Of a stretch of DNA of 64,000 bases, positions 1 to 64,000 are shown piece after piece. Each line of letters begins with the position of its first letter. The stretch's first letter is position 1. A program made the translations under genes and the position numbers. The DNA comes from Clostridium sp. BJN0013. Its GTDB lineage: Bacteria > Bacillota > Clostridia > Clostridiales > Clostridiaceae. A model generated the notes under the pieces. That model made no database searches, was not told the origin of the DNA, and was given only the letters and a program-made list of their open reading frames with translations. The DNA lies in NCBI RefSeq assembly GCF_040939125.1, contig NZ_CP162495.1:3348001-3412000 (forward strand). Direction: 5' to 3'.

Positions 1-531
1 AATGTCTCCATCTTTTATGTGATGCAACTGTTCATAAGAAATAACATCTACTTCAGCATTGGATATATTCTTAGGTTTTCTGCTTACATATATAATAGAT
101 TTTGCACCCTTATCCATGCTATATCTTAGTACAGCTTTAGAAGCCCCACCCGTTCCCAATATCACTACATCTTTATTAAACACATTTATTTTATATCTTT
201 TTAAAGTCATTCCAAATCCATAATAATCTGTATTGTATGCCTTTAACTTATTATCTACAAATTGTACAGTGTTTACTGATCCTATCTTTAATGCTTCTTC
301 AGATACATAATCCATGTACTTCATAATTTTAATTTTATAAGGTATAGTTATATTTATACCCCTGCATCCCAGAATCTTTAGTGCTGCAATTGCTCCTCCT
401 AAATTCTGTGATTCTATTTCGAACAAATTATATTTACCCTGTAAATTTATTTTATTTAATATCATTTCGTGTATTAACGGAGAGAAACTATGCCCTAACT
501 TGGCACCTATAAGTCCATAAAAATTACTCAT
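1..531 (-). CDS. aroE: Shikimate dehydrogenase, 3' end cut by window edge
   Basis: This enzyme reduces 3-dehydroshikimate to shikimate with NADPH in the cytoplasmic shikimate pathway. The first 177 codons are visible and then run off the left edge. The N-terminal GAKLGHSFSPLIH segment carries the two shikimate-binding serines (S15, S17). NITIPYK gives the catalytic lysine K66, and N87 and the N100-T-D102 triplet complete the substrate site. A GTGGAS dinucleotide loop begins the NADP domain near residue 124. The start is ATG at 531, behind a weak AGGCGGTG ribosome site. It is the last visible gene of the aro operon, 31 nt after pheA. Identity is firm, but completeness cannot be judged from this window. 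Confidence 0.93.
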   Translation of the reverse strand, partial: MSNFYGLIGAKLGHSFSPLIHEMILNKINLQGKYNLFEIESQNLGGAIAALKILGCRGINITIPYKIKIMKYMDYVSEEALKIGSVNTVQFVDNKLKAYNTDYYGFGMTLKRYKINVFNKDVVILGTGGASKAVLRYSMDKGAKSIIYVSRKPKNISNAEVDVISYEQLHHIKDGDI

Positions 532-562
532 ATTAAAACACCGCCTAATTTAAAATACAATA

Positions 563-1705
563 TTAGATTATACAATCTCCTTTATACTTACCCAATAATT
601 TAAAATAAACACTTTCATTTTCTATTCCTCTTAAAGCTTCTTGAGTATTTTGCTCTAAAATATTGCCATAGAAATCAATATAGAAAAAATACTGCCATGA
701 TCTATCTACCATAGGTCTAGACTCAATTTTAGTCATGTTCAGATTGTTTTCTTCAAAATATTTAAGCACTTTATATAGACTTCCAGGTTCATGAGGCAAA
801 GTAATCAATATACTAATTTTGTTTTCATTCTTATTACATTCTTCATTTCTACTTATTATTATGAATCTGGTATAATTGTTAGTATTATAATTTATATTTT
901 CACTTAATATTTCTAAGCCATAAAGTTCAGCTGCTTTCTTACTGGCTATAGATGCCCTACTTTTATCATTTTCTTCACTTACATATTTAGCACTTCTAGC
1001 TGTATTAAGATAAGGTATGAGACGCCAGTTTTTATGTTTATCCAAAAATCTACTGCTTTGCATAAAAGCTTGACTATGGGAATAAACCTCTTTTATATCA
1101 TTAAGAGAAGCTCCTTTTACTCCCAATAAATTATGATTAACCTTAATACATTTTTCTCCTACTATATAAAATCCATAATCACGGAGTAAATCATATACCT
1201 CTAAAATTCCTCCCGTAGAAGAATTCTCGATAGGTAGCACACCATAATTTATTTTTCCATCCTTTAATCCTTGAAATACATCTTTAAAGGTGTCAAAATT
1301 TAAAGCTTCAGCTTCATGTCCGAAATAGTCAATTAGAGCCTCATGACTAAATGAAGCCAATACCCCTTGAAATCCTACTTTACATGATTTATCATATTTT
1401 TTTACATTTAAACATTCCTTATTTGTATAACATGAACTTCCAAAACTTTTCTTTTGAAAATTTCTACTTATTTTCATAATTTCTTTTAGAAAAATTTTCG
1501 TTTCTTTTTCTATGGATTTATTCTCAAGCCTTTTTAATTGAGTTTGTATTACATTTTCTTCCCGACTTTTGTCCATTATATCCATATCATTCTTTTTTTT
1601 ATACTCTGCTACTTTACAGACTATATCCATTCTTTCCTGAAAAAGCTTAATCATTTCACCATCAATCTTATCTATTTTATCTCTCAAATAATCTAAACTT
1701 TCCAA
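563..1705 (-). CDS. pheA: Bifunctional chorismate mutase / prephenate dehydratase (P-protein)
   Basis: It converts chorismate to prephenate and prephenate to phenylpyruvate, committing carbon to phenylalanine. There are three domains: an AroQ-type helical chorismate mutase (about 1-85), a prephenate dehydratase (about 109-285, with GVLPIENSSTGG at 155-166 and the catalytic TRF at 279-281), and a C-terminal ACT domain (about 297-372). The ACT domain has GSLY and ESRP (328-331), the residues known to bind phenylalanine, so feedback inhibition by Phe is expected. At 380 residues it has the usual P-protein length. It appears to start at TTG (1705), with GGAGGT six bases upstream. It lies 28 nt downstream of aroC in the operon. 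Confidence 0.95.
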   Translation of the reverse strand: MESLDYLRDKIDKIDGEMIKLFQERMDIVCKVAEYKKKNDMDIMDKSREENVIQTQLKRLENKSIEKETKIFLKEIMKISRNFQKKSFGSSCYTNKECLNVKKYDKSCKVGFQGVLASFSHEALIDYFGHEAEALNFDTFKDVFQGLKDGKINYGVLPIENSSTGGILEVYDLLRDYGFYIVGEKCIKVNHNLLGVKGASLNDIKEVYSHSQAFMQSSRFLDKHKNWRLIPYLNTARSAKYVSEENDKSRASIASKKAAELYGLEILSENINYNTNNYTRFIIISRNEECNKNENKISILITLPHEPGSLYKVLKYFEENNLNMTKIESRPMVDRSWQYFFYIDFYGNILEQNTQEALRGIENESVYFKLLGKYKGDCII

Positions 1706-1733
1706 AATACTACCTCCATAAATAATGTAAAAT

Positions 1734-2816
1734 TCAATATTCCATTAAACTCAATATTCCTATAGCCGCCACTGCTTCAACCACAGGTACAGCCCTAGGT
1801 ACAATACATGGATCATGCCTTCCTTCTATTTTTAGAAATGTATTTTGTTTTTTATTTATATCTACAGTTTTTTGGGTTTTTGATATAGAAGGAGTGGGCT
1901 TTATAGCTGTTCTAAATATAACAGGCATTCCATTTGTAATTCCCCCTAAAATTCCCCCGTTATTATTTGTGTAAGTTTTCATTATATCATCTTCTGACAG
2001 GTAATATTCATCATTAGCTTCAGAACCTTTCATAGTAGTTATGTTAAAACCCTCACCAAATTCTACCCCTTTAACTGCAGGAACAGAAAATAACAAATGT
2101 GCAATACTGCTCTCTACAGAATCGAAAAAGGGCTCTCCTATACCTGCTGGTAAATTTACTACTGCAGTTTCTATAACTCCTCCTACAGAATCTCCTTCCT
2201 CTTTTACTTTTAAAATGCACTTTTCCATCTCTTTGCCTTTTACTCCATCCAATACAGGAAATTTACTCTTTGAAAGTTTAACAATGCTCTCCTCACTTAT
2301 AGAAACAGGATTAAAATAACTTCCATCTTCAATTGTACCTATGCTTTTTATATGGCTCCCTATTAATATTCCCTTATCTTCCAGTATTTTTTTACATATG
2401 GCACCTGCAAAAACCAAAGGTGCTGTTATTCTTCCTGAAAAATGTCCTCCACCTCTATAGTCATTAAACCCTCTATACCTTACATTACCAGTAAAATCTG
2501 CATGACCAGGTCTTAAAAGACTTGCAGTTTTTTCATAATCACGAGAGCGGGTATTATTATTTAATATAATTGCTGAAAGTGGTGTACCTGTAGTTCTTCC
2601 ATTAAAATAGCCACTTAAGATATCAAATTTATCCGTTTCTCTTCTCGGGGTAGAAAGAGGACTATCTCCTGGAGCTCTTCTCTTCATTTCATTTTTTATA
2701 TATTCCATATCAATTTCAATTCCTGGTTTTAGTCCATCTATAACTATTCCTATAGCTTTTCCATGTGATTCTCCAAAAATAGATAATTTTATTTTACTTC
2801 CCCACACTCCACTCAT
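1734..2816 (-). CDS. aroC: Chorismate synthase
   Basis: It makes chorismate from EPSP by an anti-1,4 elimination that needs reduced FMN. The family signatures are present in order: GESHG near residue 15, [15 protein letters not shown] in the first quarter, RPGHADFTG with [10 protein letters not shown] (flavin and substrate site), and a C-terminal [14 protein letters not shown]. At 360 residues the length is normal. The ATG at 2816 follows AGGAGGGG at a good distance. Its first 23 bases overlap the end of aroA in another frame, which implies translational coupling. No separate flavin reductase domain is seen, so it is probably the monofunctional bacterial type. Confidence 0.96.
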
Positions 2817-4074
2817 CTATTTCCCCTCCTAAACTTCTAAAATCTTCCCAAAAACCCGGATAGGACTTTTTCACACATTCAGCTCCCTCTATTACTAAAG
2901 GCTCTGTACATTTTGATGACACCGCTGCCAGTGCCATGGCTATCCTATGATCTTTCCAGCTGTTAACATTTCCCCCTTTAAGCTTTTCTTTTCCATGTAT
3001 TATAAGGCAATCCTCTTCTTCTATTACTTCTGCCCCAATTTTATTCAATTCAGAAGTTATTGCCTTTAGTCTATCTGATTCTTTAATCCTAAGTCTTGCT
3101 GCATTTATAATTTCAGTAGTTCCATGGCTTACAGAAGCTAATGCTGCAAGAACAGGTACAAGATCCGGACATTGGGAAACATCAATAACAACACCTGAAG
3201 TCTTAGAAGGTTTAACCTCTATACAATTTTCCTTTTCCTCAATTTCTACTCCCATATTCTTCAGTATATGTACTATAATTCTATCTCCTTGAAGAGAATC
3301 CATATCAAGCCCCCTACATGTGATTCCCTTGCCAAGGGCACCCATAACAAGCCAAAATGCTACTTGAGAAAAATCTCCTTCTATATTACAATCTACTCCT
3401 TTATAAGTTTGATTGCCTTTAATTATAAATTCTCTATAACTGCTTCCGTCTATGTAAATTCCAAATTTATCTAGCATATCAATAGTAATATCCACATAGG
3501 ATTTAGACTCCAATTCTGTAGTTATCTCTATTTTTGAATCTCCTTCTAAAAGAGGAAGTGCAAAGAGAAGACCTGTTATAAATTGGGAGCTTACATCCCC
3601 ACTGACTTTATAATTTCCTGGTTTTAACCTTCCATTTATAGTTAAAGGCAGCTTTCCGTCCTCTGTTTTATAATAAATTTTTTGACTTTCAAATATATCG
3701 TAGTACACATTTAAAGGCCTTTCTACTAACTTTCCGTCCCCTGTAAAAGTTATTTCTTTACCTAGAGTTGCAGCCAAAGGTATTAAAAATCTTAATGTAG
3801 AGCCAGACTGAAAACAGTGTATATTAGGTTCTTTTACATATAAACTTGGATTTCCCTTTATGGTTAACGAACTACTGCCTTTTTCTATAATTACACCTAA
3901 ACTTTTTAAAGCATTACAAGTAGCTTCTATATCTTCCGAAAAATCTACATTAGTTATATTACTTATACCATTGCTCAAAGAAGCACATATTAAAGCCCTA
4001 TGGCATACACTTTTTGAAGGTGGAACCCTTACCTGGCCCTCTAATTTAGTTGGATTTATTGATATATATTTCAT
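2794..4074 (-). CDS. aroA: 3-phosphoshikimate 1-carboxyvinyltransferase (EPSP synthase)
   Basis: It transfers the enolpyruvyl group of PEP to shikimate-3-phosphate. Diagnostic residues are the N-terminal [12 protein letters not shown] (K21, S22, R27), a [12 protein letters not shown] segment, [13 protein letters not shown], the [11 protein letters not shown] signature and a late DHRIAMALA. At 426 residues it is a complete protein of family length. The ATG at 4074 is preceded by AGGGGA. It sits 40 nt after aroB and overlaps aroC by 23 nt. The N-terminal substrate loop has a serine-rich rather than GNAGT-type local sequence (FQSGSTLRF), which recalls class II EPSP synthases; that is inference from sequence only. 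Confidence 0.95.
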
Positions 4075-4114
4075 AGATTGTCCCCTTTTTATCTATTTTT
4101 AACTAAAAATTGTC

Positions 4115-5194
4115 CTATATAATATCTCCAGAAAATAGAAATTCATATACATCTGATAATTTTATTTTCATTATTTTACATTTTCCTGCTTCTTCTATAA
4201 CTATGATATTTATTTTATCTCCCGAAGACTTTTTATCGAGAGCTATAGAGTTAACAAGAGTTTGTTTATCCATATCCGGCATATCTATTGGAAGTCCATA
4301 TTTCTTCAATATACCTTTCATATAGTCATAAGTTCCTTTTTTGGTTATATTCATTTTTTCAGTCCTATTTGTTATATATGCCATACCTATAGCAACAGCT
4401 TCTCCATGACTATATTTGCCATAATCATAATATTTTTCTATGCCATGTGCCAGCGTATGACCAAAATTTAGCATCATCCTTTCTCCTAAATCTCTCTCAT
4501 CTTTTTCTACCAACTCTTTCTTTATGTTACAGCACTTATATATTATATCCTCAATATATTCTAAAATTTCATCCTTATTCTTACAGAAATCTAGTCGTTT
4601 TAAAATACCCTTATCTTTTATAAATCCGTATTTTATAACTTCCCCCATTCCATCACTGAAAAATTTATCATTTAAAGATAGAAGTACATTTGGATCTATA
4701 AATACAGCATCTGGATGATAAAAACTTCCTACCAAATTCTTACCCCAGGGTAAGTCCACAGCCACTTTTCCACCTATACTACTATCTACCTGTGCCAAAA
4801 GAGAAGTAGGTACTTGAATATAATTTATACCTCTTAAGTAAGTTGAAGCAGCAAAACCTGAAAGATCTCCCACTACTCCACCTCCTAGAGAAATTATTAT
4901 ATCTTTTCTCCTTATCTGAAATTTACACAGTTCTCCATATACCCTTTCCAGTGTAGCTAAATTTTTACTCTTTTCTCCTGGTTCTATAGATATAATTTTC
5001 ACTGTAAATCCGCTGTCTAAAAGAGACTTTTTTAATATTTTCATATACAGTTTTTCTACATTTGTATCAGTAATTATCGCTATACTTTTACCCTGATAAA
5101 TAGGTCTTAATTTTTCTCCAATGGAACTTAATACATCTTTTTTTATATATATCCTATAATTTTTTTCTTTAACATTAATATCAATAGCCTTCAT
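4115..5194 (-). CDS. aroB: 3-dehydroquinate synthase
   Basis: It cyclises DAHP to 3-dehydroquinate with NAD and a divalent metal. Visible motifs are the NAD-binding SLGGGVVGDLSGFAAS, PTSLLAQVDSSIGGKV, and the metal ligands in DGMGEVIKYG (Glu), NFGHTLAHGIE (His) and YSHGEAVAIGM (His). The reading frame can open at GTG 5203, inside the tyrA stop. I prefer ATG 5194 (359 residues), because the AAAGGA ribosome site lies 11 bases from that ATG but only two or three from the GTG. Translational coupling with tyrA is likely either way. Confidence 0.94.
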   Translation of the reverse strand: MKAIDINVKEKNYRIYIKKDVLSSIGEKLRPIYQGKSIAIITDTNVEKLYMKILKKSLLDSGFTVKIISIEPGEKSKNLATLERVYGELCKFQIRRKDIIISLGGGVVGDLSGFAASTYLRGINYIQVPTSLLAQVDSSIGGKVAVDLPWGKNLVGSFYHPDAVFIDPNVLLSLNDKFFSDGMGEVIKYGFIKDKGILKRLDFCKNKDEILEYIEDIIYKCCNIKKELVEKDERDLGERMMLNFGHTLAHGIEKYYDYGKYSHGEAVAIGMAYITNRTEKMNITKKGTYDYMKGILKKYGLPIDMPDMDKQTLVNSIALDKKSSGDKINIIVIEEAGKCKIMKIKLSDVYEFLFSGDII

Positions 5195-5199
5195 GCAAA

Positions 5200-6072
5200 T
5201 CACTGTCCTTTAACTAATTCTTTTCTTTTTGACATGGACTTTTCAAAAATACATTTCATAGTACTTACATCTTTAGTCATTATAGCTTTCTTCAATATCT
5301 CCATGCTTCTTTGAAAACTTTCTATTTCCTCTATGAGATTATCTGAATTCATAATAAATAATTCAGTCCATAATTTAGAATTAATCTGTGCTACTCTAGT
5401 AGCATCTTTAAAGCTTCCCCCGGTGAATAATTCTATATTATCTTTATAATCTTCCCTATGTGAATTCATAAGAGATACAGCTATAACATGGGGAAGTTGA
5501 CTTGTAAAAGTAACTATCCTGTCGTGCTCCTCTGGACTTACATAGGTCACATTACTACAGCCTATAGCTCTTGCCATTTTATCTATTTTCTGAAGCCCCC
5601 GGGAAGTATTTTTTCCCCCGGGAGTTATTATATAATTGGCCCCTTTAAAAATATCTTTAGATGCCCACTTTATACCCATAGATTCCTTTCCTGCCATAGG
5701 ATGTCCAGGAATAAATTCTAAATATTCAGGCAAAAATGAATTTACACTCTCTACTATATTTTGCTTTATACCGGAAGTGTCTGTTATAAGCGTGCCTTTT
5801 TTTAAATACTGTAAATTATTTTTTATGAATTCAATTGTATCTTTAGGGTAAAGGGCTATTATAACAAGATCCATTTGCTTAAGAAAATCTCCTCCACTTT
5901 CATAAACCCTATCTACAATTCCATCATTTAAAGCACTTTTTAAAGCATATTTATCCTTATCTATTCCAATAATACATTTAGGCTTCAAGTCTCTGAGAGC
6001 CATAGCATAAGAGCCTCCAATAAGTCCCATACCTACAACAGCTATATTAATATTAAAGTCACAATCTTCCAC
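5200..6072 (-). CDS. tyrA: Prephenate dehydrogenase
   Basis: It oxidatively decarboxylates prephenate to 4-hydroxyphenylpyruvate with NAD, the tyrosine branch. The N-terminus has a Rossmann fingerprint, VVGMGLIGGSYAMAL, with an acidic residue in GIDKD that favours NAD. PGHPMAGKE carries the catalytic histidine. FTSQLPHVIA and GGSFKDATRVA are typical of the helical C-terminal domain. At 290 residues it is a stand-alone enzyme: there is no mutase and no C-terminal ACT domain, so Tyr feedback is not obvious from this protein. The start is GTG 6072 with AAGGAGG eight bases upstream. It lies between aroF and aroB. Confidence 0.94.
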   Translation of the reverse strand: MEDCDFNINIAVVGMGLIGGSYAMALRDLKPKCIIGIDKDKYALKSALNDGIVDRVYESGGDFLKQMDLVIIALYPKDTIEFIKNNLQYLKKGTLITDTSGIKQNIVESVNSFLPEYLEFIPGHPMAGKESMGIKWASKDIFKGANYIITPGGKNTSRGLQKIDKMARAIGCSNVTYVSPEEHDRIVTFTSQLPHVIAVSLMNSHREDYKDNIELFTGGSFKDATRVAQINSKLWTELFIMNSDNLIEEIESFQRSMEILKKAIMTKDVSTMKCIFEKSMSKRKELVKGQ

Positions 6073-6098
6073 TTATATTTCCTCCTTCAGCATATACT

Positions 6099-7109
6099 CT
6101 ATAGTTTTATAACATCTATCATTTTATTTATGTCTTTCATAATATTTCGAAACACTTTTGGTTTTATAGATTGCTGTCCATCACATTTTGCATTGGCAGG
6201 ATCATTATGAACTTCAATCATAAGTCCATCTGCACCTACCGCCACTGCGGCCTTTGCAAGGGGTTCTACCATCCACCAAAGTCCTGCAGCATGACTTGGA
6301 TCAACTATTATAGGAAGGTGACTTAATTTTTTTATAGCAGGAATAGCACTTAAGTCTAAAGTATTTCTAGTATAGGTTTCAAAAGTTCTTATTCCTCTCT
6401 CACAGAGTATTACATTTTCATTTCCCTCAGACATTATATATTCTGCAGACATTAAAAGTTCTTCAATTGTAGAAGACAATCCCCTTTTTAAAAGAATCGG
6501 CTTTTTAGTTTTTCCTAGTTGTTTTAAGAGTTCAAAATTCTGCATATTTCTTGCACCTACTTGTATTACATCTACATCTTCTACAAACTTATCTATCATA
6601 TCTTCAGACATAATTTCTGTAACTATGGGAAGTCCTGTTTCCTGCCTTGCTATTTTTAAGAGTTCCAATCCTTCGTTTCCAAGTCCTTGAAAGCTGTAAG
6701 GTGATGTCCTTGGCTTGAAAGCACCTCCTCTTAAAAATTTAGCACCGCTTTCTTTTACATCCTTTGCAATTTCCACTATTTGTTCTTCACTTTCTACAGA
6801 GCAAGGGCCTGCTATAACTGCCAGTTTTTCTCCACCTATAGATGCATCTTTTACCTTAATTACAGTATCTTCTGGATGAAACAATCTGTTAACTAATTTG
6901 TAAGGTTGTTGAACCTTTTCTACATTTTCTACAAACTCATTGGCTCTTATTTTACTTGCATCAACTTTTGTAGTATCCCCAATCAGTCCCATTATACAAT
7001 ATTCTTTTCCCTGTATTACATTTATAGAAACATTATTTTCTGATTCAATTTTTTGTTTTAATATGATTATTTCTTCTGTCGGTGTTTTTGGACTCATAAT
7101 TACTATCAT
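6099..7109 (-). CDS. aroF: 3-deoxy-7-phosphoheptulonate synthase (DAHP synthase, type I-beta with regulatory N-domain)
   Basis: This is the first enzyme of the shikimate pathway, condensing PEP and erythrose-4-phosphate. Residues 1-75 form a ferredoxin-like domain (MIVIMSPKTPTEE to the IRANEFVENV region) of the kind that in Thermotoga-type enzymes mediates Phe/Tyr feedback. The barrel follows, with AGPCSVES, FKPRTSPYSFQGLG, GARNMQNFELL, LLKRG and VDPSHAAG. At 336 residues the length fits that class. It is the first structural gene of the operon. AAGGAGGAAC precedes ATG 7109, and the leader ORF and terminator at 7193-7426 lie just upstream. Confidence 0.95.
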   Translation of the reverse strand: MIVIMSPKTPTEEIIILKQKIESENNVSINVIQGKEYCIMGLIGDTTKVDASKIRANEFVENVEKVQQPYKLVNRLFHPEDTVIKVKDASIGGEKLAVIAGPCSVESEEQIVEIAKDVKESGAKFLRGGAFKPRTSPYSFQGLGNEGLELLKIARQETGLPIVTEIMSEDMIDKFVEDVDVIQVGARNMQNFELLKQLGKTKKPILLKRGLSSTIEELLMSAEYIMSEGNENVILCERGIRTFETYTRNTLDLSAIPAIKKLSHLPIIVDPSHAAGLWWMVEPLAKAAVAVGADGLMIEVHNDPANAKCDGQQSIKPKVFRNIMKDINKMIDVIKL

Positions 7110-7151
7110 CTCAGTTCCTCCTTAAATTTTTGAACACTTTAAAATTATAGG

Positions 7152-7180
7152 ATAACTTCTATGCTAGCTTTAGAAGTTAT
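7152..7180 (-). other. Hairpin between the attenuator terminator and aroF
   Basis: A 10-bp perfect inverted repeat (ATAACTTCTA and TAGAAGTTAT) has a 9-base loop containing GCTAGC. It lies in the aroF leader RNA after the terminator and about 30 bases before the ribosome site. It has no T-run. It may be an mRNA 5' stabilising stem or part of an alternative structure; the function is unknown. Confidence 0.5.
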
Positions 7181-7187
7181 TTTTAAA

Positions 7188-7218
7188 ATAAAAAACAAGG
7201 CTCTAATGAGCCTTGTTT
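7188..7218 (-). terminator. Rho-independent terminator in the aro operon leader (attenuator)
   Basis: There is an 11-bp perfect stem, AAACAAGGCTC pairing with GAGCCTTGTTT, with a four-base loop. On the minus strand it is followed by a run of six T and then ATTTT. On the plus strand no T-run follows, so it acts on minus-strand transcripts. It lies 56 nt after the aromatic leader ORF and about 80 nt before aroF, with no complete gene upstream other than the leader. That placement is what is expected of a transcription attenuator. Confidence 0.85.
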
Positions 7219-7273
7219 GAATTAACTAAATACACACTGTATATAAAATTTATTTAATCATGCATTTTTATAA

Positions 7274-7426
7274 TTATCCTAACTCATCAGAAGGAGATTT
7301 TAATTTTTTAGGGAAGCAAACATAACCAGCGCTAAAATAAAAATAGCCCCAGCTAAAAGTAAAGTTAAAATAATATGAATTATTATTTACTACTGCTTCT
7401 TTTTCCCTTCCAATGATATTTTCCAT
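7274..7426 (-). CDS. Aromatic-residue-rich leader peptide of the aro operon
   Basis: A 50-residue ORF begins at ATG 7426 after GGAGGT (TAGGTGCA spacing) and ends at TAA 7274. Residues 18-38 hold five Tyr, six Phe and one Trp in 21 positions (YYFNFTFSWGYFYF is the core). It lies about 120 nt into the transcript predicted from the promoter at 7553-7580, ahead of a terminator and then aroF. By analogy with pheL and pheST leaders, a ribosome stalling at Phe/Tyr codons when charged tRNA is scarce would favour read-through. An AGGGAA/TTCCCT pairing brackets the aromatic codons. No clean antiterminator was visible by eye. It could instead be a small membrane-associated protein. The ORF itself is clear; the regulatory role is inferred. 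Confidence 0.75.
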   Translation of the reverse strand: MENIIGREKEAVVNNNSYYFNFTFSWGYFYFSAGYVCFPKKLKSPSDELG

Positions 7427-7552
7427 TGCACCTAACCTCCATAAACAATTACCATTACAATAAGTTTATAAAACATCTAAAAAACACTTAAACAAAACAT
7501 TCACAAGAGTTTTAATTTAATCCTGTAAAGTGATATATTCTATTTGTTCTTA

Positions 7553-7580
7553 ATTATAACATTTTTTATCTCTATGTCAA
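7553..7580 (-). promoter_or_regulatory. Consensus sigma-A promoter of the aro operon
   Basis: On the minus strand TTGACA (7580-7575) is separated by 16 bp from TATAAT (7558-7553), with an extended TGt in front of the -10. Transcription should start near 7546. This gives a leader of about 435 nt that contains the aromatic peptide ORF and the terminator before aroF. Confidence 0.85.
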
Positions 7581-7593
7581 CAGTAAATTTTTA

Positions 7594-7641
7594 TATTTTG
7601 TAATTTTATAAAAATACAATTTTTTATAAAATTACAAAATA
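7594..7641. repeat. Perfect 21-bp-arm inverted repeat between divergent promoters
   Basis: The arms at 7594-7614 and 7621-7641 are exact reverse complements (each is TATTTTGTAATTTTATAAAAA or its complement), with a six-base loop. It lies 13 bp upstream of the aro promoter -35 and about 150 bp upstream of the CHAP gene on the other strand. It could be an operator, an A/T-rich UP-like element or a hairpin terminator remnant. Confidence 0.75.
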
Positions 7642-7689
7642 AATTAAAAAAATTTCAACTATAACATGGAATAATATAAAAAAAAATGG

Positions 7690-7695
7690 TATAAT
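7690..7695 (+). promoter_or_regulatory. Probable -10 element for the CHAP hydrolase gene
   Basis: TATAAT preceded by TGG forms an extended -10. The -35 region 17 bp upstream (TGGAAT) is poor. The predicted start near 7702 leaves a 5' UTR of about 95 nt ahead of the AGGGGG ribosome site. Confidence 0.5.
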
Positions 7696-7797
7696 TACAT
7701 TAAATGTTCTTTGTTAAACTACGATAATTATTAAAAGTTTATCTATTTATTAAATTTTATTTTAGTTTATATTATATTTTTCAGGGGGTACACAAGC

Positions 7798-9111
7798 ATG
7801 AATAGATCTAAAAAACTAGTATTTGCTTTTTTTATTTCAACAGCTATCATGAGTAGCAAGAATGTAGTAAATACTGTACATGCTGCTGGAGATTTACCAA
7901 ATATACAAAGCAGTGCATATACTGCATCTGGAAATATATTTGCCAAATGTGGATATACAGGTCAATGCACCTGGTTTACTTATGGACGTGTTCTTGAAAA
8001 ATTGGGAATTGCACTTCCTTCAGAATTTTATGGTAATGCAGTGGATTGGTGGTATGTTAATGCTAAAGATAACGTATACTCCTATGGTTCAGAACCAAAG
8101 GCAAATTCCATAATTGTATGGGGAGGTGGCTCCGTAGGTTATGGACATGTTGGATTTGTGGAAAAAGTAGATGGAGATACTATATATTTTAACGAAGGTA
8201 ACTTTAGTGTAAGAGGAAGCTATGATGGAAATGTAAAAACTATTTCAAAAGAAGCTATAAAGAACAGAGGAAATTTATATCTTAAAGGATACATATATGT
8301 AGGTGAAGGTACTACATCTTCCGGTTCTAATTCTAATCAAAGCAGCGGTTCTCCTACAAATACATACCAACCTGTAAGTAATGGTACTTACCAAAGTGGA
8401 GTGGTAAATATATCAAATAGTAGTTCAGTTTTAAATATAAGAAATGGAGCAGGTACTTCTTTTTCAATATTAAACTATTTAAAAAAAGGAGAAACAGTTC
8501 AAATAGTAGGGACTGTTGGTGATTGGTATAAAATCAAATTAAATTCTTCTTACGGATACGTTAGTTCTAATTATATAAGTTTAGGTACCAGTACTACTAA
8601 CAATGCAAGTCAACAGCTTTCTTCTAACTCATCAACACAGACTTCTGGGAGCAGTACTTCTATAAGTTCAGGATATGTTAAATTAAGCACTGCCTCTTCT
8701 ACATTAAACTTGAGAAGTGCACCTCAGGGCAATATAATATCTTCCCTTCCTAACGGGACAGCTGTAAATATTTTAGAATCCAATGGAAGCTGGTATAAAG
8801 TATCTGTAAATGGTACTACAGGATATGTATATTCAAGTTATATAAGCACTTCACAAACTGTAACTACATCTAATATGGCAGCTACAAATACCTCTACAAG
8901 CCAATCATCAACTAGCAGCCAAACTGGAACGGTAACTTTAAGTAACAGTTCTTCTGTATTAAATTTGAGAAATAATCCTTGGACAGGCCGTGTCCTTACT
9001 ACACTACATAATGGAAGTAATGTTACAATTTTAGGTACTGAAGGTCAATGGTATAAAGTACAATGGGGCTCTACAGTTGGATATGTCCATTCAGACTATA
9101 TCAAAATATAA
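7798..9111 (+). CDS. Secreted CHAP-domain cell wall hydrolase with three SH3b repeats
   Basis: This is a predicted exported peptidoglycan amidase or endopeptidase. A signal peptide (basic start, hydrophobic core, probable cleavage after TVHAA near residue 30) is followed by a CHAP domain with nucleophile C57 in GQCTWFTYG and H117 in GYGHVGFVEKV. Three bacterial SH3 wall-binding domains follow at about 201-258, 291-348 and 377-437, each with the SSxLNxR and GWYKVxxxxxxGYVxxxYI patterns. They are joined by Ser/Thr/Gln-rich linkers. At 437 residues it is monocistronic, with its own terminator. The family includes autolysins and cell-separation enzymes; the exact bond cut cannot be told. Confidence 0.88.
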   Translation: MNRSKKLVFAFFISTAIMSSKNVVNTVHAAGDLPNIQSSAYTASGNIFAKCGYTGQCTWFTYGRVLEKLGIALPSEFYGNAVDWWYVNAKDNVYSYGSEPKANSIIVWGGGSVGYGHVGFVEKVDGDTIYFNEGNFSVRGSYDGNVKTISKEAIKNRGNLYLKGYIYVGEGTTSSGSNSNQSSGSPTNTYQPVSNGTYQSGVVNISNSSSVLNIRNGAGTSFSILNYLKKGETVQIVGTVGDWYKIKLNSSYGYVSSNYISLGTSTTNNASQQLSSNSSTQTSGSSTSISSGYVKLSTASSTLNLRSAPQGNIISSLPNGTAVNILESNGSWYKVSVNGTTGYVYSSYISTSQTVTTSNMAATNTSTSQSSTSSQTGTVTLSNSSSVLNLRNNPWTGRVLTTLHNGSNVTILGTEGQWYKVQWGSTVGYVHSDYIKI

Positions 9112-9124
9112 TATTATTTTGATT

Positions 9125-9168
9125 AAAAAAGAATCTCCTTAAATCTATTAAATAGAGATTCTTTTTTA
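9125..9168 (+). terminator. Bidirectional terminator after the CHAP gene
   Basis: The stem AAAAAAGAATCTC / GAGATTCTTTTTT (13 bp) has a 17-base AT-rich loop. T-runs are present on both strands, so it can serve the CHAP gene and the convergent response regulator gene. Confidence 0.85.
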
Positions 9169-9176
9169 ATTCACTT

Positions 9177-10013
9177 TCAATTCCTAAGCATTTCTACTTT
9201 CATTTTAACAGTTAATTTATCTAGTAATTGTTGTTTGTCTTCACCATCTTCTGGAAATACTACAAAACTAAACTGAAGTACGTATTCACTATATCTTTTA
9301 TCCATTGCTTTTAATTTAGTATAAATCACTTTCATATTATTTATAATTGAAAGGACTTTTTCCTTATCACAATCAGGAAGTACTCCTACAAAAGTTGACA
9401 AGCCGTATTTTTCAAATAAATCTGGTACTTTAAAAATAACTTTTAGTCGATTATAAAGAAAATCTATTAAAATAAGATAACTATCTCTTACATCTATCTT
9501 TTCATCTAATTCCGTAAAATGTTCTTTTATTAAGCTTACCATAATAACTGAAAATTTTTTGTTCTCAGCTTTACATTTAACAATTTGTCTAACAATATAC
9601 TGTTGAAAGTTTAAATATATTATTTCCTCTGATTTATTTGAATTTTCATGACATACTACAAGCTTGGATATTCTATCAATTAACATTTTATTATTAAAAG
9701 GTTTTAATATATAATCTGAAGTACCTTCTTTTATACATTTTATAAAAGAACTTCTGTCATTTAATTTAGTAAGTACCATTATAGGTATATTTAAATTTCT
9801 ACCTCTTATTTTTCTAAGTATACTAAAACCATCTTCACTACTGAGTCCTACTTCCAATATTATTAAATTTAATTCTTTTTTATTATCATATAATTTATTA
9901 AAAAAATCAAAAGAAGTTCCTGAATCACATACTTCCATACCTATATTTTCTAAAATATCCTTTACCCTATACCTAACGTAAACCATATCATCCAACATTA
10001 TAATCTTATACAT
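9177..10013 (-). CDS. Response-regulator-like protein: receiver with Glu at the phosphosite plus degenerate GGDEF-like domain
   Basis: Residues 1-118 have a receiver fold: acidic pair D8-D9, the Thr of VLTKLN (T82) and the Lys of YILKPFN (K104). The position of the phospho-accepting Asp is Glu54 (LIILEVGLSSEDGF), so phosphorylation in the usual way is unlikely and the protein may be locked in an active-like state. The C-terminal half (about 150-275) follows the diguanylate cyclase pattern: helix, DLFEKYG, then VVFPEDGED near the end. However, the signature GGDEF is replaced by GLSTF (204-208), so it should not synthesise c-di-GMP. No partner kinase is nearby. The start is ATG 10013. The domain calls come from motif spacing only. 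Confidence 0.7.
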   Translation of the reverse strand: MYKIIMLDDMVYVRYRVKDILENIGMEVCDSGTSFDFFNKLYDNKKELNLIILEVGLSSEDGFSILRKIRGRNLNIPIMVLTKLNDRSSFIKCIKEGTSDYILKPFNNKMLIDRISKLVVCHENSNKSEEIIYLNFQQYIVRQIVKCKAENKKFSVIMVSLIKEHFTELDEKIDVRDSYLILIDFLYNRLKVIFKVPDLFEKYGLSTFVGVLPDCDKEKVLSIINNMKVIYTKLKAMDKRYSEYVLQFSFVVFPEDGEDKQQLLDKLTVKMKVEMLRN

Positions 10014-10118
10014 AATTTTTCATCCTATAATATTTAAATTTTTAAACTAATACCTATAATTTATTTTATTTATCGTTTAATATAAATATTACTTTATGAA
10101 ATTCTAGTCCTATATTAA

Positions 10119-10862
10119 TTAAATCATTCCCCCATCTACGGTTATTATCTGTCCTGTTATATACTGAGATGATTCTCCTGCTAAAAAACATACAATTTTT
10201 CCTATATCGTCACTTTTTCCAAACCTACCTATAGGTATTTCATCTATTAAACTTTTTCTTTCTTCTTCTCGAAGCCATGAATTCATCTCTGTATCGATAA
10301 CCCCTGGTGCCACAGCGTTTATTCTTATATTAGAAGGTCCCATTTCCTTGGCAATGGATTTTGTAAAAAGATTTACAGCCCCTTTAGATGCAGAATAAAT
10401 AGATTCACAAGATGCTCCTACTTTTCCCCACATGGAAGATATATTTATTATGGAACCTGATTTTTTTGAAATCATATGGTCTAATACACAATGGGTACAG
10501 TTAAGTACTCCTTTAAAGTTAACATTTATTATTTCCTCCCATTCATTTTCTTTCATATCCATAAAAAGGCCTACTTTGGATATGCCTGCATTATTTACTA
10601 ATATATCTATCTTGCCCATATTGCTTAGAATATTTCCCATTATTTTTTTAGCACTATTATATGAGGCCACATCTCCTTGTACTAACATTCCAGTAGAACC
10701 TGCCTGTTTTACCATATCTAAAGTTTTATAGGCTTCCTTTTCATTTTGAATATAATTTATTGCTACTAAAGCGCCACATTTAGCTAAATTTACTGCAATA
10801 CTTCTGCCTATGCCTCTGGATGCTCCAGTAACCACTGCTACCTTTCCAGATAAATTCTCCAT
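10119..10862 (-). CDS. SDR-family oxidoreductase, FabG-like
   Basis: This is a classical short-chain dehydrogenase/reductase of about 247 residues. TGASRGIGRS is the NADP-binding glycine motif near the N-terminus. NNAGIS follows, and the catalytic set is a serine in NISSMWGK and YSASKGA (Tyr and Lys). VAPGVIDTEM and ITVDGGMI close the domain. It resembles 3-oxoacyl-ACP reductase, but it stands alone, away from fatty acid genes, so the substrate is open. In-frame starts exist at GTG 10871 and ATG 10868. I chose ATG 10862 because GAGGGAG lies nine bases ahead. Confidence 0.85.
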   Translation of the reverse strand: MENLSGKVAVVTGASRGIGRSIAVNLAKCGALVAINYIQNEKEAYKTLDMVKQAGSTGMLVQGDVASYNSAKKIMGNILSNMGKIDILVNNAGISKVGLFMDMKENEWEEIINVNFKGVLNCTHCVLDHMISKKSGSIINISSMWGKVGASCESIYSASKGAVNLFTKSIAKEMGPSNIRINAVAPGVIDTEMNSWLREEERKSLIDEIPIGRFGKSDDIGKIVCFLAGESSQYITGQIITVDGGMI

Positions 10863-10990
10863 ATACATCACTCCCTCATATAATAAGTTTATAGTCAGTT
10901 TATCAACATCTAGTATACACCATAAATCTTAAGTAAATTTGCAATTTCTATAACTGTTAGTATGAAATTACTGCAAAGTTATTTGACATA

Positions 10991-11029
10991 AAAAAGGGGC
11001 TTACATAAACATTTCGTAAACCCCTTTTT
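10991..11029 (-). terminator. Terminator of the opuA operon
   Basis: A stem AAAAAGGGG..TTAC / GTAA..CCCCTTTTT with one mismatch lies 87 bases after the opuAC stop on the minus strand and ends in a run of T. It is nearly symmetric, but no plus-strand gene needs it. Confidence 0.75.
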
Positions 11030-11061
11030 AACCTACATCCGTATATTCAAGTGTTCAATCA

Positions 11062-11087
11062 AATGGTAGTGTTCGGATAAAATACAA
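11062..11087. repeat. 26-bp dispersed repeat, copy 1
   Basis: AATGGTAGTGTTCGGATAAA followed by ATACAA is repeated with a single T/C change at 47213-47238, 36 kb away. It lies in the short gap between the opuA terminator and the opuAC stop codon. It could be the relic end of an insertion sequence; no transposase remains here. Confidence 0.6.
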
Positions 11088-11115
11088 TTGAAAATAAGCC
11101 AAAATTTATATCTTT

Positions 11116-12015
11116 CTATTCACTTTTTGGCACCCAGCTATTAACCAATTCTTCATTATTTTTCATCCATTCTCTTGCAACATCTATAGGATCTTTACTA
11201 GCATTGTCTTTGATATCTCCCATTAAACTTCCTAGCTGCTGATCGTTCATTTTGAAGTTCTTTAGAAATTGTGCAACTTCTGGCATATCTTTTTCAAATC
11301 CAGTTCTGGTTATAGTATAAATATTTTCTGTTTCACCAAACACTCCTTTAGGATCATCAAGAAATTTAAGATCCCAAGTGGCAAATTTCCAGTGAGGCTT
11401 CCATCCTGTAACCACAATAGGTTCTTTTTTATCTTCTGCCTTCTTCAGCATAGCAGTCATGGTGGCTCCACTACCTTCAAGAAGTTCATAGTTTAAGTTA
11501 TATTCTTTTATGGCTTTATTAGTGGCTTTCATTATACCTGCACCTGCATCTATTCCCACTATTTTACCACCTAATTCGTCTTTAATGCCATTTAATTCTT
11601 CAATACTATTTATGTTCATATAGCTTGGAACAACCAATCCGATTTTTGCGTTCTCAAAATTAACACCTAGATTATCCAATTTTCCTTTATACTTGTCCAT
11701 ATAATCCTTGTGGGTAACCGGAAGCCATCCATCTAAAAATACATCCATGTCACCACTAGACAGAGAAGTAAATACCATTCCAACATCCCCTTGTTTCATG
11801 TCAACTTTATATCCCATTTTATCCTGTAATATGGCACTTACCAGATTTGTCATGGCAATTCCTTCCGCCCAGTTCACATATACTAATTTAACCGTTCTTT
11901 TTGATTCCTTATCATTGGCATCACCTGTAGTATTACCACAACCAGATAATGCACCTATAATTAATATAATTGAAAAAGCTGATACAACAAGTTTTTTTAA
12001 TTTTTTGTTCATCAT
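11116..12015 (-). CDS. opuAC: Glycine betaine/proline ABC transporter, substrate-binding lipoprotein
   Basis: This is a solute-binding lipoprotein of the ProX/OpuAC class, anchored outside the membrane, that delivers glycine betaine or related quaternary amines. The signal peptide ends in a lipobox, GALSGCGN, with the lipidated cysteine near residue 26. The mature domain has the family pattern: VNWAEGIAMTNLV, a DVFLDGWLPVTH segment, GIDAGAGIM and VVTGWKPHW, whose tryptophans contribute to the cation-pi box. At 299 residues it is complete. Two adjacent ATGs (12015, 12012) follow AGGGGG; either could be used. It is the third gene of the transcript opuAA-opuAB-opuAC. Confidence 0.92.
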   Translation of the reverse strand: MMNKKLKKLVVSAFSIILIIGALSGCGNTTGDANDKESKRTVKLVYVNWAEGIAMTNLVSAILQDKMGYKVDMKQGDVGMVFTSLSSGDMDVFLDGWLPVTHKDYMDKYKGKLDNLGVNFENAKIGLVVPSYMNINSIEELNGIKDELGGKIVGIDAGAGIMKATNKAIKEYNLNYELLEGSGATMTAMLKKAEDKKEPIVVTGWKPHWKFATWDLKFLDDPKGVFGETENIYTITRTGFEKDMPEVAQFLKNFKMNDQQLGSLMGDIKDNASKDPIDVAREWMKNNEELVNSWVPKSE

Positions 12016-12035
12016 TTATTATACCCCCTAAGAAT

Positions 12036-12860
12036 TTATTTCTTTTTATGGCCTAATGATTGAGTTATTCTATCTAATACCATTGCCAGAATTACAACAG
12101 CAATACCACTTTCAAAGCCACTGCCTATTTCCATCTGAGTTATACCATTATAAACTTCCCTTCCAAGTCCACCTGCCCCTATCATGGCTGAAATAACAAC
12201 CATTGAAAGAGAAAGCATTATTGTTTGATTTACTCCCGCCAATATTGTAGGTAACGCTATGGGAATTTGTACTTTATAAAGCATCTGACTCTTAGTGGAA
12301 CCAAAAGACCTAGCTGCTTCTATAACATCCTCAGGTACTTGTCTAATTCCTAAATTGGTAAGTCTTACTGCAGGCGGCATAGAAAATATTACAGTTGAAA
12401 TTGCTCCTGGCACTTTTCCCATTCCAAAGAATAAAACCGCCGGTATCAAATATACAAAAGCCGGCATTGTCTGCATGAAATCTAATATTGGTCGTATCAC
12501 TCTATTAAAACCTTCACTCCTTGATGCCAGTATTCCAAGAGGTATGCCAATTATTAGAGATATTAACGTTGAAACAATAACCAATGCAAGTGTTTCCATT
12601 GTCTGAGGCCATAATTCTATACAATCTATAAATAATAACCCAATGGCAGTAAATACAGCTACTTTTTTACCTGATAATTTTAAAGCCAATAAAGAAAACA
12701 CTATTATAACAATTATACTTGGAACAGATAAAAGTACAGTTTCCAATCCCTCTATAAGTGTACTGTTAATTAACTTTATTAAGTGAAAAAACGGTTCCAT
12801 ATTATCTGTTAGCCAATTAACGATAAATTCAAAAAATGGTCCTACGTGAAATGTAAACAA
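12036..12860 (-). CDS. opuAB: Glycine betaine/proline ABC transporter, permease
   Basis: This is the inner-membrane channel subunit of an osmoprotectant importer. There are several hydrophobic segments, and the binding-protein-dependent transport signature EAARSFGSTKSQMLYKVQIP (EAA loop) contacts the ATPase. At 274 residues it matches ProW/OpuAB. The start appears to be TTG 12860, five bases after GGAGGACTGAT, a ribosome site that overlaps the opuAA stop. This indicates tight translational coupling. It lies 20 nt upstream of opuAC. Confidence 0.93.
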   Translation of the reverse strand: MFTFHVGPFFEFIVNWLTDNMEPFFHLIKLINSTLIEGLETVLLSVPSIIVIIVFSLLALKLSGKKVAVFTAIGLLFIDCIELWPQTMETLALVIVSTLISLIIGIPLGILASRSEGFNRVIRPILDFMQTMPAFVYLIPAVLFFGMGKVPGAISTVIFSMPPAVRLTNLGIRQVPEDVIEAARSFGSTKSQMLYKVQIPIALPTILAGVNQTIMLSLSMVVISAMIGAGGLGREVYNGITQMEIGSGFESGIAVVILAMVLDRITQSLGHKKK

Positions 12861-12861
12861 A

Positions 12862-14046
12862 TCAGTCCTCCTCTCTTGCTATTCCCGCTATAATAGTAGA
12901 CCTTTTTATAATTCCCAACATGATGTGGTCTTCGTCTACCACTGCTATTGGATATATTGCATCTTTTGCAACAGACAATAGATCCGATATGGACGTATCT
13001 GGTAATGTTGTGGGAACTTCAGTTATAAGTATACTTTCTATATTAGAAACTCCCTGCTCTACCAGTTCTATGGTATCGTCTATTCGTACTATTCCTTTTA
13101 ATTTTCTATACTTATCTGTTACATAAATACTGGATATGCCTTCATCTTTCATAAGTCTTGCTGCTGATTTAGGGCCATCCTTAGAAAGAATAATTGCCTT
13201 GGATTTTTCCATTATAGCCGACGCAGTGATTATTTTGGTCCTATCCACATCCTGTACAAACCTCTTTACATACTTGTTAGCAGGATGGGTCAATATATTT
13301 TCTGATGTACCAATTTGCTCTATACTTCCGTCTTTCATTATAGCAATTCTATCACCTAATCTTAGTGCCTCATCCAAATCATGAGTTATAAATATCACAG
13401 TTTTATGCATTCTTGATTGCAACTGCAGCATCTCTTCTTGCATCTCTTTGCGTATCAACGGATCTAATGCACTAAATGCTTCATCCATTAACAGTATACC
13501 TGCATCTGTTGCTAAAGCTCTAGCAAGTCCAACTCTCTGTTTCATACCTCCACTCAATTCATCAGGCATATTTTCCTCATATCCTTTTAGCCCCACCAAT
13601 TCTAAAGCCTTATATGCCTTCTCTTTTCTTACTTTTAAGTCAATTCCCTGTATTTCTAATCCATATTCTACATTACTGCATATGGTTCTGTGGGGAAAAA
13701 GAGCAAAATTTTGAAATACCATGGCTATTTTTTTTCGCCTGATTTCACGAAGTTCATCTTCACTGCACTTTAATATATCTTCTCCATCAATTAATATCAT
13801 GCCACTTGTCGCATCTATTAATCTATTCAGGCATCTTATTAAAGTAGACTTACCACTTCCTGATAGACCCATAATTACAAAAAATTCACCTTTGTTTACT
13901 TGAAAACTAACATTGTTTACTCCTACAGCATTTCCTGTCCTATTATGTATTTCATTTTTTGTCATTCCTTTTTCTAAAAGTGGAATTACCCTCTTAGGAT
14001 TTTTTCCGAAAATCTTATATACATTTTTTACTTCTATTTGCGACAT
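12862..14046 (-). CDS. opuAA: Glycine betaine/proline ABC transporter, ATP-binding subunit with CBS pair
   Basis: This is the ATPase of the importer. Motifs are Walker A GLSGSGKST, Q-loop FQNFALFPHRT, signature LSGGMKQRVGLARAL, Walker B ILLMDEAFSALDP and H-loop FITHDLDEA. The C-terminus holds two CBS motifs (about 275-390), which in OpuA sense ionic strength and gate transport. The frame extends to 14115. ATG 14046 (394 residues, MSQIEVKNVYKIFG) is preferred, because GGGAGA sits just ahead and the protein then begins as OpuAA proteins do. It is transcribed from the promoter at 14139-14168. Confidence 0.92.
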   Translation of the reverse strand: MSQIEVKNVYKIFGKNPKRVIPLLEKGMTKNEIHNRTGNAVGVNNVSFQVNKGEFFVIMGLSGSGKSTLIRCLNRLIDATSGMILIDGEDILKCSEDELREIRRKKIAMVFQNFALFPHRTICSNVEYGLEIQGIDLKVRKEKAYKALELVGLKGYEENMPDELSGGMKQRVGLARALATDAGILLMDEAFSALDPLIRKEMQEEMLQLQSRMHKTVIFITHDLDEALRLGDRIAIMKDGSIEQIGTSENILTHPANKYVKRFVQDVDRTKIITASAIMEKSKAIILSKDGPKSAARLMKDEGISSIYVTDKYRKLKGIVRIDDTIELVEQGVSNIESILITEVPTTLPDTSISDLLSVAKDAIYPIAVVDEDHIMLGIIKRSTIIAGIAREED

Positions 14047-14138
14047 AATATTCTCCCTATCAAATTTAGAATGATAACTAAAACCTTCTAAACTAACAAC
14101 TTTGAATATATTCAAAAGTTGTAACTAAAGATCGCTTC

Positions 14139-14168
14139 ATTCTAACATATAACTTGTCTTTTTGTCAA
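14139..14168 (-). promoter_or_regulatory. Promoter of the opuA operon
   Basis: On the minus strand TTGACA (14168-14163) is followed after 18 bp by TAGAAT (14144-14139). It is divergent from the riboswitch promoter, with the two -35 regions only about 25 bp apart, so they may influence each other. Confidence 0.75.
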
Positions 14169-14191
14169 CATTCTGCCAATTTACAATTGAT

Positions 14192-14220
14192 TTGAATTGA
14201 CTGTTTAAACGTGTTATAAT
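14192..14220 (+). promoter_or_regulatory. Promoter of the glycine riboswitch transcript
   Basis: TTGAAT, a 17-bp spacer and TATAAT with an extended TGt. The start of transcription should be near 14227, just before the leader structure. Confidence 0.8.
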
Positions 14221-14241
14221 TATTTTATCAATTTAATAAGA

Positions 14242-14465
14242 ATGGATGAAGATAATGGGAGTAACTTTGTAAACCGTTATTGGACGAACCTCTGGAGAGA
14301 CTCTTTAAGAGCACCGAAGGGGAAAGCCAAAATTTTGGTGAAACTCTCAGGTAAAAAGGACAGGGGATTTCATGTTTTAAGTTTCTATCTATTTTTTATG
14401 GATGCATACTTAAAATCTGTTTTCCAGAGACTAATTTTATTTTTAGTCTCATTTTATTTTTTCTG
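14242..14465 (+). ncRNA. Glycine riboswitch (gcvT-type), single full aptamer, with terminator-like expression platform
   Basis: The aptamer spans about 14289-14366. P1 is CCTCTG with CAGGGG. GGAGAG follows, then a P2 hairpin (CTCTT/AAGAG), the conserved ACCGAAGGGG, and then GAAACTCTCAGG and AAAAAGGACAG. These are the consensus blocks of the glycine riboswitch. The 5' stretch 14242-14288 may be a degenerate partner (ghost) aptamer. Downstream, GAGACTAA / TTAGTCTC (14427-14450) followed by ATTTTATTTTTTC forms a terminator. Whether glycine turns it on or off cannot be read by eye. It controls the ACT and DUF711 genes. Confidence 0.85.
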
Positions 14466-14509
14466 GGTAAATTATTAATACTATAATAACTATTAAGGAG
14501 ATGTGGATA

Positions 14510-14779
14510 ATGAAAGCATTCATAACTGTAATTGGCAAGGATAAAACAGGTATTATTTATAATGTAACCTCTGTTTTATATGAAAATAATATAAATATTT
14601 TAGACATAAACCAAACTCTCATAAAAGATTACTTCACTATGGTAATGTTTGTAGATCTATCACAAATGAAGATAACTTTTAGTAATTTAAAAACTGCCCT
14701 TGAAGATAAGGCAGAAAAAATTGATGTGGTTATCAAAATTCAACGAGAAGATATATTTACTTCCATGCATGAAATTTAA
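14510..14779 (+). CDS. ACT-domain protein (UPF0237 family)
   Basis: A stand-alone ACT domain of 89 residues. It begins MKAFITVIGKDKTGIIYNV, with the DKTGI ligand-binding loop, then the INILDINQ strand and FTMVMFVDLS. ACT domains bind amino acids and usually regulate enzymes or transcription; this small family resembles the GcvR type. An earlier in-frame ATG (14501) abuts the AAGGAG ribosome site, so ATG 14510, nine bases downstream, is the start. It lies 18 nt before the DUF711 gene and behind a glycine riboswitch. A role as a glycine or other amino-acid sensor for its partner is inferred. Confidence 0.9.
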   Translation: MKAFITVIGKDKTGIIYNVTSVLYENNINILDINQTLIKDYFTMVMFVDLSQMKITFSNLKTALEDKAEKIDVVIKIQREDIFTSMHEI

Positions 14780-14797
14780 ACTGAGGAGTTGAATAAA

Positions 14798-16156
14798 ATG
14801 ATCAATACTAAGAATATATTGGAAACAATTAATATGATTCATAGAGAAAATTTAGATATAAGAACTATAACCATGGGAATATCCCTTTTAGATTGCATAG
14901 ATAGTGACGGTAAAAAAGCTCGTACAAAAATATATGATAAAATAACCACCTGCGCTGAAAATTTAGTTAAAACTGCCCAAGAAATCGAAGTAGAATATGG
15001 TATTCCTATAATAAATAAAAGAATATCTGTAACTCCTATTTCCCTCATTGCTCAGGCAAGTTCCGATAGAGATTATGTAGAATATGCAAAAATTTTAGAT
15101 AAGGTAACTCAAACACTGGGTATTGATTTTATTGGAGGTTTCTCATGTCTTGTACATAAAGGCTATTCTAAAGGTGATAGGATATTAATTGAATCCCTGC
15201 CAGAGGCACTATCTGTTACTGAAAAAGTATGTTCTTCTGTAAATGTAGCTACTACAAAAGCAGGAATAAACATGGACGCTGTAAAAGATATGGGACGTAT
15301 AATAAAACAAACTGCCTATCTTACAAGAAAAAAGGAAAGTATAGGCTGTGCTAAACTTGTAGTATTTTCAAATGCCATTGAAGATAACCCCTTCATGGCA
15401 GGGGCATTTCATGGAATAGGAGAAGCTGACTGCATAATAAATGTGGGAGTAAGCGGTCCCGGTGTTGTAAAATGTGCACTGGAAGAAATAAAAGGAGAAA
15501 ATTTTAATGTAGTAGCAGAGACAATAAAGAAGACTGCTTTTAAAATAACAAGGATGGGTCAATTAGTTGCCGCAGAGGCTTCAAGAAGATTAAAAGTTCC
15601 CTTTGGTATAGTAGATTTATCCCTAGCACCTACTCCTGCGGTAGGAGACAGTGTGGCTAGAGTTTTAGAAGAAATGGGACTTGAAGGCTGTGGTTGTCCT
15701 GGAACTACTGCAGCTCTGGCACTTTTAAATGATGCAGTAAAAAAAGGTGGCATAATGGCTGCTTCTCAAGTGGGGGGATTAAGTGGTGCATTTATACCTG
15801 TAAGTGAAGATGAGGGAATGATAAATGCGGTAAATGCAGGTTCTTTAAACCTTGAAAAACTGGAAGCCATGACCTGCGTATGTTCCGTGGGACTGGATAT
15901 GATAGGAATACCGGGTGATACTCCTGAATCCACCCTATCTGCCATAATTGCAGATGAAGCTGCCATTGGAATGATAAACAATAAAACTACTGCCATAAGG
16001 ATAATTCCGGTATATGGTAAAAAAGTCGGAGAGGAAGCTAATTTTGGTGGACTTCTGGGTAAGGCTCCTATAATGTCTGTAAGTAAGTTTTCCAGTGAAG
16101 CTTTTGTAGCAAGGGGGGGAAGAATTCCTGCTCCTGTTCACAGCTTTAAAAACTAG
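14798..16156 (+). CDS. PFL-family protein DUF711 (UPF0210)
   Basis: A conserved cytoplasmic protein of about 452 residues with the fold of the UPF0210 family, remotely related to glycyl radical enzyme barrels. I see no glycyl radical motif and no signal peptide. Recognisable parts are [12 protein letters not shown] near the start, a [16 protein letters not shown] segment, [31 protein letters not shown], and a conserved [20 protein letters not shown]. The catalytic role is unknown. TTG 14789 is in frame, but ATG 14798 sits nine bases after GAGGAG and is preferred. It is always worth reading with the ACT gene 18 nt upstream. The riboswitch ties the pair to glycine. Confidence 0.88.
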
Positions 16157-16186
16157 TTTATACTATTATATTTAACTAAACAATGG

Positions 16187-16277
16187 GTCAGATATGCCGG
16201 TTATACTTTCACAAATACATTATTTCAATGAATTACTATTTAGAAAGTATTATGTAAAATCAGCTGGCATACTGACT
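16187..16277. repeat. Long imperfect inverted repeat between convergent genes
   Basis: GTCAGATATGCCGG and TTATACTTTC on the left match GAAAGTATTAT and GCTGGCATACTGAC on the right, with a central AT-rich loop of about 32 nt. Both flanking genes end here, so it may act as a bidirectional terminator, although there is no T-run. A small miniature-element relic is the alternative. Confidence 0.5.
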
Positions 16278-16282
16278 GGTTA

Positions 16283-17134
16283 TTACACTCTATGAAGTGG
16301 AAATGTCATACAGTGCGGCCCCCCTCCACTTTTAAGTATTTCACTTATATCCAGATCTATTACATTAATTCCATAAGATTTTAATTGTTCATTCACTTCT
16401 TTATTTGATTTAAGTGATATTACTCTCCCATTACCTAAAGATTGAAGATTTCCATAATGTTTAAAAACATCCCTCTGTGAAATATCAATTAAAGAAAATC
16501 CTTTTTGTTCCAACATTTTAATGAAGCTGTCAGGTAGAGCTTCCCTACACACTACTGCTAGCTTTTCTTCTACAATATTAAAACACATGTCTAAATGTAA
16601 ATTATCCTCTTCACACTTTACGGGAATTATATTATATTCAAATTTATTAAGCTGCTGTTTAATCTCTCTTATGGCAGTTTCATTAGTTCTGTCAATAACT
16701 CCTATAGCTAATGTACTGTGATCCAAAAACCAAAAATCTCCGCCTTCAAAAAAACCTTCGGAAACTTTGGCAACACATGGAATGCCCAGCTCTTTCATCT
16801 TATTGCTATAAGCTTCTGTTTCTCCCTTTCTAATTACTTCCTTAAAATTTCCTAAAATATATCCTTCCCTTATACATGCGCCAAAATCTCTTGCAAACAC
16901 TTCATTGGTGAGTTTTACATCCGGTTCCATTAAAACTACTTCTATACCATTTTCCTTATATGCCTGTATTAATTCTTCATGTTCCTTAATACAACGCTCT
17001 ATATTTAGTTTAATACCTTTTCTAATCCACTCTTCAGATATAACATTAATAGAGTAAAGCTTTATATAATCAGCTGGGCAAAGTAATACTTTCTTTAAAA
17101 CACCCGTTGAATTTTTTACAAAACAATTACCCAT
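16283..17134 (-). CDS. Amidinotransferase/DDAH-fold guanidine hydrolase
   Basis: This is a 283-residue member of the amidinotransferase-like superfamily, whose members cleave or transfer guanidino groups (arginine deiminase, dimethylarginine hydrolase, agmatine deiminase relatives). FARDFG, EGGDFWFLD, LHLDMCFN (catalytic His) and the terminal GGGPHCMT with nucleophile C275 are all present, so it should be active. It is the right size for DDAH or a citrulline-forming hydrolase. The substrate cannot be assigned: no arc genes accompany it. The start is ATG 17134 with AAAGGAG upstream. It is monocistronic. Confidence 0.85.
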   Translation of the reverse strand: MGNCFVKNSTGVLKKVLLCPADYIKLYSINVISEEWIRKGIKLNIERCIKEHEELIQAYKENGIEVVLMEPDVKLTNEVFARDFGACIREGYILGNFKEVIRKGETEAYSNKMKELGIPCVAKVSEGFFEGGDFWFLDHSTLAIGVIDRTNETAIREIKQQLNKFEYNIIPVKCEEDNLHLDMCFNIVEEKLAVVCREALPDSFIKMLEQKGFSLIDISQRDVFKHYGNLQSLGNGRVISLKSNKEVNEQLKSYGINVIDLDISEILKSGGGPHCMTFPLHRV

Positions 17135-17425
17135 AAATATACTCCTTTCAACATAATAATATCCATTTTATTAATATGTACCTTTAATCTGTTTTTTATC
17201 CTACAGCTACCATTTTTAATGCTCTCTACTTTTATAAATAATGAAACAAAACACTAAAGATTGAATCTTAAACAACTAGAAAAAGCTCATTAAATTTTCA
17301 TTCCTTAACAATTATAGATAAAAGATATATACTTAAATGTATGGAATATTGTCATTATTACTATATACATATTATATGAAATGATTAAAAGGACAGTTTT
17401 AACAAAGAAGGTAGGAGACATTTTC
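17135..17425. other. Intergenic region between divergent genes, no distinct feature
   Basis: These 291 AT-rich bases presumably hold both divergent promoters. GAAGGTAGGAG just before 17426 is the ribosome site of the transporter gene. I find no clear consensus promoter, small ORF or structured RNA. Confidence 0.5.
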
Positions 17426-18318
17426 ATGAATCATAAAAAAAATCTATTATATCTTCAATAACTTTAGGCTTAGTAGCTTTACTTTGGGGAACAAGCTATG
17501 CAATTATAAAGGATATACTAAGTGATATAAGACCATTTACATTAATGAGTTTAAGATTTGGTATTTCTACAATTTTTTTATGTGTCATATTTCCAACCAA
17601 ACTGAAAAGCATAAGAAAAAAAGACATGTTACATGGGAGTATAATTGGTATATTTCTTTTTTTAGCATTTTTGAATTTAGTTACAGGCATATTTTACACT
17701 ACTGCATCAAAACAATCCTTTTTGGTGGGAGCCTATGTACTTATAGTTCCTTTTTTAGGATGGATAGTATATAAAAAACCACCAAATATTCACTCCGTTT
17801 TTGGTGCAGTACTTGCAGTATTGGGCATAGGATTACTTACATTGAACGGCTCTTTTTATATTAATAAAGGAGACTTGATCTCCATATTGTGTTCACTCTC
17901 CTTTGCCTGTCATATGATTGCCATTGAGTATTTCAACAAAGATTCAGATCCAATTGTATCAACTATAATACAGTTTTTAGTTACCTCCATTTTATTTATT
18001 ATACTTACAGGAATTTTTGAATCTTTTACCATACACTTAAGTCCAAAGGTATTAAAATCAATAGCTTATTTAACAATCTTTACAACAGTAATACCTTTTG
18101 TAGTTCAAAATATTGCCCAAAAGTATATATCCTCTACAAGTACCGCCCTTATATTAACTCTAGAATCAGCATTTGGAGGAATATTTGCAGTAATTCTTTT
18201 AAATGAAATTTTAAGTTTTCAGATGTTAATAGGATGCGTTCTTATTTTTGCTGGAATTGTTATACAAACTACTAAATTAGCTTTTCTTAAAAAGATAAGA
18301 GTCTTTTGTAAAAACTAG
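17426..18318 (+). CDS. EamA/DMT-superfamily transporter, frameshifted near the start
   Basis: This is a drug/metabolite-type permease of about 297 residues with roughly ten hydrophobic segments and two EamA repeats. The repeat boundaries show TLGLVALLWGTSYAIIKDIL near the start and TLESAFGGIFAVILLNE in the second half. The ribosome site AGGAG and ATG 17426 open a frame that stops after 11 codons. The transporter reading lies one frame away, joined at a run of eight A (17435-17442). Nine A would restore MNHKKKSIISSITLG. Without the shift, the first usable start is ATG 17545, which loses the first membrane segment. This is either an assembly error, a slippage site or an inactivated gene. The substrate is unknown. 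Confidence 0.75.
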
Positions 18319-18339
18319 ACTAAGTGAAATGAAAATAGC

Positions 18340-18387
18340 AAATATGACCGTGCCTTAAGATATTTCTTCTTTTTAGCACGGATATTT
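18340..18387. terminator. Stem-loop between convergent genes
   Basis: AAATAT..CCGTGC pairs with GCACGG-ATATTT around a T-rich loop of about 22 nt, with a two-base bulge. It lies between the transporter gene and the glutamate-synthase-like gene, which end facing each other. The T-run is weak. Confidence 0.5.
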
Positions 18388-18406
18388 GTTCTAATTGGGA
18401 CAGCAA

Positions 18407-20050
18407 TTATTCGCTTAATATTTTCTTTGCTGCATCGTCGTCAACATCAGTCATAAACTTGATTCCCGTTTCTAATTCTGTTTCTCTATTTGCAGCAAAT
18501 ATGTCATTTCTTGATATTTCAGAAATATTGAATTTTCTAACTCCTGCCATTAATTGTTGAAGCCCTGCTTTTAGCTTATCTGCAAGAGTCCAAAATGCTA
18601 TTGCACCTAATGGGATATTCTTCATATAATCTGCTCCAACTTTTTCTTTTACATCAAAATATCCAGCAAATATTTCTTCTGGTGAAGAACCAAATTCATC
18701 AACAATATGCTTGGGAAGTGCATTCCAGTTTCCATTTCTTAATTCTTTTCTGTCAGGATATAATACACCTTCAATATTAGCACCTAAGAATGCAGGAATC
18801 ATTAATGCTCTACCCATACAGACAAGTTTTGTAAATGGTGCACCTAGTGATAATGCCTTAAATATATGATCTTCTCTTGCAAGACCACCGGCAAATGCCA
18901 TATCAACAACATCATATCCTTTATCCTTTAATATTTTTGCATACTCATAAGCTTTAGAGTGTAGGAATATTGAAGGTATTCCCCAAGATTCCATCATGTT
19001 CCAGGGACTCATACCTGTTCCGCCGCCAGAACCGTCAATAGTTAATAAATCAAGCTTAGCTTCAGTAGCATATTTAATAGCCATAGCCAATGCTTCCATT
19101 CCATAAGAACCTGTCTTTAAAGTAATTCTCTTATATCCTAAATTTCTTAAGTACTCTATAGATTTCATGAAATCTTCTTTTACATCTGAAGCAGAATTTA
19201 AGTTTGTATATCCTAATCTACTATGTCTTGCAAAGGTTTTAATTGCACCAGCTTTGTAGGCTTCCTGCACTTCTGGCTTTGTTGGATCTGGATCTACAAT
19301 GTACCCTCTATTTTTTAAGAAAATAGCATAATCTAATGAATCAACCTGTATTTCTCCACCTATATTTTTAGCACCTTGTCCCCATTTTAACTCTATAATT
19401 ACATCATCACCATATTTATTAATTACATATTCCGCTACACCATTTCTTGTATCTTCTACATTCATCTGGATAATTATAGCTCCATATCCATTATGATGAC
19501 TTAAGTATTGCTTTATTCTTCTATCCAATTCAGGTGCCTTTATGATTTTACCCTTTTCGATAACAGCATCTTTATCAACACCAACAACATTTTCACCAAC
19601 AACTATAGGAATCCCGACTAAGGCCGCACCTATTGCAAAAGACTCCCAATATTTTTGTGCAATAAATGTTGACCCCAAAGCTCCTGTCATTATTGGCAGC
19701 TTGGATTTTGTTTTAACAGCTTTCCCAAACTCTAATTCAACGTTTACATTTGGAAAAATGCAGTCGTCAGCATCACATGTTAAATTGGATGGCATACCAT
19801 TTGCACCATAATTATATCCTTGAACTCTTAGATTATTATAGCATACACCAACATGATTTATATTTGAACTTCCAGCGGTAACTGTACCAAAATCTCTTGG
19901 ATAGAGTAATTTTCTCCCTTTCATACTTGACATCCATGTTTCACATTTCCCCTGGCAGTCCGCTCTACATAGAGTACAAAGACCTGATTCCGCAGGATTC
20001 CCCCTATTTACAGTACTTAAAACATCATTATTTTTTAGATATTGAGACAT
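18407..20050 (-). CDS. FMN-binding glutamate synthase family protein (GltB central/FMN domain) with N-terminal Fe-S cysteines
   Basis: This is a 547-residue protein built on the FMN barrel of glutamate synthase (Glu_synthase family), without the glutaminase domain. The N-terminus has a C-x2-C-x3-C-x3-C set (C25, C28, C32, C36) suited to an iron-sulfur cluster. The barrel shows GSGGGTGMSPWNMMESWGIP, DMAFAGGLAREDHIFKALSLGA and VCMGRALM, the phosphate-binding parts. Such short forms occur in anaerobes and archaea, where the amination partner or electron donor is often separate. No gltA/gltD is next to it. The start is ATG 20050. Whether it makes glutamate is unknown. Confidence 0.85.
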   Translation of the reverse strand: MSQYLKNNDVLSTVNRGNPAESGLCTLCRADCQGKCETWMSSMKGRKLLYPRDFGTVTAGSSNINHVGVCYNNLRVQGYNYGANGMPSNLTCDADDCIFPNVNVELEFGKAVKTKSKLPIMTGALGSTFIAQKYWESFAIGAALVGIPIVVGENVVGVDKDAVIEKGKIIKAPELDRRIKQYLSHHNGYGAIIIQMNVEDTRNGVAEYVINKYGDDVIIELKWGQGAKNIGGEIQVDSLDYAIFLKNRGYIVDPDPTKPEVQEAYKAGAIKTFARHSRLGYTNLNSASDVKEDFMKSIEYLRNLGYKRITLKTGSYGMEALAMAIKYATEAKLDLLTIDGSGGGTGMSPWNMMESWGIPSIFLHSKAYEYAKILKDKGYDVVDMAFAGGLAREDHIFKALSLGAPFTKLVCMGRALMIPAFLGANIEGVLYPDRKELRNGNWNALPKHIVDEFGSSPEEIFAGYFDVKEKVGADYMKNIPLGAIAFWTLADKLKAGLQQLMAGVRKFNISEISRNDIFAANRETELETGIKFMTDVDDDAAKKILSE

Positions 20051-20597
20051 TTTTATACCTCCTACTTAAATAATTTTAATATATCTCGAATAATTAAATA
20101 TAAATATATAAAACAGTTTATATAACTGTTTTATGATAAATTGATAAAGTGACATAGAAGATTTAATTATATAGCGGCAAGTTTAGATTAGAAAGTTATA
20201 CCCCTTCCACTTTTGTTATTACACTATATATCTTCAATATGCCATTTCTTTAAATAATAGCTAATATATATATCTTATGCTATATTTTTTAATACAAATG
20301 TTAGTATAACATTAAAATATAAGTTATAAAAGTATTTTTAACAAAATTTTTATTATGCTGCATTATTTATGTAAAAATTTGCAATAGAAAAATCTGCACA
20401 TAAAGTAGTGCAGATTTTTAAGTTTACATATAGCTGGATAGTATTCAATTTACTTATTTTTTAAAGCATTCTTAAATAATAAAACAATCATTGTCTTTGT
20501 ATACAACTGCAGCACCACTGTCAAAGGAAGCGGGGTAATCATATATCAATAGATGACTTAATGAATTCAATAATATTATTTATTTACTTTTAACAGT
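20051..20597. other. 547-bp intergenic region with terminator and a short unexplained ORF
   Basis: Going left, the right-hand part is a possible coding remnant. On the minus strand, about 20483-20592 reads as an open stretch of 36 codons ending ..FDSGAAVVYKDNDCFII-stop, with unusually protein-like composition. It has no ribosome site that I can see and matches nothing I recognise. The terminator at 20388-20419 follows. The rest (20051-20385) is AT-rich and should contain the promoter of the FMN protein gene. Confidence 0.4.
20388..20419 (-). terminator. Terminator downstream of the hydrolase gene
   Basis: A 12-bp perfect stem AAAAATCTGCAC / GTGCAGATTTTT with an eight-base loop and a T-run on both strands. 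It most likely ends the minus-strand transcript of the hydrolase gene. Confidence 0.8.
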
Positions 20598-21413
20598 TCA
20601 ACTTTCAATAAAATCCATCAATTCCTTATTGAACTTATCACGCTGATCGTAGAATAGTCCATGTCTACTGTATGCAAAAGGTATAAGTATAGAACTTTTA
20701 ATGCCCTTTTGTTGTGCTTCTGCCAGAGGAAATAAACAAACCTTATCATGAATGCCATGGAGAATCAAGGTAGGAACCGTTATTTTTTTCATATCGGAAA
20801 ATAACTCCTCCTCACCCAGCCATGTCTTTGCTACAGCTGCAGTAGCCCAGCCTGCCCCCTGAAGCCCTAGCTGAAAAAACCAATCTGAAAAGGGCTTGGT
20901 AACATACTTGAAAAAAAACATATCACCAAATCCCATCAGCATTTTAGGACGGTCATTATATGTTTCTTTAATTATTTCCTCTACGGTTTGTTTTGTTAAA
21001 CCATAGGGAAAATATGGCCTTCTGATGAGACTAGGCACAGCAGCTGCAAAAAGAGCAAGCTTTGCCACTCCATATTCATTATGTCTTGCCATATACCTAA
21101 CAGCTATTGCCCCTCCTGTAGAATGACCTCCTAGAGTAAAATCTTTTAATTTAAGTGCTTCTACCACATTTCGGACATCATCTGATAATCTATCATAGTC
21201 ATACCCTGTAAAAGGCCTATCCGATTGCCCAAAACCTCTTTGATCCACGCCAATACACCTATATCCTCTTTTGGGAAGTTCATCAAACTGATATTCAAAT
21301 AGATCATGACTTCCAGGCCATCCATGGAGAAATAAAATAGTGTGCTTTCCCTTTGGATTAAGATCTTCTACATAAACTTTCACATTTGACTCTACTTTAA
21401 TATAATATCCCAT
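20598..21413 (-). CDS. Alpha/beta hydrolase
   Basis: This is a 271-residue alpha/beta hydrolase. It has the oxyanion-loop HGWPGS (30-35), DQRGFGQSDRP, nucleophile S98 in the elbow GGHSTGG, acid D223 in HGIHDKVC and catalytic H251 in SRHGLFYDQRD. The triad is complete. Overall it resembles non-haem haloperoxidase/esterase-type members. The haloperoxidase label is conventional and the true substrate is unknown. There is no signal peptide, so it acts in the cytoplasm. The start is ATG 21413 behind AGAAGGG. It is followed by a terminator at 20388-20419. Confidence 0.87.
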   Translation of the reverse strand: MGYYIKVESNVKVYVEDLNPKGKHTILFLHGWPGSHDLFEYQFDELPKRGYRCIGVDQRGFGQSDRPFTGYDYDRLSDDVRNVVEALKLKDFTLGGHSTGGAIAVRYMARHNEYGVAKLALFAAAVPSLIRRPYFPYGLTKQTVEEIIKETYNDRPKMLMGFGDMFFFKYVTKPFSDWFFQLGLQGAGWATAAVAKTWLGEEELFSDMKKITVPTLILHGIHDKVCLFPLAEAQQKGIKSSILIPFAYSRHGLFYDQRDKFNKELMDFIES

Positions 21414-21502
21414 AAAATACCCTTCTATAATAAACTATTTCCATTAACCAGTTTATTATTTAAAATATAAAATAGAACAAATTGATACTTTACATTTTAA
21501 GT

Positions 21503-22432
21503 TTATTGAGTTTTATATATGCTCTCCAGTGCATTGATATTATGTGTAAGAGTTTCTTCATAACTAAAATCCCCATTGTAAATTTGAAGCTTTACAGCAG
21601 ATATATTATATTTTTTCAATAATACTTCATTATTTTTAACAGCGGAGTCATCATTATAAAGAATTATCAAATTACCACTATTTGATTTCTGTTGTAGATT
21701 TTCCCGCTGTGATGAACTCAATGTAATTATATTATTTTCTCCCAACCCCACGTCCACCAGTTTTAAATTGTTATATTTCACAAAATAATTCAACTCATCT
21801 TCAACTATGATGAACTCATAATTACTTAGTTCATTATCCACTGATTTCAGCTTTTCTTTATAGGTTTCTAACACTTTTAAAGTTTCAGAAAAGTTTTTTT
21901 CATAAAAATCTCTATTTCTAGGATCCTTATCTTGAACTGCATTTCTTATATTCATAAGAGCTGTCATATAATTGTCGATGTTAGTAAAATAATAGGGATT
22001 ATCCTTTAATGTGGTATCATTATATTTTACTATTTTATTATAGGATAATAATCCTACACCTCTTGAAACATTTATAACACCAACTTTATTTTTATCCAAT
22101 TTGTCTACAAAAGCATCTATCCATGGTTCAAAACTTGCTCCCATATAAAAAAATAAGTCTTTTTTGGATATGTTATTTATACTATCCTCAGTAAATCTAA
22201 AATTTATCTCACTTTCTCTATTATTAAACATATATTCTACTATATGCCTATCCTTTACTATGGATTTCACCATATTGTATAAAAGTTTATCTGTAGCCAT
22301 TATATTTAATTGAACATCTTTTCTTACTTCTAATTTATTAGTATAAGTTGAATCTTTATAATCTTTCTTATCTCCACAGGCAGTAAAAAATACTATGAAA
22401 GAAAGCATAACCAAAGTTAATATTTTCCTCAA
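21503..22432 (-). CDS. ZnuA/TroA-like lipoprotein lacking the metal-binding histidines
   Basis: This is a 309-residue lipoprotein with lipobox FFTACG (Cys about 20). The rest follows the cluster-9 metal-binding-protein layout: DSINNISKKDLFFYMGASFEPWID matches the first-lobe pattern, DNPYYFTNIDNY aligns with the NPHxWLDP motif, and VEDELNYFVKYNNLKLVDVG with the HdaFxYF motif. In each of the three places where the family has a metal-ligating His I read another residue (SEINFRF, NPYYF, VEDEL). Metal import is therefore doubtful, and no permease or ATPase gene is adjacent. ATG 22447 overlaps the GGAGG ribosome site, so TTG 22432 (MRKILTLVML..) is preferred. Confidence 0.7.
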   Translation of the reverse strand: MRKILTLVMLSFIVFFTACGDKKDYKDSTYTNKLEVRKDVQLNIMATDKLLYNMVKSIVKDRHIVEYMFNNRESEINFRFTEDSINNISKKDLFFYMGASFEPWIDAFVDKLDKNKVGVINVSRGVGLLSYNKIVKYNDTTLKDNPYYFTNIDNYMTALMNIRNAVQDKDPRNRDFYEKNFSETLKVLETYKEKLKSVDNELSNYEFIIVEDELNYFVKYNNLKLVDVGLGENNIITLSSSQRENLQQKSNSGNLIILYNDDSAVKNNEVLLKKYNISAVKLQIYNGDFSYEETLTHNINALESIYKTQ

Positions 22433-22706
22433 TTCTCTCGCCTCCATATGTAAAATAATACATAACTATCACATTATGTTTATACTTACTATATACTAAT
22501 TCATAACACATATATTTTACATAATGTAATTTAACAATGCAAACACTGATCTATTTTATTTTTTACATATACTTAAAATATAATAGTTTATCAGTTCATT
22601 TTATTGTGTTAAAATTAGGTATAAAGCATAAATATAAGGTGTTTTTGAAATAATTAATAAATTTTTCTTTGAAAATGTACAACCACTATTAAAGGGAGGT
22701 TTAGCC

Positions 22707-24003
22707 ATGAAAATTAGTATGGATAAAACCATAAGAGCTATGTCAATAGCATTAGACCTAGCCCAAACAAGCTCTAAATGCAGTAATTGGGATCACAATG
22801 TCGTAATTGAAGATATAACTAATGTAAATTATTCAGACCATAGATTTATGCATCATTCATTACGAACTACCTATATAGCATTAGAAATTTCCAATCAATT
22901 GAATTTAAATGAAGAAAGTAAAAAACAAGTCTATATATCAGCCCTACTACATGATATAGGCGCTGCGAATTGTCTCTGTGAAAGTCATTCTGCCAATTCA
23001 TTTATAAAAAATCATTGTGAAACTGGTACTAATATAACTAAATCTTTTCCTTATTTTTGTGATTTATCAAATATAATATTATATCATCATGAAAATTTTG
23101 ACGGCAGTGGTGCTATGAATTTAGAAAAAGATAATATTCCAATAGAAAGTCAAATAATAAGAATAGCTGATTTGATAGAGATACTATATGATGAAAATGT
23201 ATCAAACTTTAGACAAAGAGATAGAATTATAAAATGGGTTAAAGATAATTGCAATAAAATATTCTCTGAAAAAATTGTAACTGCTTTTTTAAAAAATGCT
23301 TCCAGAGATATTTTCTGGCTTAATATTGAAAATATCTCTTTTGCTGAATTTATATTAGATAAAATTCAACCTGAATTAAATATATTTATGGATATAAGAG
23401 AATTTGAACAAATATCTGAAATATTTGCAAATATAATAGATAATAAAAGCAAATTTACTGCAATTCACTCTAAAGGCATAGCAAACCTGGCCTATACAGT
23501 TTCAAAATTCCGGGGATATACAGATGAAAAATGTTGTGAAATGAAAATTGCAGGATTATTACATGATATTGGGAAACTGGCTATTCCTCTTAATATACTT
23601 GATAAAAATGGCCCTTTAACTTCAAAGAAATTTGATATAATAAAATCTCATGCTTATTACACTAAGATTATCTTAGATAAAATAGAGGATATACCTAATA
23701 TAAGCGAATGGGCATCCAATCATCATGAAAAATTAAATGGGCAAGGATATCCTCGAGGTTTAAAAGCAAACAAACTCTCCGAAGAATCTCGAATCATGGC
23801 AGTATGTGATATATATCAAGCACTTACAGAAAACAGACCCATATCGCAAAGGATTGAATATGGAGAATGTATTTAATATAATGGATGAGATGGTATCCGG
23901 TGGTTTTATATGTGACGTTGCACTAGGATATTTAAAACGAACCATATATTCTTTAAATTCTTCTAGACAATATACTACAGCTGCCAATACCATGAAAGTA
24001 TAG
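22707..24003 (+). CDS. Tandem HD-GYP-type phosphodiesterase-like protein, frameshifted near the 3' end
   Basis: Two HD-type phosphohydrolase domains lie in tandem. The first (about 40-170) has HHSLRT, LLHDIG and YHHENFDGSGAM, where the GYP tripeptide is lost. The second (about 250-385) has LLHDIGKLAIP and NHHEKLNGQGYPRG, a full HD-GYP signature, so c-di-GMP hydrolysis is plausible there. Translation from ATG 22707 meets a stop at 23876 after ALTENRPISQ. Shifting frame at the CCC near 23838 restores the family-typical ENRPYRKGLNMENVF and continues to TAG 24003. One C fewer would give an intact protein of about 430 residues. A good AAAGGGAGG ribosome site precedes it. It may be an assembly error or a real mutation. 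Confidence 0.8.
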
Positions 24004-24046
24004 TTTAATTTTATGCTTTAGACAAAATATTTCGAGGTGAATTAAT

Positions 24047-24502
24047 GTGCAATTTACTTTAAACAGTGTTGAAGACACTATAGAACTAGGTGAAAAATTA
24101 GGTAATCTATTGAATCCTGGTGATATAATTTGTCTTACTGGTGACTTAGGTACAGGAAAAACCTATTTTACCAAAGGAATAGCCAAAGGACTTGGCATAA
24201 AGGGCCCTATAACAAGTCCTACTTTTACAATAGTAAATGAATACAAAGGAAGACTAAAACTCCACCATTTTGATGTATATAGAGTTAACGATATAGATGA
24301 ATTGCTCTCCCTAGGATTTGAGGAGTATATTTATAGTGATGCTGTAAATATTATAGAATGGGCCAATTATATTGATGAACTAATACCTGAGGAACATATA
24401 TACATAAATATCTATAAATTACCCGAAGAAAATCTCAATTGGAGAAAAATAACAATAAAATACCATGGCAGCAGATATAATTATATAAAGGAGTTAAAAT
24501 AA
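24047..24502 (+). CDS. tsaE: tRNA threonylcarbamoyladenosine biosynthesis ATPase TsaE
   Basis: This is the small P-loop ATPase that drives the TsaD-TsaB complex in t6A37 modification of ANN-decoding tRNAs. Walker A is TGDLGTGKTYF (31-41), followed by SPTFTIVNEY, the conserved LHHFDVYR and IIEWANYI. At 151 residues the length is normal. The start is GTG 24047; GAGGTG lies seven bases upstream. It is the first gene of the tsaE-tsaB-rimI group, a common bacterial order, with 4 nt before tsaB. Confidence 0.94.
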   Translation: MQFTLNSVEDTIELGEKLGNLLNPGDIICLTGDLGTGKTYFTKGIAKGLGIKGPITSPTFTIVNEYKGRLKLHHFDVYRVNDIDELLSLGFEEYIYSDAVNIIEWANYIDELIPEEHIYINIYKLPEENLNWRKITIKYHGSRYNYIKELK

Positions 24503-24506
24503 TAAT

Positions 24507-25220
24507 ATGAAAATACTGAGTTTAGATTCTTCTACTGAATCAGCAACTTGTGCTGTATTAGACGATTATAAATTATTAGGCGAAATTACTTTAAACTGTA
24601 AAAAACAACATTCAACAATTCTTATGCCTTCAATAGATATACTTTTAAAAAATTTAAATATAGATATTAATTCTCTGGATGGTTTTGTAGTGTCTAAAGG
24701 TCCCGGTTCTTTTACCGGTCTTAGAATTGGGGCATCTGTTATTAAAGGACTAAGCCAGGGTACCGGTAAACCCTTTGTGGGGGTTTCTTCTCTAGATGCT
24801 CTGGCATACAACTTATGCTATACTTCAGGTATTATATGCCCTATATTGGATGCATTAAGAGAAAATGTATATACTGCGCTCTATAGATTTGTCCATAACA
24901 AATTGGATATTATAACTGATTATATGGCTATATCCATTAATGATTTAATTGAACTTGTAAATCAACACCACCAGCCTGTATGCTTTATAGGAGATGCTGT
25001 TCCAAAATTCAAGAATACATTAATTTCAAAAATAGAAAATCTCAGCTTTGCCCCTATAAATTTAAACGTGGTAAGGGCTTCTTCATTGGGTGAATTAGGT
25101 TTACATCTACTAAACTCGGGTATAGAAGATAGCATATACGATTTTGCTCCTTTTTACTTAAGGAAGTCACAGGCTGAAAGAGAATACGAAAAAAAATTGG
25201 AGTCCTGTAAAAATGAATGA
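24507..25220 (+). CDS. tsaB: tRNA threonylcarbamoyladenosine biosynthesis protein TsaB
   Basis: TsaB is the inactive ASKHA-fold partner that dimerises with TsaD for t6A formation. It opens MKILSLDSSTESATCAV. GPGSFTGLRIGASVIKGL is the family hallmark, followed by VSSLDALAYN and PILDALRENVYTALY. It keeps the short-lobe form expected of TsaB (237 residues) and lacks the metal-binding histidines of TsaD. AAAGGAG lies upstream of ATG 24507. It overlaps rimI by eight bases, so coupled translation is likely. Confidence 0.93.
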   Translation: MKILSLDSSTESATCAVLDDYKLLGEITLNCKKQHSTILMPSIDILLKNLNIDINSLDGFVVSKGPGSFTGLRIGASVIKGLSQGTGKPFVGVSSLDALAYNLCYTSGIICPILDALRENVYTALYRFVHNKLDIITDYMAISINDLIELVNQHHQPVCFIGDAVPKFKNTLISKIENLSFAPINLNVVRASSLGELGLHLLNSGIEDSIYDFAPFYLRKSQAEREYEKKLESCKNE

Positions 25221-25662
25221 CATAGAAATATCTTCTTTAAAATTAGAACATATTGATAGAATCCTTTTGATAGATAATTTATGTTTTCCCACACCCTGGA
25301 GCCGGGAATCCTTTAATAAAGAAATTGAAGGCAATACTCTGGCAAGATATATTATAGCTAAAAAATCCAAAACCATTATCGGTTATGCCGGTATGTGGAT
25401 CATATTAGACGAAGGACATATAACCACTATAGCCGTTCACCCAAAATACAGAGGAATAGGTGCAGGAAATCTGCTCCTTGAATCCCTGGTAGAGATATGT
25501 AAAATTGAATCTATAAATAATATGACCTTAGAAGTTAGAAAATCCAATATAGTAGCCCAGAATCTTTATAAAAAGTATGGATTTGTAGAATCCGGTATAA
25601 GAAGATCCTATTATGCAGATAACAAAGAAGATGCCATAATAATGTGGAAATATTATATTTAA
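25213..25662 (+). CDS. rimI: Ribosomal protein S18-alanine N-acetyltransferase
   Basis: This is a GNAT acetyltransferase of 149 residues that, in characterised members, acetylates the N-terminal alanine of S18. GNAT motif A is clear: ITTIAVHPKYRGIGAGNLLL with the acetyl-CoA pyrophosphate loop. LEVRKSNIVAQNLYKKYGF and the terminal EDAIIMWKYYI follow. It is the third gene of the tsaE-tsaB-rimI cluster, which supports RimI rather than another GNAT. Confidence 0.9.
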   Translation: MNDIEISSLKLEHIDRILLIDNLCFPTPWSRESFNKEIEGNTLARYIIAKKSKTIIGYAGMWIILDEGHITTIAVHPKYRGIGAGNLLLESLVEICKIESINNMTLEVRKSNIVAQNLYKKYGFVESGIRRSYYADNKEDAIIMWKYYI

Positions 25663-25793
25663 AATACAAGGCTGTTTTTATACCTTTTACCTTAATGCTA
25701 CAATTAGATAATATACCAACTTCTCAAGGAAGGGTACGCACCTGCATGAGTTCCTCTAAGGTGCAAATAGGAAAAATAATTCCTTATGAACAA

Positions 25794-25823
25794 ACTTCAC
25801 CTAAACCTCTGAATCACTTGATT
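25794..25823. repeat. Dispersed ~36-bp intergenic repeat, copy 1
   Basis: It reads TTATGAACAAACTTCACCTA then AACCTCTGAATCACTTGATT; the full match runs to about 25823. It is related to 29650-29689 (same orientation) and 31409-31443 (reverse). The 200-bp gap between rimI and tyrS holds nothing else that I can name. Confidence 0.6.
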
Positions 25824-25862
25824 ATAAAAACAGCCTTATGGATTTTTAAATATTCAATTATC

Positions 25863-27083
25863 TTATTTAATTATAATTCTATTATAATTTTTCTTACCTC
25901 TCCTTATAAGCAATTCTCCATTTTTAAAATGATCTCTTGTAACCTTTAGCTCTGAATCTGTTACCTTTTCACCATTTATAGTAAGCCCATTTTGCTTTAT
26001 AAGTCTTCTTGCTTCACTTTTTGATGGTAATAAGTGATTATCAACCAATAATTCAACTATAGAACACCCTAAACTACTTTCACCTAATTCTATGGTTGGT
26101 ACATTATTTAGATTTTCTCCTCCAGAGAATAAAGCCTCTGCAGCTTCTTTAGCCTTTTGTGCCTCTTCCTTCCCGTGTATAATTTTAGTAACCTCATACG
26201 CAAGCACTTTTTTAGCCTCATTTATTTTTTCTCCTGAAAGAGAGGATAGTCTCTTTACCTCATCCATAGGAAGAAAAGTTAAAAGCAACAGACATTTTTC
26301 CACATCTGCATCATCTACATTTCTCCAGTACTGGTAGAAATTATACGGGGATGTTTTTTTCTTATCCAGCCATATAGCTCCTCCTTCAGTTTTTCCCATC
26401 TTCTTGCCGTCACTCTTGGTTAAAAGTGTAAAAGTCATTCCGAAAGCAGGTTTTCTCTCCTTTTTTCTAATCAGATTTACCCCTGCTATTATATTTGCCC
26501 ACTGGTCATCTCCTCCCATTTGTAATGTACATCCGTATCTTCTATTTAATTCTAAAAAGTCATACCCTTGCATTAACATATAATTAAATTCAAGAAAAGT
26601 TAATCCTTTTTCCATTCTTTGTTTAAAACATTCTGCTGTAAGCATCTTATTCACAGAAAAATGTACTCCTATTTCTCTCAGAAAGTTAACATAATTTAAA
26701 TTCATAAGCCAATCTGCATTATTTGCCATTATAGCTTTTTCATCTTCAAAATCTATAAACTTAGAAAACTGTTTTTTAAAACAATCAGCATTGTGCCGTA
26801 TCTGTTCTTGTGATAACATCTTTCTCATATCAGTCTTTCCTGTGGGGTCACCAATCATTGCAGTACCTCCCCCAAGCAAAGCTATAGGTCTATGTCCTGC
26901 TTTTTGCATATAAGACATAACCATCATCTGCAGGAAATGTCCTATATGCAAGCTATCTGCTGTAGGATCAAATCCTATATAAAATGTTACCTTTTCCTTC
27001 CCTAACAATTCTCTTACTTCATCTTCATGAGTAATTTGTTTTATGTAACCACGTTCTAATAATATGTCATAAACGTTAGCCAA
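25863..27083 (-). CDS. tyrS: Tyrosyl-tRNA synthetase
   Basis: This class I synthetase charges tRNA-Tyr. It has the HIGH motif in [10 protein letters not shown] (about 45-48), the ATP/Tyr-binding [34 protein letters not shown] and a KMSKS-equivalent KKMGKTEGG. The C-terminus has an S4-like RNA-binding domain ([24 protein letters not shown]). At 406 residues it is complete. It begins at ATG 27083. No T-box leader is seen between it and the next gene. Its presence in the same neighbourhood as the Tyr pathway is probably coincidental. Confidence 0.96.
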
Positions 27084-27200
27084 CTTGTATCCCTACCTTT
27101 CAATAACTAGCACAGTTGTTATAAGTTATAGTATATATTTAAACCTTCTTTTTATCAACCTATAATTGCCTTTACTAAAATTACATATGAAGCAAAATTT

Positions 27201-27226
27201 TAAGACTGGAAAGGTTTCCAGTCTTA
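27201..27226 (-). terminator. Hairpin between the P-loop gene and tyrS
   Basis: TAAGACTGGAAA / TTTCCAGTCTTA is a perfect 12-bp inverted repeat with a minimal GG centre. It sits 60 bases after the stop of the P-loop gene on the minus strand, but only a broken T-run follows, so termination may be weak. Confidence 0.55.
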
Positions 27227-27285
27227 AATATATAAAATCACCATTATTTTCTAATTGATACTATAATTAACTATGTCAGCATTAA

Positions 27286-27699
27286 TTATGCTGCCACATA
27301 CTTCATAATAAATTGAGGCATTTTTCCTTCATCCTCATTTACACTTATATAAAAATCCACATTATATTCCTCTGCTAATTTTTCAATATTATAAAATAAG
27401 TGTGACACATTTTCAAGATTTTCATCTATAATATTGAGTAATCCATCTACAAAAATTGTATCAATATCATAATCTTTTGAAAGTATGCCACACAAAAAAC
27501 CATAAAAGCTTTCCATTTTTCTTAATTTGAAATCACTTGTCACTATAAACCTGATTTCCCTGTTCAATTGACACATAGGTCCTTTATCATCATCTATATA
27601 TACAACATGCCCCCTTCCTATCATTGCCTTTTCATTGGCCAAATTAATCAATTCTTTAGTCTTTCCTGAACCTCTTTTGCTGCAGAATACATTAATCAT
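27286..27699 (-). CDS. Small P-loop NTPase of unknown function
   Basis: A 137-residue protein with Walker A CSKRGSGKT near the N-terminus and a Walker B-like IDTIFVDG in the middle. It is too short for most P-loop ATPases and has no other domain that I recognise. The first frame start is GTG 27708; ATG 27699 is preferred, since AAAGGGG lies eight bases ahead. It is flanked by tyrS and an AlbA-domain gene, both on the same strand but separated by hairpins or AT-rich gaps, so no operon partner is evident. Confidence 0.7.
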   Translation of the reverse strand: MINVFCSKRGSGKTKELINLANEKAMIGRGHVVYIDDDKGPMCQLNREIRFIVTSDFKLRKMESFYGFLCGILSKDYDIDTIFVDGLLNIIDENLENVSHLFYNIEKLAEEYNVDFYISVNEDEGKMPQFIMKYVAA

Positions 27700-27859
27700 T
27701 TTTACCACCCCTTTAATTTATATACTTAGGTGCCATTCTCATAATCAAATTATATTTAAATTATATAATGTTCAGAATATTTTTTCAACATATAAATCAG
27801 AAATTCTTTTTAAAAAAGCATTACATATTTTTACATTTTTCTCATAGAATAAACTTCCC

Positions 27860-29008
27860 CTATTTGAATTTCTTGATTCCAGGATAAATGATTTTAAAAT
27901 CATTATTTTTTATAGAATTTATAAATTTAACTGTATTTTTATTTTTAAATGCCTTTTTCATCTTATTGAATCCCCCTGAAGCTTTTATAAGTCTTTTTTT
28001 TGTATCTAATGCAATTATTTTTTCATATATCCACATATTTCTTCTTGCATAGCTAAATTCATTTTTATTTTTCTTATGTGCCAAAATACCTGGACCTGTG
28101 ACTACTATACTATTAAGATCTATAATAACCTCTATACCTCTATAAAAATCAGAATAATCTCTATATATTATTGCATCTCTTATTCCTTCATTCACAAATT
28201 CCAAAGGATAAGATTTTGCAGTCACAATTTTTCTTATCATATCTTCTGTTTTATCCATTATTGATATAAGGTCACCTTGAATTATACTCACTGGATTCAA
28301 ATTATTATTAACCTTATTAATTATTTTTATCATATTATGGGGTATATATACATTATTGTTCTTAGAAAAAATTAATAGTCCTCCTAAAGTAGCCATATAT
28401 TTTCCTGAATCCTTATCCATATATACTATTGAAGCACTTTCCATTAATTCTAATCTATTTTCATCTGTCACATTTATTCCTTGAGATGAAAAATATTTAT
28501 TTACCAGTTTACTATCCAGGCAATTCAAATTACTACGGGGTATGGGACACAACTCTATACTTATGCTAAGATTTTCTTCAAGTGCAGAAACTATTTCTTG
28601 CTTGCGCATAGTATCATTTGTAGATCCCCTTCTTATGTAAAAAGATCCATTATCCCTCATTTGATAAGGTTTCTGAGGACCATCATATATAATTATAATA
28701 GCTATTTTTTTACCCTCATATTTTAAAATTTCCAAGGAAATCGGTATAGGAGGATCTATTCTAGAACTTATTATCTGCTGTATTTTTTCTTCATCAAAGT
28801 TTGCTTCACCTATGCCAAATATTTTTTTGGTCTTATCTTCAATTCCTATTATAAGATAGCCTCTTCCCCCTCTGGAATTAGCTATGGCACATACATCTTT
28901 AGCTAACTCTTTCTTTCCACTATCGTTATCTATATTTATACACTGCTTAAAGTCTAATTTAGGTCCTTCTATTTTTTTTAATAAATTAAGAAATTTCTTA
29001 GTATCCAT
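27860..29008 (-). CDS. AlbA_2 (Schlafen-type) DNA/RNA-binding domain protein
   Basis: This is a 382-residue protein. Residues 1-130 carry the AlbA_2/divergent AAA-4 pattern: GPKLDFKQCINI, ELAKDVCAIANSRGGRGYLIIGIED, and then the IDPPIPISLEIL strand and YQMRDNGSFYIRRGSTND. The rest resembles the C-terminal ATP-binding-like half seen in RecG-type transcriptional regulator homologues. Nucleic acid binding or regulation is plausible, but no target is known. It is monocistronic; GAGGTT precedes ATG 29008. Confidence 0.75.
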   Translation of the reverse strand: MDTKKFLNLLKKIEGPKLDFKQCINIDNDSGKKELAKDVCAIANSRGGRGYLIIGIEDKTKKIFGIGEANFDEEKIQQIISSRIDPPIPISLEILKYEGKKIAIIIIYDGPQKPYQMRDNGSFYIRRGSTNDTMRKQEIVSALEENLSISIELCPIPRSNLNCLDSKLVNKYFSSQGINVTDENRLELMESASIVYMDKDSGKYMATLGGLLIFSKNNNVYIPHNMIKIINKVNNNLNPVSIIQGDLISIMDKTEDMIRKIVTAKSYPLEFVNEGIRDAIIYRDYSDFYRGIEVIIDLNSIVVTGPGILAHKKNKNEFSYARRNMWIYEKIIALDTKKRLIKASGGFNKMKKAFKNKNTVKFINSIKNNDFKIIYPGIKKFK

Positions 29009-29050
29009 AAAAATAACCTCAATATTTATTTTATATGTATGTATACTTTT

Positions 29051-29100
29051 AATTATACTCTATAAAAGTTAATTTAATTATACTCTATAAAAGTTAATTT
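29051..29100. repeat. Exact tandem duplication of a 25-bp unit
   Basis: AATTATACTCTATAAAAGTT plus AATTT occurs twice head to tail with no mismatch, followed by the beginning of a third, AATTAT. It lies 40-90 bp upstream of the AlbA-domain gene start on the minus strand. It looks like a recent replication-slippage duplication. Confidence 0.9.
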
Positions 29101-29282
29101 AATTATGATCTATTGTTATTATTTAATAGATTTTTCATGATATTTTAATTTACATATGTAAAAAATAAGCCTATTTACTTTACTTATTATCCATTTTCAA
29201 AACATATTATTATGTAAATTTGGATATTCCACTTCATCCAGCTATATCAAGTTATTGCGAAAAACAATATTTTTCTAAAACA

Positions 29283-29310
29283 TTGTTTTTTTATTAGAAT
29301 ATGGTATAAT
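29283..29310 (+). promoter_or_regulatory. Promoter of the zinc-ribbon gene
   Basis: TTGTTT, a 16-bp spacer and TATAAT with an extended TGg. The transcript would begin near 29317, giving a 5' leader of about 130 nt. Confidence 0.65.
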
Positions 29311-29384
29311 TAGCATAGAGTTTTACTCTAACTATAAACATTTTTTATATAATGTTAGGTCAAATTTTTTCAAGGTACTATATT

Positions 29385-29440
29385 CTCCTTAATCCTGGAG
29401 GTAGATTATCAAGAATAAAATTAGTCCTAGGTTTAAGGAG
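29385..29440 (+). promoter_or_regulatory. Hairpin that pairs with the zinc-ribbon gene ribosome site
   Basis: CTCCTTAATCCTGG (29385-29398) is complementary to CCTAGGTTTAAGGAG (29426-29440) with a single mismatch and bulge. The 3' arm contains the AAGGAG that precedes ATG 29449. In the folded state the ribosome site is hidden. A temperature or protein-responsive control of translation is inferred. Confidence 0.6.
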
Positions 29441-29448
29441 GTTTTTTT

Positions 29449-29613
29449 ATGACAGACAAAACAATTGTATGCAAAGATTGTGGAAAAGAATTCATATTTA
29501 CAGAAGGAGAGCAGCAGTTCTACAAAGAAAAAGGATTTGAAAATGATCCTGTAAGATGTATAGACTGCAGAAGAAAAAGAAAAGCTGAAAAGAATAGAAT
29601 AAGACCTAGATAA
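29449..29613 (+). CDS. Small zinc-ribbon domain protein
   Basis: A 54-residue protein, MTDKTIVCKDCGKEF onwards, with paired C-x2-C motifs (C8-x2-C11 and C37-x2-C40) that would bind one zinc. A basic tail (RRKRKAEKNRIRPR) suits nucleic acid binding. It matches the small probable zinc-ribbon proteins found across Firmicutes, some of which are linked to cold-shock proteins. The ribosome site AAGGAGG is strong but enclosed in the hairpin at 29385-29440. It is followed by a GC-rich stem at 29620-29642. Confidence 0.82.
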   Translation: MTDKTIVCKDCGKEFIFTEGEQQFYKEKGFENDPVRCIDCRRKRKAEKNRIRPR

Positions 29614-29619
29614 TAATCT

Positions 29620-29642
29620 TAGGAGGGAATCTATCCCTCCTA
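29620..29642 (+). terminator. Stem-loop after the zinc-ribbon gene
   Basis: TAGGAGGG / CCCTCCTA with a six-base loop, seven bases after the stop codon. The following bases (GTTATGTTT) make only a weak T-run. Confidence 0.6.
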
Positions 29643-29649
29643 GTTATGT

Positions 29650-29689
29650 TTATGAACAAATTTCGTCTGAATCTAAGAATCATTTGATT
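29650..29689. repeat. Dispersed ~36-bp intergenic repeat, copy 2
   Basis: TTATGAACAAATTTCGTCTG then AATCTAAGAATCATTTGATT. It lies between the zinc-ribbon gene and the convergent ECF gene. Compare 25794-25823 and 31409-31443. Confidence 0.65.
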
Positions 29690-29698
29690 TTTACATTG

Positions 29699-30253
29699 CT
29701 AAATTTTTCTTTTTAATATCTTACTTAAAGGAAGTGCTATAGCTATACCTACCAAGCTTTGAGCTATATTTCCTGGAATTTCTGCAGTAGATAACACAAA
29801 TGCTTTAACTAAATCTATATTAGCTATAAAATGCATCATTAACGCACCTGCCACATAATATGCTAGTATCATCCAAATACATGCTATAATAAATGCGAAT
29901 ACATTATTTCCAAATTTTTCTCCATTATTTCCCTTTCTATAAGCAATGGCAGCAGCAATCCATGCCATGATTCCTTTTATAAAAAAGGTAAAGGGAGCCC
30001 AAATAGCATAGGGTGAAAGAACGTCAAATAAACACATTCCCACCGCAGCTGAAAAAAATCCCTTCCTTTTTCCTAGCAATATGGCTCCTAAGAGTACCAT
30101 ACTATCCCCAAGATGTACAACCCCTTTAAACATACCCCCCGTAGGTATATTAATTATAGCTGTAAAAATATAAACTATTGCAGCCATAAGTGATACTTGA
30201 ACCATATCCCTCACTTTCAAATTGTTAAGTACTAATTTTTTTTGTTCTATCAA
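29699..30253 (-). CDS. ECF transporter S component (substrate-specific membrane subunit)
   Basis: A 184-residue, six-helix membrane protein. VSLMAAIVYIFTAIINIPTG begins the first helix, then GVVHLGDSMVLLGAILLGKRKGF and PYAIWAPFTFFIKG, the pattern of energy-coupling-factor S components of the vitamin/metabolite type. It needs a shared EcfAA'T module, which is not in this window. The ligand cannot be named from sequence; riboflavin, thiamine precursors and pyridoxine are family possibilities. The start is TTG 30253 with AAGGAGG ten bases upstream; ATG codons inside helix 1 are less likely. Confidence 0.82.
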   Translation of the reverse strand: MIEQKKLVLNNLKVRDMVQVSLMAAIVYIFTAIINIPTGGMFKGVVHLGDSMVLLGAILLGKRKGFFSAAVGMCLFDVLSPYAIWAPFTFFIKGIMAWIAAAIAYRKGNNGEKFGNNVFAFIIACIWMILAYYVAGALMMHFIANIDLVKAFVLSTAEIPGNIAQSLVGIAIALPLSKILKRKI

Positions 30254-30488
30254 AATATAGTGCCTCCTTTTTATAGATTAATACTATTATATTTTTTTTC
30301 GCAAAAAAATCAAATGTACCCATACAATTTTTAAAATCAATTTTTATTTTAATAACTTTATAGATTAAAGGTAATACTATACTATATAACACTTCAGATA
30401 TATTTAAATAACTCTCCATCAGACAGTTACTTTAAAATACATCTGAATTATAGGATAACCAAATACTAAACTATTAAGGAGACTTAAT

Positions 30489-30644
30489 ATGATATTTTTT
30501 AAATGGCTCTGCAGCCTTATACTAATATTCCTATTTGTAGGTATAATACTCAAAGTAGGAGCTATATTTATAGATATCCTACTTTTAATATGTACCTTCA
30601 TTTTTATGATAGATATATTATTTATAAAAAAAAAGGAGCTCTAA
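30489..30644 (+). CDS. Small membrane protein (51 residues)
   Basis: ATG 30489 with AAGGAG seven bases upstream opens a 51-residue frame, MIFFKWLCSLILIFLFVGII onward, ending IKKKEL-stop at 30644. Two hydrophobic segments (about 3-20 and 24-46) are separated by one Lys and close with a basic tail, so a hairpin in the membrane is expected. It resembles the small two-helix proteins of the Lmo0937 type in layout only. There is no confident family assignment. It is divergent from the ECF gene. Confidence 0.65.
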   Translation: MIFFKWLCSLILIFLFVGIILKVGAIFIDILLLICTFIFMIDILFIKKKEL

Positions 30645-30865
30645 CTGTAAAATACACTTTTTTCATTTAAAATATTTTCATTATACTTTCCTTTTTGCTA
30701 ATGATATAATTTATTCTGTGCATAAGGGAGGTATATTTTTATGTATCAAGTAATTCTTAGTTTCATGATTTTTCCCTGTAATAATAAATACGATTTATTG
30801 ACAGATTATTTGTATGCAAGTAATATGTAAGTAAGGACGATTATATTTATGGAAGGATGATTAGA

Positions 30866-31315
30866 ATGAGTAAGATTTTAGGCAATACTCTTCCTGCTGA
30901 AGTTATAGATCTATTTAATAAAGAACTAACTACAGCTATAATATCAACAGTTACAGAAGAGGGTTTCCCTCATGCTATGCCTGTACATTTAATGTTTGCA
31001 CCAAATCATTCAACTATTAGACTGGCTTTGATGAGAATACATAAAACTGTAGCAAACATTAAAAATAATTCAAAGGCATTTATAACAATTTTAGAAGGAC
31101 ATGATATAGCGCTTGGAATAAAAGGAAGTGCTAAAGTAATAAGAGAACCTATGAACAATAATTCCGCTATGTGTATGGTTGAATTTAAAGTAGAAGAGAT
31201 AAAAAGTGATACAACCCCTACAGTAATAGTTGTAGAAGGTATTCGTAATGTTCATAGAACTGAAAAGACTAAACCTTTCTTTAGAGGAATGTTTGACGAA
31301 TTATATAAAGGTTAA
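30866..31315 (+). CDS. Pyridoxamine 5'-phosphate oxidase-family flavin-binding protein
   Basis: A 149-residue split-barrel protein: TAIISTVTEEGFPHAMPVHLMFAP, then RLALMRIHKTVANIKNNSKAFI and a GSAKVI strand. This pattern binds FMN or F420-type cofactors. It lacks the extra residues of true PdxH, so a role in vitamin B6 oxidation is not implied. The first ATG (30857) touches the GGAAGG ribosome site; ATG 30866, nine bases downstream, is preferred. It is followed by its own terminator. Confidence 0.82.
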   Translation: MSKILGNTLPAEVIDLFNKELTTAIISTVTEEGFPHAMPVHLMFAPNHSTIRLALMRIHKTVANIKNNSKAFITILEGHDIALGIKGSAKVIREPMNNNSAMCMVEFKVEEIKSDTTPTVIVVEGIRNVHRTEKTKPFFRGMFDELYKG

Positions 31316-31330
31316 AATTTAGTTATAGAG

Positions 31331-31374
31331 AAACACTGAGTATTAATAAAATTAGATAATACTTAGTGTTTTTT
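31331..31374 (+). terminator. Terminator after the PPOX-family gene
   Basis: AAACACTGAGTATTA pairs with TAATACTTAGTGTTT (one mismatch) around an 11-base loop, followed by a T-run. Orientation is plus. Confidence 0.85.
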
Positions 31375-31408
31375 AATTGTATTTTAAAGTATTTAAAATT
31401 TATCTGGG

Positions 31409-31443
31409 TAAGTGATTCTCAGATTCAGATAAAGTTTACTATG
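31409..31443. repeat. Dispersed ~36-bp intergenic repeat, copy 3 (reverse orientation)
   Basis: AAGTGATTCTCAGATTCAGA followed by TAAAGTTTACTATG, the reverse complement of the type seen at 29650-29689. It lies in the gap before prfC. Confidence 0.6.
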
Positions 31444-31528
31444 CTGAAAAAAACATTGTAAGTTGACATTAACATATAATAAAGTTAAAATCAGTGATGA
31501 AACTAATAAAAGAAGGAGCGAAAAGGTA

Positions 31529-33121
31529 GTGGCAGACTTAAAAAAAGAGATAGAAAAAAGAAGAACATTTGCAATAATATCTCATCCTGATGCAGGTAAA
31601 ACAACTCTTACTGAAAAATTACTATTATATGGAGGTGCCATAAGACTTGCAGGTTCAGTTAAGGCCAGGAGAGCATCCAAACATGCAGTATCCGATTGGA
31701 TGGATATAGAAAAACAAAGAGGCATTTCTGTAACTTCATCAGTAATGCAGTTCAATTATAATAATTATTGTATAAATATATTAGATACACCAGGTCACCA
31801 AGACTTTAGTGAAGATACATATAGAACTTTAATGGCAGCAGATAGTGCTGTTATGGTAATAGATGGAGCAAAAGGAGTAGAATCACAAACAAAAAAACTT
31901 TTTAATGTGTGCAGCTTAAGAGGAATTCCCATATTTACATTTATAAATAAAATGGATAGAGAAAGTAAAGATCCTTTTGAATTAATGGAAGATTTAGAAG
32001 ATGTATTAGGAATAAAATCTTATCCTATGAACTGGCCTATAGGATCTGGAAAAGATTTCAAAGGCGTATATGATAGAAAAAAAAGTTTGATAGAAATATT
32101 TAATGGGGGTAATCATGGTCAAACTGCAGTAGAATCCATGGAAGGTAATGTAGAAGACAGTATATTTAAAGACTTACTTGGAGAAAATTTGCACCAAAAG
32201 CTCCAAGAGGATATAGAACTTTTAGATATAGCTGGGGACCAATTTGATTTGGATAAAGTCAGAACAGGTTATCTTACACCTGTATTTTTTGGTAGTGCCC
32301 TTACTAATTTTGGAGTAGAACCTTTTTTAGAAGAATTTTTAAACTTGACTACATCTCCTCTGCCAAGAAAATCAGATGCTGGAGAAATCGATCCTTTTGA
32401 TCCTAAATTTTCAGCTTTTGTATTTAAAATACAAGCCAATATGAATCCATCTCATAGAGATAGGATTGCATTTATGAGAATATGTTCTGGTAAATTTAAA
32501 AAAGGAATGGAAGTATATCACATGCAGGGGGGAAATAAAGTCAAACTTTCTCAACCCCAACAATTTCTAGCCCAGGATAGAGAAATTATTGAAGAAGCCT
32601 ATGCAGGGGATATAATAGGCGTATTCGATCCAGGTATTTATAGTATAGGAGATAGTTTATGTTCTCCAAATAAAAAGTTTAAATTTGAAAGTATTCCTGC
32701 CTTTGCCCCTGAACATTTTGCAAGAGTCAAAACTGTAGATACCATGCGAAGAAAACAATTCATAAAAGGTATTAGTGAAATCTCTCAGGAAGGTGCCATT
32801 CAGGTATTTAAAGAGCTTCATATAGGTATTGAAGAAATTATCATAGGAGTAGTTGGTATACTTCAACTAGAAGTATTGGAATATAGAATGAAAAATGAAT
32901 ACAATACAGATATAAAAATAGACATATTGCCTTATAAGTTTATAAGATGGATAGAACATTCCGATATAAATTTGAAAAATCTAATTTTAACAAGCGATAC
33001 TAAAAAAGTAATGGATTTAAAAGGTAGAAATATTTTGATATTTCAAAGCGAATGGTCCATTAGCTGGGCTTTAGAGCATAATAAAAATATAAAATTATCT
33101 GATATAGGCATAATGGAATAA
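31529..33121 (+). CDS. prfC: Peptide chain release factor 3
   Basis: This GTPase recycles RF1/RF2 from the ribosome after termination. G1 is SHPDAGKTT, G2 lies in RGISVTSSV, G3 is DTPGHQDF and G4 NKMD. ASKHAVSDWMDIEKQRG is RF3-like and distinguishes it from EF-G. The domain II and III regions run to the end at about 530 residues, the usual length. The frame extends to TTG 31463, but GTG 31529 gives the family-typical MADLKKEIEKRRTFAI and follows GGAG at about ten bases, so it is chosen. It is monocistronic. Confidence 0.93.
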   Translation: MADLKKEIEKRRTFAIISHPDAGKTTLTEKLLLYGGAIRLAGSVKARRASKHAVSDWMDIEKQRGISVTSSVMQFNYNNYCINILDTPGHQDFSEDTYRTLMAADSAVMVIDGAKGVESQTKKLFNVCSLRGIPIFTFINKMDRESKDPFELMEDLEDVLGIKSYPMNWPIGSGKDFKGVYDRKKSLIEIFNGGNHGQTAVESMEGNVEDSIFKDLLGENLHQKLQEDIELLDIAGDQFDLDKVRTGYLTPVFFGSALTNFGVEPFLEEFLNLTTSPLPRKSDAGEIDPFDPKFSAFVFKIQANMNPSHRDRIAFMRICSGKFKKGMEVYHMQGGNKVKLSQPQQFLAQDREIIEEAYAGDIIGVFDPGIYSIGDSLCSPNKKFKFESIPAFAPEHFARVKTVDTMRRKQFIKGISEISQEGAIQVFKELHIGIEEIIIGVVGILQLEVLEYRMKNEYNTDIKIDILPYKFIRWIEHSDINLKNLILTSDTKKVMDLKGRNILIFQSEWSISWALEHNKNIKLSDIGIME

Positions 33122-33446
33122 AAAATTATTTTATACTCTCATCTAATAACCTTAAAAATTATCTTTTTATAATACTGCAATTTGTAATTTAAAATAAATA
33201 TCAAACTTTTAAATACACAATAAATATTAAATATTATTTTTAAAACTACTTTTAGTATAAAATATTCACATTTTATATATAAATCACATATTATGAATTG
33301 CAGTTATAAAGAATCATTCCATAAATACGCTTTTTTACTTCACTAAATCTCTCTATAATCACCATATCTTTATTATTCCTTGAAAATAGATACTTATAGA
33401 TTATTTTAATTCATAGAAGTAATAAAACAAAAAGGAGGTTAATACT
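33122..33446. other. 325-bp intergenic region, no distinct feature
   Basis: AT-rich sequence between prfC and the peroxiredoxin gene. It presumably contains the peroxiredoxin promoter. I see no clear PerR-type inverted repeat, terminator or ORF. AAAGGAGG ends it. Confidence 0.5.
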
Positions 33447-34127
33447 ATGACATCAAGGGATACTAATTACAATATACCTCTAATTGGAGATTATGCCCCA
33501 GAGTTTAAAGCAAAGACTACTCAGGGAGATATTATTTTCCCAGAAGATTTTAAAGGTAAGTGGGTGATTTTATTTTCTCATCCTGCAGATTTCACGCCCG
33601 TTTGTACAACTGAATTTATGACCCTTTCAACTATGATTAAGGAATTTAAAGATTTGAATACGGAATTAATAGGCCTTTCTGTAGACTCACTATACTCACA
33701 TATAGCTTGGATTAGAAAAATTCAAGAACTGGAATATAAAAATATGAAAGATGTAGAGGTTACATTTCCTTTAATTGAAGACACCAGAATGGAAATATCA
33801 CATAAATATGGAATGATCCAGCTAGGTCAATCAAGTACCCAGACAGTAAGATCTGTATTTATCATAGATACTGAATCAAAAATAAGATGTATACTTCATT
33901 ATCCATTTTCCACAGGTAGAAACTTTTACGAAATTAAACGTATAATTTTAGCTCTTCAAAAAACTGATATAGAGGGCGTTGCTACTCCTGCAGATTGGAA
34001 ACCAGGTGATGATGTTATTCTTCCCACTCCAAATTCTTATGATACTGCAAAAAGGAGAATAGAAAATCAAAATGAAGATACCTATTGTCTAGATTGGTTT
34101 ATATGTTTTAAACGAGAAAAAAAATAA
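33447..34127 (+). CDS. Peroxiredoxin of the Prx6 type
   Basis: A thiol peroxidase of 226 residues that reduces hydrogen peroxide and organic peroxides. The peroxidatic Cys is C53 in HPADFTPVCTTEF, the classical P-x3-T-x2-C motif, and the following helix and RSVFIIDTESKIRCIL are as expected. Two further cysteines occur at the extreme C-terminus (C214 and C220 in TYCLDWFICFKREKK). Archaeal Prx6 enzymes use the corresponding C-terminal cysteines to resolve the sulfenic acid, so it may not be a strict 1-Cys enzyme. The start is ATG 33447 after AAAGGAGG. It is a defence gene for an anaerobe. Confidence 0.92.
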   Translation: MTSRDTNYNIPLIGDYAPEFKAKTTQGDIIFPEDFKGKWVILFSHPADFTPVCTTEFMTLSTMIKEFKDLNTELIGLSVDSLYSHIAWIRKIQELEYKNMKDVEVTFPLIEDTRMEISHKYGMIQLGQSSTQTVRSVFIIDTESKIRCILHYPFSTGRNFYEIKRIILALQKTDIEGVATPADWKPGDDVILPTPNSYDTAKRRIENQNEDTYCLDWFICFKREKK

Positions 34128-34142
34128 TATTTTACATTGCGT

Positions 34143-34174
34143 AATTCCTATCTATTTTAAAACAGATAGGAATT
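34143..34174. terminator. Hairpin after the peroxiredoxin gene
   Basis: AATTCCTATCT / AGATAGGAATT, 11 bp perfect, with a ten-base loop. The downstream sequence is AT-rich but lacks a good T-run. Confidence 0.6.
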
Positions 34175-34339
34175 ATTAATTAATTATATTTTTAAGTATA
34201 ATTTTCAATATAAATAAATTTTTTTTTAAAATAAAGGCTAAATTTTCTTTAAGTATATTTAGAAATATTAAAACAATACGATAAATTAACTAGAGTTTTA
34301 TGAATTATTAATGCAATTAATTGTAATGAGGTGAAGTAC

Positions 34340-35407
34340 GTGTTATGGAAGAAAAAGTTATTACAACTTAATGAATTGAAACCGGGAATGATATTAGCAA
34401 GTGATATAATTTTTGAAAATAAGGTTCTTCTGGGCAAAAATATGCCTATTACGGAATCATCTTTAACTCAGCTAAAACGTAATTATATTGTAGATAAAGT
34501 AGAGGTCTATCTAGAAGATAACTCTGTTGAACCTTTACATTTTAAAATAAAACCTATAGAAGAAGTGGAAAATACTTTCAATGAATTTTCTTCTAATTTA
34601 GAAGAGATATTTGACAAAATATCTCATTTAAAAGTTAACGAAATAGATGAGATAAGAGTTTTCTCAAAAAAAATACAAGAGGAATTTAACTCAACAGGTA
34701 TAGTTATTAGGAATATAATCTTTTATGGCAGCGGAAAAAATAATATTTACAGACATAGTGTAAATGTAGCAGCTATTAGTTTTATATTGGGTAAATGGTT
34801 GGGACTTAATGAAAGAGAAATAAACCTTTTAACCTATTCTGCTGTGCTACATGATTTTGGCAAAATGAAACTAGATAAAGAAATATTAAATAAAGAAACC
34901 GAACTTACCTCTGAAGAGTATAAGATCTTTAAGACTCACCCCGTCATAGGTTATAATTTTGTTAAAGAAATACCTTATTTAGATAGTTCTGTATCAAAAG
35001 GTATATTGATGCATCACGAGCGAATAAATGGTTCTGGATATCCATTGGGTATTAAAGGAGATAAAATTCATAAATTTGCTAAAATAATAGCTATTGCAGA
35101 TCTATTTGATAGAGTAAATTCTAATACCTACTCCAAAAAGATTAATGGTCCTTTTGAAGCATTAAAAGTTATTCAAGAAGAAAGTTTCGAAAAATTTGAT
35201 CACGCATATTGTAGTATGTTTTTAAATCATGTAATAAATTACTTTATGGGAGAAAACGTTATGTTAAATAATAAACATCGTTGTAAAGTTATTCAAGTTC
35301 ATATAAACGATTTGACAAAGCCTCTTTTACTTGGAGAAAATGGATTTCTTGACTTAAAAAAAGAAAAAGATTTATATGTTACCAAACTTACTATAGATAA
35401 TAAATAG
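34340..35407 (+). CDS. HD-GYP domain protein (probable c-di-GMP phosphodiesterase)
   Basis: About 355 residues. The N-terminal third (LKPGMILASDII.. LTQLKRNYIVDKVEVYLED) is the DUF3391-like/accessory region common in this class. The HD-GYP domain follows: YRHSVNVAAIS, VLHDFGKMKLDKEIL, THPVIGY, MHHERINGSGYPLG and AIADLFDRV. All metal and GYP residues are present, so hydrolysis of c-di-GMP is likely. The frame begins at GTG 34331. GTG 34340, with GAGG eight bases upstream, fits better. It is a different type from the tandem protein at 22707. Confidence 0.88.
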   Translation: MLWKKKLLQLNELKPGMILASDIIFENKVLLGKNMPITESSLTQLKRNYIVDKVEVYLEDNSVEPLHFKIKPIEEVENTFNEFSSNLEEIFDKISHLKVNEIDEIRVFSKKIQEEFNSTGIVIRNIIFYGSGKNNIYRHSVNVAAISFILGKWLGLNEREINLLTYSAVLHDFGKMKLDKEILNKETELTSEEYKIFKTHPVIGYNFVKEIPYLDSSVSKGILMHHERINGSGYPLGIKGDKIHKFAKIIAIADLFDRVNSNTYSKKINGPFEALKVIQEESFEKFDHAYCSMFLNHVINYFMGENVMLNNKHRCKVIQVHINDLTKPLLLGENGFLDLKKEKDLYVTKLTIDNK

Positions 35408-35444
35408 AGTTAAAGAATACATTTATCTTTAACTCTATATTTTT
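35406..35444. terminator. Bidirectional terminator between the HD-GYP gene and nadC
   Basis: AGAGTTAAAGA / TCTTTAACTCT, 11 bp perfect, with a nine-base loop. T-rich on the plus side (ATATTTTTATC). It ends both convergent transcripts. Confidence 0.8.
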
Positions 35445-35459
35445 ATCTAATAATGTGAT

Positions 35460-36290
35460 TTACTGAAATTTTAAACTTATATCCAATGCTTTTACAGAGT
35501 GAGTAAGACTACCCATAGATATTATATCCACTCCAGTAGATGCAATATCTGCTACGTTGTTCTCATTCACATTTCCCGAAGCCTCCAAAATAACCCTTTT
35601 ATCTACAAATTCCACTGCTTTTTTCATATGCTCTATATCCATATTGTCTAACATAATTACATCCACTTTTGCACTAAGCGCTTCCTTAAGCTGATCAAAG
35701 TTTTCTACTTCCACTTCAATTTTAGTAGTAAAAGGAATTTTGCTTTTTATTCTTTCTACTGCTTCTTTTATAGACCCTGCTGCCTTAATATGATTGTCTT
35801 TAATCATTACAAAATCCGATAAATTCATCCTATGATTATATCCCCCTCCCATTCTCACAGAATACTTATCTAAAAGTCTGAATCCAGGCAAGGTTTTTCT
35901 GGTATCTACTATTTTAACATCATAATCTTTTACAATTTGAACTATGTTAAAAGTTTTAGTAGCAATGCCACACATTCTCTGAAATATATTCAAGGCAACT
36001 CTTTCACCCTTTAGTATACTATTGGAACTACCTTCTATGTAGGCTATATTATCTCCACTTTTTACCTCATGTCCATCTTTTAGACATTTTTTAAATACTA
36101 TATTACTATCTAAGATTTTAAATACCCTCTCTGCTACCTCAATACCAGCTATAATTCCCTGCTCTTTTGCAATAAACTTTCCCTTTGAAATCTCCCCACC
36201 CTGGAATAAATTATCTGTAGTCACATCTCCATAATTTATATCTTCTATAAGCCCATTTCTAATTAACTTATCAATTATCAAATAATTCAA
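35460..36290 (-). CDS. nadC: Nicotinate-nucleotide pyrophosphorylase (carboxylating)
   Basis: It converts quinolinate and PRPP to nicotinate mononucleotide, CO2 and PPi. Hallmarks are EDINYGDVTTDNL at the start, ERVALNIFQRMCGIAT, VDTRKTLPGFRLLDKYSVRMGGGYNHR and KIEVEVENFDQLKEAL, plus ILEASGNVN. At 276 residues it is complete. The start is probably TTG 36290 with GAGGTG seven bases upstream. It is the third gene after nadB, with 11 nt between them. Confidence 0.94.
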   Translation of the reverse strand: MNYLIIDKLIRNGLIEDINYGDVTTDNLFQGGEISKGKFIAKEQGIIAGIEVAERVFKILDSNIVFKKCLKDGHEVKSGDNIAYIEGSSNSILKGERVALNIFQRMCGIATKTFNIVQIVKDYDVKIVDTRKTLPGFRLLDKYSVRMGGGYNHRMNLSDFVMIKDNHIKAAGSIKEAVERIKSKIPFTTKIEVEVENFDQLKEALSAKVDVIMLDNMDIEHMKKAVEFVDKRVILEASGNVNENNVADIASTGVDIISMGSLTHSVKALDISLKFQ

Positions 36291-36301
36291 ATTATATCAC
36301 C

Positions 36302-37891
36302 TCAAATTTGCTGTACTAGACTACGTTCAGAATATTCTTCTACATAATTACTCCCTATAGAAGCCTTGCTATTTAAAATTGATGTAATAATAACACCTGA
36401 TACTTGATACATGTTATAAACTTCCATAGAATATATATCACTAAGATTATAATTCTCAATTTTACATAAAGCATCATTTATATAATTTGAAACCTTTTTA
36501 AGCTTATCTACACTTCTAATTATACCTGCAGTATCTTCCATCAAATTTTTTAAATTTTCTCTCAATAAGAAAAAATCATTATCAACGCACTCAGTTTTTA
36601 AGCCATTCAATGAACTTTTTCTATCTATTTCATATATATCTTTATAATTTAAATCCTTATCATAGTTCATTTTACAGGAGATATCCTCTGCAGCTCTTTT
36701 TCCAAAAACCAATGCTTCCATAAGAGAATTACTGGCCAGTCGATTAGCTCCATGGACTCCTGTACAGGCACATTCTCCTACTGCATAAAAACCTTCAATA
36801 TTAGTCCTCCCATACAAGTCTACTTTTATTCCTCCCATAAAATAATGTTCTGCAGGAGTTACAGGAATATAGTCCTTATTCATTTCTATTCCTTTACTTT
36901 TACACTCAGAATAAATGGTATTAAATCTATTTTTTAGAAAATCCTTATCATACATGGTCACATCCAGGTAAACATAATCGGATTTAGTTTTATCCATTTG
37001 ATCTTTAATAGCCCTTGCTACAATATCTCTAGGTGCCAATTCCATCCTGTTATCATACTCACCCATAAATCTTTCCTCATTTATGTTTCTAAGCACAGCT
37101 CCTTCCCCTCTTACTGCTTCTGATATTAAAAATAACTTATCTTTAACATCTTTAGAATAAAAAGCCGTTGGATGAAACTGTATATACTCCATATTGTCCA
37201 AATTTACACCTGCTCTAAATGCCATGGCAATGCCATCTCCTGTAAGTACGTCTACATTTGTAGTCTTGGAAAATAATTGTCCAATTCCTCCTGATGCCAT
37301 TACACAAAATTTAGTCTTAAAATAAAGAAATTTGTTATTATAATAAGCAGTTATACCTTTATACTTTTCTTCACTATCAACTATATCCATAGCAAAAATA
37401 TCAGTTATAACAGTTATATTTGAAGAATCTTTAACATGCTTTATAAGTATATCCATTATTCCTTTTCCTGTAGAATCTCCATTTACATGAAGTATTCTCG
37501 GTAAAGAATGATTTCCCTCTAGGGATCTATAGAAATTTCCCAAAGAATCTTTATCAAAATCTACTCCCAGTTCTATTAAACTGTCAATTGCCTCTTGTGA
37601 CTCATTTATAAGCACATTAACCGCATCTAAATTGTTTACATAGCATCCCGCATTTATGGTATCTTTTACATGAAGCTCCCTATTATCATTTTTTATACTG
37701 GCAGCAATTCCTCCCTGAGCTAAATAAGAATCACAATCATGCATATCTTTTTTACTTAAAATTACTATTTTTAAATCCTGTGGTAACATTAATGCTGTAT
37801 ATAATCCTGCTATTCCTGCTCCAATTATGGCTACATCAAAATTTTCATTAATAACAAACTCTTCATTATAATCAACTAGATATCTTTTCAA
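36302..37891 (-). CDS. nadB: L-aspartate oxidase
   Basis: This flavoenzyme oxidises aspartate to iminoaspartate; in anaerobes the electron acceptor is fumarate or another compound. FAD-binding VAIIGAGIAGLYTAL lies near residue 20, then QGGIAAS, the catalytic region FHPTAF and LISEAVRGEGA, and the HYFMGGI and GVHGANRLASNSLMEAL blocks. At 529 residues it has the NadB length with the C-terminal helical domain. The start looks like TTG 37891 behind AGGG. It lies between nadA and nadC. Confidence 0.94.
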   Translation of the reverse strand: MKRYLVDYNEEFVINENFDVAIIGAGIAGLYTALMLPQDLKIVILSKKDMHDCDSYLAQGGIAASIKNDNRELHVKDTINAGCYVNNLDAVNVLINESQEAIDSLIELGVDFDKDSLGNFYRSLEGNHSLPRILHVNGDSTGKGIMDILIKHVKDSSNITVITDIFAMDIVDSEEKYKGITAYYNNKFLYFKTKFCVMASGGIGQLFSKTTNVDVLTGDGIAMAFRAGVNLDNMEYIQFHPTAFYSKDVKDKLFLISEAVRGEGAVLRNINEERFMGEYDNRMELAPRDIVARAIKDQMDKTKSDYVYLDVTMYDKDFLKNRFNTIYSECKSKGIEMNKDYIPVTPAEHYFMGGIKVDLYGRTNIEGFYAVGECACTGVHGANRLASNSLMEALVFGKRAAEDISCKMNYDKDLNYKDIYEIDRKSSLNGLKTECVDNDFFLLRENLKNLMEDTAGIIRSVDKLKKVSNYINDALCKIENYNLSDIYSMEVYNMYQVSGVIITSILNSKASIGSNYVEEYSERSLVQQI

Positions 37892-37920
37892 TTTATATCC
37901 CTACCTTATATAATATAAAT

Positions 37921-38832
37921 TTATTCAATACTTATCATTTTTTCAAGAGAACCTAAAGCCTTTATTCTTGTGTCTTCTGGAACAAAAACTTCGTATTGCA
38001 TATTCATTAAAGAATTATACACGTCCACAAGCCTTGTCATCTTCATATTTTCACATACAAGTCTTGGACTAAGTAAATAAAATTGTTTTTCAGGATTATC
38101 CTTCTTCATCTTGTGTAATACACCTATCTCAGTACCTATAACAAATTCTTTACTATCAGAATTTTTTGCATAATTGATTATAGCGGAAGTACTTCCCACA
38201 AAATCTGCATTTTCCCTTATTTCCTCAGAAACCTCAGGATGTACCAGCATTTCAGCTTCCGGATGTTCTTCTTGTGCTTTGATAACATCCTCTACAGTTA
38301 TCCTTGCATGAGTAATACAATGTCCTGCCCAAGGTATAATCTCCTTGTCAGGAACCTGTTCTGCTACATATCCTGCCAAGTTTTCATCTGGCACAAATAA
38401 TACTTGATTGGATTTTGAACTTTGCACTACCTTAACTGCATTGGAAGAAGTACAACTCACATCGCTTACTGCCTTAACCTCTGCCGAAGAATTTACATAG
38501 CATATAACTTCCGCTTCCGGATATTTTTTCTTTTCTACTTCTAGTTGTTCCTTAGTTATAGAATCTGCTAAAGGGCATCCCGCATATTTTGAAGGAAGCA
38601 AAACCATTTTATCCGGAGATAAAATTTTTGCACTTTCTGCCATAAATTTTACCCCACAGAAAACTATAACTTTATTAGTAGTTTGTGCTGCTGCCCTACT
38701 AAGTGCAAGAGAATCCCCCACAATATCTGCTACGTCTTGAACTTTTGGCAGCTGATAATTATGTGCCAATATACAGGCATCTCTTTCTATTTTTAGTCTA
38801 TTTATTTCATTTACCAAAAATAAGTCATCCAT
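37921..38832 (-). CDS. nadA: Quinolinate synthase
   Basis: It condenses iminoaspartate with dihydroxyacetone phosphate to quinolinate, using a 4Fe-4S cluster held by three cysteines. Candidates are C83 in VIVFCGVKFMAES, the Cys of WAGHCITH and the Cys of RLVCENMKMT. ILAHNYQLPKVQDVAD at the N-terminus is typical, and the protein (303 residues) is the compact NadA type. The start is ATG 38832. It is the first gene of the nadA-nadB-nadC operon. Confidence 0.95.
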   Translation of the reverse strand: MDDLFLVNEINRLKIERDACILAHNYQLPKVQDVADIVGDSLALSRAAAQTTNKVIVFCGVKFMAESAKILSPDKMVLLPSKYAGCPLADSITKEQLEVEKKKYPEAEVICYVNSSAEVKAVSDVSCTSSNAVKVVQSSKSNQVLFVPDENLAGYVAEQVPDKEIIPWAGHCITHARITVEDVIKAQEEHPEAEMLVHPEVSEEIRENADFVGSTSAIINYAKNSDSKEFVIGTEIGVLHKMKKDNPEKQFYLLSPRLVCENMKMTRLVDVYNSLMNMQYEVFVPEDTRIKALGSLEKMISIE

Positions 38833-38927
38833 TGTTTACACCTCTGAATCCATATTTTATACATATAATTAAGTAGTTAACCCTTAAAATAATTAAATAT
38901 TTTAATTATAAGATTTACCGTTCTTCT

Positions 38928-38947
38928 GTATATACATCAGTATATAC
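38928..38947. promoter_or_regulatory. Candidate operator upstream of nadA
   Basis: Two copies of the self-complementary octamer GTATATAC are separated by four bases. On the minus strand a TATAAT lies 17 bp downstream of the pair, so the element overlaps the -35 of the nad promoter. A repressor of NAD synthesis such as NiaR is possible, but the site does not match a motif I can name. Confidence 0.45.
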
Positions 38948-39068
38948 TATTTTTCCTTTTTTAACAATACATACAATGAACATAAAAATAATAATATTAT
39001 TATCCCATCTATTTTGATATGTATACTGAAAAATTGTTCTTAATTTGATTAAGTAAATTATCAATAAT

Positions 39069-39086
39069 TTGTCCACATTATCCACA
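39069..39086 (+). other. Two adjacent DnaA-box-like nonamers
   Basis: TTGTCCACA and TTATCCACA lie head to tail without a gap. The second is the exact DnaA box consensus and the first differs at one position. No dnaA, dnaN or recognisable unwinding element is near. Confidence 0.55.
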
Positions 39087-39107
39087 ATAACTAACTTTTA
39101 AACAAAT

Positions 39108-39144
39108 AAAAATAAGTACCTGAAGATAAAGGTACTTATTTTTT
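39108..39144. terminator. Bidirectional terminator
   Basis: AAAAATAAGTACCT / AGGTACTTATTTTT with an eight-base loop and T-runs on both strands. It is about 200 nt downstream of the minus-strand membrane-protein gene and also faces away from nadA. Confidence 0.8.
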
Positions 39145-39345
39145 AATATATACAATAATTTTTGGATTAGGTATTGTTCTAAAATTATACCATACTTTTG
39201 TAACATTTTCCATATACTTTAAAATTATGTCTATTTTTTTAATAATTGAGTCTATTTTTAAGTAATTTTGTAAAAAATAATAGGTGATTTTTAACATCTC
39301 ATCCTATTGCTGAAATGAGTTTTCTATAACAAAATTAAATGGCTA

Positions 39346-40158
39346 TTATTTATTTTTTCTTTTATATGTTATATTTCTTTTTAAAATTTCAAGGGCGTCA
39401 AAATACTTTGTAGATTTGACATGTGGAAATGCCTTAATAAGCCTTGTATAAAATCTATTACTTTTCTTTATAAGATTTGTGTATCTTTTCTTAAGCTCAA
39501 TTGTTTCTTTCGAAAAATTTTCATATCTTTTCTTAAATTCAATAGCTTCCTCGGATATATCTTCACCTAATGCATCTGATTTTTCCTTTATTTTAGTACC
39601 TATTTCTTGAATCTTTTCTAATATTATATTAAGTTTTAGTATAATGTTAACTGAAGTTATTAAATCAATAATAAATAAAATTATAATAATTACAACACAA
39701 ATCTGTATTAAAAGATATGGAATTAGATCAACAATACTTGAAATAACAGGATGAAAAATTTTAATAAGAAAAATACAGGCAATACCCCATGCAAGTGAAA
39801 ACTTTAAACATATATAACCTTTAATATTAAAGGGCACATTGGAATAATCCCACCATTTATTATAAAATACTTTCTCAAGTATAAGCCCTGTTATGTACTC
39901 AAGTAATGAAGTTGCAAAAACAGAACCTACAAATAATAAAAATAAATTATTTTTAAAAGGATCAAAACAAACTACAATTATGATAGCTCCAAAACCATAT
40001 ATAGGACAAATAGGCCCATTAAAAAATCCTCTATTTATAAATCTTCCTGTATTAACAGCTGTATAAACTACTTCAAGGCACCATCCCAAAAATCCATATA
40101 TAGCAATATAAAATACTATCTCATATAATGAAAACCCTAAAACCATTAAGTTCTGCAT
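39346..40158 (-). CDS. Putative ABC-transporter type IV/CmpB-like membrane protein
   Basis: A 270-residue protein. The N-terminal two-thirds has about five membrane segments with the conserved GFLGWCLEVVYTAVNTGRFINRGF start and GPICPIYGFGA, characteristic of the PF06541-type family. The C-terminal quarter is a charged region with possible coiled coils (KEKSDALGEDISEEAIEFKKR). The annotation 'ABC-transporter type IV' is historical and no ATPase is nearby, so a transport role is unproven. The start is ATG 40158 with AAAGGAG upstream. It is monocistronic. Confidence 0.75.
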   Translation of the reverse strand: MQNLMVLGFSLYEIVFYIAIYGFLGWCLEVVYTAVNTGRFINRGFFNGPICPIYGFGAIIIVVCFDPFKNNLFLLFVGSVFATSLLEYITGLILEKVFYNKWWDYSNVPFNIKGYICLKFSLAWGIACIFLIKIFHPVISSIVDLIPYLLIQICVVIIIILFIIDLITSVNIILKLNIILEKIQEIGTKIKEKSDALGEDISEEAIEFKKRYENFSKETIELKKRYTNLIKKSNRFYTRLIKAFPHVKSTKYFDALEILKRNITYKRKNK

Positions 40159-40251
40159 AAATACTCCTTTAAATATATAATCCTAAAATATACAACCTAA
40201 AATATACTATAGAAAAATTAATATTATCTATAGTATATTTTAGATTAATTT

Positions 40252-42297
40252 TTATAGATTATACGCACTTTCAAATCCTGTTTCCATAGCATTTCGTATT
40301 CTTCCAGGCTTTTTTGCATCTCCTATTACCCTTACTGTATAGAAGTTTGACTTTATTTCATCTATAAGCTCTTTATTAGGATTTGTCCCTAATGATATGA
40401 TTATATAATTAAAATTATATTCTTTTATTTCTCCATAAAGAAGCATTTCAAATACAGCTGCATTATTTTTTATGCTGATTAATTTATGCTTTGTAATCAT
40501 TTTTACATTATGATCTTTTAACCTTCCCTGAATATCTGTTAAATTTTGAAAAAACACATCAGGACCTATAGTATCTCCCATCTCAAATACGGTTACATCA
40601 TTATCTTTCGATGCTAAAAATTCTGCAGTTTCAAGGCCTGTCATTCCAGAACCTATTACTGCTACTTTTTTATTATAAATTTCTGTTTTGCCGGACAATA
40701 TATCTACAATAGTAAATACATTTTTCCCATGGATACCACTTATCGACTCTGGTACTATAGGACTTGAGCCTTCTGCCACAAATACTGCATAAGGATTTAA
40801 TTGTTTAATTTCATCAATAGTAGGGGCCTTATTAAGCCTTATTTCCACTCCCAGCTTATGGACTTGTAGTTGCAAATAATTTATAAGCCATGATATTTTT
40901 GCTTTCTTAGGAGGCTTATTTGCCAAATTAAGTTGGCCCCCTATTTTATCTGATTTTTCAAATATTATAGGCTTAAATTTCCTCATAGCAAGTACTCTTG
41001 CAGCTTCAAGTCCTGATGGACCTGCTCCTAATATTATTACAACTCTTCCATCTCCATTTTTTTTCATATTGCAATATTGAAATTCTTTTCCTGCCTGAAT
41101 ATTTATACTACACTCTACAGGATTACCGGTGGCTACTCCACTAAATAAGGTTTCTATACAATGAAGGCAGGATATACATAATCTGGATTCATAAGCGCGA
41201 TTTTCTCTTGCTTTATTAGACCACTCCGGATCTGCAAAATGAAGTCTTGCTGAACCTACAAAATCTGTACGGCCTTCTCCTATTATTTTATCTGCATAAG
41301 CTGCTTCTCTAATTACCGCTGCTGATATTACAGGAATATTAATTGATTTTTTTATTTCTTCTGCAAGGTATAACTTCCATCCTTGTGGAAAGGATATAGG
41401 TTCCCAGGATACATTCATGGTCTCATAAATACCAGCACTTACATCTATTGCATTAACCCCTATTTTCTCTAGATGTTTTGCAATCTTAATTCCATCTTTC
41501 AGAAGTATTCCATCTTCAACGCCGTTAGTTCTCAAAAATTCATCTACGGACAACCTTGCTATAACCGGATAATCTTGTCCACATTTTTCCCTTATTCCTA
41601 TAACTATTTCTTCGATAAATCTCATTCTATTTTCAAAACTTCCACCGTATTTATCAGTTCTTTTATTTGTATAAGGACTTAAAAATTGATTAATCAAATA
41701 TCCATGAGCGCCGTGTATTTCAACCCCGTCAATACCAGCTGCTTTAACTCTACAGGCTGCATTTATAAAATCCTGTACTAATCCCTCTGCTTCTTTTGTA
41801 GTCATTTCTCTAGTTTCCTGATGTACCACATTACACTGTATTTCACTTGGTGCCATCATCGGCTTGTTACCGTTTACTTCACAAAAGCCCTGTCTTCCCG
41901 GATGGTGAAGCTGAATAAATATTTTACCGCCATTTTCATGTACATTATCAGCCAGTTTTTTAAGTCCAGGTATATATTTATCATGAGCCGCAGATAATTG
42001 TTGTCTGTCAGCTACTCCATTTTCATCATTTACTCTTGTTACCTCTGTAATTATAAGCCCAATGCCACCTTTTGCCCTTTCAGCATAAAAAGCAATTATC
42101 TCGTCTGACACAGTAGCATCTTTATTATTTAAACAATTTTCCATAGGAGTCATTACTATTCTGTTTTTTAATTCTAAACTACCAATTTTACCTTTGGAAA
42201 ATAAGTTTTTATATATACTTTGTTCCTCAGAATTTTGCATATCTTTCATTATGTTTTTTACTATATCTTGAATTTTATTCATATAAAAATCATCCAT
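40252..42297 (-). CDS. NADH:flavin oxidoreductase (old yellow enzyme type with Fe-S and FAD domains)
   Basis: A 681-residue protein of the 2,4-dienoyl-CoA reductase/trimethylamine dehydrogenase class. The FMN barrel (about 30-360) has NRIVMTPMENC, QLHHPGRQG, GVEIHGAHGYLINQFLSPYTNKRTD and DFVGSARLHFADPEW. A 4Fe-4S cluster is bound by cysteines in CISCLHC (C-x2-C-x2-C) and one more in NPVECSIN. The FAD/NAD domain follows (GAGPSGLEAARVLAMR and IGSGMTGLETAEF). An N-terminal helical extension of about 30 residues is present. The substrate is unknown: enoates, enoyl-CoAs or related compounds. The start is ATG 42297 behind AAAGGAG. Confidence 0.85.
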   Translation of the reverse strand: MDDFYMNKIQDIVKNIMKDMQNSEEQSIYKNLFSKGKIGSLELKNRIVMTPMENCLNNKDATVSDEIIAFYAERAKGGIGLIITEVTRVNDENGVADRQQLSAAHDKYIPGLKKLADNVHENGGKIFIQLHHPGRQGFCEVNGNKPMMAPSEIQCNVVHQETREMTTKEAEGLVQDFINAACRVKAAGIDGVEIHGAHGYLINQFLSPYTNKRTDKYGGSFENRMRFIEEIVIGIREKCGQDYPVIARLSVDEFLRTNGVEDGILLKDGIKIAKHLEKIGVNAIDVSAGIYETMNVSWEPISFPQGWKLYLAEEIKKSINIPVISAAVIREAAYADKIIGEGRTDFVGSARLHFADPEWSNKARENRAYESRLCISCLHCIETLFSGVATGNPVECSINIQAGKEFQYCNMKKNGDGRVVIILGAGPSGLEAARVLAMRKFKPIIFEKSDKIGGQLNLANKPPKKAKISWLINYLQLQVHKLGVEIRLNKAPTIDEIKQLNPYAVFVAEGSSPIVPESISGIHGKNVFTIVDILSGKTEIYNKKVAVIGSGMTGLETAEFLASKDNDVTVFEMGDTIGPDVFFQNLTDIQGRLKDHNVKMITKHKLISIKNNAAVFEMLLYGEIKEYNFNYIIISLGTNPNKELIDEIKSNFYTVRVIGDAKKPGRIRNAMETGFESAYNL

Positions 42298-42612
42298 AAA
42301 ATTATCTCCTTTATTAATTAAGTAATTTAACTAAAAAAATATTCTAACTAATCACATTTTACTATTTTGTCAAGTTCCTGTCTATGTATACATTTTTACA
42401 TAAACAGTTCTTAAATGCCTATTACGCAATTAGTATTGAAACAAACTTATTTTCTTTAATTATATCACACTAAGTTTTTCTGTTAAATGTACAACTTTTA
42501 TTATAAAAAAAATAAAAATTGTACATTTATAACCAAATTAAAAAAATGAAATACTATTTTAGCTAAAACAAGAATACTAATAAATAAAGAGTATATTTAT
42601 TGAAGGGATTTT
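42298..42612. other. 315-bp divergent intergenic region
   Basis: It contains the inverted repeat at 42378-42407, a TTGACA toward the OYE gene, and a hyphenated inverted repeat AAATGTACAA / TTGTACATTT (42485-42494 and 42519-42528). The two repeats are candidate regulator sites for the divergent genes. No ORF is seen. Confidence 0.55.
42378..42407. promoter_or_regulatory. Inverted repeat upstream of the OYE-type gene
   Basis: CTGTCTATGTA / TACATAAACAG is an 11-bp inverted repeat with one mismatch, centred on an AT spacer. It is 80-110 bp upstream of the gene at 42297, beside a TTGACA (minus strand, 42373-42368). It is a possible operator. Confidence 0.5.
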
Positions 42613-42999
42613 ATGAAAAAAAATAATTTTTATAAGTTTCGATCTAATAAACACTTAAGATCTAAAATAATCACAATAATAATTATAATTATTTTAATAG
42701 GTGCTATAATAACGTTTTTTCCCCATTTTTTTAGAAATACTTATGTAGTAACTATTGCAAGTAAACAAATAAAAAATCAGGATAAAAAAGATATAAGATA
42801 CATGATATATACACAAATGGAAGATGGTACCATTAGAGCCTTTCAAAATAATAACAGCATACTAGAATTTAAATTTAACTCTGAGGATCTATATAGAGGC
42901 CTAAGAATCAATAGAAAATATGAAATCAAAACTTATGGATTTAGAATAATACCTCTAGCATCTTATGAAAATATTATAACAGCTAAACAAATCAAGTAA
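42613..42999 (+). CDS. DUF1523-like single-pass membrane protein
   Basis: A 128-residue protein with one membrane helix near residues 18-40 and a short cytoplasmic, basic N-terminus. The rest (TYVVTIASKQIKNQDKKDIRYMIYTQMEDGTIRAFQN and then ..EDLYRGLRINRKYEIKTYGFR) resembles the DUF1523 family seen in Gram-positive bacteria and phages. The function is unknown. ATG 42613 follows GAAGGG. It is divergent from the flavin oxidoreductase gene and ends in a terminator. Confidence 0.7.
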   Translation: MKKNNFYKFRSNKHLRSKIITIIIIIILIGAIITFFPHFFRNTYVVTIASKQIKNQDKKDIRYMIYTQMEDGTIRAFQNNNSILEFKFNSEDLYRGLRINRKYEIKTYGFRIIPLASYENIITAKQIK

Positions 43000-43006
43000 A
43001 TCCTAG

Positions 43007-43036
43007 AAAAAAGACGCCAAAACTAGCGTCTTTTTT
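43007..43036 (+). terminator. Terminator after the DUF1523-like gene
   Basis: AAAAAAGACGC / GCGTCTTTTTT, 11 bp perfect, with an eight-base loop and T-runs on both strands. It may also end the convergent minus-strand transcript. Confidence 0.85.
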
Positions 43037-43167
43037 CTTTGTCTAATCATTTAATACTTAAATACATATCATATATCATTAATAGGAGATTTATATTTTG
43101 ATGGGTTTATCTTAAACCATTCCTTGTATATATCATATTACTATTTTAATAAAAAATCAACATGTTT

Positions 43168-43193
43168 CATAATAATTTTATAAAATTATTATG
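43168..43193. repeat. Perfect 26-bp AT-only palindrome
   Basis: CATAATAATTTTA / TAAAATTATTATG is a 13-bp-arm perfect palindrome. It lies 57 bases after the stop of the 2-enoate reductase gene on the minus strand. It might act as a weak terminator. Confidence 0.55.
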
Positions 43194-43249
43194 TTTTAAT
43201 TGAAAAAAATGAATTATTCTCTACTTTCTAGTATAAGTCTCTATTTATT

Positions 43250-45253
43250 TTAACAATTAAGAGCAATTTCATTGGCGCTCCAGATTGCATTCATTATATT
43301 TGCAGTCTCATTTGCATCACCTACAAGATATAAATCTACTACCTTATCTCTCAGTTTATTATACAGTTCCCTATCCGCTTTAAATCCAACGGCAATTACA
43401 ACGGTATCTGCATCTATATTCTGCTTTTTGAATTTATTATCAATAATAATAGCTCCCCTATCAGTTACCTCAAGTAAAAAAGTTTCTGTAATAATATTTA
43501 CTCCACTATTTTTAAGGAGATCGATAAGCATAATTTTATTCATATGAGGAACTGGTTTACCAGCATTTAATATGGTATCCTTTGCCTCAATAATTGTAAC
43601 TTTTTTACCCTGTTTTGCAAGATAAAGAGCTGTTTCACACCCTGCTAGTCCGCCACCTACCATAAGTACATTTTCTCCAGCTTGTTTATTGCCTTTTAAA
43701 ATTTCAACTACCGTAGCAACCTTATCTTTCTCTATACCAGGTAAATTTAATTTAATCTCTTTGGCACCTGTAGCTATAATAACTATATCAGGTTTTTCTT
43801 TTTCTATAGTTTCTTCTGTTACCTTTGTATCTAAAACCAATTTAACTTTAAGTTCTTTTATCTCATTCCTGTACCAATCAAGCAATCTTCTGTCATCCAC
43901 TTTAAAATCAGGAACTGAAGCTGGAATAACTTGACCTCCAAGTTCTTTTGTACCTTCATACATAGTAACCTTATGGCCTCTCATAGCCGTGATCCTAGCT
44001 GCCTCCATTCCTGCTACTCCTCCTCCTACAATCATAACCTTTTTGGATACGGCTGCAGGCTTCACTTCATAATATCTTTCTCTTCCTGCTGCAGGATTTA
44101 CTGTACAACTCAAAGGTTTTCCCTCAAATCCTCTTCCCATACATCCAGTATGGCATCCAATACAAGGTCTAATTCTCTCAGTTTGATCCATGAGTACCTT
44201 TTTAGGCCAATATGCATCACAGAGAAGAGGTCTTCCCAATGTAATCATATCAGCTGATCCATCTTCAAGAGCTTTCTGTGCAATTTCCGGCATACCCATT
44301 TTTCCTGCAACCATAACAGGTACTTTTACAACTTTTTTAAGTTCTTTAGTATATGGAAGATATAATCCGTCTTTTTGATAAAGAGGTGGATGTGCCCAAT
44401 ACCAAGCATCATAAGTTCCTAAATCTGCATTAAATGCATCATAACCTGCTGCTTCGAGAATTTTTGCAGCTTCAAGACCTTCTTCCAGGTCACGCCCTTT
44501 TTCTACATAATCCTCTTCAGCAAGTCCTCCCTGTCCCCAATCTTTTATACAACTTTTCACGCTATATCTCAGTCCTACAGGAAAATCATTTCCAACTTCA
44601 GCCTTTATTGCCTGAACTATTTCTATAGGAAGTTGAAGCCTTCCCCTTAAGTCTCCGCCATATTTATCTGTTCTTCTATTAAATATTGACAATGTAAATT
44701 GATCAAGTAAATATCCTTCATGCACTGCATGTATTTCAACTCCATCAAACCCAGCCTTATGTGCAATTTTAGCACCTTCAGCAAATTTTTCAACTATCCA
44801 TTCTACCTCTGAGGTAGTGAGTGCTCTACAGGTAACAGTTGGATCCCAGTAATTTGGAACAGCTGATGCCGAAACAGGTTGTGAGGTTAAAAGTCCTCCT
44901 GGTGCACCACTTCTCCCAAATCCCATTGACAATTGGAGAAATATTTTTGAACCATAAGCATGAATTCTTTCTGTCATCTCTGAGGATGTCATAATAAATT
45001 TTGCTGGATTTATTGAAGTGATTGGCAATACTCCTGTTAAAACCTTATCCAGTTCATTTTCTACTTTTACTACACTAGTTATAATAAGTCCTGTACCACC
45101 TTTAGCTCTTTCTACATAATAGTCAACAGCTCTTTGATTAAAACAGCATTCATTATCTACAAGTCCAAAAGCTCCCATAGGTGCCATTGATATTTTGTTT
45201 TTCACTTCCATTTTACCTATTTTAATAGGTTCAAATAAAGATTTGTTTTTCAT
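43250..45253 (-). CDS. 2-Enoate reductase-type flavoprotein (FMN, Fe-S, FAD)
   Basis: A 667-residue enzyme with the same three-part build as the protein at 40252-42297. The start is very like clostridial 2-enoate reductases: MKNKSLFEPIKIGKMEVKNK, then MAPMGAFGL and AVDYYVERAKGGTG. The 4Fe-4S motif is CIGCHTGC and a later Cys in PLSCTVNPAAGRE. FAD/NAD-binding VGGGVAGMEAARI and VGGGLAGCETALYL follow. 2-Enoate reductases reduce alpha,beta-unsaturated carboxylates with NADH in Clostridium. This is the closest call, but the substrate is not proven. Its promoter is at 45444-45472. The start is ATG 45253. Confidence 0.85.
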   Translation of the reverse strand: MKNKSLFEPIKIGKMEVKNKISMAPMGAFGLVDNECCFNQRAVDYYVERAKGGTGLIITSVVKVENELDKVLTGVLPITSINPAKFIMTSSEMTERIHAYGSKIFLQLSMGFGRSGAPGGLLTSQPVSASAVPNYWDPTVTCRALTTSEVEWIVEKFAEGAKIAHKAGFDGVEIHAVHEGYLLDQFTLSIFNRRTDKYGGDLRGRLQLPIEIVQAIKAEVGNDFPVGLRYSVKSCIKDWGQGGLAEEDYVEKGRDLEEGLEAAKILEAAGYDAFNADLGTYDAWYWAHPPLYQKDGLYLPYTKELKKVVKVPVMVAGKMGMPEIAQKALEDGSADMITLGRPLLCDAYWPKKVLMDQTERIRPCIGCHTGCMGRGFEGKPLSCTVNPAAGRERYYEVKPAAVSKKVMIVGGGVAGMEAARITAMRGHKVTMYEGTKELGGQVIPASVPDFKVDDRRLLDWYRNEIKELKVKLVLDTKVTEETIEKEKPDIVIIATGAKEIKLNLPGIEKDKVATVVEILKGNKQAGENVLMVGGGLAGCETALYLAKQGKKVTIIEAKDTILNAGKPVPHMNKIMLIDLLKNSGVNIITETFLLEVTDRGAIIIDNKFKKQNIDADTVVIAVGFKADRELYNKLRDKVVDLYLVGDANETANIMNAIWSANEIALNC

Positions 45254-45443
45254 AATAACTACCTCCTGTATATCTTAATTTTAAATACTTGTAAAGCTTT
45301 ATAGATGTTAATTTACCTAAATCTAAGGATTACTTAGTATTTTTCCTCCATTTAGCTTAAATATACTCCAGCATATTATTTGTACAACTATTTATATTAT
45401 TAATGAGAATTACTTGAGGAAGTTTTATCCTATTTTTAATTTT

Positions 45444-45472
45444 ATTATACAATACATACTTATGTATGTCAA
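45444..45472 (-). promoter_or_regulatory. Promoter and operator candidate for the 2-enoate reductase gene
   Basis: On the minus strand TTGACA (45472-45467) and TATAAT (45449-45444) are 17 bp apart, a consensus promoter. An inverted repeat ACATAC-TTAT-GTATGT (45454-45469) fills the spacer and touches the -35, an arrangement typical of a repressor-blocked promoter. Confidence 0.8.
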
Positions 45473-45487
45473 TTATTTTTCTGAATA

Positions 45488-45530
45488 TTTAAAACATACA
45501 ATATATTTAAAATATATTGTATGTTTTAAA
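45488..45530. repeat. Perfect 43-bp palindrome with 21-bp arms
   Basis: The arms at 45488-45508 and 45510-45530 are exact reverse complements (TTTAAAACATACAATATATT plus T, and its complement) with one central base. It lies 15 bp upstream of the -35 of the 2-enoate reductase promoter on the minus strand. It is an operator or a UP-element candidate. Confidence 0.8.
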
Positions 45531-45651
45531 TAGTCCAAATAATTCTTCTCACTTAAAAATTCAACATTAATATCTATTGTGTTTAAAACAAACCTTATAA
45601 TATTGTAAATAAAAATACTCATAGATTACATCAATCCATGAGTCAAATAAC

Positions 45652-46149
45652 TTACTTTATATTTAATTTACAAATATCCTGGGCCCATTTTTTAGCCTTC
45701 TCTACATTTTCTCCTCTGTCATTTTTAAGAGGCTCCTTAAATTCAATTTCACCTAAAAATTCATTTCCCCCAAGTTCTGCTTTCATATTTTCAAAAGTTT
45801 TTCCGTTAGCTCCTCCATTACAACTAAATAGTGCTATCTTTTTATCCTTCAAATTTGTGTTAGCAAAAAAACTTCTTATGGCAGGTGCAAAAGTCCACGC
45901 CCAAACCGGAGTTCCTATAAATAAAATATCATAATTTTCAACATTTACATCATAATGTACAAGTTCCGGTTTCTCTTTAGTTATAGATTGCTTTCCTCCT
46001 ATAAGATATTTCATCTTACTTTCGGGATCTATATCCTTTTTAGGTTTTATCTCTAAAATATCTGATGACAACTCTTCTGAAACAGCCTCAGCTATCAGTT
46101 TTGTATTTCCTTCAAGAGAATAGTACACAACTAAAATTTTATTTTCCAT
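45652..46149 (-). CDS. Flavodoxin-like protein
   Basis: A 165-residue flavodoxin-fold protein. The phosphate-binding loop YYSLEGNTKLIAEAV begins near residue 10, DILFIGTPVWAWTFAPAI supplies the isoalloxazine stacking region, and FSCNGGANGKTFENM follows. It is probably a free electron carrier or WrbA-like oxidoreductase. ATG 46155 is too close to the GAGGTG ribosome site; ATG 46149 at eight bases is preferred. It lies 26 nt downstream of the MgtC-like gene on the same strand, so they may be co-transcribed. The nearby 2-enoate reductase is a possible electron partner, which is inference. Confidence 0.85.
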   Translation of the reverse strand: MENKILVVYYSLEGNTKLIAEAVSEELSSDILEIKPKKDIDPESKMKYLIGGKQSITKEKPELVHYDVNVENYDILFIGTPVWAWTFAPAIRSFFANTNLKDKKIALFSCNGGANGKTFENMKAELGGNEFLGEIEFKEPLKNDRGENVEKAKKWAQDICKLNIK

Positions 46150-46175
46150 AAACATATCACCTCATATTTTAAATT

Positions 46176-46838
46176 TTATTCTACATTTACATCTTTTACA
46201 TAGGGTATTCTCAAAATATTTACCATAATATCTTTCCTTTGACTCTGATTTACACTATACATTCTAAACATAATTTTAACTTCAGAATCCTTATTATTTT
46301 TATTGTAATGTCTATTAACTTGAATGTTAGATATTCTTACTTTAGAATTTTTTAATATATCAAGTACCGGATTAATTCCGTCTAGAGATAAAATTACTTT
46401 TCCTAAACAATGAGTAGAACTTTTTTGTACTCTGTTAAATATCTCAAGTCCTATTACTATAAGTATAGTAGCCCCAACGCCAGGTATATACATACCTGCT
46501 CCAATTGCTATACCAATTCCTGCGGTAGCCCATAGTCCAGCAGCAGTAGTCAGTCCTCTTACAAATTGATGTTCCACAATTATAGTACCAGCCCCAAGAA
46601 AACCAACTCCACTTACCACCTGGGCCGCTATTCTACTTGGATCAATCGAAACGGAAGGGATCTCTAAAAAATCCTGAAAGCCATATTTAGATACCAGCAT
46701 AATGAGTGCACTTCCCACTGCTACAACAAAGTGAGTTCTAAGTCCTGCTTGTTTAAAACGACTTCTTCTTTCAAATCCAATTAAAGCTCCAAGCACTCCA
46801 GAAAGTACCAATTTAAAAATCATTTCCCATTGATCCAT
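46176..46838 (-). CDS. MgtC/SapB-family membrane protein
   Basis: A 220-residue protein with five or so membrane helices in the first 145 residues: VLSGVLGALIGFERRSRFKQAGLRTHFVVAVGSALIMLVS, DPSRIAAQVVSGVGFLGAGTII and GLTTAAGLWATAGIGIAIG, the core MgtC pattern. A soluble C-terminal ACT-like region follows. MgtC proteins are linked to growth at low magnesium and inhibition of the ATP synthase. The frame continues to 46961, but ATG 46838 with GGAGGG six bases upstream is the clear start. Confidence 0.88.
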   Translation of the reverse strand: MDQWEMIFKLVLSGVLGALIGFERRSRFKQAGLRTHFVVAVGSALIMLVSKYGFQDFLEIPSVSIDPSRIAAQVVSGVGFLGAGTIIVEHQFVRGLTTAAGLWATAGIGIAIGAGMYIPGVGATILIVIGLEIFNRVQKSSTHCLGKVILSLDGINPVLDILKNSKVRISNIQVNRHYNKNNKDSEVKIMFRMYSVNQSQRKDIMVNILRIPYVKDVNVE

Positions 46839-47087
46839 AGTTATCCCTCCTGTCATGATGTTATAGATTTTATTATAATATATATCTTCACTAAAATACA
46901 TATATTTGTGGAAATAACTTGAATATATATAATTTATCTTACAACTTGATTTAAAAGTCAAATTTCATATATCTTTTCTTTACTTGTAATAATTCAACCA
47001 TTATATGAAAAAACATTAACGAATTATTATAACACATAATTTGATTGTATATATGGAAGAACCCACAATACAGTTTAAGATGAAAAT

Positions 47088-47127
47088 AAAAGACATTTAT
47101 AGGGATACCTTTATAGGTGTCTTTTTC
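47088..47127. terminator. Hairpin with T-runs on both strands
   Basis: AAAAGACA at 47088-47095 pairs with TGTCTTTT at 47118-47125, closing an imperfect inner stem built from TTTATAGG and CCTTTATAGG. It is 144 bases after hxlR on the minus strand. It may be a secondary stop for that transcript, or mark the end of a lost gene. Confidence 0.55.
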
Positions 47128-47212
47128 TTTTTTATGCAAGTCTACACTGCTAACATTTTTCAAATACATACCAGTGCTTATACCCCGTTTTAAAAAATAT
47201 GGGAGTATTAGC

Positions 47213-47238
47213 AATGGTAGCGTTCGGATAAAATACAA
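47213..47238. repeat. 26-bp dispersed repeat, copy 2
   Basis: It is identical to 11062-11087 except for one C/T change in GTAGCGTTCGG. It abuts the 15-bp hairpin of the hxlR terminator. Confidence 0.6.
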
Positions 47239-47279
47239 AATAGTCTAACTATGATTTTAACAGGGTTAGACTATTTTGT
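47235..47279 (-). terminator. Terminator overlapping the hxlR stop codon
   Basis: ACAAAATAGTCTAAC / GTTAGACTATTTTGT is a 15-bp perfect stem with a 15-base loop. On the minus strand the sequence TATTTTA follows. The left arm begins inside the last codons of the HxlR gene. Confidence 0.75.
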
Positions 47280-47672
47280 CTTATTTGTTTGCAGTATTTT
47301 ATGGCACCTTTGACAGGGGAATTTATTTAATATGCAAATATCCATATTGCAGTTATTTACTTTTTCAATATATTCTGCACCCCATTCTATAATTTGAACC
47401 ATTATCGGAATAAAGTTTTTTCCAATTTCTGTAAGGGAATATTCCACTTTTGGTGGTACCTCTCTATATACCTTTCTATTAACAAGTTTATCCCGTTCCA
47501 ATTCTCTCAATTGTTGTGTAAGTACACCTCTCGAAATTGTAGTCATCAATTTCTGTAGTTCATTAAAACGTTTTGTCTTATCTTTAAGAATCCATAAAAT
47601 TGATAATTTCCATTTTCCCATCAATATATTTTGAGCTACAGATACCGGACAAAATTTAATTTTATCATCCAT
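47271..47672 (-). CDS. HxlR-family transcriptional regulator
   Basis: A 133-residue winged-helix protein: KFCPVSVAQNILMGKWKLSILWIL, then RFNELQKLMTTISRGVLTQQLRELERD (recognition helix) and REVPPKVEYSLTEIGK, the family signature. Additional cysteines (CNMDICIL, CQRCHK) at the C-terminus could serve in thiol sensing, though that is speculation. ATG 47672 is preferred over the upstream TTG 47693. It is divergent from the PPOX-family gene at 47796, a layout that usually means local control of that neighbour. Confidence 0.88.
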   Translation of the reverse strand: MDDKIKFCPVSVAQNILMGKWKLSILWILKDKTKRFNELQKLMTTISRGVLTQQLRELERDKLVNRKVYREVPPKVEYSLTEIGKNFIPIMVQIIEWGAEYIEKVNNCNMDICILNKFPCQRCHKILQTNKTK

Positions 47673-47733
47673 CAATACCCTATCCTTTCTCAATAGTCTA
47701 TTTTTTATGACTATGTAATATAAATATGCGTAC

Positions 47734-47761
47734 TTGTACTATATAACATATGTATTATACT
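47734..47761 (+). promoter_or_regulatory. Promoter of the PPOX-family gene, with GTAC repeats at the -35
   Basis: TTGTAC, a 16-bp spacer and TATACT. GTACTTGTAC overlaps the -35, which resembles HxlR-type half-sites of the GTACT kind. It lies in the gap between the divergent hxlR gene and this gene. Confidence 0.6.
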
Positions 47762-47795
47762 AATAATGAGTGAAAAAATCAAGGAGGTATATATA

Positions 47796-48196
47796 ATGGA
47801 AGAGGTAATAAAAATTTTTAAAGAAAATGGCTATGGATTTCTGGCTACAGTAGAAGATGGAAAACCCAGGGTTAGGCCCTTTGGATTTATGTTTTATGAA
47901 GATGGCAAGCTCTATTTTTGCACTAGTAATACAAAAAGGTGTATAAACAATTAATTAAAACTCCTTATATAGAGTACAGCACCACCTCTAAAGATATGGT
48001 TACAGCAAGAATAAGTGGTGAAATTATATTTTCAGAAGATATAGATAAAAAACAAAAAGCATTGGATTCATCAGAACTTGTAAAAAGCTTATATAAATCA
48101 GCTGATAATCCTATCTTTAAAGTATTTTACATTGAACATGGCACAGCATCAATTTCATATTTAACAGGAGAGCCCCCTAAAGAAATAAAATTTTAA
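47796..48196 (+). CDS. Pyridoxamine 5'-phosphate oxidase-family protein, frameshifted
   Basis: This is a split-barrel flavin-binding protein of about 133 residues, if repaired. The first part, MEEVIKIFKENGYGFLATVE then GKPRVRPFGFMFYEDGKLYFCTSN, runs into TAA after TKRCINN. The second part, KQLIKTPYIEYSTTSKDM through YLTGEPPKEIKF, continues in the next frame and ends at 48196. The break sits in a run of five A near 47932-47937; six A would join them as NTKKVYKQLIKTP. AAGGAGG lies six bases before ATG 47796, the right start. It is under the likely control of the divergent HxlR regulator. Confidence 0.75.
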
Positions 48197-48226
48197 ACCA
48201 TATTATTTTTTAAATTCCAGACAACA

Positions 48227-48264
48227 GACCCTCTTAAACAATATAGTTAATTATTAAGAGGGTC
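48227..48264. terminator. Hairpin at the end of the cobalamin operon
   Basis: GACCCTCTTAA / TTAAGAGGGTC, 11 bp perfect, with a 16-base loop. It sits between the convergent PPOX-family gene and cobC (14 bases after the cobC stop). T-runs are poor. Confidence 0.65.
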
Positions 48265-48277
48265 AAAATCATTATAA

Positions 48278-48859
48278 TTATCCATTTAACTCTGTTAATA
48301 CAGCATATCCGTCTGTTATTTGAATTTTAGTTATACCACAATTGTCTATACGAAAACGCCAGGATCCTGTCCTGCCCATACCAAGCAAGTGTGCTACAAT
48401 ATTTCTTATTAAGCCTCCATGGGTAACAATCAAAACAGTACCCTTTTTTTGTTTTTTGATTATATTATCAATAATATTTGCCGCCCTTTCCTGCACATCC
48501 TTTATGCTTTCTCCCTGTGGAAAAATAAATTCCTCTCTGTCATCTTCCATCCATAGTTCATACTCTTTTGGATATTTTTTTTCAATTTCCTCTAAGGACA
48601 GGTTGTCCCATAATCCAAAATTAATTTCCTTAAGTCCTTCATCATAAATTATATTTTTACTGATAATCTCAGCAGTTTTTTTAGCCCTTTTAAGTGGACT
48701 AGCTACTACGAGATCAAAATTTATGTTTTTTAGTTTATCTCTCACCCTCTCCGCCTGACTAATTCCATATTTATTAAGTTCTACATCTGTCCACCCTGAA
48801 TATGTTCCCTTTCTATTGCTGTCAGTTTCCCCATGTCTTACCAAAATCAACTCTAACAT
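48278..48859 (-). CDS. cobC: Alpha-ribazole-5'-phosphate phosphatase (histidine phosphatase family)
   Basis: This is a 193-residue histidine phosphatase. Catalytic His lies in LVRHGETDSNR, then GWTDVELNKYG, SPLKRAKKTAEI, and the second His in THGGLIRN. The fold is shared with phosphoglycerate mutase; the position as the last gene of a cobalamin operon, next to cobU, supports CobC, which removes phosphate from alpha-ribazole phosphate or the nucleotide loop. The start is ATG 48859. It lies 48 nt after cobU. Confidence 0.8.
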   Translation of the reverse strand: MLELILVRHGETDSNRKGTYSGWTDVELNKYGISQAERVRDKLKNINFDLVVASPLKRAKKTAEIISKNIIYDEGLKEINFGLWDNLSLEEIEKKYPKEYELWMEDDREEFIFPQGESIKDVQERAANIIDNIIKKQKKGTVLIVTHGGLIRNIVAHLLGMGRTGSWRFRIDNCGITKIQITDGYAVLTELNG

Positions 48860-48907
48860 TTATAAATTTCCTCCATAACCTAAAATGATATAAAAGACTT
48901 TCATCAT

Positions 48908-49465
48908 TTATTTAATCCTCACCGGTATGCCAGAAATACAAAAGTATACTTCCTCTGCTTCCTTTGCTATAATCTGATTTATACTGCCTGCCAGTTCTCT
49001 AAATATTCTCCCCAGTTTATATTCCGGCACCAGAGCCATTCCCACTTCATTGGTAACCACAATAAAAGGTATGGATATGTTCTTTGAAATATTTATAAAC
49101 TCTTTTATCTCCTCTTTAATGTATTCTTCAATCTCTACTATTTGAGAAGCTTTAATCTTTTCAATATCCCCACATTTTTCTAACAGAAGATTGGAAACCA
49201 AATTCGTTATACAGTCTAAAATTACCCCGGACTTTCCAGAAAGCATAGGTATTAATTTACTGTGAAAATCCTTATAAGCTTCCAGTGTACTCCAATTAGA
49301 AGGTCTTTGCTCCATATGCCTCTTTACTTTGAACTTCATTTCATCATCAAAGGGGATAGAGGTGGCCACATATAAAATATCACCCTTAATTTCCTTCGCC
49401 AGTTTTTCTGCATAGGAACTCTTGCCGCTCTTTGCCCCGCCTGTTACAAGAATCAACTTTCCCAT
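48908..49465 (-). CDS. cobU: Adenosylcobinamide kinase / adenosylcobinamide-phosphate guanylyltransferase
   Basis: A 185-residue CobU that activates cobinamide for attachment of the lower ligand. P-loop GGAKSGKSSYAE lies near residue 9. KVKRHMEQRPSNWSTLE carries the catalytic His, and the protein ends IFRELAGSINQIIAKEAEEVYFCISGIPV. The length is normal. It starts at ATG 49465. A short CACAATT-type repeat lies in the gap before it at 49488-49515. It acts after cobyric acid amidation. Confidence 0.93.
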   Translation of the reverse strand: MGKLILVTGGAKSGKSSYAEKLAKEIKGDILYVATSIPFDDEMKFKVKRHMEQRPSNWSTLEAYKDFHSKLIPMLSGKSGVILDCITNLVSNLLLEKCGDIEKIKASQIVEIEEYIKEEIKEFINISKNISIPFIVVTNEVGMALVPEYKLGRIFRELAGSINQIIAKEAEEVYFCISGIPVRIK

Positions 49466-49487
49466 TAACTATCTCCTTTCCGACTGT

Positions 49488-49515
49488 AATTGTGCATTGT
49501 AAATTGTGAATTGTA
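49488..49515. repeat. Short CACAAT-type simple repeat, intergenic copy
   Basis: On the minus strand the sequence repeats variants of TTCACAAT (ACAATTCACAATTTACAATG then CACAATT). It lies between cobU and cbiH. A second copy at 62421-62448 lies inside cbiG. Confidence 0.55.
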
Positions 49516-49520
49516 AACTC

Positions 49521-50240
49521 CTACAATACATATCCCCTTGGAGTTATCATTTTATCCCCCCTTATAAAGGTATTGCTATTTCCAATAACAACTATAGACA
49601 ACATATCAACTTTATCTTCACAAAAAGTATCCAAAGTACACAATTTTACCTTTTCATTATCCCTTAAGGCATTTCTAACTACACCTACTGGTGTAGTTCC
49701 ATGTCTGTATTTTCTTATTAAGTCAGTACATTCTTTTAAATAATAGGGTCTTCCCTTACTTCTAGGGTTATAAAAGGATATTACAAAATCCCCACAGGCT
49801 GCAAGTTCAACTCTCTTTTTTATTAGATTATAGGGAGTCATTAAATCACTTAAGCTTATATAGCAGCTATCATGCATAAGGGGTGCTCCAAGTAATGCCG
49901 CCCCTGCCACAGCTGCAGTTACTCCAGGTACAATTTCTACAATGTGACTTTCCTCCTTCATCTCAAAAATCAATCCCGCCATACCATATATTCCTGCATC
50001 ACCTGTACTTATTATAGAAACTATTTTATTTTGTGACAGTTCCAAAGCTTTCTTACATCTTTCTATTTCACCTTTCATTCTTGTTTGAAATACTTCCTTA
50101 TCCACAATTAAATCTTCAACTAACTTAATATATTTAGTATAGCCCACAATAACTTCACTTTCCTCTATAACCTGTTTTGCCTTCAATGTCATATGCTCTA
50201 TACCTCCAGGTCCTATACCTACTACATATAATTTACCCAA
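49521..50240 (-). CDS. cbiH: Precorrin-3B / cobalt-factor III C17-methyltransferase
   Basis: A 239-residue SAM-dependent tetrapyrrole methylase. It opens KLYVVGIGPGGIEHMT (glycine-rich SAM loop), ISTGDAGIYGMAG is the second conserved loop, EIVPGVTAAVAGAALLGAPL the third, and ISFYNPRSKGR the fourth. It methylates C17 and drives ring contraction in the anaerobic branch. In the presence of cbiD/cbiG/cbiK it is CbiH rather than CobJ. The start is ATG 50240. It lies 14 nt after cbiJ. Confidence 0.92.
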   Translation of the reverse strand: MGKLYVVGIGPGGIEHMTLKAKQVIEESEVIVGYTKYIKLVEDLIVDKEVFQTRMKGEIERCKKALELSQNKIVSIISTGDAGIYGMAGLIFEMKEESHIVEIVPGVTAAVAGAALLGAPLMHDSCYISLSDLMTPYNLIKKRVELAACGDFVISFYNPRSKGRPYYLKECTDLIRKYRHGTTPVGVVRNALRDNEKVKLCTLDTFCEDKVDMLSIVVIGNSNTFIRGDKMITPRGYVL

Positions 50241-50254
50241 ATTTTTTCACCTTC

Positions 50255-51043
50255 TCAATAAAGTTCCTTCCCTTTTATGTATTTAACTAGTTCTTCCTGA
50301 TCATAAAAAACATTTTCATATATTTTCTTCTTTCTTTCAATTATAAAAATATATATTCCTTTATGTAAAGCTGCTTTAATCTTTTCTTCTGTACCCCCTT
50401 GAACTCCGCTGTCCTTTAACACTATTGCCCCTGCATTATACTGGTCTATAAATCCTAAATTAAGTTCATAGCCTACAGGCCCTTTTATGGCAATAATATC
50501 TTCTGTATTTATGCCTAACTCAAAACAATTTTTTATTGCCTCAAGTGAAGGCAAAACCCTATGGACAATTCTATTTGAAATACCCGAATAAATAAATTTA
50601 TCTATATTTTTACTGCCTGTAGTATTTAAAATAGTACTATTTGTATTCTGAAGTTCTTTAATGCCTTTTATTTTATCTATTAATTCTTCATAATCATCAG
50701 CAAAAATTATTTTATCTTTGTTTCTATACTTATTACATACAGAAGGCCTCTCATATCTCAAATAGGGTATATGAAGCTCCCTGCATAATTTTTCGCAGTT
50801 ACAGGATATATCCAGGGCATAGGGATGGGATGCATCTACCAGAACTTCTATATTATTTTTTAAAAACAGTTCTCTTAATTCATTAAGGGTCAATACCCTT
50901 GTATTTAAAACTTTATATTTATAATTAGTAAATAATTCCCCACCATAGGCTGTAGCTGTAGAAATTAAGATATTATCAGTAAATCTATTGAGCCCCTCCA
51001 CTATATTTTTTCCTTCAGAAGTGCCTGATATAAGTCCAATCAT
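50255..51043 (-). CDS. cbiJ: Cobalt-precorrin-6A reductase
   Basis: A 262-residue protein that reduces the macrocycle of cobalt-precorrin-6A with NADPH. It begins MIGLISGTSEGKNIVE, with the conserved LLISGTxEG type nucleotide loop. VLVDASHPYALDISCN and YLRYERPS follow, and a late VLKDSGVQGGTEEKI signature. The length is typical of CbiJ/CobK. It overlaps cbiF by four bases (ATGA), indicating coupled translation. Confidence 0.9.
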   Translation of the reverse strand: MIGLISGTSEGKNIVEGLNRFTDNILISTATAYGGELFTNYKYKVLNTRVLTLNELRELFLKNNIEVLVDASHPYALDISCNCEKLCRELHIPYLRYERPSVCNKYRNKDKIIFADDYEELIDKIKGIKELQNTNSTILNTTGSKNIDKFIYSGISNRIVHRVLPSLEAIKNCFELGINTEDIIAIKGPVGYELNLGFIDQYNAGAIVLKDSGVQGGTEEKIKAALHKGIYIFIIERKKKIYENVFYDQEELVKYIKGKELY

Positions 51044-51795
51044 TTATGCTCACCTTTTCTAAACATGTGGGTAAAATTTTTATCATAAAGTAAACTCTTT
51101 TTATATTTACAATCTATAAAATCTCCCACCAATATTTGTGCACATTTTGTGATATTGGCTTTTTTTACTTTTTCACATATATCATCTAAAGTTCCAATTA
51201 TAGCCCTTTCATCTTCCCAGGAAGCTTTTTCAACTACAGCAATTGGAACATTCCTTCCATATCCTTTTCTTAATTTTTCTACTACTTTATCAATCATACC
51301 AACTGATAAAAATATAGCCATTGATGCCCCGATACCCGCCAATTTTTCTATATCTTCCCTATCAGGCACCGGTGTTTTTCCCTCTATTCTCGTAAGAATT
51401 ACTGTCTGACTTACCTCTGGCAAAGTAAATTCTTTTTTTATAGCTGCAGCAGCTGCTGTAAAAGAACTTACCCCGGGAACAATATCATATTTGATATTTC
51501 TTTTATCTAATTCATCCATCTGTTCTTTAATGGCACCATAAATAGAAGGATCTCCCGTGTGAAGTCTTACTGTTAACTTATTCTCCTTTTCGGCTTTTTC
51601 TAATATCTGAATTATCTGCTCTAAATTCATAGAAGCTGAATTATACATACTTACCCCTTCCCTACAAAAATCCATATGGGTACTACTCACCAGTGAACCT
51701 GTATATATAACCACATCTGCTTTTTTTAAAAGTTTTCTTCCCTTTACTGTAATTAAATCCACATCACCGGGACCCGCTCCAATAAAATAAATCAT
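51040..51795 (-). CDS. cbiF: Cobalt-precorrin-4 C11-methyltransferase
   Basis: A 251-residue tetrapyrrole methylase that adds a methyl at C11. Motifs are MIYFIGAGPGDVDLITVKG, ADVVIYTGSLVS, LHTGDPSIYGA, PGVSSFTAAAAAI and an AIFLSVG segment. The order fits CbiF/CobM. The start is ATG 51795. It lies 15 nt downstream of cbiL and overlaps cbiJ by four bases. Confidence 0.92.
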   Translation of the reverse strand: MIYFIGAGPGDVDLITVKGRKLLKKADVVIYTGSLVSSTHMDFCREGVSMYNSASMNLEQIIQILEKAEKENKLTVRLHTGDPSIYGAIKEQMDELDKRNIKYDIVPGVSSFTAAAAAIKKEFTLPEVSQTVILTRIEGKTPVPDREDIEKLAGIGASMAIFLSVGMIDKVVEKLRKGYGRNVPIAVVEKASWEDERAIIGTLDDICEKVKKANITKCAQILVGDFIDCKYKKSLLYDKNFTHMFRKGEHK

Positions 51796-51810
51796 ATTAA
51801 AATATTCATC

Positions 51811-52476
51811 TCACTTTCTATGAGCTATTATTATAGACATATATTCTTTGTCCTTTAATATTTCATCTTTATTTCGTGTAACCTTCTGCCCTTCTCTGCC
51901 GGCTTTTTTTACACACACATAATTAAAGCCTCTTTCTTCCAGATAATTTACTATTTCTTCTTCTTTTTTATAGACCTTCATTATTACCACATTTTTTTCA
52001 TCTCTTATAGCATCCAATCTGTTTCCAGGAACTATTAAAAGAGGTTCGTCACCTATAACTAAAGCCTCCTTTGCAACACTGGCACAAGCACAAAAAGATG
52101 TAATTCCAGGAACTGTTTCTGTGCTATATCCTTTTTCTTCAATATATTTTAACAAATAAATATAAGTACTATATATCAGTGGATCACCAATGGTCAAAAA
52201 GGCTACATTTTTTCCTTCTTGTATTTTTTGCTCTATAACCTGAAAAGCTTCATATATTTTTCCCTCTTGCTGCTCTCCCCCCATTGGAAAATGCTTTACT
52301 ATTATCTCTGAGTCTTCTCTTATAAACTGTTTTGCCGTGTCTAATGCAATACTTCTGCCACCTGCCATAGAACTTGGTGCCACTACAACCTCACACTTTT
52401 CTATTACCTTTAATGCCTTTAATGTCAATAACTCACTATCCCCTGGTCCTACCCCTACTCCATACAATTTAGCCAT
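51811..52476 (-). CDS. cbiL: Cobalt-precorrin-2 C20-methyltransferase
   Basis: A 221-residue methylase adding the C20 methyl, the first step after cobalt insertion. It opens MAKLYGVGVGPGDSELLTLKA, then VVAPSSMAGGRSIALDTA, TIGDPLIYSTY and PGITSFCACASVAKEAL, patterns specific to the CbiL/CobI type. ATG 52503 is in frame, but ATG 52476, with GGAGGT six bases upstream, is preferred. It runs next to cbiT. Confidence 0.92.
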   Translation of the reverse strand: MAKLYGVGVGPGDSELLTLKALKVIEKCEVVVAPSSMAGGRSIALDTAKQFIREDSEIIVKHFPMGGEQQEGKIYEAFQVIEQKIQEGKNVAFLTIGDPLIYSTYIYLLKYIEEKGYSTETVPGITSFCACASVAKEALVIGDEPLLIVPGNRLDAIRDEKNVVIMKVYKKEEEIVNYLEERGFNYVCVKKAGREGQKVTRNKDEILKDKEYMSIIIAHRK

Positions 52477-52489
52477 GCTGCAACCTCCA

Positions 52490-53050
52490 TTACTTTTTTC
52501 CACTTAATATGTAAATTGAATTGTTTGAAAATAACATATAACCCTTATTCTTTGTTTTACTTATGGCCACTTGAATACATTCTGTTTCAAATTCCAGTTC
52601 TTTTAGTGTTTTCATAGCCTTATAAAGATTATCAATAGTTATAAAATTCATTACAATTTTTCCGCCCTTTTTTAACTTTGAACAGTACTTGATAATTATA
52701 TCTTTAATATCCCCTCCGCTTCCCCCTATAAAAATAGCATCAAATACTTTTTTTATAGAAGATTCTACCAAAAGTGCATCTCCTTCTACTATATTGAGAT
52801 TAAAAGCTTTAAATTTTCCCTTGTTTTTCTCCAGTATTTCAAGGGCTTCCCTATCTCTTTCAACAGCCGTTACACTACCTAAGGGACTGCATTTGCTCAT
52901 CTGTATACTGAGGGAACCTGTCCCTGCACCAATATCCAGTAATGTATCATCCTCTTTAATTTCCATTTTTGCTATACTCAATATTCTAATCTCTTCTTTT
53001 GTCATAGGACAATTTCCTCTTATAAATTCTTCATCTTTTATATATATCAT
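52490..53050 (-). CDS. cbiT: Cobalt-precorrin-6B C15-methyltransferase/decarboxylase, CbiT subunit
   Basis: A 186-residue protein with a classical Rossmann SAM-binding domain: MTKEEIRILSIAKMEIKEDD, then LDIGAGTGSLSIQMS, VTAVERDREAL and IFIGGSGGDIKDII. It decarboxylates the C12 acetate side chain and methylates C15, together with CbiE, encoded just upstream. In many organisms the two are fused as CobL; here they are separate. The start is ATG 53050, overlapping the cbiE stop by four bases (ATGA). Confidence 0.93.
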   Translation of the reverse strand: MIYIKDEEFIRGNCPMTKEEIRILSIAKMEIKEDDTLLDIGAGTGSLSIQMSKCSPLGSVTAVERDREALEILEKNKGKFKAFNLNIVEGDALLVESSIKKVFDAIFIGGSGGDIKDIIIKYCSKLKKGGKIVMNFITIDNLYKAMKTLKELEFETECIQVAISKTKNKGYMLFSNNSIYILSGKK

Positions 53051-53661
53051 CTAATATCCTCTCCATTTTCAACCACCACTACACATAAACTGCTGTAATC
53101 ACCTCTATACATTTCTTCTTCAGTTCCCTTTGAGATTTTCTCATCTTCATAGGACAGGTTTTCACCTACATATACTAAAGCTCTGATATGATTTTTTATC
53201 AGTTCACCGCAAATGTAATTAGGTGTATTATTCTTATCTGTGAGCCATACAGACAGCTTATTATTTCTAACTTCTTCAATAAATTTTTCATTTCTGCCAT
53301 GCAAACTGCATAACTTGGCATTTTGCCAGGGCTTACCTAATTTTGACATTAAATATTGAAAAGAACTTATGCCCGGTATTACCTGGAATTCTCCATTGAA
53401 ATTTCTATTAAAATATTCTGTAATACCATAAAAGCAGGGATCCCCCGAAGCTGCCACAGAAATATTTTTATCTTTGTTATCATCTATAAATTCAAATATT
53501 TTCACAAAGGAATTAAATATAATTTTCTTCTGCTTTATATAGTTTAAACTTTTTATAGCCCTTTCAAAGCCAATTATCACATGGCAATTTTCCATAATTT
53601 TTTCTGCTTTAGGTAGAATATACTCTCGTGCCCCTGGTCCAATTCCAACAATATAAATCAC
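53047..53661 (-). CDS. cbiE: Cobalt-precorrin-7 C5-methyltransferase, CbiE subunit
   Basis: A 204-residue methylase for C5. IYIVGIGPGAREYILPKA opens the SAM domain; VAASGDPCFYGI and VIPGISSFQYLMSKLGKPWQN follow, and SLHGRNEKF is diagnostic for CbiE. The start is GTG 53661; AAGGAG lies ten bases upstream and no better ATG is in frame. It overlaps cbiT by four bases. Confidence 0.92.
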   Translation of the reverse strand: MIYIVGIGPGAREYILPKAEKIMENCHVIIGFERAIKSLNYIKQKKIIFNSFVKIFEFIDDNKDKNISVAASGDPCFYGITEYFNRNFNGEFQVIPGISSFQYLMSKLGKPWQNAKLCSLHGRNEKFIEEVRNNKLSVWLTDKNNTPNYICGELIKNHIRALVYVGENLSYEDEKISKGTEEEMYRGDYSSLCVVVVENGEDIR

Positions 53662-53691
53662 AGCATCTTATCTCCTTTTAATTTTTTTACT

Positions 53692-54789
53692 TTAGTTGTT
53701 TTCACATATTTTACTTCTTCCATCCCACAAAACTCCACTTGCCATACAATACATGATCACCTCAGCTTTTAAAGCCCCATAAGTAAAATTTTCTATTCTT
53801 TTTTTTATTTTACAGCCTATTCTCCTGTATATATCTTTATATTCCTCACTTATAATTTTCACTGCACCTTCTGTGGTTTTCTCATTATATACAGCTTCCA
53901 CAATCTTCTTATCTGCTCCCATAAGTGCAAGTTCAAGAGCCATAACCTCAAGTCGTACATCACATACCCTGCTGTGGGTATTAAAACATCCTGCAGCAAT
54001 TTTAGAGAGCTTCCCTATATGTCCTACTATGAGTACTTTCTCTATTTTATTTTCTACACAACAATCTAAAGCAAACCCCACATAATTAGACATTATAACG
54101 GATTTTTTCATATCAAGCCCAAGTTTTCTAGCTTTATCCTCCCCCATATTTCCAAATAAAAGTATTAAATCCTTGTAGCCACTGGCAACTTTTTGAGAAA
54201 TTTCAAGCTTTACAGACTCTTTCAATGCTTCTTCAGACATAGGTACTACTATTCCCGTAGTACCTAAAATAGATATGCCCCCTACTATATTTAATCGTGG
54301 ATTAAAAGTTTTTTTTGCAATTTTCTCTCCTTCTGGAACGAATATGGTTATGGTAACCCCTTTTCCCTGGGGTAGAACATTTCTTACTTCTTTTTCTATC
54401 ATAATCCTGGGAACCGGGTTTATTGCAAAGTCACCTTTTTTAACATATAATCCTTCACCCTTCACTATTCCTATGCCTATCCCTGCCTTTAATGTATATT
54501 CCTTTTCACTTTTTTCAGCCCTGGCCCATATCTCAATTCCATCTGTTACGTCCGGATCATCTCCACCATCTTTTATTATGCAGCACTCTACATAGTCTGA
54601 ACCTTTTTTTACACTTTCAATATGCAAATCCAGTTCAACATTTTTGGGTGTGCTTATGCTTATATGCTCTAAATTTTCCTGTGAATAAAGCATTTTAGCG
54701 GCAGCCTTTGCTGCAGCTGCAGCACAAGAACCTGTAGTATAACCGCATCTTAACTTTTTTCCTCCACAATTTATATATAAATCAAACAT
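53692..54789 (-). CDS. cbiD: Cobalt-precorrin-5B C1-methyltransferase
   Basis: A 365-residue CbiD, found only in the anaerobic (early cobalt insertion) pathway, where it methylates C1 during ring contraction. [19 protein letters not shown] lies near the start, [11 protein letters not shown] is the second hallmark, INPVPRIMI and [20 protein letters not shown] the third. The length is normal. The start is ATG 54789. It lies 11 nt after cbiC. Its presence settles that this is the anaerobic route. Confidence 0.95.
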
Positions 54790-54800
54790 ATGTATACTCC

Positions 54801-55427
54801 TTATTTCCTATTTACCAACATATATAAAAGGGCATTTACAATTGCCGCCGCCACTGTACTGCCTCCTTTTCTTCCTCTTACCGTAATCATGGGCAGTGTA
54901 AGTTCTTCAAAATCTTTCTTTGATTGTGCCGCACCAACAAATCCTACAGGAACCGCTATTACAAAAGATGGATTGCACTTTCCCTCTTCAACTAATTCTT
55001 TTAATTTATATAAAGCAGTAGGAGCATTTCCAATTACAAAAAAGTTTATTCCCTCCTCTGAAGCTCTTTCTATGGCTGCCATAGAACGGGTTATTCCTCT
55101 GTCTTTTGCAATTTGGGCTATTTCATCTTCTGCCACATAGGATACTACACTGCAATTTAAAGTTTTCAGTGCTCTTTTATTTATTCCTGCCAAAATCATA
55201 TTTGTATCTGTATAAATTGTAGTTCCTTCTTTCAAAAGTTTAAGTGCATCATCTATAGCTCCAGGTCTGATATATAATAAATCCTTATATTCAAAATCCG
55301 CAGTGGTATGTATTACTCTCTTTATTATAAGTAATTCTCTATATGTAAAATTATTAGCTCCTAGTTCTTTCTCGATAATTTGAAAACTTTTTTCTTCAAT
55401 TACCCCTGGCTTTTTAATATAATCCAT
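54801..55427 (-). CDS. cbiC: Cobalt-precorrin-8 methylmutase
   Basis: A 208-residue enzyme that moves the methyl from C11 to C12, giving cobyrinic acid. It opens [18 protein letters not shown], then [14 protein letters not shown] (active-site His), [12 protein letters not shown] and [21 protein letters not shown], which are CbiC/CobH hallmarks. The start is ATG 55427, seven bases after the cbiA stop. The preceding cbiA uses its product. Confidence 0.94.
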
Positions 55428-55434
55428 GAAACTT

Positions 55435-56757
55435 TCACTTCCTTTTTATAATAACTAGATACTTCAAAAAATCCATATTCCCCCAAAAATGCACATGGGC
55501 ATAAGCTGCCAGGGTATTATTTTTCAAATAACCGCATCTCCATTTTTTTTGTTTTCCATCATAGGTATCTTTAATCAATGTATATATTGTATTTTCTTCC
55601 GTTTTTACATAGGATTTATGAAATTCATGACAACTTATTTTCATACCTTTGGGAAATATATAATTATCAGTTTCAACTTTGATTTGTGCATATCCAAAAT
55701 TATAGAGCTTTGTACCCATATAGGCATTTCCTTTTAAAAATCCCACCATACTTCTATGCTCTATACTTTCCATTAAATACATAAGTCCCCCACACTCTGC
55801 ATAACATCTTGTACCTTTACTTAATAAAGTATTTATACTTTCAATCAAAGTTTTATTGTCACTTAATTCTTCTTTAAATATCTCTGGATAGCCCCCTCCA
55901 AGATATAAAAAATCTATATCCTCCGGCAAATTTTTATCACTTAAAGGACTAAAGTATTGAACTTCTCCAAGCTCTTCTAATAACTCCAAATTTTCCTTGT
56001 AGTAAAAATTGAAAGCTTTATCCTTTGCTACTGCAATTTTTAAATGTTTCCTTTCTATATGATAAAGATCCTTAAATTGCTGTGTCTCTGAAAAATATTT
56101 TAGTAATTCATCAATATTCACATATTTTTCAAGCAATTCACTGCACTTTTCAATTTTCTTATCCAGATCTCTTACTTCACTGCTTTGGATAAGTCCTAAA
56201 TGTCTGCTTTTCAACCCCAATGTATCATCTTTAGGAAGGTAACCAAATACTTTAATTTTTCCCTTAAAGTTTTTTTCAATTATGGTTCTTAAAAGTTTAT
56301 AATAGTTTTCATTTATATTATTTAAAATAATTCCAGCTATATTTACTTGTTCAAAATTTATAAGTCCGCTTATCTCTGCACAGAAGGTAACACTTTGAGC
56401 TTTCGGTGTAAGTACCAATACTACAGGAATTTTTAAAAGTCTGCTTACCACGGCTGTAGAGTACTCTGAATTTATGCCTTTTCCATCGTAAAGACCCATT
56501 ACCCCTTCAACTATGCCATAATCTCCACTGCCCCTTGCATAAGAAGCCTTAACCCCTTCTTCACCCATTAAATATAAATCTAGATTTCTGGAAGCCTTTC
56601 CCGTTATATGTTCATGAAATGCCGTATCTATGTAATCGGGACCTATTTTATATCCCTGGACCAAAAATCCTCTTTTTATAAGTGCTCTCATAAGCCCTAA
56701 AGTTACTGTAGTCTTTCCCCCTCCACTGCTGCTTGATGATATAATTATACTTTTCAT
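55435..56757 (-). CDS. cbiA: Cobyrinate a,c-diamide synthase
   Basis: A 440-residue ATP-dependent amidotransferase, amidating the a and c side chains with glutamine. The N-terminal P-loop IISSSSSGGGKTTVTLG and GYKIGPDYIDTAFH belong to the synthetase; YLGGGYPEIF and the nucleophile in YAECGGLMYLM form the class I glutaminase domain. All catalytic parts are present. The start is ATG 56757. It lies 4 nt downstream of cbiP. Confidence 0.94.
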   Translation of the reverse strand: MKSIIISSSSSGGGKTTVTLGLMRALIKRGFLVQGYKIGPDYIDTAFHEHITGKASRNLDLYLMGEEGVKASYARGSGDYGIVEGVMGLYDGKGINSEYSTAVVSRLLKIPVVLVLTPKAQSVTFCAEISGLINFEQVNIAGIILNNINENYYKLLRTIIEKNFKGKIKVFGYLPKDDTLGLKSRHLGLIQSSEVRDLDKKIEKCSELLEKYVNIDELLKYFSETQQFKDLYHIERKHLKIAVAKDKAFNFYYKENLELLEELGEVQYFSPLSDKNLPEDIDFLYLGGGYPEIFKEELSDNKTLIESINTLLSKGTRCYAECGGLMYLMESIEHRSMVGFLKGNAYMGTKLYNFGYAQIKVETDNYIFPKGMKISCHEFHKSYVKTEENTIYTLIKDTYDGKQKKWRCGYLKNNTLAAYAHVHFWGNMDFLKYLVIIKRK

Positions 56758-56761
56758 ATTT

Positions 56762-58261
56762 CTACTCCATAAATTTACTTTTTACATTCAGTATCTCATA
56801 TACTTTTTTCATATCCAAACTACTTCTCACAATATGAGCTAATTTATCAATTTCCCCATCTCTTAAATTTTCATAGATTATTGAGTTCTTGTGTTTTATT
56901 CCCTTTTTATCCCTTAATGTATTCATTATGTACTGTCTAAACTCAGCTCCATCAAAAATTCCATGAATATATGTACCCATAACATTTCTCTCTAGATTAA
57001 TGGCCCCTTCTTTAAAATTACAGCTGCAGCCATTTTTATCAATTATCTCTACTAAAGGTTTTGCATTTTTACCATAATTACATAACCCCATATGGATTTC
57101 ATATCCATAAATATTAATGTTTTCAGTCATCCCGCAAACTTTGCCCTTGACTCTTGTAGTCACTTTTTCCTTTTCAAACACAGTACTCACATCCAAAATA
57201 TTCATTCCTTCTACAGCTTTAACTTTTGTCTCCACCTCCAAGGGATCTTCTATATATGTGCCAAGCATCTGATATCCCCCGCATATTCCAAATATAAATC
57301 CATCTCTACTGGCATACTTTTTAATCTTATCTTCTATTCCTACTTCTCTTATATAGAGTAAATCTTCTATGGTATTTTTACTTCCCGGTATTATAAGCAT
57401 GTCAGGATTCCCAAAATCATCTGCATTTGTTACATAACGCAGTGACACATCCTCTTCAATTTTTAATGGATCCACATCCGTAAAATTTGAAATGTGAGGC
57501 AGCTTTATAATGGCTATATCAATAGGCGCGTTAATTTTTGTATTAAAATCCACTGCACTGTCTTCATCCTCTAAAGCCAGCCTAAAATATGGTATCACAC
57601 CTATACAAGGTACTTTTATCTTTTCTTCTATCATTGATAAGCCCGGCTTTAATATATCCACATCTCCTCTGAATTTATTGATAATAGTTCCCTTTACCCG
57701 GCTTCTCTCCTTTTCAGTCAGCAGCATTATGGTACCTAAAAGTGACGCAAATACTCCCCCTTTATCTATATCTCCTACTAAAATAACAGGTGAATCCACC
57801 ATATCTGCCAAGCCCATATTGACAATATCATTATCTCTCAAGTTTATCTCCGCAGGACTTCCGGCACCTTCAATTACAACTATGTCAAATTTATCTTCCA
57901 ATATTTTAAAGTCTTTTTTTAACATTGGTGCAAATTCCTTTTTCATATTATAATATTCCCTGGCACTGGAATTGCAATAAATTTCGCCCTTTATAATAAC
58001 CTGGCAATTTTTATCTGTAGTAGGTTTTAAAAGTATAGGATTCATATATACTTCCGGTTCAAGTCCTGAGGCATAAGCCTGAAGCACCTGAGCTCTGCCC
58101 ATCTCTCTGCCATCTAATGTAATATAGGAATTTAAGGACATATTTTGAGATTTGTAGGGACAAACTTTAAAGCCATCCTGTTTGAAAATCCTACATAAAG
58201 CTGCGGTAATTATACTTTTGCCCACAGAAGAAGCAGTGCCTTGAATCATAATTTTGGGCAT
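56762..58261 (-). CDS. cbiP: Cobyric acid synthase
   Basis: A 499-residue amidotransferase that adds the last four amides (b, d, e, g). It has an N-terminal [16 protein letters not shown]-loop, [33 protein letters not shown], and a C-terminal glutaminase with [11 protein letters not shown] and the catalytic His in TYIHGIF. The length is standard. The start is ATG 58261. Its first 16 bases overlap the end of cbiK in another frame. Confidence 0.95.
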
Positions 58262-59106
58262 TCATATTCCTTCTTTCTGTGAAGTTTATAATCATATTTT
58301 GAATTTATAACATCTTGTATATGAGATATATAAATATCCTGAAACTCTTCAATTTCCCCCAATCCATGAACATAAGCTTCTACTTGGAACCCAAGTCTTG
58401 TTAAAATATTTTTCCAGGAATCTTCTTCATCCCCGGCCATATCAACCAAGGCATGGTTTCCAGCTACCAACATAAGAGGAATCAATTTAATTTTTTTATG
58501 TTCTTTTTCGGTAAAAGTATAATTTTTAGTTATATGGTTAACTACATTGTTAAAATCAGGGTAACCTTCTACATTGGCAATAAAAGAATTATTAAATCCC
58601 CTTTCTCTTAAAACAAGCTGGAGACAGGAGTAACAGGCATTAGCCCAATGGGTACTGCCATGGCCCATTAATATGCTTAAATTATCCTTTGGGATTATGT
58701 TTTCAATTGCATCTGCCATGACACCATAATCATCTGGAACTTCTTCATCTATTCCCTTATAAAATAATACCGGCCTTCCAATTTTTATTTCTTTAAAACT
58801 TCCTTTATATCTTTGAACTTCTCTTACAATAAAATCGTACTCTCCTCCAGGTATTATATGAAGCGGCTGTACAATTACCTTTTCAAATCCTTCATTTTTT
58901 AACTTTTCCAGAGCATCCCCAGGGGTATCTATCATTATTTTATCTCTTGACTTTAATGTACTTATTATTTTATAGGCCGTAAAAGCTCTTCTTATTTCAT
59001 AGTCACTAAATTTTTTTCTTATTTTATTTTCAATAATATCAATGGTAAGTCTCCTTGTGTTTTCATAAGTTGTTCCAAAACTGATTACCAAAATTGCCTT
59101 TTTCAC
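58246..59106 (-). CDS. cbiK: Sirohydrochlorin cobaltochelatase
   Basis: A 286-residue class II chelatase that inserts Co2+ into sirohydrochlorin. It begins [21 protein letters not shown]. The metal and substrate residues lie in [13 protein letters not shown] (His), NVEGYPDF (Glu) and [14 protein letters not shown] (His), as in characterised CbiK. No signal peptide is seen, so it is cytoplasmic. ATG 59106 is the start. It lies 11 nt after the cobA-hemD fusion. It marks entry to the anaerobic pathway. Confidence 0.93.
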
Positions 59107-59117
59107 ATAATCACTTC

Positions 59118-60590
59118 CTAATCCTTATTTTGCTTAAATTGCAAAAGCTTTTTAATCATACCTTCAGTAGTAAATTCATCACTTATAAGGCTGGATATAC
59201 TGTGCTTTTCCAGTTCTTTAAAGGTAATAGGCCCTATGGCTATATTGATTTTTCTACGAAGCTTATCTAATCCCACCATATTTATCATATTCCTTACCGT
59301 AGAAGGGCTGCTAAAAAACACCACATCTACTTCATCAAAAGCTTTCTCACCAGACATTTCTCCCTGTACCGGTTCATAAATATGTACTTCATCTACCTGA
59401 CACCCAAAATCAATTAAACTTTGTGCCACTTTTCTTCGTGATAGTTTGGAACAGGGTATTAATATGCTGTCAGATTTTTTAACCTTTTCCATAAGCGCTT
59501 CCTTTAAATTTTTACTTGAAAATTCTTTAGCCCTTATATCCGCATATATACCCTTTTCCATTAAAGCCTTTTCCGTAGCAGAGCCAATTACTGCAAATTT
59601 TCCTTTTATATTTCTCACATCATATTTTTTCTCTTTTAAATAATTGAAAAATATATTTACACTATTTACACTGGTCATAACTATAAAGTCATACCTGTGA
59701 AGTTTATTTAAATAATCATCCATATTTTCTGAGGTATTTAAAATTTTTATTGCATTGATTTCCGTCACTTCTGCCCCCAATTTAATCAGTTTATTTTTAA
59801 CTTCATAAGATTGTTCTTTGCTCCTTGTGATACACACATTAGTGCCATATAATTCCATATTGTTATACCAGTTTAAATATTTACTAAGAGAGACCACTTC
59901 TCCAACTACGATAATACAAGGTGCTTGAAGCTTTTCATATTCTACCTTTTGTATTATATTTGTCAAATTACCTGTCACCATCTTTTGTTTTGAGGTTGTT
60001 CCTCTCATTATTACTGCCGCAGGGGTATTTTTATTTTTCCCATTTTCCATAAGTTTTCTAAATATTTCTCCCACATGCTCCATTCCCATAAGGAAAACCA
60101 AGGTTCCCGATAACTTGGAAATATATTTCCATTGGAGACTTGTTCCTTCCCTGGTCATAACTGTAAACACATGAAAACTTCTTGAAATGTCCCTATGGGT
60201 AATAGGAATTCCAGCATAATTTAAAACAGCTATGGCAGATGTTATTCCAGGAACAGTTTCGAAGGGAATATTCTCTTTGCTTAATCTTATGCCTTCTTCT
60301 CCCCCTCTTCCAAATACATAAGGATCTCCTCCTTTTATTCTTCCCACTATATGACCTTCTTTTGCAAACTTAACAAGCATATTATTTATTTCCTCTTGAG
60401 ATCTATAGTGGCAACCTGGTTCTTTTCCACAATAAAATATTTTGCAATCCTCATTTAAATACCTAAGCAAGCTTTCCCCTGAAAGCCTGTCGTATAGCAC
60501 TACCGTACATTCCTTTAAAACTCTTACTGCCTTTAAAGTAACTAATTCTTCATTTCCAGGTCCTGCCCCTATCAAGTACACTTTTCCCAT
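59118..60590 (-). CDS. cobA-hemD: Uroporphyrinogen-III C-methyltransferase / uroporphyrinogen-III synthase fusion
   Basis: A 490-residue bifunctional protein. Residues 1-245 are the SUMT methylase (VYLIGAGPGNEELVTLKA, YDRLSGESLL, RIKGGDPYVFGRGGEEG, PGITSAIAVLNYAGIPITHR), which converts uroporphyrinogen III to precorrin-2. Residues 250-490 are uroporphyrinogen-III synthase (VCITRSKEQSY, VMTSVNSVNIFF, FFSSPSTVRNM), which closes the tetrapyrrole ring. The fusion is common in clostridia. The start is ATG 60590. It lies 28 nt after hemC and completes the route to precorrin-2. Confidence 0.93.
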   Translation of the reverse strand: MGKVYLIGAGPGNEELVTLKAVRVLKECTVVLYDRLSGESLLRYLNEDCKIFYCGKEPGCHYRSQEEINNMLVKFAKEGHIVGRIKGGDPYVFGRGGEEGIRLSKENIPFETVPGITSAIAVLNYAGIPITHRDISRSFHVFTVMTREGTSLQWKYISKLSGTLVFLMGMEHVGEIFRKLMENGKNKNTPAAVIMRGTTSKQKMVTGNLTNIIQKVEYEKLQAPCIIVVGEVVSLSKYLNWYNNMELYGTNVCITRSKEQSYEVKNKLIKLGAEVTEINAIKILNTSENMDDYLNKLHRYDFIVMTSVNSVNIFFNYLKEKKYDVRNIKGKFAVIGSATEKALMEKGIYADIRAKEFSSKNLKEALMEKVKKSDSILIPCSKLSRRKVAQSLIDFGCQVDEVHIYEPVQGEMSGEKAFDEVDVVFFSSPSTVRNMINMVGLDKLRRKINIAIGPITFKELEKHSISSLISDEFTTEGMIKKLLQFKQNKD

Positions 60591-60618
60591 AGTAGATATT
60601 TACTTCCTTTCACTTTAA

Positions 60619-61491
60619 TTAACCATTTATAATCTTTTCTCCCAAACTTTTCCCTAATGCAACATAATCCCATTTATTTCCATGAATATCTTTTTTTATA
60701 AGTTTATTGCCCATTTGAAAGATACCGGTTATATTAAGAATTTCACCCTCAATTACGGAATACGCTCCCACAGGAGTATGACAATCCCCTTGAAGCTTTT
60801 TTAAAAAGCTTCTTTCTGCTTCAACACTTATTCTTACATCTTCATTATCAATTTTCTCTAAAGTATTTGCATATTCACTATTTTTTAGAACTTCTACTCC
60901 TATAGCCCCCTGGGCCACTGCAGGAACAAATTGAAAAGGATTAAAATATTCTGTTATAATTTCTGACATACCCAACCTTTTAACTCCAGCTGCTGCAAGA
61001 ACTATACCATCCAATTTTTCTTCCTTCATTTTTCTTACTCTTGTTTCTATATTTCCCCTTATAGGAACTATTTCTATATCATGTCTTAAATTTTTTATCT
61101 GAACTGCCCTTCTTATGCTGCTGGTACCTATTACCGCTCCCTTGGGAAGATCTAAAAATTTTATACCTTCAGGGGATATAAAAACATCCCTTACATCTTC
61201 TCTCACAGGCATTGCAATTATTTCAAACAAATTTAGTAATTCATTTGGCATATCCTTCATGCTGTGTACTGCTGCCTGGGCACGTTTTTCTATTAATGCC
61301 CTCTCAATATCCTTTACAAAAACGCCCTTTCCTCCAATTTTATCTAAGGATACATCAAGTTTTCTATCTCCTTCAGTTTTTATCAAAACTTTTTCACATT
61401 GCATCTTAAACTTCAAAGTCAATAAGTCTATTACATAATCCGTTTGTACTAATGCCAACTTGCTTTTCCTTGTAGCAATTTTAAGACTCAA
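60619..61491 (-). CDS. hemC: Porphobilinogen deaminase
   Basis: A 290-residue enzyme that polymerises four porphobilinogens to hydroxymethylbilane. It begins KIATRKSKLALVQTDYV, then AVHSMKDMPNE (Arg/Lys and Asp active site), GTSSIRRAVQI, and a late GDCHTPVGAY with the dipyrromethane-bearing Cys. The length is normal. The start is TTG 61491 with GGAGGT upstream. It is part of the cobalamin operon, so the tetrapyrrole precursor is made on the same mRNA. Confidence 0.94.
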   Translation of the reverse strand: MSLKIATRKSKLALVQTDYVIDLLTLKFKMQCEKVLIKTEGDRKLDVSLDKIGGKGVFVKDIERALIEKRAQAAVHSMKDMPNELLNLFEIIAMPVREDVRDVFISPEGIKFLDLPKGAVIGTSSIRRAVQIKNLRHDIEIVPIRGNIETRVRKMKEEKLDGIVLAAAGVKRLGMSEIITEYFNPFQFVPAVAQGAIGVEVLKNSEYANTLEKIDNEDVRISVEAERSFLKKLQGDCHTPVGAYSVIEGEILNITGIFQMGNKLIKKDIHGNKWDYVALGKSLGEKIING

Positions 61492-61519
61492 AGTATTACC
61501 TCCATAAATTATTCTGCTT

Positions 61520-62386
61520 TTATCCTAGACAATCACTACTGATCGCCTGAACAAGCTCCTCTTTATCAATGGTTTCAAGTTTATATATCTTATAATTTAA
61601 AATACCTTCAATACTTTTTATGGCCTTATCCACAGTTTGTGAATTTTCATAGATTATGGCAAGGCAATCTCCCGTATGGGCACCTATAATACCAACTCCC
61701 CCTGTGAAATCTTTAATGCTCATAATCTGGGACAATATATTATATTTAAGCCTGCTTTCATTTCTCAATATACTTTCTGTAGATGCTAAAGCCATATCTT
61801 TTAATGCTCTTTTTCTTAAGCCGTTTTTAAATATTTTTATTAAATCATCTACAGCATTCAAAGACTTATCTACTCTATTATTAAATTCTACAGTATCTAT
61901 TGTTTTAATTCCTTCAAATACTAAAAGATAAAACTTAAAATATTCTCCTATACTCTCTTTAAAAGCTCCTTTTTTATAGTCAAATATGGTCATGGTATGA
62001 AATATTATACTGTCTGTAGGTTCCACTTCAATACAGAAGTCTATTAATTCCCTTTCATTGAATGTTTTGTTGAAAAGTTTTAAAAGTGCATAATAAGTGG
62101 CGCAAAGATCTGCAGTACTGCTTGCAAACCCCTTTCCCTTTGGAATTTGAGAAGTTATAAGCATATCCATATTTTTTTCATAAACGTCATAATTCCATCT
62201 TTTTAAAATATTGTTCATAAACTGCATGCTTTTTGGATAATTATATTTAAATACCGGACAATTACTTTCAAATAAAGTTACTCTGGTAAAGAAATTCACA
62301 GGGCAAGATATTAATACATCTTTCCCTCTAAAATTTCCCTGTATCATTTCACCTATGCTGCCTGGATAACTGGCGGTAGCTTTCAT
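61520..62386 (-). CDS. GHMP kinase, probable L-threonine kinase (PduX-like)
   Basis: A 288-residue GHMP-fold kinase. The N-terminal YPGSIGEMIQG and the ATP loop PKGKGFASSTADLCATYYAL are clear, and GGVGIIGAHTGDCLAIIYE is the C-terminal motif. In Salmonella, PduX phosphorylates L-threonine for the aminopropanol arm of the nucleotide loop; position within a cobalamin operon between cbiG and hemC supports that role. The start is ATG 62386, overlapping the cbiG stop by four bases. Specificity for threonine is inferred. Confidence 0.82.
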   Translation of the reverse strand: MKATASYPGSIGEMIQGNFRGKDVLISCPVNFFTRVTLFESNCPVFKYNYPKSMQFMNNILKRWNYDVYEKNMDMLITSQIPKGKGFASSTADLCATYYALLKLFNKTFNERELIDFCIEVEPTDSIIFHTMTIFDYKKGAFKESIGEYFKFYLLVFEGIKTIDTVEFNNRVDKSLNAVDDLIKIFKNGLRKRALKDMALASTESILRNESRLKYNILSQIMSIKDFTGGVGIIGAHTGDCLAIIYENSQTVDKAIKSIEGILNYKIYKLETIDKEELVQAISSDCLG

Positions 62387-63429
62387 AATTTTCCTCTTTT
62401 CTTATCTATCCAAACATCATCAATTGTGACTTGTGAATTGTGCATTGTATCTACTCCTATACATAAAGTCATTCCTGATAAATTAAGTTTGCTAACCAAA
62501 ATTTTACCCCCTGAAAGCTCAACACAAGGTTCACATACTGCTTTTACGCCAATATGATCCTCTACAAATTTACTCCCTTTATATTTATACTCAATGGATT
62601 TTATATCTTCCCTGCTGAAAGTTTTAAACTGTGCCCCCAAAAATTTCCCCAATTCTATAATAGCCTTTTCTTCACTTTTAATGTTACAAGATGTAACTGT
62701 TTTAACAGCTCTTTCATCTATATTGTATTCTTTAAGTTTTTCTCTTACTGTCTTTTGCATAGCTTCAATTGAATAATCTTTTCTGCAGCCAATTCCAATA
62801 ATTACATTTTTTCTTATAAGCTTAAGCACGGCCATTTTGCCATAAGTATTAAAATAGTTTAATTTATTTGTTACATATACAACTCCACTGGCAGTTTGTA
62901 AGTTGCCTCCATAGCCTTTTGGAGTATGAATAAGATTTTCCTCATCTTCAAAAACAATATTTTCACCATTTACCATAAGGGCTGAAATGCACTTTGCATC
63001 ATCCATATTATCTATTATAAGATTATTTTCCTTTGCAATAATATCTGGTGCTTTTAAATTCAAATTATCCGTTGCAGTGGTAATTATAGCCTCTGCATTC
63101 ATTATTTCAGCTATTTTTTCTGAAAATTCATTGGCACCGCCTAAATGCCCACTTAAAAGGCTTATGACATATTTGCCCAGTATATCCACTACAATAATGG
63201 CAGGATCTTCAGACTTACTTTTTATAAAAGGCGCAATAGTCCTAATTGCTATACCCGTAGAAGATACAAAAATTATGGCATCATAATTTTTCATAAGTTC
63301 CTCTACAAGTTTTACAATATTAAAATTTTTAATTTTGTTTTTAGAAAATATATGTATGGGAATGGAATCCCCTATCTTCTTGCCAATTATATCTCCATAT
63401 TTATTTAAACTAATTAGTGCCACATTCAT
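62383..63429 (-). CDS. cbiG: Cobalt-precorrin-5A hydrolase
   Basis: A 348-residue CbiG, which opens the delta-lactone in the anaerobic pathway. An N-terminal domain (VALISLNKYGDIIGKKI, then FVSSTGIAIRTIAPFIKSK and ISLLSGHLGGANEFSEKIA) and a C-terminal domain (VVIGIGCRKDYSIEAMQ) match the family. The start is ATG 63429. Residues 328-337 near the end (TMHNSQVTID) are encoded by an ACAATTCACAA-type simple repeat that also occurs between genes at 49488. It overlaps the kinase gene by four bases. Confidence 0.92.
   Translation of the reverse strand: MNVALISLNKYGDIIGKKIGDSIPIHIFSKNKIKNFNIVKLVEELMKNYDAIIFVSSTGIAIRTIAPFIKSKSEDPAIIVVDILGKYVISLLSGHLGGANEFSEKIAEIMNAEAIITTATDNLNLKAPDIIAKENNLIIDNMDDAKCISALMVNGENIVFEDEENLIHTPKGYGGNLQTASGVVYVTNKLNYFNTYGKMAVLKLIRKNVIIGIGCRKDYSIEAMQKTVREKLKEYNIDERAVKTVTSCNIKSEEKAIIELGKFLGAQFKTFSREDIKSIEYKYKGSKFVEDHIGVKAVCEPCVELSGGKILVSKLNLSGMTLCIGVDTMHNSQVTIDDVWIDKKRGKL
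62421..62448. repeat. Short CACAAT-type simple repeat inside cbiG
   Basis: On the minus strand ATACAATGCACAATTCACAA then GTCACAATT, within the cbiG coding sequence close to its 3' end. Compare 49488-49515. The reading frame stays open through it. Confidence 0.55.
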
Positions 63430-63461
63430 ACTTAAGATCTCCTCTAAAAACCCCTTAATTT

Positions 63462-63992
63462 TTAATATTCTATGCCTTCTCTTGCTAGTATACCTTTATC
63501 CATATAGTGTTTTATATTTTTCATCTCTGTTACAAGATCTGCTTTTTGTAAAATTTCTTCCGGTACATCTCTTCCAGTCAATATAAGTTCCATATTATCT
63601 GGTTTGTTATCTATAAGCTTGATAATTTTTTCTACAGAAAGAAGTCCATTTGAAAGTATAGCCATGATTTCATCCATTATTAAAATATCACAGGTATTAT
63701 TTTGAAGAGTTTCCAAACAAAATTTATAAGCTTTTTCTACTTCTTTCCTTAATTCCTCTTTTTCACAATCATTTAACGTCCAAAAAAAGCCTTTTTTCTT
63801 TTCAAATCTATATATTTTAAAATTATTTTCCAGCTTTTTTGCACTTTCAATTTCACCTGTTCTAGATGTCTTAAGGAACTGAACCATACATACGCTATAA
63901 TTATTTCCTGCAGCTCTCAATGCCAATCCTAGAGCTGCTGTAGTCTTGCCCTTTCCATCCCCTGTATATATTTGGACAAAACCTTTTTTCAA
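63462..63992 (-). CDS. cobO: Corrinoid adenosyltransferase (CobO/BtuR type)
   Basis: It transfers the adenosyl group of ATP to the Co(I) corrinoid. A 176-residue P-loop protein: KKGFVQIYTGDGKGKTTAALG, then LRAAGNNYSVCMVQFLK, the CDILIMDEIM Walker B-like strand and ELILTGRDVPEEIL, as in CobO. TTG 63992 is read as the start, giving MKKGFVQIYTG. Only eight bases are visible upstream, and no in-frame stop, so a start beyond the right edge cannot be excluded. It is the first visible gene of the operon. Confidence 0.9.
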   Translation of the reverse strand: MKKGFVQIYTGDGKGKTTAALGLALRAAGNNYSVCMVQFLKTSRTGEIESAKKLENNFKIYRFEKKKGFFWTLNDCEKEELRKEVEKAYKFCLETLQNNTCDILIMDEIMAILSNGLLSVEKIIKLIDNKPDNMELILTGRDVPEEILQKADLVTEMKNIKHYMDKGILAREGIEY

Positions 63993-64000
63993 TTTACCCA

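Follow-up and report, generated by a model that had tools for sequence, protein, structure and literature searches.

The leader in front of the shikimate genes of Clostridium sp. BJN0013 is, with a probability which we place at roughly 0.86, a ribosome-mediated transcription attenuator that would read the supply of charged Phe- and Tyr-tRNA on behalf of the shikimate operon, and is neither a T-box nor an arrest peptide. Comparison of sequences brought out its open reading frame (ORF) together with the conservation of this frame, its RNA pairings, a hairpin which holds the aromatic codons, and a link between these codons and metabolism. An initial annotation of this DNA had proposed a Phe/Tyr-codon attenuator for the shikimate pathway, and the proposal is now supported by the composition kept among relatives, by an antiterminator and by the link of codon identity with prephenate dehydratase. 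Aromatic biosynthesis in Firmicutes is usually ascribed to T-boxes, TRAP or DNA-binding repressors, and the leader-peptide attenuators of enteric trp, pheA and his combine control codons in a leader ORF with mutually exclusive 1:2, 2:3 and 3:4 pairings and an intrinsic terminator.

In the window, by which we mean the whole stretch of 64,000 nucleotides that was analysed, all elements of the leader lie on the minus strand. The promoter (7553..7580) consists of TTGACA (7580-7575) and TATAAT (7558-7553) with 16 bp between them, and both hexamers are invariant across 13 aligned sequences. It is followed by the ribosome site GGAGG (7436..7440), to which the sites upstream of many leaders at other loci are comparable, and by an ORF of 50 amino acids (7274..7426; ATG at 7426, stop at 7276-7274), which was taken from the ORF list and is backed by homologues, and whose translation counts 12 Phe, Tyr or Trp among residues 18-38. 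The intrinsic terminator (7185..7218) has a perfect 11-bp stem formed by AAACAAGGCTC (7218-7208) and GAGCCTTGTTT (7203-7193) around the loop ATTA, and ends in the T-tract TTTATTTT (7192-7185). The strong promoter, the leader ORF with its good ribosome site and its 12 aromatic residues, and the terminator stem with its T-run before aroF had all been described in the initial annotation and are present as it stated; its estimate that the control codons lie about 90-160 nt before the terminator is also right, as codon 18 is ~157 nt and codon 38 ~97 nt away from the stem by count. Beyond the terminator lie the ribosome site AAGGAGG (7117..7123) and aroF, encoding DAHP synthase (6099..7109, ATG at 7109; DAHP_synth_1 2e-83, NF006421). 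The remaining shikimate genes (563..6072, minus strand) are tyrA (6072-5200, matched in the own genome), aroB (5203-4115), aroA (4074-2794) and aroC (2816-1734), the last three by the Pfam families DHQ_synthase, EPSP_synthase and Chorismate_synt, followed at 1705-563 by a gene whose prephenate dehydratase domain was matched in the own genome and whose other part we take to be a chorismate mutase. Judging by the spacing, aroF would be the first gene of the controlled operon, and the genes from aroF to prephenate dehydratase would form a single operon.

T-box leaders, which need no leader ORF, likewise attenuate transcription according to tRNA charging, and the genome itself has 31 T-box matches, 27 of them over the cut-off. 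The accessible part of PMC2494555 moreover describes T-boxes that regulate aromatic genes in some Firmicutes, so that control of the leader by a T-box, a riboswitch or an RNA-binding protein had to be weighed. Against it, neither a T-box nor any other Rfam match at gathering score was obtained at the leader, and in 13 loci scanned the lone T-box match (L126) is on the strand opposite the leader; we consider such control extremely unlikely. None of the genome's 31 matches to the T-box family (RF00230) falls inside the window, and the shikimate operon therefore departs from the genome's own habit. At gathering score, the sole Rfam match in the window is a glycine riboswitch aptamer at 14282-14373 (+; 62.8 bits), away from the leader. 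The leader peptide gave no Pfam match above the cut-off (the best being PapG_N, E 0.04, 14 bits against a cut-off of 25) and no NCBIfam match, and no entry for the leader was found in Rfam, Pfam or NCBIfam.

The same leader is widespread. When 98 genomes were searched with the leader peptide, matches came from the own genome and from each of the 12 further genomes of its genus, and 27 leaders were read out with confidence (L057-L082 and L085), 26 of them before a DAHP-synthase-like ORF and one (L078) before shikimate kinase. A profile built from 26 leaders matched 142 of 206 genomes of the family and 56 of 391 of the class at E 0.01 or less, the weakest of these matches being doubtful; the other 64 of the 206 family genomes gave no match to the profile, whatever their aroF content. 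The initial annotation had suggested that an aromatic-rich leader ORF be sought before aroF in related clostridia and had expected its codon composition to be conserved there; the profile matches in the family contain such leaders, and their composition is indeed conserved, with Phe and Tyr codons interchanging at most aromatic positions. Starting instead from aroF in named genomes gave 56 loci (Clostridium, Sporomusa, Phascolarctobacterium, Succiniclasticum and others); 52 of them have a full-length start preceded by 400 nt or more, and these were examined. In 48 of the 52 an ORF containing 8 or more aromatics within 20 residues lies upstream, which exceeds chance, the reverse strand giving 0/52 and shuffled windows 19/1040. 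In two of the four misses (L018 and L030) aroF is preceded by a second DAHP synthase gene, and a leader match stands in front of that gene; in the other two (L031 and L054) no aromatic-rich leader was found. Aromatic-rich leaders also occurred in named loci which we take to belong to the Negativicutes, and to judge by these sequences the earlier reading should be widened to include that class.

When all loci with a profile score of at least 14 were pooled we obtained 218 leaders, 191 of them distinct, and in 169 of the 191 loci the next ORF is aroF (DAHP synthase). Sixteen of the 22 other next ORFs were assigned by Pfam, namely 3-dehydroquinate synthase (aroB) in six, shikimate kinase (aroK) in five, an SSF symporter in two, and one each of the shikimate dehydrogenase N-domain (aroE), prephenate dehydrogenase (tyrA) and prephenate dehydratase (pheA); of the last six, L099 and L236 are cut off, and L225, L229, L234 and L235 are weak matches without a sensible neighbour. 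A terminator-like hairpin scoring at least 24 follows the ORF in 153 of the 191 loci, and no terminator was found after it in 18. Some genomes of genus g4 (G015, G184 and G187; L078, L140, L141, L143, L145 and L147) carry two to four leader copies, which precede aroF, aroE and aroK; the regulon here has grown by duplication of the leader. At another locus (L117) a Clostridiales-2 RNA of Rfam, scoring 80 bits, lies between the leader terminator and aroF (1317-1397, minus strand).

The initial annotation was mistaken in seeing no clear antiterminator, as the 3' end of the leader (CUGAUGAG) pairs with the 5' arm and loop of the terminator (CUCAUUAG). In the window the pairing joins 7291-7281 (UCUGAUGAGUU), a part of segment 2 (7281..7297), with segment 3 (GGCUCAUUAGA, 7201..7211), which lies inside the terminator 5' arm, the loop and the start of the 3' arm. 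CTRATGAG at the leader 3' end and CTCATTA in the terminator 5' arm and loop are among the best-kept stretches of the genus alignment, alongside the promoter and the core, and of the 173 hairpins detected downstream of the ORF, 117 have CTCATT inside their 5' arm and loop. For every locus we computed the best duplex between the post-core RNA and the terminator 5' arm plus loop, taking the profile column of the core glycine as anchor, which left 161 of the 191 loci usable (12 were without this column and 18 without a terminator). The duplex starts 27-42 nt past the anchor in 141 of the 161 loci, as compared with 567 of 3220 dinucleotide-shuffled controls. Of the 20 loci that deviate, nine have offsets of 111-120 and belong to genus g24; since one locus of this genus (L098) carries two successive terminators, the downstream one was probably picked in these cases. 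The first of the two tandem terminators in L098 carries CTCATTA and the second comes directly after it. From the odd offsets, tandem terminators are probably present in g24 also at L081, L099, L103, L106, L148, L152, L157, L164 and L168.

The two strands of the antiterminator fit each other better than they fit the strands of other loci. In 115 non-redundant pairs the energies with the own partner summed to -1226.8 and the best of 5000 partner exchanges reached -1123.0, and among the 56 loci lacking CTCATTA the own sum was -598.9 vs -517.1 for the best exchange. Because the motif is widely shared, the own partner of a single locus beats the median exchanged partner in only 69 (by rows) or 77 (by columns) of 115; measured against shuffles, single duplexes are modest, with a mean z of -2.1 and 51% below -2. 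The motif ATG[AG]G stands at the duplex site in 122 of the 141 loci (a count of ATGAG in 97/191 under an earlier, poor anchor is superseded by the core-glycine anchor), 55 times in frame 0, 61 times in frame 1 and six times in frame 2, with five copies overlapping the stop codon and one after it. Since it is kept in different reading frames, and even where it overlaps or lies past the stop, it is conserved as RNA. Fixed offset, frame independence and co-variation together identify, at the level of sequence, an antiterminator which would exclude the terminator.

The comparison also points to a third pairing partner at the start codons, by which the earlier reading has to be amended. The first leader codons pair with the same segment 2, with up to 22 contiguous pairs (L117 and L119) and 12 in the window, where segment 1, the protector strand, is formed by codons 4-8 (UCAUUGGAAGGGA, 7404..7416) and pairs with 7297-7284. 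Segment 1 was delimited by partner exchange, by a peak of pairing register and by covariation. Own partners gave -1791 and exchanged partners -1194 (sd 29), none of 5000 exchanges being as good. Among 92 distinct sequences that have both the motif and the standard N-terminus, one register is best, with 0.72 of positions paired; the next best reaches 0.55, and the median over registers is 0.43. A set of 23 representatives that are less than 78% similar gave a paired fraction of 0.726, vs 0.670 after permutation (sd 0.013, maximum 0.715 in 2000 permutations), and at 9 of the 16 positions of the stem both strands vary. A constitutive partial terminator that sets the level of expression, preceded by an ORF for a functional conserved small peptide, would agree with the long conservation of this small ORF, but the frame in which its C-terminal part crosses the RNA motif varies, and the antiterminator and protector pairings co-vary; we hold this explanation to be very unlikely.

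For the leader-peptide attenuator we infer translation of the ORF, stalling, pausing and regulated read-through, which would be connected in the following manner. Formation of the terminator (3:4) would stop transcription before aroF. If Phe or Tyr runs short, the ribosome would stall at the aromatic codons and segment 2 would be left free to pair with segment 3 as antiterminator, whereby RNA polymerase would read into aroF; and if no ribosome is present, the stem of the first leader codons with segment 2 (1:2) could sequester the latter. By analogy, the core hairpin described below probably pauses RNA polymerase so that the ribosome catches up. The first aromatic codon comes at a median of 12 nt after segment 1 (27 nt in the window), and at this median gap a ribosome of the usual footprint stalled at that codon would reach into segment 1.

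The initial annotation had suggested folding the leader RNA for mutually exclusive structures. The exclusive pairings emerge from sequence comparison, and an equilibrium model with a masked ribosome footprint supports the switch only partly. Among the 45 loci modelled, 2:3 stood above 1:2 in 19 without a ribosome, in 26 with a stall at the first aromatic codon, in 19 to 21 at three later stall positions and, by construction, in none with the ribosome over segment 2; stalls beyond the first aromatic codon make little difference. The window leader gave 0.00 for 1:2 and 1.00 for 2:3 without a ribosome, and 2:3 was dominant in every state except that of the ribosome over segment 2. As 2:3 dominates this model even without a ribosome, the protector in the window's clade may have a purely kinetic role or none, and switching there would depend mainly on whether the ribosome covers segment 2.

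A hairpin, AGC UGG GGC ... AGC GCU GG, holds the aromatic codons; it is conserved across the leaders and in the window (7324..7354) is closed by AGCUGGGGCUA ... UAGCGCUGGUU with one G-G mismatch, the aromatic codons occupying the loop and the arms. The minimum-energy structure of 7546-7185 (z -1.86) contains both this hairpin and the terminator. The peptide of this core (SWGYFYFSAG) is kept well beyond its aromatic content, as would be expected of a TnaC-like arrest peptide which, while nascent, senses an aromatic amino acid in the exit tunnel and stalls the ribosome. Selection acts on the codons, however, and not on the residues alone: the non-aromatic residues are fixed at the codon level, with AGC for Ser in 101/103 and 146/155, GGC for Gly in 134/146 and GCT for Ala in 127/147, where downstream ORFs mostly use other codons for Ser, Gly and Ala. 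These codons belong to a hairpin that folds better than synonymous recodings of it (mean z -3.2; 151 of 176 leaders in the best 5%). Seven of the eight proposed core pairs are formed in 136/176 up to 171/175 leaders, and the eighth is a kept mismatch, mostly G-G, which is paired in 10/178. Trp is replaced in 46 of 175 leaders, 40 times by Leu, Gln or Phe, and even so the first base of this codon position still pairs in 171/175 and the second in 142/174; the codons for aromatic residues are for the most part unconstrained in their third base, with Phe and Tyr replacing each other and tracking the pathway. With synonymous codons fixed and the hairpin selected, conservation of the peptide is largely a consequence of conservation of the RNA, and we regard an arrest peptide as improbable. 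In the attenuator, the run of Phe and Tyr codons is most likely the sensing part and, as an amendment to the earlier reading, the Trp codon seems to owe its conservation to the RNA hairpin and not to sensing.

The codons of the leaders go with metabolism. Sorted by the next gene, the core codons are seven Phe and no Tyr in the pheA leader, two Phe and seven Tyr in the tyrA leader, and no Phe with eight and five Tyr in the two symporter leaders, and leaders of common-pathway genes have Phe and Tyr codons mixed; the tyrA leader (L120) is an unclean case, with prephenate dehydratase (L268) following tyrA there. Comparison by operon content is weak because many loci end at ~9.5 kb, with tyrA just past this stretch in G115-type genomes: 35 loci had both genes and 10 neither, uncut operons made up 3/11 of the dehydratase-only and 11/18 of the tyrA-only class, and uncut operons gave p values of 0.019 (dehydratase-only vs tyrA-only), 0.097 (dehydratase-only vs both) and 0.0019 (both vs tyrA-only). 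A whole-genome test for prephenate dehydratase was used in its place. In 12 genomes counted as lacking the enzyme, seven by explicit zero matches (G014, G030, G045, G179, G200, G279 and G305) and five by not being among the matches, 150/206 and 285/391 (G239, G332, G376, G455 and G572), the median share of Tyr among Phe and Tyr codons was 0.78, vs 0.40 in 162 leaders of 152 other genomes. The one-sided p was ~2e-6 with genomes counted regardless of kinship, four of the 12 being of family f25, and ~3e-5 for 10 vs 151 leaders when genomes less than 90% complete, G455 and G572 among them, were omitted. G077 and G064 were counted as having the enzyme, and the weak loci L224-L230, L234 and L235 as well as G112, a weak match, were left out; L234 and L235 are from genomes without prephenate dehydratase, and their leaders do not stand before an aromatic gene. 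Within one genus, G019 has the enzyme and a leader with nine Phe and seven Tyr codons, and G200, which lacks it, has three Phe and ten Tyr. Two of the 12 genomes without the enzyme (G179 and G239) keep Phe-rich leaders; these apart, codon identity in the sequences compared matches the amino acid made. The SSF sodium symporters at L137 and L221 adjoin the leaders whose cores are Tyr-only, in genomes not among the prephenate dehydratase matches, and are candidate tyrosine importers. One genome having prephenate dehydratase (G173) carries a second, Tyr-rich leader (L162, three Phe and seven Tyr codons), perhaps a Tyr-specific copy.

The clostridial leader resembles the enteric trp, pheA and his attenuators in its leader ORF with control codons, its exclusive 1:2, 2:3 and 3:4 pairings and its intrinsic terminator. 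Unlike in these, segment 1 is the start-codon region and not the control codons, segment 2 lies at or near the end of the coding region, and the control codons, Phe and Tyr mixed, sit in a separate nested hairpin. It differs from T-box leaders in that no T-box match is found at it. A work by Panina of 2003 reportedly treats aromatic regulation in low-GC Gram-positives, and a 2010 study in Mol Biol is said to be a comparative analysis of attenuation. According to the accessible part of a 2021 paper (PMC8632094), the uORFC-13-1 motif stands before aroF in Acholeplasma and its authors proposed Phe-dependent attenuation for it; as described there it shares with the clostridial leader a terminator before aroF and an upstream ORF containing Phe codons, and it differs in having at least one Phe residue and in being reported only from Acholeplasma and environmental sequences, with 24 representatives. 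Classical attenuators have also been predicted in Firmicutes for His leaders, as far as the accessible parts of PMC2965389, PMC4833913 and PMC9413887 go (17 genomes in the last, of 2022), theirs having His codons and his genes. Among PMC listings, outside which key subscription papers lie, no paper evidently about the clostridial system came up, and a prior description is possible. Most likely, then, the clostridial leader is a widespread leader-peptide attenuator with structural features of its own, such switches being known mainly from other bacterial groups. We lean, with some reserve, towards the wider view that one ancient aromatic attenuator extends over Clostridia and Negativicutes and was copied before many aromatic genes, that its codons were re-coded as a record of the amino acid made, and that the peptide is a by-product of the hairpin.

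If so, auxotrophy and the specificity of transporters could be read from the text of the codons, which at L137 and L221, for instance, points to Tyr for the SSF symporters. A leader attenuator in about two thirds of the family genomes searched (142/206) would change the picture of Firmicutes, would offer a natural comparison of codon to regulon in more than 100 genomes, and would allow auxotrophies and the substrates of unassigned transporters to be predicted from a stretch of 20 codons. It would also give work on solventogenic and acetogenic clostridia a defined point at which the whole shikimate operon is controlled.

Between the terminator and the aroF ribosome site the window also has a perfect dyad, TAACTTCTA-AAGCTAGCA-TAGAAGTTA (7179-7153, minus strand), which the genome contains only once when up to 3 mismatches are allowed and which occurs also in five close relatives (G003-G006 and G011). 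It is possibly a protein site or an mRNA-end hairpin, and in some other species a dyad-like stretch unrelated to it takes this place.
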